Below are positions 1 through 64,000 of a stretch of 64,000 nt of DNA, piece by piece. The position numbers and the translations under genes were made by a program. The stretch covers positions 2,046,001 to 2,110,000 of the forward strand of contig NC_135244.1 in the NCBI RefSeq assembly GCF_947623445.1, given 5' to 3'. The number at the start of each line of letters is the position of its first letter. Position 1 is the first letter of the stretch. The notes beneath the pieces are model-generated. The model was not told the DNA's origin. It was given only the letters and a program-made list of their open reading frames with translations, and searched no databases. This DNA is from Clavelina lepadiformis. Lineage: Eukaryota > Chordata > Ascidiacea > Aplousobranchia > Clavelinidae.

Positions 1-927
1 CGTTTTTTGTGGAGTTTAATTTCTTGTTGGATGACAACTTTACTCATGATCAAGGAGCGGGAAAAGGAAGAGCGGGAGAGATCAGACAAGAAGAGGAGGT
101 GAGATTTTATACTAGTTTTATGTAGTTTGCTCGGTTTAGTGAAATGTGTCGGGTTTCTAGAAGAAAGTTATGGGGTTAGGAATAATTTGGACCCTGTTTT
201 CCATGGCATTGTGTGCCAGTTATTCCCCAGCCAAGTCTTTCAATTCAGCATTTAAGTTAATAAATTAAACTTCATCTACCGGTAAATTAAGAATGCCGGA
301 CTTTTGCTGTTGATTACTCAAATCATTTGTAAGTAAACTGAGATTTTTGGGTCCTGTCAACACACTGAGAGCCGCTTCAAATTCTGCCAAGACCAACAAG
401 TCTACGATCTATGGATTCTATAAATCTAACTCTGCATTACTCTTGCTGGTAGCATTTACAGAGTGCAGGACACCAGCAGTGATCAATCAAGCTCAGGAGG
501 GGAATCTTCTCGAAAGAAACGACGGAAGAAAGCTCGGGACAGTGGAGGTTTGGAACCTTGAAGCCTGGTTTGAAACCTGGTTCACAAGATATCGGCTATT
601 ACAATGCCGAGTTGTGGTAATCTCTCGCTTATTTAGGTTTAGTTGCTTATGAGTCCGATGATTCGAGTGATTCAACGAGAAGATACCGCGGACATTCATC
701 AAAGAAGAAAAAGTCACGAGGAAGATCGAGGTAAACAAATCCTTCGCACTGGAAGAATCGATCTTTGCTAGATCTTGAGCGATTTTCTTTGATGTTGCAG
801 ATCGCGTTCGCGGGAAAGACACAGCCGTAGATCGCCTCACGAAAGGAAGCACTCCTCCAGGAGTCCGAAGCGTTCTAAACGTTCCCGATCGCGAGAACGA
901 AAGAAGAAAAGGAAAAGCAGGCATTAA
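1..927 (+). CDS. RS-domain (Arg/Ser-rich) nuclear protein, 3' end only
   Basis: Four exons are phase-consistent: up to 98 (KEREKEERERSDKKR), 462-547, 643-730 and 801-927, with stop TAA at 925-927. All introns are GT-AG. The product is highly charged: a Lys/Arg/Glu stretch, a Ser/Asp patch (SYESDDSSDS-like), then an RS/RSRE-rich tail ending KKKRKSRH. RS tails of this kind are typical of splicing factors and spliceosome-associated proteins, which use them for protein contacts in nuclear speckles. No RRM or other folded domain lies inside the window, because the gene starts upstream. I therefore cannot say which RS protein it is. An AATAAA at 1161-1166 is a fitting 3' end. The neighbour on the minus strand is convergent. 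Confidence 0.75.
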
Positions 928-1570
928 TCTCTGGGCAATACCCGAACTCGAGAGTTGTTTATCGAATATAAGTTGATTGTCAAATAATGACAAGTACCCA
1001 CGACCGGCTGTTGAAAAAGATAAAGACTATCTGAAAACGATCACTCCAACTCCAACGATGATTCGATATAATTGGAAGTGGTTAATATAGGCTATAATAA
1101 TCAATGAGTTCTAATTGTTGCATGCACAGCGTATGCACTTTGGTCTGCCAACGATTTGTAAATAAAAGTCGCTCCTGTTAATTTTAGTTTTCATGATTAT
1201 AAAATTTCTTTGTATTTATGACCTCTCATACAAGTAGCACAATCACCCATGATGAAACATTACAACACAGCACAAATGGAAACATTTTCGTTGAACACTT
1301 TGGCATCACAGTGGATGATAAATCACAGTATTGAAAGCAACCGCATGAGGAATGAACATGAAATGTAAAAAAGCAATACTTTGTATCAGGTCAAATTGTG
1401 CTGAAATTCGTAACACACCTGACGTGCTTAAACAAACAATATTAAGGTAAACAACAAAAACATGAGGAACTACTTTTGACTAAATCGCATCATGTCAAAG
1501 CTTAAATGTTTTGAGAGAAGAATAGGCTACAATAGTGCTAGATCTTATCTCGAAGCAATTTTGCAAAACG
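928..1570. other. Convergent 3' intergenic region
   Basis: No coding signal on either strand. It holds the 3' UTR of the RS-domain gene up to the poly(A) signal at 1161-1166 and the presumed 3' UTR of the convergent LRR gene, whose stop is at 1571. Confidence 0.6.
1161..1166 (+). terminator. Poly(A) signal AATAAA of the RS-domain gene
   Basis: Canonical AATAAA 234 nt after the stop codon, followed by a T-rich stretch. Confidence 0.6.
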
Positions 1571-4500
1571 TTAGAGTCGTTTTGTTGACGGAGATTGGAC
1601 GCCCTGACGCGAGTGGAGTTTCCCTGACAACTGTTTCACTTGATCAAGCGTTGAAAATCGTGGCCGATTCCACACCAGCGATCCTCCAAGGGAAGACGCC
1701 TGGACATTTTGCCCCGTCTCGTGGCTTCTCCTATAGCAAGTGTGTGGGAGGCGAGAAAATGGCTTCACTGGACGCGATGGCAAGTTATGAAGCGCCACAA
1801 CACTGGCAGGAGTCACGCTAGGAGAGAGATAATGGCACGTCATACGTTTGGTTGTTATAGTTACTGTTTGGGTAACCTTTACACACCTGATCATCAACTC
1901 AAACAAAATGACCACAACTAACCTTTTCGGCGTTTGTGGCTTGCTCACTTTTTGTGGCAAGAGACTGACCCCTTCCAAGTAACCAGGCAACCTGGGGGAG
2001 GTAATTAATTGTCGGGACTCAAAATTTTCCTGGTGAATATTCCGTCCGTCAGCCAGCCAATTACTTGCAAGATGAGTACTTCCTATACATGCAAGACGCA
2101 ATAATCAACAAACCATACGTCTTGCTAGACTGGATGATATGTTTGCTGGAGAAAGTTGATGTCATGTCAACCAGAAACACAGCCATTCTGGAAGTGGAGT
2201 TGTACCTTTCAAAACGCGACTCCTAGCTGTATCCGGAGACGTGACATTTTTCCGACTTGAGTTGATTTTATCCACATCGAGTTTCCTATTGGAAATCAGC
2301 GGAGAAGTTGGAAAAAGAGGCGACACAGAACGTTTAAGATCAATGGAAAGTTGGTCAGGTGAAGTGGGTCTCTGTGGTGGGGGCCGCCTCATACCCCGCC
2401 TAAACTTCACTGCTGAAAATTATTTTATTAAGTCTTCTGATCGTAGATAAAGTTTCTCCACCTTAAAGGTTTTCCATATTTATGTACAATGGTCCTTGAA
2501 CTTTCCGGCTACTCGGACTCAGATAGATTTAATCTTGCCGGAACAGCGCGTTATGAGAAATGAAAATCACGCGTGGTATAAGATTTTTATGTTATACCTT
2601 TCATTTTACTTTTAGTTGTTTTCTTATCGACAACAAATCCTACATGAGGAGTCATTTCATCCGGATCATTGACGATGTCCACAAATCCAACTGATCCCGA
2701 AGAAGCGGATGACCTCCACGCTTCCGTTCTTCGAAGTTGGAAAGATGACGCACTCCCCGGCCGGGAATCGTCCCGCTCGTCCACACCTTCATGAAACATG
2801 ACGTGTTTTTGCCTGCGCACAACCGCACTCAGTGGCCGCGATTTCCTTGAAAATATTTTAAATTGACAAAATGAAAAAGTTTTCCCCTTTCGCCTTGAAG
2901 AGTGCTGTTTAAAGACGTTCTTACTCTTCTTCGGGTTTAATATGCTTTGGTATTCGGGCACTTTGCACTCTGCGCCGAACGTTATGTTCAGCCTGCAAAT
3001 TTTCTAAAGTCTTTCCATCACTTTCCTGACCATTTTCAACAGCACTGTCTACTATTTGCTTCTCTTCAGTTGATTCATGTTGATTTTGAAATTCTACATC
3101 ACGAAAAAAAATTGATCGTGGTTAACTATAACAGCCTGAATATTTTTGCACAAATCTTTCTAGGACGGGGAAGTTGTAAACCTTTATGAAGATCATTGCC
3201 CATATCCAATGTGCTCTCATCTTCCTCATCAACTTCAACATCACGAGCTCCAGTTTCCACCTTAGTCTCATCCGATCCAGCATTCACCTGGAGACCAGGG
3301 TTAGATTCATCATCACAGTTGGTTCCTCCTCGATTGGGATCATTCTCATCGATGCTTGCCGTGTCAAGGCTCGGCATTGGGATGCTCACGAGAGGAGGAG
3401 AAGAATAAATCGCTTGAGCAACAGCTCTTTCATCTCGGTTTTGCTGATCCGGTGATAAACTAAAACAACATAGTTTTAGAACACACAAAGTTTATATCTT
3501 GGCGCATGCAGGAAATTTTCATGGGAAGGGTTCTGCAATGTCCTTTCACACATTTCATGATAGTTGCAGAACTTTTTTACAAAATGCCAACGAAAGGGAA
3601 TGGTTTTAACGCCAAAATCCTCCCCTTGTTAACACCAATGGTCGATTTACATTTGTTTGACAAAAATCTATTTTATATCTTGCTATTTTTAAGGCATCTT
3701 TTACCTTTCAATGTCCGGTAACTGCTCGTCTGGTGGTTGATTTTTATCTTCCTCTCTTTTACTTTCTGTTGCCACTTCCATGTCTCTGGTTAAACTCTCC
3801 ATATCTCCATCTAGTGAGTTAGGATGCAGCTTGTCCCACCTCTCACCCAAAACAGTGGCATTCTGGTAATGTTGATCATGAAACAGATGCGAAGGAATTC
3901 CGTGGTAAACACGATGTTGGAATCCCTCTCCGTAAGATGCATCCTCCCCAATGACCATGTCATCTCCGTGACGTAAGCTCTCGGTGAGAAAAGTTTGTTG
4001 TCCCGGCTCCTTCTCAGCTTCTCGCATGTCAAGTGATTCTGAAGAGAGCATTTCAGCTTGGAAAGCGGCTTTGGACAGAGAAAGGTCCATTTTCTCACAG
4101 AAGAGAGCGGATAGTGGTCTCTGAGGCTTCGATTCCGCTACCAGGTGAAGTTGATCTTGGGAAGTGAAAAGTTTATTGTTACTTGTGTCGTCCGTCATCA
4201 GCATGATTGATCCGGATGTTGGACAACCAGCTGTTCTTGGCGGAGAAACTTCCCGCTTCTTTCTTTCGCCATGAGGACTTCTAGGTGGAGACAAAACAAA
4301 CACCATTTTATCTACACAGTTCCATGCCAATCACAACCACAAAGAAATGACACCGCAGAGTGCAAAACAAAGTGACTTTGCATAAAATGAAACGCTACTC
4401 TGAATGATCGAGATAGTCGACTGTGATCAAAGTTCCGACCTAAATGAACTTGCAGTGGATGGAATCGCCACCAGTGCCACGGCGCCATTTGGTTTTGAAA

Positions 4501-7500
4501 TTCTGTCCGGAGTATAATCTATAGCCTGCCTTGCTGTTGAGTAATTTGAAGGTGTAGTTTGCAATGTTTCGTCTGAGGAAGAGTCTAAAACAGACAACAT
4601 TTTTATCAAAGATGCAAACATAAAAACTTCTAAGAAAATTAGGGAAAAATTGGACGACTATCCTGAAACCAAGTTTTCAAACTGACCAGTAATGTCAATG
4701 GTGCTCTTTGAATGAAGAGTTATCCTGTCACCAACTGCTCCTTGTGGCTTCCAGCTGCCGATTCGTCGGTCGTATTCCAACTTACTGACATCAACATAAC
4801 AATAATGCTTCTCTAGGTCTCTGACTTGGACAGTTATTGACCCATTAGCAGCTGAAGCAAATTTAACAGTTAATTTATATTTAATTCGTTTTGTGTGATA
4901 ACTTGCCGCATTACAAGTCAATTTTAAAGACATCATCATATTCAGTTAAGTTTTGAGAACTCTTTCATTTCGAACCTGGAACTCCGTCCATTTGCACGAG
5001 AGCAACGTGTGGTTCAGGAAGGGCGATCACTTTGGCGCTGTTCTGCGCTCCGAGAAGAATTCTGCTGCCCAGCTCAATATGCTGAGTCTGCCGGCTCGTA
5101 GTTATTGCAGACATTTGACGACTGTTGTGATGAAAAAAGTTGTCATAAAAAAAACTAAGTCAGTGGCAGTTTGGATTAAATTTCAGGCAGAGAGGAAGTA
5201 GCCTACCAGGCAATGGCTAAACTGAGGACTTATGCAGAAAGGCTCGTCACATCACAAGTGAAACAAATTCTTTAAAAATAAATAAAAGAAAATAGAAAAA
5301 TGTTTAAGTGTTTAAAAGTTCGTTACGTGTGAAATTGGGAAGAGCGATAATACATTGGGCTGCAATAAAATATTAGTCAAAACAATGTAACTTAATTAAT
5401 TAAATTTCGATTTTCAATAATATTTTGATTGGTTGCGGCAATAGTGACGGAATAATGAATATTTCCGCAACCATGAGCATGTGTTTTGACAAAATCACCT
5501 TCGCCCTGAGGTCAAATGTTCCCCGGATCTGAGAATGGCCGATTTCGGTCTTCTCGGATATGCAGATGAAGTGTTGAGAATGAAGCGTGCTTGTGTCGTA
5601 TTTGAGCTTATTCGGCCGACCTCCAGGGCCTGGTATTCAGAATCCGACTAAAAATATTAAAACAGATGTTTAAAAAAGTAATCAGAAACCAATTGGATGG
5701 AGAACTTTGTTTCTAAAGAAATTTCTAAAAATACATTTAATTTGTAATCATTGAAGTTCGATATGTGTCAATTACTGTAATTTCTTTAAATAAGCAAAAA
5801 ACTTATTTAAATAACTATAAAATAAATATAAAAATATATTTTTTTAAATAACAAAATGTTGGGGTGCGATTGAAATCTATTTCGAAGAAAAATTTCTTAC
5901 TTCCGCTCCCATGAAGGAGTCTCGCGTCTTTGATGAATTGATTGCTGCAAGTTCGATTCTGGTGATCACGCTTTTGCAGATTTCTCGATATAGTAAGTCA
6001 ACATCACCCTGTTTAATCATATCTGTTTGTTTTTAATTACAAAAAATTACCATTAAAAGATACAAAGGTTAGTTTAGTTAATAGACGAAGTTAAAAATGT
6101 GCATGACAGGAGCAACTACTTGTTTTGATTTGATTGCTATTACAATAAGTCACAAAAATTTACCAACCTAACTACTTAAAAAGGAGAAAAAACTTTCCAT
6201 AAAATAACACAAATACCAACCCCATGAAGAGCTAGTTCCATCGAGAGTTGGGCCAGTTTGGGCGCAAGTCTGTTGTCGCCGGTGGCAACCCTTAGGATGT
6301 CACAAACGCTGTTGTTACTCTGAGCGATTAGATGATAAAATGATGGGACTACACTCAGGAGAAGAACAAGTTCTGATGCCAGGAGACCTTGATGCGCCTT
6401 CCATTCCAGTTTGCTCCCTTTCGGTGAAAGATAAAATCTGCTTGCACTGGAATGTCTGAGAAAACAAATGATAACGATGTAATAAGAAACAAAGTAGGAA
6501 TATTTTTATTGATAGTGATGTAATAATGAGAATTCAAAGGGCTTACCTGTAACTGGCTGGCGCTGTTTGTGGTCGTTTAAACTGATTTTTATCTGGAATT
6601 TTGTGCCAACCTGAAAAAAGTTACAAGCACTCAAGGTACAACCGCGGCCAAGAATGAATATATTGGTTGCAATTGTTTACCATCAGTAATTTTACTGGAA
6701 ACACAACAAAAATGCAACAATTAATTGCAGATGAAGATTTTGATGACAATAATATCCCATAATAATATTTCTACATAGTAAGATATCTTACTTGAAAGTC
6801 TGTTCTTCTTCCTGTGGTCACGGCTAACTTTCCTCACTAGGTGCAGGACGGAGTGATAAAGGCAAAGATACAACCTGTCATAGAGGCCACCCGATGTGAA
6901 GTTACTGCTCGTCGGTTTTTCGACGTCACGCTCGAGTTTGCACGCGCTGACCAGCAGACTGACCACTTCTGTTCTTGAGGCAGGGTCAAGGGTAAACAGC
7001 TGTCGGGTGTCAACATTAAACCTAGAAAAGAAATGTTTTTAGATCTAAACAACAAGCTAAAACAAGTCATAAGCAAGAAGTCACGGATCACAAGAAGTTA
7101 TGTTCTTTTAGAAACGTTTCCCACATGGGGTTGAAGCTGGCCACATCCAGCGTCTGTTCAATCAACATCTCTGGCAAGTTGAATTCAAGTGAGGCAACAA
7201 GAAGTAGCAGAAGCATGTTACACTTCTCTTTGTCTTCATGTCTTTAAAATAGTTACTTGTAAGTTTTAACCAGTGATTGCGGAATGTTGTTTGTAACATT
7301 GTAACGAATTTGACGAATTCTGTTTCATGTAAAATTATTGTGCAACTTCAAAACTGACCGTTGTTGTAAAATTTGCTTTAGAGCATTTTCACTCAGGCAG
7401 CGTCGAACTGCGCGCTTGAATGAGTGCTCTTTGATCTTGATGTCTTCCTGTAAATTCTCGGCAAGAAATTCTAATCGTCTTTTGTCTGTATCTGCAAATA

Positions 7501-9194
7501 TAAACTTATCAAGATTTTCTAAAAGTTATTTCCAATTAGATCTTTTTGGAAGAAAAAAAACAACAGAAATTTAACATAAATAATTAGCACAGATAACTTT
7601 TCTTACTGCTGTTATGAGGTTCATTTATTGGAAAATTTGCAGTGAAGTGACATGTACGGATTCCATGAATGTGGCCACACTGCTCTGTCCTTGAGTTGAG
7701 AATTGATTTATCATTCAATTTGTGCCTCTGCGAAATTTAATAAAAATAATGAGGCTCAAAAGCAACCTCTTTTTTAAGCAGCAGTTGGAGTCAGTCAGCA
7801 AGAACGGTTCTTATCATACGTGATTGTTTAATTATGACATCACTTACAACTGGTCGATTTGAAAGTGCTGAGTCATGGTAGAATTGGCTGACTTGAAGTC
7901 GTTCTGCTGATGTAATCAGTCGTCCATCCAACATCCACACAAGAGGCAGGCAATCAATTACATGCAATCTGTAGTAGGTGTCCTGTAACAAAGCAAGGGC
8001 GACACATTTTACAAACACTGCATCAATGGCCAACATCCATTATATATTACAATTTTGTTTGAAGATAGGTCTACAAAATAAAATACTGCAATAAAAGCTA
8101 CGGCAACTTTTTAATGCATACTATGGAATTTCCAACTAGAGAAAAAGGAAACAAGTATTTATCAAAACTATAACGAAAATTGTGCTCTTTTTCCAAGTAA
8201 GAATAACACAGGGAATTAAATGAATATTCAGAGATATTTTTGAAGTTTACTTTTTCAAGGTCCTCATTTGCGTGCAGGCGCAGATCAAGAATGTGAATGT
8301 GACGTAACCTTGCAAGTTCATTCCATGTTAAGAAGTTGTTTGATAAGTCCAAGGTACCAATGGCAAAGAATTGAGAAAATCCAGTGAGGCATCTCATCTA
8401 CAAACACATGTGTTTTATCTTTTTGTGAACTACTATAGTTTTAAATATGTATACAGCAATCATTATTTCTTGTTATATTGCTGAATATTATGGAACGAAG
8501 CAGACAAGAACCTGATTGTTTGCCAAATTAATTCTCCATAAATTTTTACAACATTCGAAGTTCTCAAATTCTTCGAGACAGTTTCTGCTCATATCCAGGC
8601 TCTCTAGAATCGGACAACTTTCCAATCCTTCGACCGCGCCTTTTGTTGCAAATATTTGTATATATAATATTAAAAACATTTTTACTTTCGAAGATAATAA
8701 ATAAAAGATATGAGTAATACTGGCTGCAATTTTTAGAATTTAAAAGTGGGTGTAACCCTGAAGAAACCCTTTGTAACCATTTGTAGAAAACTTCCGAGGT
8801 AATGATACAAAATACAGTATGAAAGAATTTGGACACCACCAAAAATCATTCACCAGTATATTATACTATATACCAGGAGCTACTAGCTTCCCTCGATCAT
8901 CACCCATCATCACTTTGTGTGCAACTATCACAGTAACCTCAAGTGCCAAAGTTTTATTTTTTACGCAAAGACTTTGTCAAATTTGTTAACATTAAATCAG
9001 TAATTCTATTGGTTGAAATTTAATGTGAAACGTTGATGAGTTGATGTTTTTCTTAAAGAATGTATTGCAATACTGTATGGTAACATGGTATTGCTGGTGT
9101 GATATTGGATGCAGTAAAGTTGTGCATACCTATTCCTAAGCCACATATGTCCAGATACTTTGCCTTGGACAAGTTTCCACGAACTCTGTGACAT
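1571..9194 (-). CDS. Large leucine-rich-repeat protein with long disordered tail and RPx[S/T]A motifs
   Basis: About 20 exons join in phase on the minus strand: 8512-8639, 8251-8397, 7848-7982, 7607-7727, 7359-7491, 7092-7241, 6792-7021, 6547-6610, 6217-6455, 5901-6022, 5499-5647, 4976-5121, 4687-4851, 4440-4584, 3705-4280, 3182-3459, 2925-3093, 2598-2845, 2206-2412, 1992-2082 and 1571-1817 (TAA). The likely first coding exon is 9130-9194 (ATG at 9192-9194, MSQSSWKLV). It leaves phase 2 whereas the next exon enters in phase 1, so at least one exon in 8640-9129 is missing from this model. Product about 1,320 residues. The N-terminus carries LRR units (ILESLDMSRNCLEEF, IGTLDLSNNFLTW, HIHILDLRL) and an LRR-cap-like segment (LPLVWMLDGRLITSAERL). 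A helical middle region and a small beta-rich region (GSRILLGAQ...HVALVQMDG) follow. The C-terminal 700 residues are acidic, Ser/Thr-rich and probably disordered. I do not recognise the orthologue. The RPQTA, RPKSA and RPLSA (twice) motifs resemble those of ciliary and microtubule proteins, but that is only suggestive. Confidence 0.7.
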
Positions 9195-11490
9195 AGAATC
9201 TAAAAAAAACAACTTGAGCATGAAAATGTCTCGCAACAAAAATATAGAGAAGGCAAAACACCAAGTGAAAATACCAAGACTAAATCACAGAATGTTAAAA
9301 AGTGATGCGATTACAAAATATCCGACTTTAACGTAATTACATTATAATGTTAAAAGTAAAACCAAGAATACATTGTGCTGACAAATATAAGCTACTTTAG
9401 GATATATAAAGCAATACATTTTAGCAGCTTTGTAAAATTTATTAAACTTCTTTTTTCAAAAATCAAAAACTTTTTTCTTTGTTTATGCTTCCACTAATAT
9501 ATGCCAAATATCGCATCAACATCATTCATAATGATAACCAATTTCATCGGCACCGTAATTTAATACATTCTGTAATTCCTCATTTTCCAATACTTAAGAT
9601 ATTAGCATCGGCCGAAATGAAATAGCCCACCGAGTTTCTGAAATCAGCCAAACCTACCTTGTTTGTAATCTTCATTCTGGTTTTTTCAAAATTAGTTCAG
9701 ATCTTTCTTCAGCCAACAACAATCATCTTTATAGGATCTTCATCCAATGAAACCTGTACAGTGTTCACAGCATTAGGATGCGGTAAGTTTTCAGGCAATA
9801 GGCACAGTAAGTGACATAACAAATACTGCTAGAATAGAATGTAACGAGTTACCAGGTCTGGTAAGAAAGTTCTGAAAATGTCTTACAAAAATCACTGACC
9901 TAGTTGTATATTACAAACTATAGATATGCACCTTACCTGATTTTAGAAAGTATATTTATTACTCGGATAATATGCTAATTTAAGCATCTCCAAGCCTACT
10001 TGCAATATATTTCGATTTTCCCGTAGTTATTAGGCCTACATTCTGACTTTTGATAGACAAGTCTTATCCTCGAAAGCGTCCCCTGGTTAGCAACGCATTA
10101 TCAGTCACTCCATCGATAAGAAAAATTAGAAAATTTTAGGGTTGACACAAATCATGCATGAAATGTCGGCATTTTGTGACCAAGTTTAATGCAAAAACTT
10201 TCAAATGGCAAAATTCTCTCAGGGAATTTTTGAAAACTATGCAGGAAATATGACTGTTGATTTATGAATGCTAAGCAATTAAGTAATCAGATATGCAAGT
10301 ATTAATCGGTAGCAGCATTCTATGCTTTATTGTATATATGAAAAATAGGTTAAATAAAATGAATAGAGTAAAATAAATTCTTTAATAATTTAATTTCACA
10401 TGATTTATACATATTTAAATTTGTTTTTTATTTATCATAAATTCAATTTTCAGCCATCTCATTTTGCCTTTAATTTTCACTCTATCCACTGAGGACACTG
10501 TGGGGTGGTATCTAAATAAACAAAAATGTTCAGATTGTTGGCGCAGGTCTGGTATTAGCAGCCGAAAGAATTGTCACGTCTTTTTGAAGTAATCTAAAAC
10601 CTGTAACCTCGCATTGAAAACACGGAATTTGATTAAGAAAACGGTGTTTGATAATTTATTTGTATTGTTATCGTTTCTTTGCCTGTCGTCTGAAAATTGT
10701 ACAATGGCACAGACGTAGTCAATGGCAAAATATAAGCAATAGCCTATGCCAAGTCCAATAACCAGGTCAAGTACACAATTGCACAACCAGATGACGCCAC
10801 AATTGGAGTAGGTGGAGTCTAGTATATAAAGGCATCCTTAGGTTGTGCGCTTTAATACTAGACCCCAATAACCATAACAAAAATCAAGACCCAGCAGTAG
10901 CTTATGTTTTTTTGGTTTAAAAGCCGGAAGTATTTCTCGTCAACTTGTCCTTTCATGATGCCATCATGTGAGATTTTGATGAAGTTTTGTACAATGAAAG
11001 TTCAAGTCTCGGGATTTCGCAGGTCGCAAGATTTCGAAGATCTACAGGTGCCAAAAAAGTTGATACTGCGCTCTTCTTTTTCCTTGAAAGTAGACAAAGA
11101 AACACAATAAAGCAAAAGTAAATGTCTCTTTTTGTTTAAACATCGCACTTTCCCCTATAAGTTGTCATTTGGCTGTGGCTAGCACAGTATTGAAAAATTT
11201 TGAAAGTTCAGTTATCACGTTTTAAACTCACTTTGGAGTTTATTAATGTTCACTAGTTTTAAACATACTTTTACTGTAAAAATGAACCATCAATTAATGA
11301 CGTATAAATGGCACAGTCTTTCCAATGATAGTGAGAAAAAATGTTTATTCTTTTCGGTTAGTTTTCTCTCATTAATTCATACAGAGTAGTTTTTCAAGGG
11401 ACTAGGAAAATTCAAAATAAATTGTACACATGTTAAAAGTCAGTATTTCCGTTTTGGAAAATGCCTTTGTTGCTTGCTCAAGTTTAAGAA
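9195..11490. other. Intergenic region between divergent LRR gene and NEK9-like gene
   Basis: No coding signal that I trust. A short non-coding 5' exon of the LRR gene could end near 9650 (an AAG/gtaggt donor on the minus strand). The most notable structure is an inverted repeat around a TATA-like motif at 10814-10866. The rest is AT-rich and unremarkable. Confidence 0.5.
10814..10866 (+). promoter_or_regulatory. Inverted repeat enclosing a TATA-like box
   Basis: GTCTAGTAT at 10817-10825 pairs with ATACTAGAC at 10855-10863. The stem extends to 12 bp with one mismatch. The spacer of about 29 nt begins with TATAAAGG. It lies some 630 bp upstream of the NEK9-like start codon, so it could be a core promoter for a 5' exon. 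A chance palindrome is equally possible. Confidence 0.3.
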
Positions 11491-23658
<12,168 letters not shown>

Positions 23659-24240
23659 AATTTTCTAAGTTTCATCTTTTTTAGAAAGTTCCTTTCGTGT
23701 CTGAGTTTCTTTTCCTGCGGCATTTTTAATACTTGAGGTTCTTCGAAACGATAATACTGAGCTGGGGTAATATGATGTAACATGTACACTCTACTAGCGA
23801 TCATAAGATGGTTATATCATAGGGTCGCTAGGCTTCAAGCAGATACTGTGACTTGAGCACTGTTTGTGATATTTTTCGTGATCTTGGCCTTACAAATTAC
23901 GCCTTCATTTTTATACTCATTTTTCTTCATTTTTTCAATAAAAGGTGCTTTATAGTCAACTCTTTACCGTGTAAGTCTGATATTCTTTTGTTCCTTCTCG
24001 TTCTTTTTCTTCAAAAATCATTTTTTATAAAGTTTGATTTTAACTACTTTCAGAAGTTTCGGAGTTTTACTTCAGTTTTGTGCTGAAATTTTGTCTCTTC
24101 ATCTGGAAGTTCGTCATTTGTTTGTCGCAGTCAAACTGGAGGTTCTATTGCTCGTTGTGGCATTAATTTCTATGACATCACGGTGATGTCACTGTGAAAC
24201 TTGCACATTTTTACCTCAGTATTAATTGTAGTTTAAATGC

Positions 24241-24246
24241 AATAAA
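24241..24246 (+). terminator. Poly(A) signal candidate of the NEK9-like gene
   Basis: AATAAA about 580 nt after the stop. An alternative AATAAA at 23937-23942 is nearer to the stop codon. Confidence 0.4.
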
Positions 24247-25166
24247 ATATGCAACTATCAGCAGATTGTTTCATCACCATCAGTCACAGTAGCATTCATC
24301 ACATTGGGAAAATCCTAGGTACAGACTTCTATACTGATTTGAGACCATGGACCATATTGTACTGTAGGTTTCCCGTAAGATGCTCTGGCTGTGTAATAGA
24401 CTACTGAAATATTTTAAAAGTGCTGTTTTATTTGTGCTTTGAAATTTAAGGTAACTTTCACAAAAACCAAATTTTAGACTTTTTCAATCCTCGCTTTTAA
24501 ACACCCTTGCAGCCACAAGCGATTGTAAAGTCTATTATAGCACTCTGCCCTTCACATTAAAGTCTTTGTAACAATAATATAATTCTACATGAGCATTCAC
24601 AGAAGTCACAAACACCAACTGTATTTTGTTTATTCACATCTCAATATTAAAATGGTTTCAACAAAATTAAAAAAATACTTTTAAAATGAAATTTTCCTGT
24701 TATTGTCCATCATATCAACAACGTCTGATGGAACCGTACCCAATTTTTTTACTACATTACCACAGTGCAGTTTGGCAGAATTCATAGATTTCATTTTTTG
24801 ATATTTTATAGTAGCTGTATGCACAAAGCTCACAAACAAGCGCTTTGTTGAGTTTAATCGCTGTGATAAAGTTAAGGCGGTATGTTTTATAGCACATTAC
24901 ATTATTATTGCACAAATATAAACAAACAATCATGACCATTTGTGGCTGTGTGCTCTGCATGACACTGACAATACACTTCTTTGAAAAGAGCAAGACAAAT
25001 TTTACAAAACAACACTAAGCAAGGTTGACTCTCATCAGCAATGTGCTGTAAGTGATAAAAATATATAACAGCGAGCAGTAAACCAATGTCACTAAACTGA
25101 ACAAAATTCTTTGCAAAATTGTCAGAATTGCGCAAATTTTCAGAAGAGTTTTAGTGGAGTACAAAA

Positions 25167-25172
25167 TTTATT
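25167..25172 (-). terminator. BET1: Poly(A) signal candidate of BET1
   Basis: AATAAA on the minus strand, 27 nt past the TAA. This would give a very short 3' UTR; a second reverse AATAAA lies near 24628-24633. Confidence 0.35.
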
Positions 25173-25198
25173 ACACTTTGACAAAAGTGTAATGATTT

Positions 25199-26171
25199 TT
25201 ATGAAAGACGAATCAGAAAATACATGACAAAAAATACAGCAAACGTAAATAGTGCAAGATAGAGATACATCTTCCCATATCCGCCGCGTGATATTTGCTT
25301 TAGTTTGTTCATTGTGCTCCCGAGAAATCCTCCAACCTTGCTCATGTCGTCGTCCTGGCACAAGAAATAAATTTATTCAATTTACAACAAATAAAAACGT
25401 ATTAAAAATTTTAAAAAAAACAGTTTACACAACTAATTTTAAATCCTTTTCATTAGATATGATTCAACAAAAATAATAAATTTATAAAAAAACAAATTTA
25501 ATTCAATCATTCACCACCAAATTATTTATTGTTAGAAATGTTAGTTATATTATTAGACAAGATATTAGATATTTTCACTAAGGAGAAAAGAAATTATATC
25601 ATTATTATCATATCATTAAATTTTTAGCAAATCATTAAATTTTTAAATTACAGTTAGTTCATGTTTGAGTGAGTAAAGTTACACCCAGGAGAGTAATGTG
25701 CCAACTTTTAGGCTAAATCAAATTTAATGCAAAAAAATCGGGGTATGCAGTTTGCTAAAGAAAACTTCTAAATAAATTTAACCAACCATATCTTTGAGCA
25801 TTTTATTCTGCCCTCTCACTTCTTCGCCAATATTAATTGATATCTGAAACAGACCAAGACAATGTTTAAGAAAAACTAACTGGAACGTTATGCATTACTA
25901 GTCCAGACACAAAATTTTCAAATGCCATACTGCTTTTAATGCTGTAACTTTATGTCGTAATTCCTCCTCCATTTTTTGGTTCTCTTCCTCATACACCGAC
26001 TGTTCTCCTGCTGAGGCATTCTTAGTTATATTTAATGATTCTTTTAATTGTCGTATTACACAAGAAATATTTCTATTCTTAAAACATTACGCCACAATTC
26101 AATGAAAAATATTTATTAGTTCTAAACCTTCCCTGCATGGCTGTTAACTTACCGGCGTGTGCGCGTCTCAT
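25199..26171 (-). CDS. BET1: BET1 family ER-Golgi v-SNARE
   Basis: Four exons give a complete model: 26153-26171 (ATG), 25931-26040, 25787-25843 and 25199-25354 (TAA), 113 residues; human BET1 has 118. It starts MRRAHAE, like the vertebrate MRRAGLG. The SNARE motif (YEEENQKMEEELRHKVTALK, then ISINIGEEVRGQNKMLKDMD) follows. Next come GGFLGSTMNKLKQISRG and a C-terminal membrane anchor (YLALFTFAVFFVMYFLIRL). BET1 is a Qc-SNARE that pairs with syntaxin-5, GOSR2 and SEC22B in ER-to-Golgi vesicle fusion; the tail anchor places the SNARE in the cytosol. The first intron splits codon 7, which fixes the acceptor at 26040. The gene is head to head with DYNC2I1, with 678 bp between start codons. Confidence 0.95.
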
Positions 26172-26849
26172 GGTGAAATTTTAGGATGTTTTCGTCACGT
26201 TGAAATTATTGTAAGTGGCTAGCATATAACTGCAATTTGAGAAATAATCCAGTATTTATCTAAAATTTACACTTACAGAACACAATTAATCAGTTGCAGA
26301 CGTGGCAAAATCTACTTCTGTCTTTCCATCGACAAAGATCTCAAGAAAGGGAAATTTCCCATTTTACCTTTGTCCGCATAAAGATCTTACTTTGTTTTGA
26401 ATGTAAAAGAATAAATTTTGTAAGATTACATTGTCAGATAAAATAATAAAAATCTTCCACTTATTAAAATTAATTCAAACAACTTGATTGAAATACTTTA
26501 ATTTAATCCTACTTAAATGAATAATTGGCAGTTTTTAAAACTTGCGTTTACAGATCTGAACTTAAGTGGGTGTAAAAGCGAATAAAACGCTTGATTTGAT
26601 TACTTATTTTTTAGCAGAAAAACCTCCGGAAAAATAATTTTGATGAAACTTTTGACTATCTTCTTAAATGACTTCGGAAGTTGAGGAAATTTTTTAATAA
26701 AATGCGAAAACAGAATTAAAACCGCTTGATTTAGGTCGACGCACTGAAAATTTTATTGTATCAACAAAATGATTTCGATGTAAGGCTTATTTCTATTCTT
26801 GCCTTTTTGACTTTGACAACTGTGAATAAAAATTTTGAATATTGAAGCC
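26172..26849. promoter_or_regulatory. Shared divergent promoter region, BET1 / DYNC2I1
   Basis: 678 bp between the two start codons on opposite strands, without any coding signal, so both promoters must lie here unless trans-splicing hides upstream exons. No TATA box or clear palindrome stands out. Confidence 0.45.
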
Positions 26850-29800
26850 ATGAGCGAGGTAAGTTATGTTTCAATTTTTTTGTAGCTAGCTAAGCAAATA
26901 TTTTGGATTGCTTATAAATATAATTAGGTCACCAATTTGTTAAGATTGCTTGCAAAGACATGGTTTTTATGCACAGAAACGACATCGTCGAAAAGATGAA
27001 ACTTGGACCAGTAAAGAGCTGAGTGCTGCTTTACATGGGAGTAAAGATAAAAGAGACAAAACAAAGCGCTCTGAGAGTAGGTCTAGCTTATGTTCTGATG
27101 TTATTCCTTGTTGGTTACATCTAATCTTCATCCAAGTATTTGGTTAAAGTTTCACCTGCATTTTTTCACCAGATATTGATTTCTCCGACAATAGGAGGTC
27201 TGAAAGAAAATCATCTCGAAAATCCGACAGCAGGGTACGTAGGCTATGTACCGATGGTGTTTAAATTTTTTTCTTGTACACTGATAAAATTTAAGACTTT
27301 GTGGCACATTTTGAATTTAAAAAAAGGAGAACACAAAGTTTAAAATATTTCATCCTTCCAATGATGTGATTACTTCCGATTTACCAACAGTTTCATTTAA
27401 CGTATTTTAACTTTAACAACTATTGTTATCTACTTTAGCATGTTTTGCAGGTCGAAGAAGAAACTGCGCGTGGGAATAGAAAAAGCAGCGGCACTGAACG
27501 GTAAGTTAAGAACTTTATTAAGTTTTGTCGTTTTGTTGCCAAGTTTTTTCTATAATTTTGATTAACTCAGGAAGTTTCATGATGAGAAGGGGGAGCATCA
27601 CGAATCAAGGAGAGATGCAAAGTCAGAAAATCATCGAAGAAGAGACAGAGATGATGGAAGGGATGACGAAAGAAGGAGAGAGAAAAGAAAAGAAGGAAAA
27701 GAAATAAGAGAGGAGAGTGGGAGGGACGAGAAAAGGCATCACAGAAGAGAAGAAGGTCGTGACAGAAGACATGACGAAGATGACAAAAGAAGAGACAGGG
27801 TGAGTATAAAAAGAGGCTCTTTTACATGATTCAAATATCTTCACAAGAAATAAAACTGTATCTTAATTAGTAAAGAAAGCAAAATCTTACTAACTGTATT
27901 TTTTTAAGTTCTAGTTGGTGGTAAAATTTAAACAACTTGGTCTACTTGGTCGAATTTACAAATGTTGTGGTTATGTCTTACAGGGAAAAGATCATCGAGA
28001 CAAAGAAGAGAGACGTTCAAGGTCCGTGATTTGCTCAATTTTGTTCAAAAAGTTCTTTACACATTATGCCAATGTATAAATATATCCAACTTAAGGTTTT
28101 AATGCATGTTGTGTTGCTAAATGACTATGAATGGTTAATATATGACTATATACAATGTGCAGAGTTTTTTTTTCTGACAAATTAGTTTGGGTTAAGCTTT
28201 TCAGAAAAAGGTTCTGTCTCAATTTGAGAAGTCCTGGTACAGATATGTACAAATGATGTCTTAAACAGCGTGTTAATATGTGTACAGTGTATATACAACA
28301 ACATATGTACAGTTGTACTGTACGGTCATACATATATGTATATATTCCGTATGTAGTGAAAATGTTAATTCAAATTTTAGGCGTAAAACCGAGAATGAAG
28401 TTGATCATCGGGTAAGTGTGTGTTGTTCTTTAAAATTAACAAAATAGCATCTTAAAATGTAGATGTAAAAAGTATTAAAAGTAACGATCTAATTATTAGG
28501 AGAGAAAACATAAAGAACGTGTCCATGATGAGAAAAGGGACAGAAGGTAAAATTTTTCAGTCCAAATAAAATGTTCTATAAATACCATCCAGCCAGCACG
28601 CTTTTATCAATGAAATTTGACATAAAGTGTTTTTGTAGATCTGCAAGAAACGAAGAAGATTATGTGAGTTTGACAACCGGGCCAATCTTAATCTTGAATC
28701 CACAAAAATTAGTGCATCTTAACTTTAACTTAAAATATAATTGGCTGCTGTGGTGATTATGATGCTCTGTTGTCATTGTTTTCATGTTGTGAAATAGTTT
28801 GTAATGTTTAATGAATATATTTGACAGGACGTAGAAAGACAGCGAAAGAAAGAAGAAAAACGAAGAAGGTAAATCACACATCTCACGAATCTGTTGCTAA
28901 TTTCTGCAAATTATTTTTTATAAAAGATATTATTTTGAACATGAAACTTCTACATAAATAAAGAGACAAATAAATTTCTTTTTTTTTAGTTGAGTTCCTT
29001 TAGGTTTTGTAGCAAAGTTCGATTTTTGACAATTTTTTTCGTACTTAAATAAATTGTTTTATCAGACGTGAAGAAGAAGAGAAAGTTGCAGAAAAGGTAA
29101 AAATTCTTTGAACTTATAAAGAAATATTTTTCATTCACTGATGAAACAATAATGTGAACAAACTCTTAATGTTTTGTTGCAACAGGAAAGACGTCATCAC
29201 AAGAGAGACAGAGATGATAGAGATGGGAGGTGAGTTCCAATTTAATAAAATAAATTAAAAAATAATAAAATACTGTGCTATTGTTGTTGTATTTGGTTTT
29301 CAATCTTATTTTATTTGATTTCAGGCACAAAAAGCGATCCGAAAATGAAGTGAGTTTTAAGAAAAATGCAACGCTAGCACGATTGTTATGGATAAAGTCA
29401 CTCAGATAATTTTAATCAATATATTAGATCACAAATATGACGGTTGTCATACCCTGACATAACTAGCATATTTTTAGTACTCGAAATTTGTGCTATTCCC
29501 CATTCTAGATGTGGGATGTTTGTTAAACAATATGTAAGCCATCCAACTCTGTACTGCTTTCAAACAGGCTTTCTCAAATGTTTGAGATCAATACTTCATT
29601 AATTTTTAAAATTCTAATATTCCTCCCCAGAAGGAGTCTTCAAGCAAAAGAAAGGACTCAGAACAAAAAAAAAGGTAAAAATCATTAAAGATGTCATTAT
29701 TTCTAAAGGTTATGTATTTTTCATCATGTCGTACTGAATCATACGACTGCCGTTCACAGCATAAATAGTATTTATGGTTAGTGCAATGTGCATCAAGAAA

Positions 29801-32800
29801 ATTTATTTAGCTATTGTGAAAGATTTAAGTGTTAAATTTAATTTTAAATTTAAGTGAAATTTTCTTTCAGACATCCCAAACCAGTACTCACGCCAGAGGT
29901 ACGGATACTCAGATTTTTGACATGTACAGTATAATATTTTCGCAATCTTGTATTGCCACAATGGTTTATAATAAGTACCTGAAAGTTTTTTGTTTCACCG
30001 GTACTATACAACTACAGATCAAGATAGAATTTTTGTTTGTGATTTTATATACTATCATGAATTATTAATTGTTGTACCGATATTCTTAAAAAATCAACAA
30101 CCTGTTGCATCTGCAATTAATTTCTGCTGCGTTTAAACTGATAAGCTTTTACAAAACAGGACGATTATAATTATGATGACGAGGAGTTTGAGGATTATGA
30201 AGATGATTTTGAAGATGATGCCAGTGAGGTGGGAGAAGTTGAATGACTTGATAGGTGTCGTAAGATTGTTGTTGCGTGATCATATCGTGATGTGATTAAG
30301 ATATCATATCATATCGTGATATGATTAAGATATCATATCGTGATATGATTAAGATATCATATCGTGATGTGATTAAGATATCATATCGTGATCGCAGAAA
30401 GATTCCGCTGCTGGTGGAGGAAATCCGGAGGTGGACGATGTGATCCGAGCCATCCAACGTGAAAACGAGAGAATTTCATCGGCTCGCACTTTATCAGCCA
30501 AGAGTGACACGTACACATCGTCGGTATGTGTCTGGTGTTACTCGTGAGACTGCTTTTGTCAGGATGCTGATATTCTGTTGTAATTTTTCTTCTCTTCTTG
30601 GTATTAAATATCTAATAATATCGTCTCTTTATTTTTGTTTTTTATGCCTAAAGCACACAATGACGACACATTTGTGTTTAAAATTCTTGTCAAAACTTGT
30701 GCTTATGTACGAGACTTGTTTCCAGCCTTGTGTGCACTTGTGATTTCATCTTCTCAATCATCTGAATTAATTGTAATTAGCATCCCATTAACTGGGACAC
30801 CAACCACTTAAAATTCTTTCCACTAAAGACGTTGACTTTTCAGACTCCTACTGAAGCTGACTCTGTGTCTTCTGCAAGAGTCATGTCAACAAACATCAAC
30901 TTTTCAAGTTCCCGACAACATTCAACCAACTACAAAGCAAGGAAAAAGATGATGTGAGTCAAGTAGATACGTAAGGTTGAGTGAAAACTTTGCAACAACG
31001 CAGCGAGCAGAATATTTGTAATAACCAGATCGAACATGGAGTTTTTTATGAACAGGGACATGACTTTAATATTTCTTATATTCTATGTTTTCTACCGAGT
31101 TTCAATATTTCTTCGGTCATCGAAAATATTGATTGTCCTATGATATGGCATTGGCATTCATTCAATGTTAAGCTGTTTAGCTTCATTCCAAAGTTTTTAA
31201 GTTTAACGGTGCACTGTGATTGATCTGTGTAAAATACACTTTAGAACGCGACGCAATGACCTTTTAACCTTGATACAATTGGATGTCATGACCTTTGACC
31301 TGTTTGATCTTCCGCCAGTCACGGAATACAATTTTTATATCAAGAATTTTGGAGGCCAAAACGCAAGACAGGTACCATATCAAATATAATTTTTCAAACA
31401 AGTTCATGGACCAAATATTACGTACAATTTTTTGTTGCATTTCACTACGACATTGCTTTGTATTCTACGTGTTGGTTAAATTTACGAAGAATCATAAACA
31501 GTATTTCCATTTAATTTTTTCGAATAGGTATCGACTCAATGCAACGATGATGCCCTCGAAGTTGACACCCAAACAGATGAGACGGAGGTTGTTGAAAAAT
31601 GGACACAGCACCCACAAGATGGCGCCAGCGCCACTGGAGGTAGACTGAATGTTATAAAATTCTTCACGAATCTTAATTATGATAATTCTCACTCCTTTAA
31701 CATTCAGGTTGGTATTTTCTTTGTGGAAATATTCTGAACTGTTTTACATTTTTTAATTTTAACTTTGCACTCTGATTTTTAATAATATTTTTTTACAAAT
31801 CCAGGTCCTTGCTAGTCCACATACATCGATTATGATATTTTCTTCCTTTCTTTGTACTTTTATTATCATATTTCTATGTTGACACAGGCTCATCACAGGA
31901 CCAAGGGGCAAACAACGCCTTAAATTTTTTATCGATGATGCGCGACAGTTCTCTGCAGTTTGGAAAGTTTATGTCGTACGCGAGTAACGTCATCGAGTCG
32001 TCGTTCATGGAGGCGACGGTTTGGAGGGGCAATAAATCGGATGAGAGGAGCGTCTTATCGTGCTGTGATTCCTGCATCAAATTCAACACAAATTTCTCCT
32101 ATCTGCAAGGTGCTGTTGCAACTTCTGTTTTTTGGTTCTTTATCAACAGTTTATGAATGTGTTGAACTAAAATTGTAAATTTCGAAAAAGTTTTCTTTTT
32201 AAAATACTTCTTTAAAATACTAAGAAAAAGCTAATTTAATTTTCTTTTCCGTACACCTGTATTTAAAAGATGTCTATGTCACAGGTCGTCATATCCTTCA
32301 TGCAACGTTTGGTGATGGTTTGATGGCAATTTCGTTTTCACCATCCCAACTGGTTTCAACCAGAATAGACCAGAAAGGACTCATCACTGTGTGGAAGGCA
32401 AGCAACACTGAGCAACCTGATAAGTAAGGTTTTGGTTGTTTATAAAAGTTTGTTTAGTTTTGTTGAATAAAAATGGTCTGTTGCCATATGTGAGAGCAGA
32501 AGTGTTTTTTGTCTGTAGTTGACCCTCATTTAGGATATTTCTATGGATAAATTTCCAACCAAAATGGAAAAAAAGTCAATTAGTTTCTCGCATCAAGTAT
32601 TCCAGCATGTGTCCATAATTTCAATTTTTATGTTTCATTGATTAAATATTATTTCACACCAACTGGAGTTGTTAATAAATCAGAAATAAAATTTTAATCA
32701 TTCTTTTTTGATTTTTTAGCAATTTTTCCAGGGGCTGTTAGTAGATTAAAATTTATTTCTTTTTTGATTCTTTTAAATCTTCACAGAATCTTGGTTTGCG

Positions 32801-34637
32801 ATGCACTTCCCATCACAACATGCTTCCTGCCAAAGAACAACCATCTTCTCTTCGCGGGCGCTGTGAGTTGACCAGAAAACAACTTTAACAATACATTCGT
32901 TGTATTAACCGCTTGTCATTGTCTGTAGAACGACGGTAGCGTGCTTGTGTATAACCTCATGGAAGCATCGAGCATGCACCAATGCATTGAGATTGAAAGG
33001 GGGAAAGTGACGGCGCTAAGAAGCCCGACTTACTCCACAGGTAGGTGTCGCGAATCTACGCTTAAGCTTCTCAACCATTCAAACTTGATTTTGCGATGTC
33101 CGTGATGACGTCAGATTCATCAGATAACCTTATTTTAACTCGCAGCAAACGTAAGCGACGTTCACGCCAGCCCGGTCATAAGCTTGCGCTCGGCTGGCAA
33201 CCAGAATTCTAATCAAATCTTCTCTCTGGAAGAATCAGCGAAGTTATGCGTTTGGGTAAGTTGTTTATGTCGTCCTAAAGATGTTTATTATGTTTTACGT
33301 TTATTGTTTTAATGATGTAATAATGTCATAACGTTTGTTCTGCGTCAGATCGTCGTCGATATATCATCTGATGTCGATGACGACGTTAACCTCGTTCCAC
33401 ATGGCCGCGTGAAACTCGTCAAAAGTTTGAAGCTCGACGTGACGTCATCGCGAAGGTAAGTTGACGTCACTGTATTTCATAGCACTAACTTTTATTAACC
33501 GATTAATTCACAGCGAATAACGTTGTATTGTTATTAACGATGTAGCTCATATCAAGCATATTCAATTCTTCTTGTTCCAGTTCGTCAGAGCTGGGAAGCC
33601 GAGCCACCTGCGCCTTGTGCCCGGACTCAGATATCTTCTACGTCGGTTATGAGACGGTAATTTCTTGCGTTGGTTGAATGACACCGGCTTTATGCAACTT
33701 ACAAATAGAACATGTTTTAAATAGCGCGTTTATGTTTTAAGTCATTGCTATGACAGATAGAATTAGCTGCTTTTGTGTTTTTACTTTCTTTAAAAATTGA
33801 ACCAAATGACGTTACATGAGAAGTTGTTTTTACGTCACATCCTGTCATGTTTGCAGGGCCACGTGATAAGCTGGACACGTGATCGAAAGTTAAAGACGTA
33901 TCGTTCTCACGGTGCCGGAGCGGCGACTTTCCTGTCAGTCAGCGCTTTAAATACTTCATTAATCTTGACGTCATACGCTGATGGGAGTTTAGCCTTATTT
34001 GATGTCAAACAAGGTTTGAAAATGAGTCCGTAATGTTATTCTGTGACGTCATGTGATTCTGAAACTTCCTGTTTCCAGAATATCCTGTGATGACGTGGTC
34101 GTTAGATGGCGGCAGTCTGCTCTTCTGTGATTGGTCAAATTGTCGATCGTCGGTGTTTTTCGCGCTCGATTCGACCAATCAGTTCCATGTTTGGGACCTG
34201 ATGGCGTCCGACTCTGCCCCTGTAGTCTCCGATAAATTCCAGGAAAAGTAAGTGCTGTTATTTCAAGGGTATGGGTAACTGAATCAGTTTAAGTCTTGCG
34301 ACGATTTATGTAAATCAAATTGTAATTTTTGTGGAAAATCTGTAAATTTGAAATTTTTCTAAATTACTTTTTAGAACTTCTCGTTTTTGTGTTGACGTCA
34401 GCACAGATCAATCTACGTCATTGGTAAGTCGCCAAACCCTTCATTTATACGTCATCAACCAGATTCTAAAGTTAGTCGTCATCATTGAAATCATTTTTTA
34501 TATTTCTCAATCGACTTTAGATGGTGACGTATGACTCCTGCGCTTTTGAAGTTCATCGTTTATCGTCACACTTCACTGATTCTGTTTCGTCAAATGAAGC
34601 GGAACAGATGACATCATTAGTGACGTCATTTAGTTAA
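26850..34637 (+). CDS. DYNC2I1: Dynein-2 intermediate chain 1 (WDR60), retrograde intraflagellar transport
   Basis: Exon 1 is just three codons (26850-26858, MSE). Exon 2 (26977-27076) continues KRHRRKDETWTSKELSAALHG, close to the vertebrate N-terminus KRRTKDDTWKADDL. Many small exons encode a long Lys/Arg/Glu/Asp-rich, helical or disordered region up to about 29.7 kb. Next is an acidic block (FEDYEDDFEDD, 30160-30228), then VIRAIQRENERISS (30397 on). A conserved middle follows (LDVMTFDLFDLPPVTEYNFY, QCNDDALEVDTQTDE, VVEKWTQHP), and WD40 exons run from about 32284 to the stop at 34635-34637. Each of these segments aligns by eye with human WDR60 in the same order. The protein is an intermediate chain of cytoplasmic dynein-2, the motor that moves IFT trains from ciliary tip to base. 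The WD domain bears the heavy-chain contact and the N-terminal part binds light chains. An AATAAA at 34695-34700 closes the gene. Confidence 0.92.
30281..30392 (+). repeat. 24-bp palindromic tandem repeat inside a DYNC2I1 intron
   Basis: Five copies of a CATATCGTGATRTGATTAAG-like unit, period 24 bp; the first two copies are spaced 29 bp by an extra CATAT. The unit is nearly self-complementary around ATATC/GATAT. It ends a few bases before the acceptor at 30396. Confidence 0.9.
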
Positions 34638-36040
34638 TTCAGTTCGTGAGATTTCGTTGATATTTGTTATTTGCATTGCAATAGACATTTTCTAAATAAA
34701 CTTAGCTTCAGATAGATCTCGTCAAATAAAAAAACTGTCATCGTGTGGCAACCAAAAAACACCATAGACATCAGATGTCCAAAAAACAGCAATCAATTCG
34801 GGCTTGGAAATATTGCATATCTTTGTCTTTGCATGTTACGTTAGGCCAAGATTCGAAGTGCTGGTTACTCACCTATCAGTTGATGATTTTTTATCGTAAT
34901 TCCCGTCTTTTTCCTCGCATTTCCACGTTCGCATACCACAGGTAAAAACTCCCCCACGCTGCTGCAAATCACATGAGAGCGCGTTTAGGACATCCATTAG
35001 AAAAGCTTGTTTTTCAGGTGATCTTCACGAAACGCAAGTTTGGTCTGATGAAAAAAGCATTCACCTGTAGGTTACTTCTTTTTAAAACGTCCTATCAATG
35101 GTTTACTGATTCTAGTAACGCCATCAAACCCAGTTAGTTACTATTTAACGGGTTTAACACTTTGCAAACAGCTTCCATGATTCCGTAAATAGCATGTCAG
35201 CTACTTTGCCATGGAGTTTAAACAACAGTCACAGACAATAAGGCTTATCACTGCGTTTACAGGGTGTGCCTGTCCATGGAGCAGAACCTTCTCGGTGACA
35301 AGCTGTCGGTAACAGGAAGACGCATTTATCTTTGGCGTTTGATTTTGAGACGGTCTCATATTTGAAGCATTTTCAACAAATGATGATATAAGACAAGTGA
35401 AATATATTCTGAGCCTTAATAACAGTTTTAGAAAAACAAACTTTTACTGCGTTCGTGCTGTTAAAACAAAAGTTTTTATTAAAGACAGAAATGGTAAGAA
35501 AGGGACTAATTTGAATTTTTATATTAGCTTTTGGGTAAACGTAACGCTGGTGATTGACAGAAAATCTAAAAAACAATCTTTGATCAGTAAGACTAACCAC
35601 AACCGGACTTATCAAAAATTACAGTAAAATCATTTTCATTTTAAAAGCCATTTTAAATACTTTGAATTCATCGCTATCTATCAGCATCTAATAGAGTAAT
35701 CTAATAATAATAATAATCTTTACAGACCATGGTACAATTTCAGGCGTCACTGGACTGTCATGTAACCTAGCACTATTTTTTCTTTTCAAAGGGGTTTGTC
35801 AGCATTAACAAAGAACAATCAGAAAGATCGTTTACAAATATAACTAGATCCAAAAGCTTGGTACGTTGCTACTTGTAAATACCTCCTGTGAGGAAGGCAA
35901 GATATCTCAGAAACAACCAGTCTTTAAATGTGCAGGTGGGATTCTATTTTTGTTAAATGCCTAAAGCCCTAAACCATAGATAATTTTATTTTGTCAGGAA
36001 TGTTTTAAAATTAATTTGTGTCATTACAAACCTTGGTGAA
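34638..36040. other. Intergenic region, DYNC2I1 to kelch gene
   Basis: The poly(A) signal of DYNC2I1 is at 34695-34700, with a second AATAAA shortly after. A short (AAT)n run is near 35703. Otherwise nothing is seen. Confidence 0.5.
34695..34700 (+). terminator. DYNC2I1: Poly(A) signal of DYNC2I1
   Basis: AATAAA 57 nt after the stop codon. Confidence 0.6.
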
Positions 36041-37726
36041 ATGTATCCTTGTCTTGATGGAAGATATGAAGATAAAGAAAAATTCGACAGATCTCACGTC
36101 ATAACAAAAGATCTTGATGATGATAGAACTAATGAAGAAAGCTTTTGTGACTTCACAGTCAAAGCAGATGATCAAGAGTTCAAAGTTCATAAAACTGTGC
36201 TTGGAGTTCTGTCTCCATATTTCAGGAAAATGTTTCTATCAGATATGGCTGAAAAACGTCAAAATGAAACCAATATGGACGGTATAAATGCAGAAGTGAT
36301 GCGTGTTGTCATCGATTACATTTACACAGGCAAGTTCGAAGCTGATATGGATAATATATATGATGTCGTTGCTGCTGCCGACTACATGCAACTAGCTTTG
36401 GTACAAAATCGCTGTAGCGAGTACTTGATTGATCAGATTTCTGTGTCCAACGTAGTAGCAACCTGGCTTTGTTCAGTTCGATACAAGATAAAAACACTTC
36501 AATCACTTGCTGAGGTATTTATTGTTAAAAGTTTCAGCACATTAGTTGAAGGAGACAAATTCCTAGATCTTGATCATTCTCAAATTGACCAAATCATTTT
36601 AATGAACAACAAACAGTCACCCGGTGAAGTTGTTTGCAAATGCATCGCAGGTTGGGTTGATCATGATTCCACCAACAGACAGAAATACTTCCCACAGTTG
36701 TTTGGTCACATTGACTTGAGGTCTATCTCCACCAGGTTGTTAACTGATATGGTTAGCACTATTGAATATGTCGGCGGTTCTCTGACTTGCGTCCGCAAAG
36801 TTTTAGACGTTTGTTGTGTTCGTAGCCAGGTGTCACCTTGTCATCCTGTTGAGTGCATTGCGGCCAAAGGTAATTATGCGAAGATTTCGAAATTTAATGC
36901 TTGTGAAAAAAATTGGATCATTTTGTCAAATCGCGTACGTTTGACGTCAAGGACGATCGGACGTCGGAACCCAGGCATATTTGACTTTGCAAGAATAATT
37001 GTGTCAAATGACAAAGCGTACGCTTTGACAACGAGTTTGGATAAAATTTTTATTTTAAATCTACTGGAAAACTCAGCGTGGTCACCTCACGACATTAGTA
37101 AAGATGACAATAGTGCCGAAAACAAATCTTTCAGTTGTGCGTCATTTGATGGAAATATTTGCGTAGCTGGCGGTTTCAAAAACGAAAACGCAATAGCAAC
37201 AGCTTACCGATTGCGGTTAGATCGCAAAGAATGGGAAAGTATGGGCAATATGGGAACGGGAAGAGCCGCTTGTGCCTTGGTACCTTACGGCAATAAGCTC
37301 TATGCATTGGGTGGATTTAGAGAAAACCAAGTATTGCTTAGTTCTGTGGAATATTTCCAAGACAACACCTGGCATCCATCCTCGCCCATGCTTCAAGGTC
37401 GTCATAGCTTTGCAGCAGTGGTGCTCTACGGTCAGATCTACGTCATAGGAGGTATCACTGACAACGAACAAACCGGAACTGCGTCATCTTCATCGTCATC
37501 ATCGTCAACCGCCACTACGTCATCTTCAGAGAGATATGATCCGGTCACTGATCATTGGTGCCACGTTGCTCCGATGACCAAGCCAAGAAGTGGACATTCG
37601 GCTTGTGTCCATGATGGAAAGATATATGTTGTCGATGGAGAAGAAGTAGAAGTCTACGATTCTTTGAAATACAAAGGAGCGTTTTGGAAGCAGCAAAAGA
37701 GCATTTTATTTTCACATAGGAAGTAG
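36041..37726 (+). CDS. Intronless kelch-like protein (BTB-BACK-kelch)
   Basis: Single uninterrupted reading frame of 561 residues from ATG. A BTB domain occupies about residues 33-132 (FCDFTVKADDQEFKVHKTVL, SPYFRKMF, VIDYIYTGKF). A BACK domain runs to about 240. Kelch repeats fill the C-terminal half (ALVPYGNKLYALGGF, AAVVLYGQIYVIGGI, ACVHDGKIYVV, each with downstream W or Y positions). Such proteins usually bind CUL3 through BTB-BACK and recruit substrates for ubiquitylation through the kelch propeller; that role here is inferred from the family. A Ser/Thr tract (about residues 480-497) interrupts a kelch blade between strands. The lack of introns contrasts with most neighbours and suggests a retrocopy or an old intronless clade. 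I cannot assign a KLHL number, and the propeller seems to have only about five recognisable blades. Confidence 0.85.
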   Translation: MYPCLDGRYEDKEKFDRSHVITKDLDDDRTNEESFCDFTVKADDQEFKVHKTVLGVLSPYFRKMFLSDMAEKRQNETNMDGINAEVMRVVIDYIYTGKFEADMDNIYDVVAAADYMQLALVQNRCSEYLIDQISVSNVVATWLCSVRYKIKTLQSLAEVFIVKSFSTLVEGDKFLDLDHSQIDQIILMNNKQSPGEVVCKCIAGWVDHDSTNRQKYFPQLFGHIDLRSISTRLLTDMVSTIEYVGGSLTCVRKVLDVCCVRSQVSPCHPVECIAAKGNYAKISKFNACEKNWIILSNRVRLTSRTIGRRNPGIFDFARIIVSNDKAYALTTSLDKIFILNLLENSAWSPHDISKDDNSAENKSFSCASFDGNICVAGGFKNENAIATAYRLRLDRKEWESMGNMGTGRAACALVPYGNKLYALGGFRENQVLLSSVEYFQDNTWHPSSPMLQGRHSFAAVVLYGQIYVIGGITDNEQTGTASSSSSSSSTATTSSSERYDPVTDHWCHVAPMTKPRSGHSACVHDGKIYVVDGEEVEVYDSLKYKGAFWKQQKSILFSHRK

Positions 37727-39177
37727 TAGAAGAAGAAGAAAACAGCGGATAAAACATTTATGTGATTTAACATTTCAATGAAAAATTTTTTAGTGTCTCC
37801 AACTCACGAACACTCGTGTACTATTGTTGTTTAGTAGAATATGTTCATATAAGTTATGATCATGAGCTTATTCGAATCATAACAAACAGATCATTTTGAA
37901 AGTATATACTATATATGTATATCTCATGTTATATTTTTCGAATAGACGCAAAAAGTTTAACTTACCTTTTGATCTGTCTCGATAAAACAATTTTATACGC
38001 AAAAATTATGATTTAACACATTAGACCATTTTAAAGAAAATCAAACAATTGCATTATTACGTTGGTTATTCTAAACGAAAACTGTAATAATTTTTATCCA
38101 GTCGTCATATGCAAGCAGATAAATTTCTTACGACGAAATTACACAATAAGCCAATATACAAGATATAAAAACCTGATGCACTTAATAGAAGCGGACGAAC
38201 ATAATCAACGATAAAATATGAAAAAAGTAGATTCTAGAAGCTTTAAGTTGGCTTCCATCCATTTCCTGTGCCGTATCCATCCCAGCTCAATGCTGCAAAA
38301 TTACCGCGATAGCGATATTCGACGTTTTCCGCTGTTGACCCATGTTCTATGTCTGCGTGATTTCCACGAGGTTTCTCAAATGGACAAAGTGTAAAAGCGC
38401 TTGTTCCCAATTAATTTCTCTAAACTAAAGATCGACTTGAAATAATTTTCCTGCAGTTTAACTGATTTTTTAATTGCTTGGTGCATAACGTCATCTGGTG
38501 TTTGCTGTTATCAGACATTTTTGCAGCAAAATAAATGATCATTCTGAAAAGTAAATAGTAAATGATAATACGCGTTCAACTAGTATCTCTATATGCAATA
38601 TAAGTTCGTTTAATTGCAAGAGATTGTTAATTTATTTTAGGCCTTATCCTTCGCCGTCAGCATAAATTTAATTCGTCACAGATGTTGAAATCTTATTTGA
38701 TGGGATATTCGTATTTCGTCGAAATTTTTCAAAATCCCAAGTCTGTTAACTCAAAACAGGGCCCATTTTATTTACAGACCATTTCAAATGAGACCATTTC
38801 ACCTGAGTCATCGTGAACTCGTATCAAGGAAACGGAAGAGCCATTCAGTTCTATCTTCGATCTTTGGAATCGCGACGTGCAATGACGTGTGAAGTCAGTC
38901 ACAACAGAAGCAATAACTTATGACTCATGTTTCCATTCATTAACCGCTCGGGTCGATTTGAATCGACTGCTAAGTTATCACTGTCATTTATGGTTCGGAA
39001 ACAACTGACGGCCGTGAAATGGATCATGATTATTACGTAAGCGCTGATGAATGTGCGTCCAAACATAATAGCAAGACACATCGACAGTTTGCCTTTTAGT
39101 TCCAAAAAGAGCAGCTTTTCGTAAAGACCCATATCTTGTGCATGAAACCCTAGTGACGGAACGTACAAGAAAAGATT
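37727..39177. other. Intergenic region
   Basis: AT-rich, no gene or repeat that I can recognise. It must hold the 3' UTR of the kelch gene and the promoter of the secreted protein. Confidence 0.5.
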
Positions 39178-41626
39178 ATGTTGATATCTGCAGCAATTGC
39201 CGTTGCTTTAGTTCTATTAGCAGAATCACAAGTTCAAGGTGCGTACTAGGATAGAAAGTCCCTTTGATAATGTTTAACTTCTGAAACTCTTACTAACATA
39301 CAAAATTTTTACAATATTGTAAGTTTTATTCTTGAGATGCATCTGATGCGTTCTTAAAAGATGCAATGAAATTTAACCTCTTTGGACTTAAACATGTTTA
39401 ATTTTGAACTTTCAATTCAAGTTTTTATTGGTAATTTCAAATGGTGTAGTACAAGTTTTATTGTTAAGTCTTAAACTTGACCAAATTAGGCAAAATCATG
39501 ACATTTGTTTCAACTATATATTAGGCTAAGGAAAAAATTTAGGCCATTTAGTAGTTTGGTGTGATTTGTCAGTCTTGATAAATTGACAACCGTCGCACCA
39601 AGGTGAGACAAAAATTGATCAACAAATGTAAAGTGTATCGCATAAAATAAAACTTTTACCCAACTTACAAAATATGTTCCATGTCCAGGTATAAAAGCTT
39701 AATTTTTGACCGAATTCATTGATTTTTTTATACCGGTAACTGAGGTCCAGAAACTCGTTTTAACAATTTATTGCAGTTGGGTAGCCTAAGCTCAGTTAGA
39801 GAATGCACCTTCATTCCGGTTTTGTTGCATTTGAGATTCAATCCGTTTAGAAGATGTTTATTGAATATACCCCACATTATGTAACTTGATAATTAATAAA
39901 TTTCTACTTTCAGCTCAAGTTGTATGTGAGCCACTGAGCGCGCCAAAAAACGGTGATATCGTTTGTACCGACGGAGCAGCCGACCGGAGCCGTTGTACCG
40001 TGTCCTGCGATGAAAGTTACGCCCTCCGTACCGGTACCAGGAAAAACCGTAGATGCCGGTGTCGATCGTCTGGAGTATGTCGTTGGAATGGGGTAGAAGC
40101 AGCTTGTGATTATGGTTTGTATTAAATTCAAAGTTATAATGGTCTTAGCATACGTTAGACTGGATGCGTATACTTTACATTTAGGCTAGGCCTACTTACG
40201 TAAGCTTGAGAACACGAAAGGAAAGCAGATGAATAGTCGTTAAAACCAAAATACGTTTTCAGGGCTATAATTTATAGCGGCCTATATATACCAGCCGTGT
40301 GTTTTATTGTCACACGCGCGGGTTACCTCTAAAATTCAGCGGAACATCGCGCATCATGAATACGATTGTTGATTGTGACGTGACAGCTTAATCGCCGGTG
40401 TGACCTGACGAATATGTATATTGGGAGCTTGGAATAACAAAGTTCCCTCATAAGTCTTTCAGATTGCTTGCGAAGTTAGCTAAAGAAAACAAACGCGATG
40501 ACGACCTATCGTACCTTAGTTTGCTGAAATAAAAATAATGTTTTATAGGAGTGACTAACCTAAGGATAACGCATTGGACTAAACGATACTTTTTATTTGC
40601 CCTTATATTATCAATAAACGGTACAGCTGATATACTAAGCATATTCGCTACTTTAGAATTTAGACAACAATCACATAATGGCTTGTTTTTTTTCCAAATA
40701 CTATCTTGATGAAAGAAATTTTAAAATATTGTTCCGTACACAGCTGCTGATACTCCGATCTCCTGCGACATCCCCGACATGATGAGAGCGTCGTTTGGTG
40801 TAGTCGATATTGCTCCCATGGCAGGAGTTGCCGCAGTTACGATCAAACCAACGCCACAAACAACCAGGGGATGGTCTTTCTCTCTTATGTTTGCCAAGTG
40901 AGTTCAACCGAGTTCATAAAGTTGCATAACCAGGTGAACTCAAAGCCATTTTTTATCGAGTCATGACATAGAATATAGTTGCTATTTTCTTCATGTTCCA
41001 ATGTGCTGGATATGGAAGGCTGAATAAGAAGTTATAACTTAGATTATAATACTGAGTTGTAAAGCCGATTTTGGTTTCCTGGATCGTCCACTTTTTTCAT
41101 TTCGTAGACCGCTCCCGGAAAAGCTTGAATTCGAGTCCGGTCACGTGTCGCTGGTTGCTAAAAGTGACGATCGACGGATCTTTACGTTCAACAGCCTGGA
41201 CCACGTCAAAGACATCTCCAAGTTGGACAGCTACACTCTGTACATGTGCATGCAAAACGCTCCCACCGGTACTGAGCCTTCCGCATTTGCAGGCAAGTTA
41301 TTAATTTTTGTCAGAGAAATATTGGCCAGCCGCCTTTTATTATTACGCAACGCAAAATAACCGATCAGAGCAGTGAAGTAGTTTGGTGTTGATTATACGG
41401 CCAACGCTGATCCTGCAATCTGTTTAGTCAGTAAGTGTGCCATAAAGTATCTGGGCTGGTCTTTCGTAGGTTGTGCGCTTGGATAGTTACAAAGATTGTG
41501 CGCTAGCTTAATCCTTTTAATCTTTTCTCAGCTCTGGTCGGATTTTACCCGATGTTGGTGAGAGACGCTTCCTGCATTCAGGACATAAGTCCTCTTCGTC
41601 CTCTGCCTAGCAAAACTACTTTGTAA
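39178..41626 (+). CDS. Small secreted protein with one sushi/CCP-like domain
   Basis: Five exons join in phase: 39178-39238, 39914-40114, 40744-40897, 41108-41292 and 41532-41626 (TAA), 231 residues. Residues 1-20 form a signal peptide (MLISAAIAVALVLLAESQ). Exon 2 encodes a CCP-like module: VCEPLSAPKNGDIVC, CTVSCDESYAL, CRCRSSGVCRW and a final C before DYG. The Cys-x-Pro, Asn-Gly and Trp positions fit complement control domains. Exons 3-5 encode an unrecognised region with few cysteines (SCDIPDMM, MCMQNAP, ASCIQD). Intron 4 has a GC donor (GCAG/gcaagt) and an AG acceptor, a minor but valid class; only this junction keeps the frame open. Likely extracellular, perhaps immune-related given the domain, but the function is unknown. 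An AATAAA lies at 41760-41765. Confidence 0.75.
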
Positions 41627-41759
41627 TTTGATTACTATTATTATATAAATCTATTCTATATTGTATGTGAACATTTTGGACACCAATGTTGAGATCATTA
41701 ACAACAGCATCCACAGCGTTGTAAATACACCTCAGTCTATGAAGCAATTACGTTCTAAA

Positions 41760-41765
41760 AATAAA
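41760..41765 (+). terminator. Poly(A) signal of the secreted sushi-type gene
   Basis: AATAAA 134 nt after the stop codon. Confidence 0.55.
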
Positions 41766-43372
41766 ACAGACTAAAGCAATATCGAATTGCGTAGATAAGA
41801 GTAGGTGACTGAATAATAAGCTATATACGCAGAGGTGAAATAACTCAAGTCAGTGACTCGAATCGAGTCCGAGTCAAGCTCTTTTTTGTAAAGGCTTGAA
41901 TCGATTCACTTTCTAGAAAATATCTTAAATAACTCGACCAGATTCGATTCAGTCCTTGTTGATTACGTTTCAGAATTAAGATAACAATTTTTGCTTTCTT
42001 ATGTTCAAACCGTTAAAGTAGGCTATAATTTGAAATGAGGTTTGTTTATTTTCGAACGCATTCGGATTGACAAAACGAAGCAAACTTTCAAACAGTTTAA
42101 ACGCTTCTTGTTGACAAAAAATGAGTTTTGCTTTTTGTATGGCTTGGTGTCATATGTAAATTGACTTAAATTGACTTGAGAGTTTTATTTGCCCAATGAC
42201 TAGACTGGACTCTTCTCTTTAACGATAAAGGACTTGACTTGCGGCTCGAGTTTGACGACTTGACTACGTCACTAAGCTATAGTAAACAAAAGCTTTTTGT
42301 CACAATACTTTTTAATAAAAAGTTCTTTCCACTTTGAGAAGTGAGTCGTCCTGCGATACAGAATACACCTTTTGACGACACATGAAATAATTGTTGGTGC
42401 AAGTAATAAACGGTTCCAAAGCATCTGGCTTGTAATTTGGTTGGGCAAATTGCAAAACGAGTGACTTCCTAGTCCGTTGGAATTGCGCACACGCAAAATT
42501 TCATCTACAGTATAGGATATGAAATTTACATACATACTCGCTATAAATTTAATAATGAATCATAATCAGCTTTTTATGATAATTTTTACCTTTAAACTAG
42601 TTAAAACGACTTACCACACAACAATTTGTCCATCAGTGCAAAACCTGATTCTTTGTGAAAGTTACGACTATTACGTGCCCACGTGGTACGAATGACGTAA
42701 TTCGGAAGTAATAACGTGTTGCGTATAGTAAACATGGCCAAAATATAGTACAGAGCTTATTGTTAAACACACGAAATAAAACACAAATAACATCGTAATA
42801 TCATCAGATTTGTATGAGAATTCCGTAGGAATAAGGGTTAATTATGACAATCAGCAAACAGTAGCACGCTTTTTAATAGCGTAAAAGTAATTTAACGCTG
42901 AACCGGATAATTGTTTTATACACAGCAAAAGGCTACCAATGTCATACCATCTATATATTTGTGCAGTACGCGCAGTTTGGAATCGAGAATCTTGATAGAA
43001 TAACCGCGGGCAATCCACGGAAAGCATCGTGTTCGGGATTTCTGTTGTTTTTTAACTTTTTTGTGAGCATCCCGCAAATTAATGTAATAAGCATTACTTG
43101 CTTGCTGTCTCATTGGTAGCCATCGTCTGCTTTCTTTCTCATTTTCATCCAAGGTTACTGGTACCAACGCTATGGGGTATCATCCGGACTATTCCGCTTT
43201 TAAATATACTTATACTTTTCCTCACCGGCGAAGTAGTGCACAAATGACTTCCGTTTTCGTGGGAATGGTAACTTAAATTCTTGGTTCCATTCCAAAGGTG
43301 ATAAGATTTTGTGGTTTGTACTAGAAAAGACGGAGTAAAACCGTCGCTTTTGGAAGACCTTCCGTTAAGGTT

Positions 43373-43543
43373 ATGACATCGTGTCTTGGAATTCTAGTGT
43401 GGTATCTGGTGACGGCGCAGATTCTACGCCGTAGAACTAAAGTCGCCGGTAACCCCGTTTCTGGTAATAAGTCTCAATCGTCTGTCGTAGAAGGTTGTGA
43501 TAATTATTCCTTGACCAGGGTAATGGTAAATTTTGTGCGCTGA
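43373..43543 (+). CDS. Possible small ORF or first exon with an N-terminal hydrophobic segment
   Basis: An ATG-started frame of 56 codons begins MTSCLGILVWYLVTAQILRR, which looks like a signal anchor followed by a basic stretch, then a polar tail. A donor-like AG/GGTAATG near 43518 would allow splicing. Local base composition is more GC-rich than its surroundings. No downstream exon was found and no family is recognised, so it may be a chance frame. Confidence 0.2.
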   Translation: MTSCLGILVWYLVTAQILRRRTKVAGNPVSGNKSQSSVVEGCDNYSLTRVMVNFVR

Positions 43544-44616
43544 GGTAGGGCCCACTAGTGCAGCAATATCGTTCGCAGCTTGGCACTATTTTGCTGAAAA
43601 TTTGCTAGCGGTTATTAGCAGGCGTAAAGAACACACACGTCTGCACTTTACCAAATATCACCAACATAATGGAAACGCTTTCATCAGACTTTGCTCTTAG
43701 CTAGTGTTAGTTTCCCTTCAGACTTACCGCCATTAGAACTGCGATTGCTTTGCCCTTGATATTTGGCAGGTTATAAAAAATCTGTCTGGTTACCGACTTC
43801 CATTCAAGCAATAGTGGAAAGTAAGGCAAATGCACGCTCGAAATTTGTCAACGTGAACACCGAACTTTATTATCTTTACGTCGATTTATGATAAGGAAAC
43901 AAGAAAAGCTGGTTGTTTGAACGCCATTTCATAATAAATAAATAAAGATTTGAAGTTTTGATGCACGCCCGGTCTGTATTTCATGGCAGGGTTCGCTGAG
44001 ATCTCGGGTGTGCAGACCCGGTGACAGTGTTCAATGGCTAGCCAAGTGTGCACCTAGGTCTATTCAACCTTTGTTCAGTTCAAACCCAGGCTAATAGGCC
44101 TACTTGTAATAGTAATTATCCTAACATGACACCTTATCAAATGGAAATTTTGCAACAAGTTAAAACGTAGCCATTATAGTGCAATTAATTTTAATTTCTT
44201 GCACACTTAGCAAACTTCCCAATCTAGCCAACAGGTGATACACACAATTTACTTTTGAGCATGTACAATAGGCCTAATGTATTGTATCATAAGAGTTAAC
44301 TAAAACTGAGTATAGTACAATAATTATATTTCTGACTGGTTTAGCCTATGGATATTGTTAGGCTAAATAAAATATATAGCAAATTAATATTTAGGCAAAG
44401 TTGTTCCAGTGCATCTACTAAGCTGTTATGGTACAGTATATACGCACTACACAGCCTACACCAATATAATAAAAAGTTAATGGTATACAGGAAAAACATC
44501 TAATATTTTGTTTATGACAAAATTTGTATTTTATTTGTAGTTTTATAGGCTGGTTTTATATCCAGTTTGTGATAAAGATTATAAACATATTATTATAAGT
44601 AAGATACGTAAGAACA

Positions 44617-46176
44617 ATGTCTGAAAGTGGTCAAAGTCAACCGTCCTACGGGAATAGCTATAGTCGCAAAAAGAAAAGGTTTCGTGATCGTGAGTTTGTT
44701 CGTGAGTCTGATTATAGAGGACGAGAAGGAAGGGCGGAGTCCGGCCGACCCTCATCTGCAAAAAATCCTGGTGAAGATCCAGAAAAATCTCAAGTTAGTC
44801 TGTCACAGCCAAGTGCAAAGACCCCAGTGATTTTAGCAAAGCCCGCGTCGGGTAAGTTACCAGGTACTTCAAATGAAAGCGGAAATTCTTGGAAGGAAGT
44901 TGCCGAAAGTCCAACTGTTGCGATTGCTCCAAAGTTGTCGATGACGTTCAATCGATCCCCGCAGTTATCTGGAGACAAGAAAGGACCCATTCTTCGTTCA
45001 TCCTCAGATTCAAAGTTTCGAGCTGGTGCTTCTCCAAACATTGTTAAACAAAGTCTTGCCCAAGCCACAAGCTCTAGTGGAGCAAACCAGACACAGGGTG
45101 GCATGTCCACAAAAACAAAAGATAGCAGTTCTTCCCGGTGCGTGAAAATGCTGGACTCAACTTTGCATTGGGTAGAAGGGGGTATTGAATTTCTGCAGGA
45201 CCAAAATGATTTCCTGGTGGTTGGAGTAATAGGCATGCAAGGTGTTGGAAAGTCCACTGTGCTCTCGCTTGCTGCAGGGAATAGACTGACAGAGCCACAG
45301 AAATCATTCCTGTTTCGTCCCCAGACGGCAGAAGCAAAAGAAAAAGCGAGTCACATGACTTCGGGAATAGACATGGCTGTGACCAATGATCGACTTATTT
45401 TACTTGACACCCAGCCAATTCTTAGTTCTTCAGTGCTCGAACAATCCATTCATTACGACCGAAAAGGATCATCAGATTATAGCAGTGCATCGAGTATTGA
45501 GATCCAATCATTGCAGATAACCGCATTCCTGCTTACCGTCTGTCACGTCGTGATAGTTGTCCAGGATTGGTTTACCGACAGCAACATCTACAACTTTCTC
45601 CAGAAAGCTGAAATGTTGAAACCAGTGTCAGCTCCTCCATCCCACGACAGCAGCTCTTCCTCTGAGCACAGTTCGAGTGATCTCAAGCCAGTTATTTTGT
45701 TTGTTCACAATAAAATGGACTCGGACATGTTTGGCGTTCGTCCCATCACCATGATGAATGAAGTGATGGACAATCTCGTTCGTTATTCCAACAGCCACTG
45801 CAAAGGATACTTTTCTCAAATTGAAACCAATTTATACCCCGGCTTATCCAGTATTCTGCCTGTTGCCAACGAGGTCAATGCTTTTGTTTTGCCGAATATA
45901 AATGACGCAGAAAATGAGGAGGAGAAATGTGATGTCACAAAGGTCGCGTTTGATGCGGCCGACAAGCAGTTTCTTTCAATTCCGCAATATGTTGGTCGGC
46001 CCAGTACTGCATTACTTGAAAACACTTTTCGTAAATTAATACTTTCTGTTCCTAGACACCCTCTCACCCATCTTCCACTGTCCGAAAAGAACTGGTTTCA
46101 CTACGCTGCACGGACATGGGAAGCGTTACGCAAATCGCAGCTTGTAACCGAGTACAACAGGCTTCTGTCTTCTTAG
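44617..46176 (+). CDS. SMG9: SMG9, nonsense-mediated decay factor, intronless
   Basis: Single exon, 519 residues; human SMG9 has 520. The N-terminal 180 residues are Ser/Lys/Arg-rich and disordered. The G-domain-like core follows: FLVVGVIGMQGVGKSTVLSL (P-loop GMQGVGKS near residue 206-213), LFRPQTAEAKEKASHMTSGI, RLILLDTQPILSSSVLEQ, CHVVIVVQDWFTD, VILFVHNKMDSDMF. These landmarks match SMG9. SMG9 pairs with SMG8 and restrains the SMG1 kinase, which phosphorylates UPF1 on aberrant mRNAs. The acidic insertion (NDAENEEEKCD) near residue 430 is a loop. The ATG at 44617 is the first in frame. TMEM167B starts 362 bp downstream on the same strand, so a three-gene transcription unit is possible. Confidence 0.93.
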   Translation: MSESGQSQPSYGNSYSRKKKRFRDREFVRESDYRGREGRAESGRPSSAKNPGEDPEKSQVSLSQPSAKTPVILAKPASGKLPGTSNESGNSWKEVAESPTVAIAPKLSMTFNRSPQLSGDKKGPILRSSSDSKFRAGASPNIVKQSLAQATSSSGANQTQGGMSTKTKDSSSSRCVKMLDSTLHWVEGGIEFLQDQNDFLVVGVIGMQGVGKSTVLSLAAGNRLTEPQKSFLFRPQTAEAKEKASHMTSGIDMAVTNDRLILLDTQPILSSSVLEQSIHYDRKGSSDYSSASSIEIQSLQITAFLLTVCHVVIVVQDWFTDSNIYNFLQKAEMLKPVSAPPSHDSSSSSEHSSSDLKPVILFVHNKMDSDMFGVRPITMMNEVMDNLVRYSNSHCKGYFSQIETNLYPGLSSILPVANEVNAFVLPNINDAENEEEKCDVTKVAFDAADKQFLSIPQYVGRPSTALLENTFRKLILSVPRHPLTHLPLSEKNWFHYAARTWEALRKSQLVTEYNRLLSS

Positions 46177-46538
46177 TCGTATGTTTGTTGAGTGGTTAAA
46201 CTGTTAAGTCAATTCATAGCGACAACAACAATTTGAGTAGATTTGCTTTACGGGGCATCATTAAATTTTAAATGCTGTTACTTTAGTTCATCTTTGGCTG
46301 CGTATATTATTATGTTACTTGGCATGTATATGTTTTGTCATTGACAGCATTTTGTATGATACGACCTGTTATACCTTTTGATTTGACTATGGAATAGTAA
46401 TTTTTGGACTAGTATATTTGCCTTTTAGCACAGACTATTTGCTGGAATTTTTTTTTAAATTTTACTTTCAAAATGTTTTTTGCTTCATTTCAAACAGAAT
46501 TACAGATTAGGTTAGATTAGAATTACTATGAAGACAGC
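46177..46538. other. SMG9-TMEM167B spacer
   Basis: 362 bp, AT-rich, no AATAAA found close to the SMG9 stop. Too short to exclude a shared transcript. Confidence 0.4.
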
Positions 46539-47649
46539 ATGGCAAATGGTAAGTTTCAGCTCATGCCTTTAGTGTGATTTTATTTCATAGATGCTGGATA
46601 TATATACTAATGAAATTGGCACATAATTTCAATGGTTAACCCACCATTGAATAATGGTTAGAAATGTTAATCAAGCTTCATTGTACCAAGTTTTTGCTAA
46701 TCAGACAACCAAAACAAAACTAGAAAGGTTTATACCATAATTGGTTGTCTTAATAGCAACTAATTGAATTTGAAGTCAATTTTTTATCTACTTAAACTTG
46801 CTCTACTACTACTTTATCTACTTTCATTGTGTTGCAGTTTACTCATTTGATGGCTTGTTGATATTCAGTCTTCTTTTGATTTGCACGTGTGCTTATTTGA
46901 AGCGAATTCCTCGTCTGAAGCAGTGGATGTTCTCAGAAAAGAAAGGATTTTTTGGCATTTTCTATAAAGGTTGTCTTGAATTAATGCAAATTGTACATAA
47001 TGTTGAATAGTTTAATTCTGTTTTAGTTTTTATATAACTCTTAATATTGGTCAGTAATCAAAAAATTATTATAAACATGGAATAATTTTATAATATTGCT
47101 TTGTACTTGTACCCGAGTTTATCCAGTTTGTTTGTCCACGTGATGCCAGTCGCTCTGGTCATGCTACAGCGCATTTCTAAGACATAAATATTTTTCTGCC
47201 TGAGTGGTTTTGCTACCACTCATAGCAATTTCAAGGTAGTATCATTCAGAGCCTGACTGCTAAGCTGAGATGTTGATACTATGCTAGTATACCTAGTTAC
47301 TGGCCAGCTTGAGTATATTAACTTATAAATACGTTTGTGGTATACATCCTTAGCCTTTTTCTGATAACTATTGTTAGTATTTGATTCTGTTTAAATGATA
47401 CTGAAAGGCTATGAATGTTTTCATGTGAAAGAAATGCAGTTAATGAACACGTATAGTCCATCAATTTTTAAAACAACGCTTCATTGATTAAAAGTGAAAG
47501 TAGGTAGATGATATATTTGCTTATCAGCTTTTAAATAATTTACATTTTTTTGTTTTTAACTTACAGCTGCAATCATTGGGACACGTCTGCACATACCCGT
47601 TGCATCAATTTGTGTTTTAACGGCTCTCTACTTGATTTTGTTGAAGTGA
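46539..47649 (+). CDS. TMEM167B: TMEM167B / kish-B small membrane protein
   Basis: Three exons: 46539-46548 (ATGGCAAATG), 46838-46969 and 47567-47649 (TGA), 74 residues, the same length as human TMEM167B. It begins MANVYSFDGLLIFSLLLICT; human is MTNVYSLDGILVFGLLFVCT. CAYLKRIPRLKQWMFSEKKG and GFFGIFYKAAIIGTRLH follow, then a second membrane span ending LYLILLK. The family (kish) is thought to act in early secretory traffic at the Golgi. An upstream out-of-frame ATG at 46528 precedes the chosen start. The stop codon lies 2 nt before the POFUT1 start, so the last exon of this gene overlaps what would be the 5' leader of POFUT1. Confidence 0.93.
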
Positions 47650-47651
47650 AA

Positions 47652-48794
47652 ATGTGGCGTTACCTTGCGCCAATCCTCCTGTTGGCAAACTTTTCAAATG
47701 CAAACAAGAGCATTGATAGTAATGGCTATGTTATGTACTGTCCTTGTATGGGGAGATTTGGCAATCAGGCAGATCACTTTTTAGGCTCGTTTTCTTTTTC
47801 AAAGAAACTGAATCGTACTCTCATTGTGCCGCCTTGGATTACCTTTAACTCTGGTGGGAGAAATGGATTTGTTCCTTACACAAAGTGGTTTAAAGCGGAA
47901 CCTCTTTCGTCCTATCATCGTGTTATTATGATGGAAGATTTCATGAAAGATCTTTCCCCTTCTGTTTGGCCAGAAGGCGTTAAAAGCAGGAAGATCTATT
48001 GCCATAGGTTTGCAATGGATAGGAGTGAGGATAAATCCACATGCCCTGCAAAATTCGGGAATCCATTTAAGCCATTCTGGGATAACTTTAATATTGAGTT
48101 TGAGATGTCTATGGCTTTTACTAGCGGGTTGTCATACCAGTCAACCAAGGAGCAATGGGACGAAGCATTTCCCAGCAATGAAAACCCAGTTATTGCTTTG
48201 ATGGGGGCCCCTGCGAGTTATCCCATCGCAGAAGCCGACAGATACTTGCAGAAATATGTCGAATGGTCAGATGAAATAAAAGCTTTCGCTTCCGATTTCA
48301 TCGAAAAAGAACTGAAACGACCTTACCTTGGTATCCACTTACGAAATGGCATGGATTGGAAACGGGCTTGTCGTAATGTGAAAGGTTCTATTAAGTATCC
48401 GTATATGTCTTCCCCGCAATGTGTTGGTTTCTCACAAACAAAACCATTCACCCATGAAATGTGCTATCCACAAAAAGAAGCCGTAATCGAACAGGTGACT
48501 GGCATCATTAAAAAGTCAGGAGCAAAATCTCTATTTATTGCAACAGACGACCAATCTTTCGAGAAAGAATTCAAACAAAGTTTTTTAGATAATTTGCTGG
48601 ATGTAGATATGGTAAAACTAGATCACGACTCCTTAGTGAAAGACATGGCCATTCTTATGGAAGCCGATGAGTTTATGGGAAGTTGTGCCTCTTCTGTTAC
48701 TGCATTTGTAGTCAGAAAGCGAAATATTTTAAACAAACCAAACTCATTTGTAGGAATGCTTAATGATGATAAGCCAAATAAAACTGAGTTATAA
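47652..48794 (+). CDS. POFUT1: GDP-fucose protein O-fucosyltransferase 1
   Basis: 380 residues in a single exon; human POFUT1 has 388. An N-terminal signal peptide (MWRYLAPILLLANFSNA) is followed by the GDP-fucose fold: YVMYCPCMGRFGNQADHFLG, LIVPPWITF, YLGIHLRNGMDWKRAC with the catalytic-site arginine in HLRNG, and a C-terminal donor-binding half (SLFIATDDQSF, MGSCASSVTAFV). The C-terminus is KTEL, which resembles an ER-retrieval signal and fits an ER-resident enzyme. It adds O-fucose to EGF repeats of Notch and similar proteins. The frame is open upstream to 47550, but that part is the TMEM167B last exon read in another frame. I choose the ATG at 47652 because the signal peptide starts there. 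Confidence 0.94.
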   Translation: MWRYLAPILLLANFSNANKSIDSNGYVMYCPCMGRFGNQADHFLGSFSFSKKLNRTLIVPPWITFNSGGRNGFVPYTKWFKAEPLSSYHRVIMMEDFMKDLSPSVWPEGVKSRKIYCHRFAMDRSEDKSTCPAKFGNPFKPFWDNFNIEFEMSMAFTSGLSYQSTKEQWDEAFPSNENPVIALMGAPASYPIAEADRYLQKYVEWSDEIKAFASDFIEKELKRPYLGIHLRNGMDWKRACRNVKGSIKYPYMSSPQCVGFSQTKPFTHEMCYPQKEAVIEQVTGIIKKSGAKSLFIATDDQSFEKEFKQSFLDNLLDVDMVKLDHDSLVKDMAILMEADEFMGSCASSVTAFVVRKRNILNKPNSFVGMLNDDKPNKTEL

Positions 48795-49135
48795 AAGTAT
48801 TAGTTCCGTAGATTAATGAAATGTATTTTTCTGTTCCGTGAACACGCATAATTTTTTCACGAAGCTATATATCATATATTTTATGTAGCGTTAGCTGTAT
48901 CTCATAATGGTGCTTGTATTAATCTTATTTACACAATGATCAATAAGTTTGTGCAACAGTTTTGTTATGTTTTTCCAACTAAAAATTGTTTCATTAAAAA
49001 GCAAGTATAACATATATAAGTTTTGAAACTTTTATTGTGATGTCATAATAATATATTGTTTTTGTGCAGAGATCAGTCGTATTTTGTTTCAATCATCATC
49101 AGTGCAAAACGTTTTGACGGGGATTTGCTTTTGTT
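48795..49135. other. Convergent 3' spacer POFUT1 / SAC3D1
   Basis: About 340 bp of AT-rich DNA between two convergent stops. No coding signal. Confidence 0.5.
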
Positions 49136-50573
49136 TCATTTCAATACCGTTAAATGACCATCTAATAAAAACTGAGACAAAAATTTACCGGAAATGTCTT
49201 TAAGTGCATTTACAATACAACAATCATCGGTAGAAAATGAAGAACGTTCAATGTAGTCAGCCTTACAAAACTTAATACAGTTGGTTTGCACAACTTTTAA
49301 GTTAAATTGTTGACAAAATTTAACAGATTCTTTTTCACTGGAAAGCAGCAGCCATTTTTTTAAATCAGCTGCAGGAAAACTGCACAATTTTGAGTTATGT
49401 GAATAACAAAGCAACTTGACTGTTCGCGTCCGTATCGTCTTCATGTTATGTATCAGTGCGTATAAGGCAGCGTATGCTTCTGCGTGGACCAGCTTTTGAA
49501 AGAGGAGAGATATTCGAATAAAGTTTCCTGTTTGGTAAGCAAAATATATGTCCATTGCGTGTTGCAGGATTTCAGTGTTTCTTGTTGATTTCGGAAGGCA
49601 CAAAAGATTAGATATTGCCTCAGTTGTATCAGCGTTGAGAATAACATACGCTGCCAGAATGTGAAGGAATTCGTTTCGGTCGTTATCATCAAGCTCGCAT
49701 AGATTGTAATAGCAAAGCTTCAAAAAACTTCTCATGCAGTCTTGTGTATGGCTCAAATTAATATGAGCATCAATCTGCAGTTTGGGATCTATGTTAAGTT
49801 TATACATGGCCAATAGATAAAACCTGATGCATTTTGCAAGAATTTTCATGGCTGAAATTGGTTCATTTTCTTGCAGCATTTGAATCACAGCATCTTGTCG
49901 GATACTCCGTAATCTAAACAACAAAATTATCAAAGCTGGTTTATAATAATTGGTATAGCAATATTGAAAACTAAAATATAAGCCTTGTTTAATACCAGAG
50001 TAGAAAGTTTGCTGTTTCTGGGTGAGAACCCCCCTGCGCAACAAGATGAAACAAAAGCCATTATACGTGCAATTAATTTTAACACCTCGCGCACTTATCA
50101 ACCTTTCCAGTCTGGGTTTAATACATGTGCAGTTGAAGTGCTAAAACATATGTTGTAAACAGCAAAAAAGGACCTGTCAAATATGAAATTGTATGTAACT
50201 GCAAATGGGATTTCCTTTGCCAGAAGAACGTTAGAATATAAATAATCAATCGTCTTCAGAAGAACATGGCTTGGTCTGACCAGCTGCGGATCACAAATCA
50301 CTTCCCCGGCAGCTGAACGATGGAACTCTTTGACGCAGTGATTTAAGTCAATCTTCAAACAACAAAATCTACTTTGTATTACTTTTTAAATTATATTAGT
50401 AAACTTGAATACCTGAGTTTTGAATCGTAAAGTAATAAATGTACTCTTGTCACCTCTGAAGTTTTCCCAAATAAAACCTCTGGACTTTCAAGCAGATGTA
50501 AGAGGTGATGTTTCTTACGGAAAATGAATTCCTTTTCTGGGCACATCGACATACACATCCCCACAATAGCCAT
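49136..50573 (-). CDS. SAC3D1: SAC3 domain-containing protein 1 (SHD1 type)
   Basis: Three exons: 50454-50573 (ATG), 50174-50352 and 49136-49913 (stop), 358 residues. It starts with the SAC3/GANP hallmark GMCMSMCPEKEFIFRKK, then IDLNHCVKEFHRSAAGE, LRSIRQDAVIQMLQ and a helical region (CMRSFLKLCYYNLCELD, ILAAYVILNADT). The end folds like the winged-helix part of SAC3 proteins (SFSTDDCCIVNALKD). Both introns are fixed by phase and by continuity of the motif (FIFDR/LRSIRQ). The family includes the TREX-2 scaffold Sac3/GANP; SAC3D1 itself is a short paralogue linked to centrosome and spindle function in mammals. This copy lacks the long GANP N- and C-terminal extensions, which argues for SAC3D1. 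Confidence 0.88.
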
Positions 50574-50889
50574 GTCGACATGTACCTGTGGTTATCTTGG
50601 CTGCTGAGCTAGAGTACTGGCTTCTAGAAAATTTACAGCGAGTATGTAAGTAGTTTCAACCCTGGGGAATAACAACAACATTTTTTCCCCAGAGTTTGAC
50701 CTGATAGACATCGGAAATATAAATATGTTTTTATTTTCGATGTCTACGTTTGACCCCTATTTCTTAACATCTTATACGTATGGTATTAGTCATTTTTTTG
50801 CCATTGAATGTGCTAATTTTCTTGTAGTACACTAAATTAAAGATAATACGCTGATAAGTAAGCAAAAACGGTAAAGTAGGCCTACTAGG

Positions 50890-50897
50890 GCGTAGAG
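50890..50897. repeat. Left 8-bp target-site duplication of the hAT element
   Basis: GCGTAGAG, identical to 51239-51246 on the other side. Confidence 0.85.
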
Positions 50898-51238
50898 CAG
50901 GGGTGGGCAACATACGGCCCGCGGGCCGGATCCGGCCCGCGACGGGATTTTGAGCGGCCCGCAGACAGTTTCCGGTCTTACATGATAATGTGGCCTGCGG
51001 CCACATTCTGCCGCAATCCCTGTATTGCGTCACTGAATAAGTCCAAGTTTGCCAACCTGAGAAAGATGGCCATAAATCTACTTGTTCTGTTCGGGTCTAC
51101 ATACATTTATGAGCAAATATTTTCGACCATGAACATTAATAAGACAAAGCTGCGTTTCAATCTATTCAGGAATCCGGCCCGCCAAGTACTTCATTTTCTC
51201 ATATCAGGCCCGCCGACCGAAGAAGTTGCCCGCCCCTG
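50898..51238 (-). mobile_element. Short internally deleted hAT-superfamily DNA transposon
   Basis: Terminal inverted repeats are CAGGGGTGGGCAAC at the left and the complement of CAGGGGCGGGCAAC at the right. An exact 8-bp target duplication GCGTAGAG flanks it (50890-50897 and 51239-51246), the hAT hallmark. Inside, on the plus strand, a remnant of the C-terminal transposase dimerisation domain is readable near 51062-51165 (MAINLLVLFGSTYIYEQIFS), so the element is about 341 bp and lacks most of the transposase. Near-intact ends and a perfect duplication suggest a fairly young insertion. The strand given is arbitrary for a terminal-repeat element. Confidence 0.88.
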
Positions 51239-51246
51239 GCGTAGAG
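51239..51246. repeat. Right 8-bp target-site duplication of the hAT element
   Basis: GCGTAGAG, identical to 50890-50897. Confidence 0.85.
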
Positions 51247-51608
51247 TGTGCAAGGTGTTAACCTCAGTGGTGCAGTAGCGATAAGTGTTAGTACAGTCAT
51301 CAAACTTAATGTGTACTTCATATTGTAGTACCTTTTAGTTAACATAACCAGTAATTTTATGAGTAATTATAATATCACATTTTTAGTTCTGTAAGTCTTC
51401 GTCCATTCTTAGTAGTACTTTTTGCACACTTTAAGGTTTATGCCTTTTTCTCTTCAGGAAATGTCGTTTTTGAATTTTCGAAATTATATGAATGCGTCAT
51501 TGTACCAACACAAAGATGCTGACTCAGCAATGTCATATTCCCAAATGTTTTAGTGCATGACACTGCAACCTGAGTTTTCATATACTCTATTGCCTAAATA
51601 ACCTAGAG

Positions 51609-51670
51609 CAGGGGTTTTTAAACTTTTTGGGACACACCCTCCTTAACGGTACCTAAAAAATCCGCGCCCC
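51609..51670 (+). mobile_element. Solitary hAT-like terminal sequence
   Basis: CAGGGGTTTTTAAACTTTTT followed by GGGACACACCC has the look of a hAT terminus (CAGGGGTT...AAACTTTTTGG). I found no matching opposite end or target duplication, so this is probably a truncated copy. Confidence 0.4.
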
Positions 51671-53579
51671 ACCTCATTGCAAAATAAAAAAAAGCATTAA
51701 ACAAAACAATAATTTATTTTCAATTAACTTTCATTAATGTGAAGGATGTAATTATTTTTGGGAAACCAAACGTTTAATTTGAGGCTTTGTAGAAGATAAT
51801 GTACATCTTAGGTCGGCTTCACAGTCAAGTTTGTTCCTAGGTTTTATCTTTATATTGACGATGGTAGAATATCCACAATACCCACACTCTTATGTACTGT
51901 ATGTGCCAATATTTTGCCTCTACGTCCTAGAGACTCTAAACTCTAAAGCCCAAAAGCATTTTGGATTTATACACAAAAATCTCTAAAAACGTAAATTGAA
52001 CGTTTTTCAAAAGAAGTGGTTGCAAATTACACTTTTTGGCACCTTTTTTTTGGTACTAATGAATACGAAAAGACAAAATAAGTTTGATTCTCTGAAAATG
52101 CCATCCAGAAAAATCTTCCCACTTGGGGACGTTGGCATGATTAAGGTTACTATAAAATTTCGTCTTTGGAATGTTTTATCTTAAAATGTTTACTAAAAGT
52201 AACAAAACATACAAAGCGACATAAGAATTTGTTTGAAAAATTTGTATTAACAGTTAGTTTTTTGTAGTGGATTTAGTCATAATTTAATGAAATATTATAT
52301 TTTATAACTTTATCTATGGTATTTTTTGGAAGCGTCATAGAAAAACATACCGTTACCGGTGGTTCCCCGTAAAGAATTTCAATGGGGTTGCTCAATCATT
52401 ACGTGTTGCCTGGGCGGTTTTGAGCATAATCCCAATATCACACAAGTCGAGTCTGGTAGACAGAGGTCTGTATACGTGTAAGTCGTGCAATCCGATAGGT
52501 TACTATAGGCCATAGTGGAAAGTCTGGTCCCTGCATGCACGAGATTTTTCAACGTACACAGTTCCTACCCTCGACACAACGCAACCAGTCAGAAATTCCT
52601 TAATTTAAAAGCCGGTGACCATGCTTTTCAAAAGGGGTGAAGTTGTGTGGTGTCTCACTTGCTGCTACCACTTAGGTGACACAAACGCAAGGTTGGTTGA
52701 AAAGTTTGCTTAAAGTGCATTTGACATTTATCTTAGGTGTAGAGCTGCAAAAAAATGCGGTCTGGCGAACTGCTTGACTGTACAAACTCAATATACTGTT
52801 TTGGCAAGCTTTGTTTCACAGTTGTTTTTTTAATTTAACTTGAATCTTATAACATAATAACACCAACCTAAACTAAATCTGCCTTCTAATCTAACCCCAA
52901 CAAAACCTTAAATAGCTGAAACCATCATTTTGCATAGCCATTCTCCTAACTTAACCACCTATTAAGCTATATCCTTAACAACAGACTCTGTGTCCTACGT
53001 ACGGTAAAATAGTCGCTCTCTATTGTATTTTTATGACTGTATCAGATACTGAGGTGCAATTAGGTTAATTAGTTAATTGATTAGGTAATTAGGTGTAATT
53101 CCACACTTATTGACTTGGGCACAGAGCTTGTGCGCACCCAATTTTCAATTCATTTACAAAGTAAATTACGAACCTCAAATGAGGCCAAACCTTTTCGCCC
53201 GGCTGCACTTGTCATTTTTGATTGTATGGTGCATACAAGATCTATACATACAAGCATACAAGTTCCAAATTTGGACAATGCAATAAAAAATATCAAACAA
53301 CCATATAAAAGATGTGTTTATTTGAAATTTCTCAAAGGTTAGCTCGGTAGCCAGGGCTCAAGCAATTAGGAATAACGCCTGTACATTTTATGTGAAGTAA
53401 ACACCAATGAAAAGTGAGTCAAAGAGTTATTTTTTAACAGATTTGGTACTGTTGGTACCGTAACTGAATCGTTGCAAAGATTCAGAAAAAGTTGGATATT
53501 TTCATAAAAAGAATATATTTAATTTCTAGTTACATAATTTAAACAGATAAAGCCACCTGCTACATTAAACTTTTTTATA

Positions 53580-56500
53580 ATGTCTTCTTCATCCACGCTG
53601 GTTGAGAGCTCAGCTGTACTGAACGACCAGCCTGAGAGTTCATCTCGTTCTTTTGACAACACAACTTCAGCGAGTCCTTGGTGTAAAAGTGCGAAAACAA
53701 CTAGTCAGTCGAATCAAGCAGTGTCCTTCGAAGATGTGATGAGTGAACAACTTGCCAGTCAACTACAAGTTGAAGAAAACACTAAACTTGTTCAAGAAAA
53801 TTATCAGCCAGACACCATTGAAACTGGTGAGAAGATTTTAACAATTTATTGCCGTTTTTCATGTTCATCCATTTCTGTTGCCCATGTAGTTTTTAAGGAG
53901 CTTTGAAATGAGGTGTGTAAGATGGTGCTTTGAACAGTTATTGACTTGTGTGGTTTGTTAAATTTATGTTTGCATAAGGTTTGGTTTGTATACTTCCGAT
54001 TTCCTGGTTTATTTACATTTTATGCAAACTTATACAGTTATACATGCATTGGATCATTCTGTTTATATATCATTTGTAGAACCACCTGACCTCACTGAAG
54101 GGAATATTGCAAGTGGTTCATCGGAGGACACGTCAAACGATGCACTTCTGGCTCAAATGCTTCAAGCTGAAATGGACAAAGAATACAACAAGTACATTGC
54201 AAAGCAGGAGAGACAGGTCAACAAAAACTCAAAGGTGGGCAGCGTTGAGTTGATTGTGTCTGTTTTGAACTCTTGCTATTGATACAGGCGTCAGGATCAA
54301 AGGTTTCTTACCGTTTTGCTCAATATGTTAATGGTAGTTGGCCATCTGCACATAGCACATGCAAACGCTGTGTTATTAATTATTTAGGTCAAATTATCAT
54401 TCACGAATTATCGAACGGATGAGATGTTTGTGTCAGAAGAAGATGATGATGAAGATCTCTATTCCTCATCTGACGAGGATATAGGAAGTGGACAGGGTGC
54501 AGACCCAAGTCAGAATATTCTTGAGATAAAGAACGACAAAGGTAAAACTGCTTTCTTGCTTGAATACCTCCAAGATAAATACTCCAAAGTTCTGTCTGCT
54601 GTTTTAGCGACTTTAAACTCTTTTTATTTGTCGGCACTGCACACAGGGTATGTGATATTTGGAAAGGAAGTTGTCACAAAACATGATAGTGAGTTATGCG
54701 GCCGCAGAAATACAGCGCGTTTGGAAGATGGCTTTCCACTTCAGTTTCGCACTGGAGATGCCACTGGCATGGATATTCAGCTCAACAATAAAATCTACAA
54801 CAGTTTGAAGAAGCACGCTTTCTCAGAACAGAGAAGGTTGAATATTCTTTTATATTTTCGTTTGTGAACGTTTCGGTATTTTTGAATTACAACAAAACTT
54901 TGTAATTATGTGAAAAGAAGTTTGCTGTCAATCATTTTAATGTATGGGTATTGCTGGAACGAACTGTTGGTCGATCTGTTGGTTTGTGCCAGACTGGAAC
55001 ATGTTTGTGATGCAGGAGTCAACGACTTCATGAAGACAAGGAACATTACACCGCTGAGCATGCCGTGGATGAACGCACTCGGCTCATTTTGCATCGGTTG
55101 GTCGACCGCGGCATCATAGCCAGTGTTAACGGAGTGATAAGTATCGGAAAGGAAGCGGTCGTGATCCACGCGGATGGGGGAGACATCGCAGCATCCGATC
55201 TTCCTCCGGTGAAGAATCCAAGTGTGAGAAAAGTTTCTTGTCTGCACATCCCCAAGGAATGCGCTATCAAAGTGAGTTTGCATCCTTCTTTCAACATTAG
55301 ACAAGCTTGTAATTTGCTATGCCGAAAAGCATGTTGCTTCATCATCGTTTTTATCATTCGTTCAGTGTTTTCCCTTATGCAAGGCACCCTAACTCTCTCC
55401 TCATTACACAAAACCCATTTGGATCGGTTGAACGCGTCAAAATGTTAAACATGTTTTAAAACTCTGCTGGTGATTACTTTTTCCACTCTGTGTTTTGTCA
55501 GATTTACAAAACAACACTAAATGAATTCAGAAGCAGGGACAAGTACATCAAAGATGATTACCGATTTAAAGATCGTTTCAAGAAGCTCAATCCTCGTAAA
55601 ATAATTCATATGTGGGCTGAGAAAGAGATGCACAACTTACTGAGAATGCACGAGTGCGGTATCGATTGTCCTGAGGTTATCTTGCTACGAAAACATGTCC
55701 TTGTGATGTCATTCATTGGTCATAATCAGCAACCGGCTCCTAAACTAAAACAAGCAATTTTGTCTTCATCGCAAAAGAAGTTGGCCTATGAGCAGGTATC
55801 TTTTAGCTTTGCTTAAAGAAGTTTCTAAAACTTCTTTCGTGTCATTTGACAAGGGTTCAGAAATTACGTTAAGAACATCAGAGATGCACTTTCAAAAATA
55901 AACAGAAGTTTCGTTTTTTTGCAGGTTGTTAACATGATGAAGAAATTATACCACGAGTGTCGACTCGTTCATTCTGACCTGAGCGAATTTAACCTTTTGT
56001 GGCACGACGGGAAAGTGAGTGAAAAGCATAGCTTGTTTATCCGTTATGTTGTGCAGTGGTTCATTTTAACAGGATGTAGATGTTTACTCAGCCGCAACCT
56101 ATAGTTCCATGTACCGCTTGTAATAGTTTTCCTCTTTGACACTCGCTATCTTTTTGATGTTGTCCATTTTTATTTGACTACGTAAATAAAAAGTTACAAC
56201 ATAATTTCGTTGCTCGCAGGTGTGGATGATTGATGTGAGTCAGTCTGTTGAACCATCTCATCCTCACGGACTCGAGTTTTTACTCAGAGACTGTACGAAT
56301 ATTTCAAAGTTCTTCAACAATCTTGGCGTGCCCGCTGTTCTCTCATCGATGGAATTATTTAACGAAGTATCAGGGTGAGCGACAAAGTTTATTTTTTTGT
56401 TTGTTTTTAATAATAATTCATGGGGTCCTATTCACTCCATAAGCTCCATGTAAATTAGAATAAAAATATTCTCAGGAATTAGACCGACGCTGTGTATTAG

Positions 56501-56664
56501 CTGCTGGTTCTAATAAAAGAAACTGTTACTTCAGGTTAAATATTGCAACTGAAAATGAAGCCGCGTTTTTATCAACGATCGAAACTTTGGAAAAATCCTC
56601 GGAAGAACATTCCCATCAAGGAAGAAACAAGTCCAGCCAAATACTGGAGCAATCCGCTCACTAA
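53580..56664 (+). CDS. RIOK3: RIO kinase 3
   Basis: Exons 53580-53826 (ATG), 54080-54234, 54388-54541, 54647-54836, about 55018-55269, 55501-55796, 55924-56011, 56220-56375 and 56535-56664 (TAA). The N-terminal part has SFEDVMSEQLASQLQVEE and ALLAQMLQAEMDKEYNKY, typical of RIOK3. An acidic stretch (SEEDDDEDLYSSSDED) follows, then RLHEDKEHYTAEHAVD. The atypical RIO kinase core shows GKEAVVIHADGG, CAIKIYKTTLNEF with the ATP-site lysine, MSFIGHNQQPAPKL, the catalytic loop LVHSDLSEFNLL and the metal-binding VWMIDVSQSVEP. RIOK3 associates with pre-40S ribosomes and has been tied to innate sensing in vertebrates. AATAAA at 56751-56756 fits the 3' end. Confidence 0.94.
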
Positions 56665-56750
56665 ATTTTCTACTTTAATTTATAAACGATAGTAGTGAAA
56701 TATCTTTAAATCCTATTCAACTTTGCATTTTACTGGTGCCCATAGATATA

Positions 56751-56756
56751 AATAAA
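56751..56756 (+). terminator. RIOK3: Poly(A) signal of RIOK3
   Basis: AATAAA 87 nt after the stop codon. Confidence 0.6.
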
Positions 56757-57164
56757 CCAACAGCTGTGATATTGCTCTAATACATATCCACGTGCATTAT
56801 AACATTAAATAATTTCAAGTTCGTTTATCATTTCTGAAACAAATGCTTCCAAATTCAAACTAAAAAATACACTGTCTGCCACCAGGCAGAAAGGTCGTTC
56901 AAACGCCAGAGCAACATTCTGTGTTATTCAAAAGGTTGGGTCAGGTCAATCTGATGGAAATGTATTCGTGGGGCAGGTTTTACACTCATAGGCTTAATCT
57001 TAATTTCTTTACCGTTCTGGAAACATTTCTGACATCACTAACATATGACTAAATAGGGTTTTTGGAAACATTTTACACGAAACTCAAATTTAGAAAAAGC
57101 CTGTAGGTATTTGGCACTGTGTTCAGTCAACGACTAAAACCAAGGACTATTTAACACTGGGATG

Positions 57165-57600
57165 TTGGGTTGGGTTGTCCTGGGTTTAATAAACCTGAAG
57201 CCAATTTGTTCACTGGAACTTGTTGAATGTTCAAGGTAGTGGGACGATGCAAACCTGAACAGATTAACCGCATATCGCCTGTGCGGAAGATTTGATCGAA
57301 AACGAATGCTAACAATAGCCAACCTGATAAATTAAATTTATTTTAACTTTGGTAAGAAATATTGATCTACCTGTCTCGGTAAATTCAAGTAGGGTGAACA
57401 TTTCTCATAATGAAGATAATTTGTCGAATGATTTTGCTTTCTCAATCGCCATTTACACATTAAATTTTGAAACAAAACAATTTATTTGCTACGAGATTTG
57501 GTAATGTTTGGATGAATTTTTATTGTTTACTGCTGATGCATTCTGGATTAGTTGGTGTCAGCCTACCGTCTACATGATATTTGGGTGCACAATAATTTTC
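57165..57600 (+). repeat. Dispersed repeat, diverged copy 1
   Basis: Shares ordered blocks with 63425-63840: CCGCATATCGCCT/CCGAATATCGCCT, GATTTTGCTTTCTCAATCG, TTGGATGAATTTTTATTGTT and TACATGATATTTGGGT. Small indels separate the blocks, so this is an old, non-coding copy. Confidence 0.6.
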
Positions 57601-57877
57601 TTCATAGTAGACCTGCTGCTATAATCCATCAGCAGACTGCAGACAGCAACTGTTCTGGTAGCAAAGGCAATTGTTATGAACTACTAATATATTTAACATG
57701 GTACTGATTATATTCAACTGTTTGTTACATTGGGACTCACAACTATGAACATACATTGCACTAGGGTGACCTCTTTCTGTTTTCAATCTATTGTACAAGA
57801 TTGGATTTAATGCACAGGACAAACATCACAGAATATCAACAGCACCCAGAAACCAGAGCACACCATAAACAAACCAT

Positions 57878-59128
57878 TTAAATGATTGTATCGTCCACTT
57901 TTATTTTCTTTGAAGGATTCTTCTCTTTTTTAAAATTTTTCTCTTTCTTTTTGTAGAAAACTTCATAGACATGACCTGGAATGGTGGCCTTGTACAACTG
58001 AGAGTAGAAATTCCACCGAATATCAAGATTCACATCCAGTTTATTCAGGAATGCGTTGATGGAACTCGGCAAATTACAATTTTCTAGTTTTGTGCATGAA
58101 GTTTCTGTGCAACTGAAAGACTGGACTTCCAAAGCAGACTCTGTTTTTATGAGGAGATTCAACACGGACGATGATTCATCTGGCTTTGTATCAAATGCAA
58201 GATCGACCAATGCATGTGTTAAATCTATTGGAATATTGCACACTTTCTTTAAAGGCGAAGTGAGGGAATTATGAAGTTGAAACATGTTTAAAGTGTTTGT
58301 GCCATTACCAGTGCACCCTACAATTACAATGCCAAGAGTCGAACAGTGGGCAATTAAAGAAGGAACCATGTTCTTTTCCACTGTCACATTGTCACAATTT
58401 CGATTCTTCATCTCAAAAATCTCCACAGTTTGAATACAGCTCCCTGTATTACTGTCCCACAACCTCATCGTTCCATCGCCAGATGTTGATAGAAGCTTCT
58501 CCGAACCAACTAGTAAAATCCTACAGACGAATTCCGTGTGTCCTAAACAGAAGTTCTCTATGACGTAAGGGTGCTGTCGATTGCTGATGCGTATTTTTTC
58601 ATCTCTGTCGGCTGTTATGATAAGATTTGGTGTCACTGCAATATCCAACAGGATGGAAATGTGTCCAAGAACCGGATCTTGTTCATCTTCTTGAAAAACA
58701 CCATCATCTAAGAACAATTATTTGTAATAAAGACAAAACTGTTCATTGAAATCTGACGTCCCAAAAAAGTAAATCAAGTCCTCACCATTCAATGTAAATC
58801 CATAAAGATCTCCTGATTTATCTGCAACATAAACCATTTTTTCATCAGGGCCAAATGCAAGCGATGTTGATCGCCGTTTTAAATCCACAACACCCAACTC
58901 TTTCCATTGTTCGCTGACTTTCCATAAATGTAAGGTTTTATCGGAAAATAACGCAGCAAAGTAGTTGTGCTGATGCGAGAATACTGCACAATCTATCTCT
59001 TGCCCTTGTTGCTCAGATTTAAAGACATGAGCGTGACTGAGTTGTTTGCCATTGCTTTTTGAAAAAACGTCAATGCCCAGTTTAGACCCAATTACAATCC
59101 ACTGTGAACTGATTTGAAGAAATGCCAT
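57878..59128 (-). CDS. WDR4: WDR4, non-catalytic subunit of tRNA m7G46 methyltransferase
   Basis: Two exons, 58786-59128 (ATG) and 57878-58707 (stop), split codon 115 and give 390 residues; human WDR4 has 412. WD40 blades are visible: AVFSHQHNYFAALFSDKTLH with LWKVSEQW, STSLAFGPDEKMVYVADKSG with DLYGF, LDIAVTPNLIITADRDEKIR, and VCRILLVGSEKLLSTSGDGT with MRLWD. The tail is Lys-rich (KKEKNFKKEKNPSKKIKVDD). WDR4 scaffolds the METTL1 methyltransferase (Trm82/Trm8 in yeast), which makes m7G at position 46 of tRNAs. The start lies 34 nt after the FAM204A stop on the same strand, so the mRNA probably arises from a dicistronic transcript. Confidence 0.92.
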
Positions 59129-59162
59129 TGTCTTGTCGCCTGCTTAATCTGTCGCCACAATT
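59129..59162 (-). promoter_or_regulatory. 34-nt intercistronic spacer FAM204A / WDR4 with candidate trans-splice acceptors
   Basis: Between TGA (59163-59165) and the WDR4 ATG the minus strand reads about GGCGACAGATTAAGCAGGCG then ACAAGACA. It has AG dinucleotides at CAG, GCAG and CAAG. There is no AATAAA and no room for a promoter, so spliced-leader addition at one of these AGs is the simplest way to make a WDR4 mRNA. Confidence 0.55.
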
Positions 59163-61017
59163 TCACATGTTACTCTTAGTCTCCCAACGCTTCTTTGTTT
59201 CGAACCTGATGGTTAAATTACAATGAAGAGAGGAAAGAAACTAATTGATGGTACTAACAAATCTAGGCTTACTTATACATAAATATTACAAATTTAAACA
59301 AACCATTAAACAATAAATGTTTCCTAAAAAAAAACAATTTTCGCAAAGAGACTAACGTCCAGTTCAATTTCTTTCGTTTTCTTGCTACTTTTCTTTTTTC
59401 TTGTTCCAGTTTATTTTTTACAAAACCTTGAGCAACTTTAACTTCCTCAGCTTGCTTGGTCTTCTCGAGCTCTGCGAGTCGATCGCTCAACGCACTTGCT
59501 TTCTCAACTTTTCCAGCTTTTATCGCTTTTTCAATATCACTTTTGATTCCCTTCTGAAAATTATGCAATTGGTGAACAATGATAAAATGTAAATGAGGAA
59601 CCGATGTCATTATAATTATAAAAATCTTAAAGATGAAAAATATTGCTCAAAATCTCACAATGCTGATTTCTTGTTTGTATTTCTTTTCGAAAGTGAAATT
59701 GTCTGTGGACTCTTCGTCTTTCAAAACACTATAAATGTAAAATATATTGTTAAAAAAGTGAAAATTAGAAGTTTAATTACGATATACTCTGATAAATAAT
59801 TAATCTTTATCTTTTGACTAAGGAAAGTCTCAGTACGACTTAAACCTCGATGATTCCTCGTCACTCGAGCTTCAGTCACCCATTGTGTAATTTTCGAATT
59901 ATAATAATCATAGAAGTAATTTTTGCACATTTTTTATAATGGTTTTACGTAGTAAGCCTGTTAGTTAAGCGAAATAAACATATGTTTGAAATGGTCTTAA
60001 TTTCCATTTCCTAACAACTGCAAACAGTCCAACATGACCCTATCCCAAAGTGTGACACATACATACATGGTAGAGACTCATTGTTGTGCACGGTAAACTT
60101 TTTAATTTTCATGTCAATTTAAAAACAAACAAGCCAAATTTCGTCGTTTAAATGCTAATTCATAATAAAAAAATATAACTAAAAAATTGAATCTTCATTA
60201 TATACTGTCAGTCCAAAATTTTTGTCTTTTAACGTAAGATTCCTCGTCAAAACATGCCGAGGCTGCCACACTTTCCAGTAGGGCTCCTATCAACATCGGC
60301 TTTGATGGACCTGTAGCCTATACTTTTAACTTTTTAAAAGTAGTTTAACTTGCAAAGTGAAAAGTTGCCCACCTGGTTGATGTTGTTGGAAACTTCCTTT
60401 TTCTGTTTAAATTAATATCAGCAGGAAATTTATCTCCAGAGAGAAACTTCTAAAAAAATATTTGTTGTTTTTCCAGTATCAGACTTTTGCAGTGTTCAAT
60501 TTGATCAGACTACAGTCCAGCTGGAAAGTACGGCAGTTTTCAACGAGAATTAATGCGTACGAAGACGTAAATTTTGCTGTAAAGGCGTGCATTCAAACCT
60601 TGATTCTTTGTTTATTTATTATAAAAAGCTGTTCTAACAACCAGATTTTCTACGTTTATGTCTTATACGCGTGAAGATAAGAAAATTCGGCGTGCACGTA
60701 GATGAATCTCGTGTGTGCAGGCGCCACACTTTCCACTGTGGGCTACAGTCCACAGTTTTCCATTTAAGTAACAAAATAAACATAAAGCTTTAGCAATATT
60801 TATCACATCATGTTCAATGTCTACGACTACTCACGTTGGATTTGGTGCCTGGAGGCGCAGCAAGTTCACTTTCAGCTGATTGGATCTTTGAGCTGTCTAA
60901 ATCTTGAACTGGTAATTTTAGAGAATTCTTCGGTAAAGTCGTCGGTTGTTCTTCCTCGCTGGTAATTTCAGAATCAGATGAAGCGTTTAACTCACCAGGA
61001 AGCAAGCCTTTAAACAT
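59163..61017 (-). CDS. FAM204A: FAM204A orthologue, first gene of a tight dicistron
   Basis: Exon 1 is 60835-61017, starting MFKGLLPGELNASSDSEITS; vertebrate FAM204A starts [20 protein letters not shown]. A 30-nt exon at 60373-60402 gives KKEVSNNINQ. The conserved C-terminal exons are 59357-59553 (KSDIEKAIKAGKVEKASALS and KRKVARKRKKLNW) and 59163-59205 (FETKKRWETKSNM, stop TGA), almost identical to the vertebrate ending. An exon near 59662-59731 (VLKDEESTDNFTFE) exits in the right phase. The exons between it and 60373 are not resolved; one short Ser/Asp/Glu piece near 59847-59870 is likely. The protein is a small, charged, probably nuclear protein of unknown function. WDR4 follows after 34 nt. 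Confidence 0.82.
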
Positions 61018-61346
61018 TTATGAAAAAGAATTATCTGCAGAGCTTTCAACTTGACAACAGCAACAACAACTTCCGAAGTCAGCAGTCAGCACAGGTAAAT
61101 TTGCAGTCCCATTTAGAAAAGCATGTCATATTAATAGACATCTTATAATGCTAATATTTGCGTGAAAATCGAAACGAACATCTCGAATCGAAAACAAAGC
61201 AAATATTGGCAATGTTAAAACTGTTTAACTACAATATTATCCAACAAATGACATTAATCTCATTTATTTTTTACTACTTTCGTAAATTCCCCATTTGGTG
61301 ATGTTCTTTGCAGTACTGTGTTAGTGAAATCAGTTAGCTTCTAGCA
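61018..61346. other. Upstream region of the FAM204A-WDR4 unit
   Basis: About 330 bp between the FAM204A start and the foldback-like element. The promoter of the dicistron should be here. No TATA box stands out. Confidence 0.4.
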
Positions 61347-61355
61347 ACTAGCTTG
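61347..61355. repeat. Left 9-bp target-site duplication of the foldback-like element
   Basis: ACTAGCTTG, identical to 63045-63053, directly at the outer edge of the left arm. Confidence 0.7.
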
Positions 61356-61362
61356 GGTGGTC

Positions 61363-62113
61363 GGACGATTCAACCCACGGATGATTCAACCCCGGACAAT
61401 TCAACCCACGGACGATTCAACCCAGGATGATTCAACCCCGGACGATTCAACCCACGGACGATTCAACCCGCGGACGATTCAACCAGCGGACCATTCAACC
61501 CGCGGACGATTCAACCCACGGACGATTCAACCCGCGGACGATTCAACCCACGGACCTTTCAACCCACGGACGATTCAACCCACGGACGATTCAACCCAGG
61601 ACGATTCAACCCCGGACGATTCAACCCACGGACCTTTCAACCCACGGACGATTCAACCCAGGACGATTCAACCCCGGACGATTCAACCCACGGACCTTTC
61701 AACCCACGGACGATTCAACCCAGGACGATTCAACCCCGGACGATTCAACCCACGGACGATTCAACCCGCGGACGATTCAACCAGCGGACCATTCAACCCG
61801 CGGACGATTCAACCCACGGACGATTCAACCCGCGGACGATTCAACCCACGGACCTTTCAACCCACGGACGATTCAACCCACGGACGATTCAACCCAGGAC
61901 GATTCAACCCCGGACGATTCAACCCACGGACCTTTCAACCCATGGACGATTCAACCCAGGACGATTCAACCCCGGACGATTCAACCCACGGACCTTTCAA
62001 CCCACGGACGATTCAACCCAGGACGATTCAACCCCGGACTATTCAACCCACGGACGATTCAACCCACGGACGATTCAACCCACGGACGATTCAACCCACG
62101 GACGATTCAACCC
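61363..62113 (+). repeat. Left minisatellite arm, 15/16-bp unit, with higher-order structure
   Basis: Units differ at the CCCACGG / CCCGCGG / CCCAGG / CCCCGG junction and at GACGATT versus GACCTTT. A four-unit block of about 62 bp recurs, and a larger segment is duplicated with a shift of 298 bp (compare 61473 with 61771). Several long open frames result, but they are only translations of the repeat. Confidence 0.9.
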
Positions 62114-62575
62114 GTTTATAAAAACGTCTACGCAGTCAATGTGTCAATTTGGTCAATCAATATGGTCAATTTTTTTTAACCTGCTCAGAATGCTATCACA
62201 AAACAAATTTCAGTCTTGTGCGACGTGTAGTACAGAAGTTATTAGGCCAATATAAAGTCAATTGTTTCGTTAGGTCAAGATACGGTCAATTGTGTCTTTT
62301 AGGTCAAAATCTATTAAACTTGTAATTTTGTAATATTATTCTTCCGTTTTTCTCTTTTCTTGTACCGCAAACAATTCCAGTGCCCCAAATTAGAGGCCTA
62401 CATAGAACCAAAGCCACCAAGAGAGGGAAGGCCTTTCAGCGCGTCTGGTGACGTCACGATGTGAAGGCATTGCATTTGAAACTTTATATTAGCTTAGGCC
62501 TATATATTAGCTTTATTTAGCTTACATAATATTGGCTACAAAGTAACTTGGTGATAACCTAAGCCAATAGTACGT

Positions 62576-63034
62576 GAAAGGTCCGCGGGTTGAATCGTCC
62601 TGGGTTGAATCGTCCGTGGGTTGAAAGGTCCGTGGGTTGAATCGTCCTGGGTTGAATCGTCCTGGGTTGAATCGTCCATGGGTTGAAAGGTCCGTGGGTT
62701 GAATCGTCCGGGGTTGAATCGTCCGTGGGTTGAATCGTCCTGGGTTGAATCGTCCGGGGTTGAATCGTCCGTGGGTTGAATCGTCCGCGGGTTGAATAGT
62801 CCGGGGTTGAATCGTCCTGGGTTGAATCGTCCGTGGGTTGAAAGGTCCGTGGGTTGAATCGTCCGCGGGTTGAATCGTCCGCGGGTTGAATCGTCCGCGG
62901 GTTGAATCGTCCGCGGGTTGAATCGTCCGCGGGTTGAATCGTCCGTGGGTTGAATCGTCCGGGGTTGAATCGTCCTGGGTTGAATCGTCCGTGGGTTGAA
63001 TCGGCCGGGGTTGAATCGTCCGTGGGTTGAATCG
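62576..63034 (-). repeat. Right minisatellite arm in inverted orientation
   Basis: Same unit family as the left arm on the opposite strand, about 30 units, including a run of five GCGG-type units at about 62865-62935. It is shorter than the left arm, so the arms have expanded or contracted independently. Confidence 0.9.
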
Positions 63035-63044
63035 ACCTGGAACC

Positions 63045-63053
63045 ACTAGCTTG
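63045..63053. repeat. Right 9-bp target-site duplication of the foldback-like element
   Basis: ACTAGCTTG, identical to 61347-61355. Confidence 0.7.
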
Positions 63054-64000
63054 ATTTCTTCGTCCCCGATGCACTTTTGACCCAAAATAAAAAGATTGGT
63101 TGATTGACTAACGAGCCCAAGTATGACACCGTACGAATACGATGCGTCGTTTTTGAAAACTTCTACTTTTGTAGTCAGATTTTTAGTCTTTCTTAGAAAA
63201 CCATGTAGTTCAACTTCAAAACAATCCCTTTTTACCGCAAAACACAGTTGTCAACGTCCTGCGTATACGTGACTTGTCTCGAATTGGATTACTTTGTCTC
63301 CTGTCTCATATTGTTCGGGAAATCCGAATGTTTCATCTTCAAACTAAAGTCAGACAGAAAAGTAAGTGACTTAAGGTAAGTGTTTATCTGTATAATTGAA
63401 AGATTCGGAAAATAATAATGTCTAGTAGGGATGGGCCGATACGAACCCAAACCCGAATAAATTCGCCGAATATCGCCTTTATAGAAGATTCGGGCAAACA
63501 CGAATACCAACAATGACGAACCCGAATACAAAATTACTTATAAGTTTACTGACTTTCGTAAAAAATGATGATCTAGTTTCCAGACAATGCTAAACTATAG
63601 TCAGCAGTACTTACAATGAAAGCCGTTCTCCTAACGATTTTGCTTTTTCAATCGTTTTTAAACACTATTTTTCGAAAGAAAGCGATTTGTTTATCGATTA
63701 CGTCATTTTACAAGCAAGACTTGACAACTTTTGGATGAAATTTTATTGTTTGGTTCTAATACGAATAGATTCGGGATTCGTTCGTGTCGACCTTCATGAT
63801 ATTCGGGTTCGCACGAACCCGAATGCCCGTTTGTAACCGGATGAGTGCTTTCTCAATACTTTCTTGTACCAGGATCACAGTAGGCCTATTCTACTGAAAA
63901 TGTATAATGCTTTATGAGCAACTGAAAGCTAATATAAAGACATTTGATGCGTTGTATCACATTAAACAAGCCACTTAGTATCTCGGTTTTACTATAATGC
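63054..64000. other. Intergenic end of window
   Basis: No gene. Holds the second copy of the dispersed repeat and a TAGGCCTA palindrome at 63881-63888. Confidence 0.5.
63425..63840 (+). repeat. Dispersed repeat, copy 2, with hAT-like left end
   Basis: Begins TAGGGATGGGCCGATACGAA, which resembles termini of some hAT-type non-autonomous elements, and is full of GAACCCGAAT and its complement ATTCGGGTTC. It matches 57165-57600 in block order. I see no clear right terminus or target duplication. Confidence 0.5.

What the first reader, a model, noticed from the sequence alone, without database searches (positions are those of the whole stretch)
46539..48794. TMEM167B and POFUT1 are separated by only 2 nt: a probable trans-spliced operon
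The TMEM167B reading frame ends with TGA at 47647-47649 and the POFUT1 ATG is at 47652-47654. Both gene models are supported at full family length (74 and 380 residues). There is no room for a poly(A) signal, promoter or leader. The nearest AG upstream of POFUT1 (GAAG at 47643-47646) lies inside the last TMEM167B codons, behind a T-rich stretch. If it is the spliced-leader acceptor, the two mRNAs cannot both be made from one precursor molecule with intact ends, so the outcome would be a choice. This resembles the zero-gap operons reported for Ciona.
Basis: partly seen in the sequence, partly recalled or inferred. Interest (0 to 1): 0.8.

Follow-up and report, generated by a model that had tools for sequence, protein, structure and literature searches.

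The report
Two sea-squirt genes, two bases apart
In a sea-squirt genome the gene TMEM167B ends two bases before the gene POFUT1 begins, so the two are probably copied into one RNA and separated by adding a short leader sequence, an extreme example of a gene arrangement already known from the sea squirt Ciona.

Summary
TMEM167B (three exons, 74 aa) stops at 47647-47649 and POFUT1 (one exon, 380 aa) starts at 47652. Chromosome lengths match Clavelina lepadiformis, chromosome 5. The genome holds 1,603 matches to the Ciona spliced-leader exon plus donor (at most 2 mismatches) against 10 for the control, many in a tandem array, so leader trans-splicing is probably available. POFUT1 gave one match in the genome.

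A TMEM167B mRNA with its full frame and any 3' UTR must contain POFUT1 sequence, and exon 3 holds none of 14 poly(A)-signal hexamers. The normal acceptor of TMEM167B exon 3 (AG 47565-47566) scores well; using it would remove 14 intronic ATGs and leave an 85-nt ATG-free leader.

I favour one shared precursor whose exon 3 acceptor is used in cis (TMEM167B) or in trans (POFUT1). No RNA evidence was available; other readings remain open. Abutting operons are well documented in Ciona. What is unusual is coding sequences that nearly touch, with a possibly shared exon.

The parts
44617..46176 (+). SMG9 gene, single frame of 519 aa; possible first gene of the same transcription unit
   Evidence: Solved SMG9 matched at 3.8e-92 over residues 1-517; no Pfam family at E 0.001. 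Ends 362 nt before the TMEM167B ATG. Membership of the unit is inference.
46539..46548 (+). TMEM167B coding exon 1
   Evidence: Spliced translation; donor ATG|GTAAGT 7.47 bits
46838..46969 (+). TMEM167B exon 2
   Evidence: PF06842; spliced translation
46970..47566 (+). TMEM167B intron 2, 597 nt, 14 ATGs; donor AAG|GTTGTC lowish, acceptor good; proposed cis/trans branch point
   Evidence: not a repeat (one match)
47565..47566 (+). AG acceptor of exon 3; favoured SL acceptor for POFUT1
   Evidence: 8.64 bits, above 23 of 29 leave-one-out acceptors. SL use is inference.
47567..47649 (+). TMEM167B exon 3 with TGA at 47647-47649; with AA it would form an 85-nt ATG-free POFUT1 leader
47645..47646 (+).
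   Evidence: 2.38 bits, above 5 of 29; random recoding
47652..48794 (+). POFUT1, single exon, 380 aa
   Evidence: PF10250 7.9e-65; solved POFUT1 4.8e-108; one match in the genome
48993..48998 (+). ATTAAA, first of the two common poly(A) hexamers after POFUT1; possible shared 3' end
   Evidence: AATAAA next at 49164. Use is inference.

Best explanation
TMEM167B and POFUT1 (possibly with SMG9 upstream) are transcribed together, and intron 2 of TMEM167B is the branch point between two products. If its acceptor (AG 47565-47566) is joined in cis to exon 2, the result is a TMEM167B mRNA that carries POFUT1 as its long 3' part and yields TMEM167B. If the same acceptor receives the spliced leader in trans, the result is SL plus the 85-nt ATG-free stretch plus the POFUT1 frame, which yields POFUT1. 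Each precursor then gives one protein or the other. Shown: gene structures, 2-nt gap, no poly(A) hexamer in exon 3, SL genes in the genome, relative acceptor scores, ATG-free leader. Inferred: co-transcription, SL addition, use of this acceptor, the either/or outcome.
For: SL genes: 1,603 matches against 10 controls, unit with TATA-like box, SL and GTAAGT donor. Acceptor 47566 above 23 of 29, acceptor 47646 above 5 of 29. No ATG from 47567 to 47651, against 14 in intron 2; 0 of 14 poly(A) hexamers in exon 3. POFUT1 found once and without intron. In Ciona, trans-splicing prefers the first functional acceptor and goes with weak first donors (passages of PMC11155486). Operon genes there are often single-exon (passages of PMC2760879).
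Against: No RNA data. The intron 2 donor is only lowish (above 7 of 29; another intron in the window scores alike). An ATG-free exon 3 is expected in 38% of random recodings, so it is no sign of selection. The acceptor model rests on 29 inferred introns and the bootstrap difference reaches down to 0.3 bits. My search for retrocopied SL mRNAs found none among 15 of 46 sites looked at. No second species could be compared. The one Ciona operon neighbourhood checked has a 659-nt coding gap here, so near-zero gaps are not the rule shown.
Confidence: 0.5

Rival explanations
1. SL trans-splicing at AG 47645-47646, in the last codon of TMEM167B: POFUT1 mRNA is SL plus TGAAA plus ATG. The upstream fragment loses its stop codon, so a precursor gives POFUT1 or TMEM167B, not both.
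For: No other AG between 47567 and 47644 (listing). Joint probability of final AAG, equal score and no internal AG under random recoding is 0.0075, though these features were combined after the fact.
Against: Weak acceptor, 2.38 bits, above 5 of 29, A at -3 as in 1 of 29. Singly: no internal AG 11.7%, final AAG 46.9%, an equally good AG near the end 33%.
Confidence: 0.12
2. POFUT1 has its own promoter inside intron 2 or upstream and is a separate, overlapping transcription unit without SL.
For: Intron 2 is 597 nt, long enough for a promoter, and holds a CACGTG and a TATAAATA by eye. Alternative internal promoters are discussed for Ciona (passages of PMC11155486).
Against: An unspliced 5' UTR from intron 2 could carry many of its 14 ATGs. 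A transcript starting in intron 2 would meet the strong acceptor at 47566 without an upstream donor, which is itself a good setting for SL addition.
Confidence: 0.18
3. One spliced dicistronic mRNA makes both proteins, POFUT1 by reinitiation or leaky scanning, without SL.
For: Two-nucleotide stop-start spacing. Linked two-gene transcripts were reported at the Botryllus fuhc locus, with no SL on the second message; the authors call rare read-through the simplest explanation (passages of PMC3691228).
Against: The spliced message has three further ATGs between the two start codons, and reinitiation after a 74-codon frame is usually inefficient (recalled). The genome has SL genes.
Confidence: 0.12
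4. Assembly or gene-model artefact.
For: None found.
Against: Both proteins are intact and match their families; the published assembly reports QV 67.4.
Confidence: 0.03

Closest known systems
Ciona abutting operons resolved by the single 16-nt SL (Satou et al. 2008, PMC2760879; SLOPPR, PMC7986045; passages of both seen)
   Same: Same-strand neighbours with almost no space, single-exon gene present, and the same SL exon in the genome
   Different: There the upstream transcript end abuts the SL acceptor; here the coding sequences nearly touch, so an acceptor must lie in or before the upstream gene's last coding exon. No SL or co-transcription evidence here.
[quoted passage not shown]
   Same: One acceptor used in cis or trans, with a weak donor favouring trans
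   Different: There it gives two forms of one gene; here it would choose between two genes. The donor here is only lowish.
Botryllus fuhc sec/tm gene pair (PMC3691228, passages seen)
   Same: Two adjacent tunicate genes, with linked transcripts reported there
   Different: 227-bp intergenic region and no SL found on the second message; authors favour rare read-through
SL1-type operons of C. elegans without intercistronic region (mentioned in PMC7986045; otherwise recalled)
   Same: No space between genes, one general SL
   Different: Different phylum and SL; not compared by sequence here

Membership tests
Ciona-type SL operon | SL RNA genes in the genome | tested here: met
   1,603 matches against 10 controls; unit sequence
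Ciona-type SL operon | Same-strand genes less than 100 bp apart | tested here: met
   2 nt between coding sequences; transcript ends unknown
Ciona-type SL operon | Plausible 3' splice acceptor upstream of the downstream start codon | tested here: met
   AG 47565-47566 at 8.64 bits, above 23 of 29
Ciona-type SL operon | Poly(A) site of the upstream gene abuts the SL acceptor | tested here: inconclusive
   No poly(A) hexamer in exon 3; ending at either acceptor would remove the TMEM167B stop codon
Ciona-type SL operon | SL on the downstream mRNA | not testable with these tools
   No transcript data held
Ciona-type SL operon | Co-transcription as one precursor | not testable with these tools
   No transcript data held
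Ciona-type SL operon | Same gene pair in an operon in Ciona | not tested
   No Ciona genome or operon list held; the paper search gave no answer

The most novel reading that the evidence does not exclude
A single 3' splice acceptor acts as a switch between two unrelated proteins: joined in cis it completes TMEM167B; joined in trans to the spliced leader it turns the last coding exon of TMEM167B into the 5' UTR of POFUT1, the only POFUT1 gene found in the genome. SL supply or donor strength could then set the ratio of a small Golgi membrane protein to the Notch O-fucosyltransferase (functions recalled).
Probability: 0.4. Interest if true: 0.6.

Novelty: new member of a known kind. Interest (0 to 1): 0.4.

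Why it matters
If the shared-acceptor reading is right, the locus shows how an operon can work with no intercistronic DNA at all, and ties the supply of POFUT1, needed for Notch O-fucosylation (established knowledge, recalled), to a splicing choice. It also shows the Ciona SL exon in Clavelina, an aplousobranch; whether that is already in print I cannot say beyond one search that found 0 papers holding both Clavelina and spliced leader. A poly(A) RNA-seq run for the species is listed in the genome note (ERR10908613), so the question can be settled directly.

Tried and rejected
Retrocopies of SL-bearing mRNAs as genomic proof of trans-splicing: 46 exact SL copies not followed by G, control 0. 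15 of the 46 were fetched; by eye none of the 15 looked like a processed mRNA, and a run of at least 9 A occurred in 1 of 15. Five of them share upstream flank, so they are repeats. Not used as evidence.

Retrogene or duplicate POFUT1: one match in the genome. Intron 2 as a repeat: one match. POFUT1 relatives in bacterial and archaeal contigs: 9 pattern matches, none confirmed. A count of near-zero coding gaps: the coding scan is too blunt for short exons. The first intron finder gave only 7 introns (checked) and was replaced, which gave 29 introns from 117 segment pairs. Ranks scored training introns with their own matrix and looked starker; the leave-one-out ranks replace them and are less favourable to the contrast. 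Selection for an acceptor at 47646: not shown. Rfam on the SL unit and six SL-headed repeats: no match up to E 1. Papers: nine searches. One search (POFUT1, Ciona, operon; at least two of three) found 197 papers and listed 10, of which one holds all three words, a fut8 paper that I did not open. Two primary Ciona papers were not held. All papers cited were seen as passages only, not whole.

Full report
Observation. TMEM167B is encoded by 46539-46548, 46838-46969 and 47567-47649; joining these in a script gives 74 residues and TGA at 47647-47649, matching PF06842 at 1.3e-12. POFUT1 starts at 47652 and ends with TAA at 48792-48794 without an intron. It matches PF10250 at 7.9e-65 and solved POFUT1 at 4.8e-108 over residues 21-369. 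The residues before 21 read as a signal peptide to my eye, and the next in-frame ATG, codon 28, lies inside the matched stretch, so 47652 is very likely the true start. Between the two genes lie the bases AA.

Organism. The genome has 209,060,895 bases in 95 contigs. The lengths of C1 to C9 match the nine chromosomes in Table 2 of the Clavelina lepadiformis genome note to within about 0.01 Mb; the window's contig, 24,617,235 bases, is chromosome 5 (passages of PMC10884593). Ascidia mentula, also in 95 scaffolds, does not fit (197.0 Mb, longest 27.9 Mb; passages of PMC11109543).

Is trans-splicing available? The Ciona SL exon plus GTA (letters recalled) has 872 plus 731 matches with up to 2 mismatches, against 5 plus 5 for the reversed control. 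Of the places listed, which are only the first ones, six lie on C2 to C4 and the rest on C6, mostly 745 bp apart. One unit reads TATA-like box, ATTCTATTTGAATAAG, then GTAAGTCAATCTGAGCTTTGGCA. This shows SL RNA genes; it does not show that POFUT1 receives the leader. My attempt to find retrocopied SL mRNAs failed.

Are operons present? Satou and colleagues report 1,310 candidate Ciona operons with 2,909 genes, abutting in the great majority of cases with 5' data, enriched in single-exon genes, with DTL-URM1-CHERP as one example (passages of PMC2760879). A reanalysis predicted 1,172 operons, of which 1,128 remained at an intercistronic limit of 1 bp (passages of PMC7986045). In the present genome URM1 is followed on the same strand by a start that I read from memory as CHERP, 659 nt after the URM1 stop; DTL was not checked. 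So part of one Ciona operon neighbourhood persists, with a wide coding gap.

3' end of TMEM167B. No AATAAA occurs from 46177 to 48000; ATTAAA occurs at 46260 (after SMG9) and 47487 (in intron 2). None of 14 tested hexamers lies in exon 3. A message with the whole TMEM167B frame and any 3' UTR therefore contains POFUT1 sequence. After POFUT1 the first ATTAAA is at 48993 and the first AATAAA at 49164.

Which acceptor? I trained donor and acceptor matrices on 29 introns inferred between strongly coding segments of 264 kb. Leave-one-out scoring puts the exon 3 acceptor (AG 47565-47566) at 8.64 bits, above 23 of 29, and AG 47645-47646 at 2.38 bits, above 5 of 29; the bootstrap difference runs from 0.3 to 15 bits. 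The intron 2 donor AAG|GTTGTC is above 7 of 29, like AAG|GTTGAA of another intron in the window, so it is lowish but not abnormal. One search gave starker ranks because it scored training introns with their own matrix; those are superseded. Recoding exon 3 synonymously 100,000 times gives no internal AG in 11.7%, final AAG in 46.9%, an equally good AG near the end in 33%, and no ATG in 38%. The joint figure of 0.75% combines features chosen after the fact. There is no convincing sign that the TMEM167B tail is shaped as an acceptor.

Mechanism. With the acceptor at 47566, trans-splicing would yield SL plus 85 nt without ATG plus POFUT1, while intron 2 upstream holds 14 ATGs. Cis-splicing yields TMEM167B with POFUT1 attached. 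In Ciona, trans-splicing prefers the first functional acceptor and is associated with weak first donors (passages of PMC11155486). I therefore prefer a shared acceptor used in cis or in trans. Co-transcription, SL addition and the either/or outcome are inferences; the alternatives are listed as rivals.

Uniqueness. POFUT1 gave one match in the genome. PF06842 gave two, this gene and one on C4, whose surroundings I only glanced at. In 264 kb no other strongly coding pair lay within 50 nt, with the caveat that this scan misses short exons, TMEM167B included. SMG9, a single frame, lies 362 nt upstream and may be the first gene of the unit.

Verdict. A real, extreme example of a known kind of arrangement, with an untested but specific splice-switch hypothesis.

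Noticed in passing
window 61363-62115 (+) and 62546-63178 (-): Two open stretches on opposite strands encode the same tandem peptide repeat (GRFNPRTIQPTDDST-like) with no Pfam match; probably minisatellite copies in inverted orientation rather than genes.
   Followed up: partly
L043, L045, L047, L053, L055, L056: Repeats that begin at an exact SL copy followed by related letters of the kind ACTGA-GA-GCC, with unrelated upstream flanks; Rfam gave no match up to E 1. Perhaps a mobile RNA that was once trans-spliced.
   Followed up: partly
L044, L046, L048, L049, L050: A second repeat group with an exact SL copy, but with shared upstream flank as well, so the SL is internal to the repeat.
   Followed up: no
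G000:C9 9592965-9615636 (-): Ten exact SL copies followed by A, spaced at about multiples of 755 bases: probably an array of SL-like genes with an altered donor.
   Followed up: no
window 49136-50101 (-): SAC3/GANP-family gene (PF03399, 4.5e-29) convergent with POFUT1, 341 nt between the two stop codons; the + strand AATAAA at 49164 lies inside it.
   Followed up: no
window 46528-46530 (+): An ATG 11 bases upstream of the TMEM167B ATG and out of frame with it; SL addition at AG 46532-46533 or 46536-46537 would remove it, but both score poorly as acceptors.
   Followed up: partly
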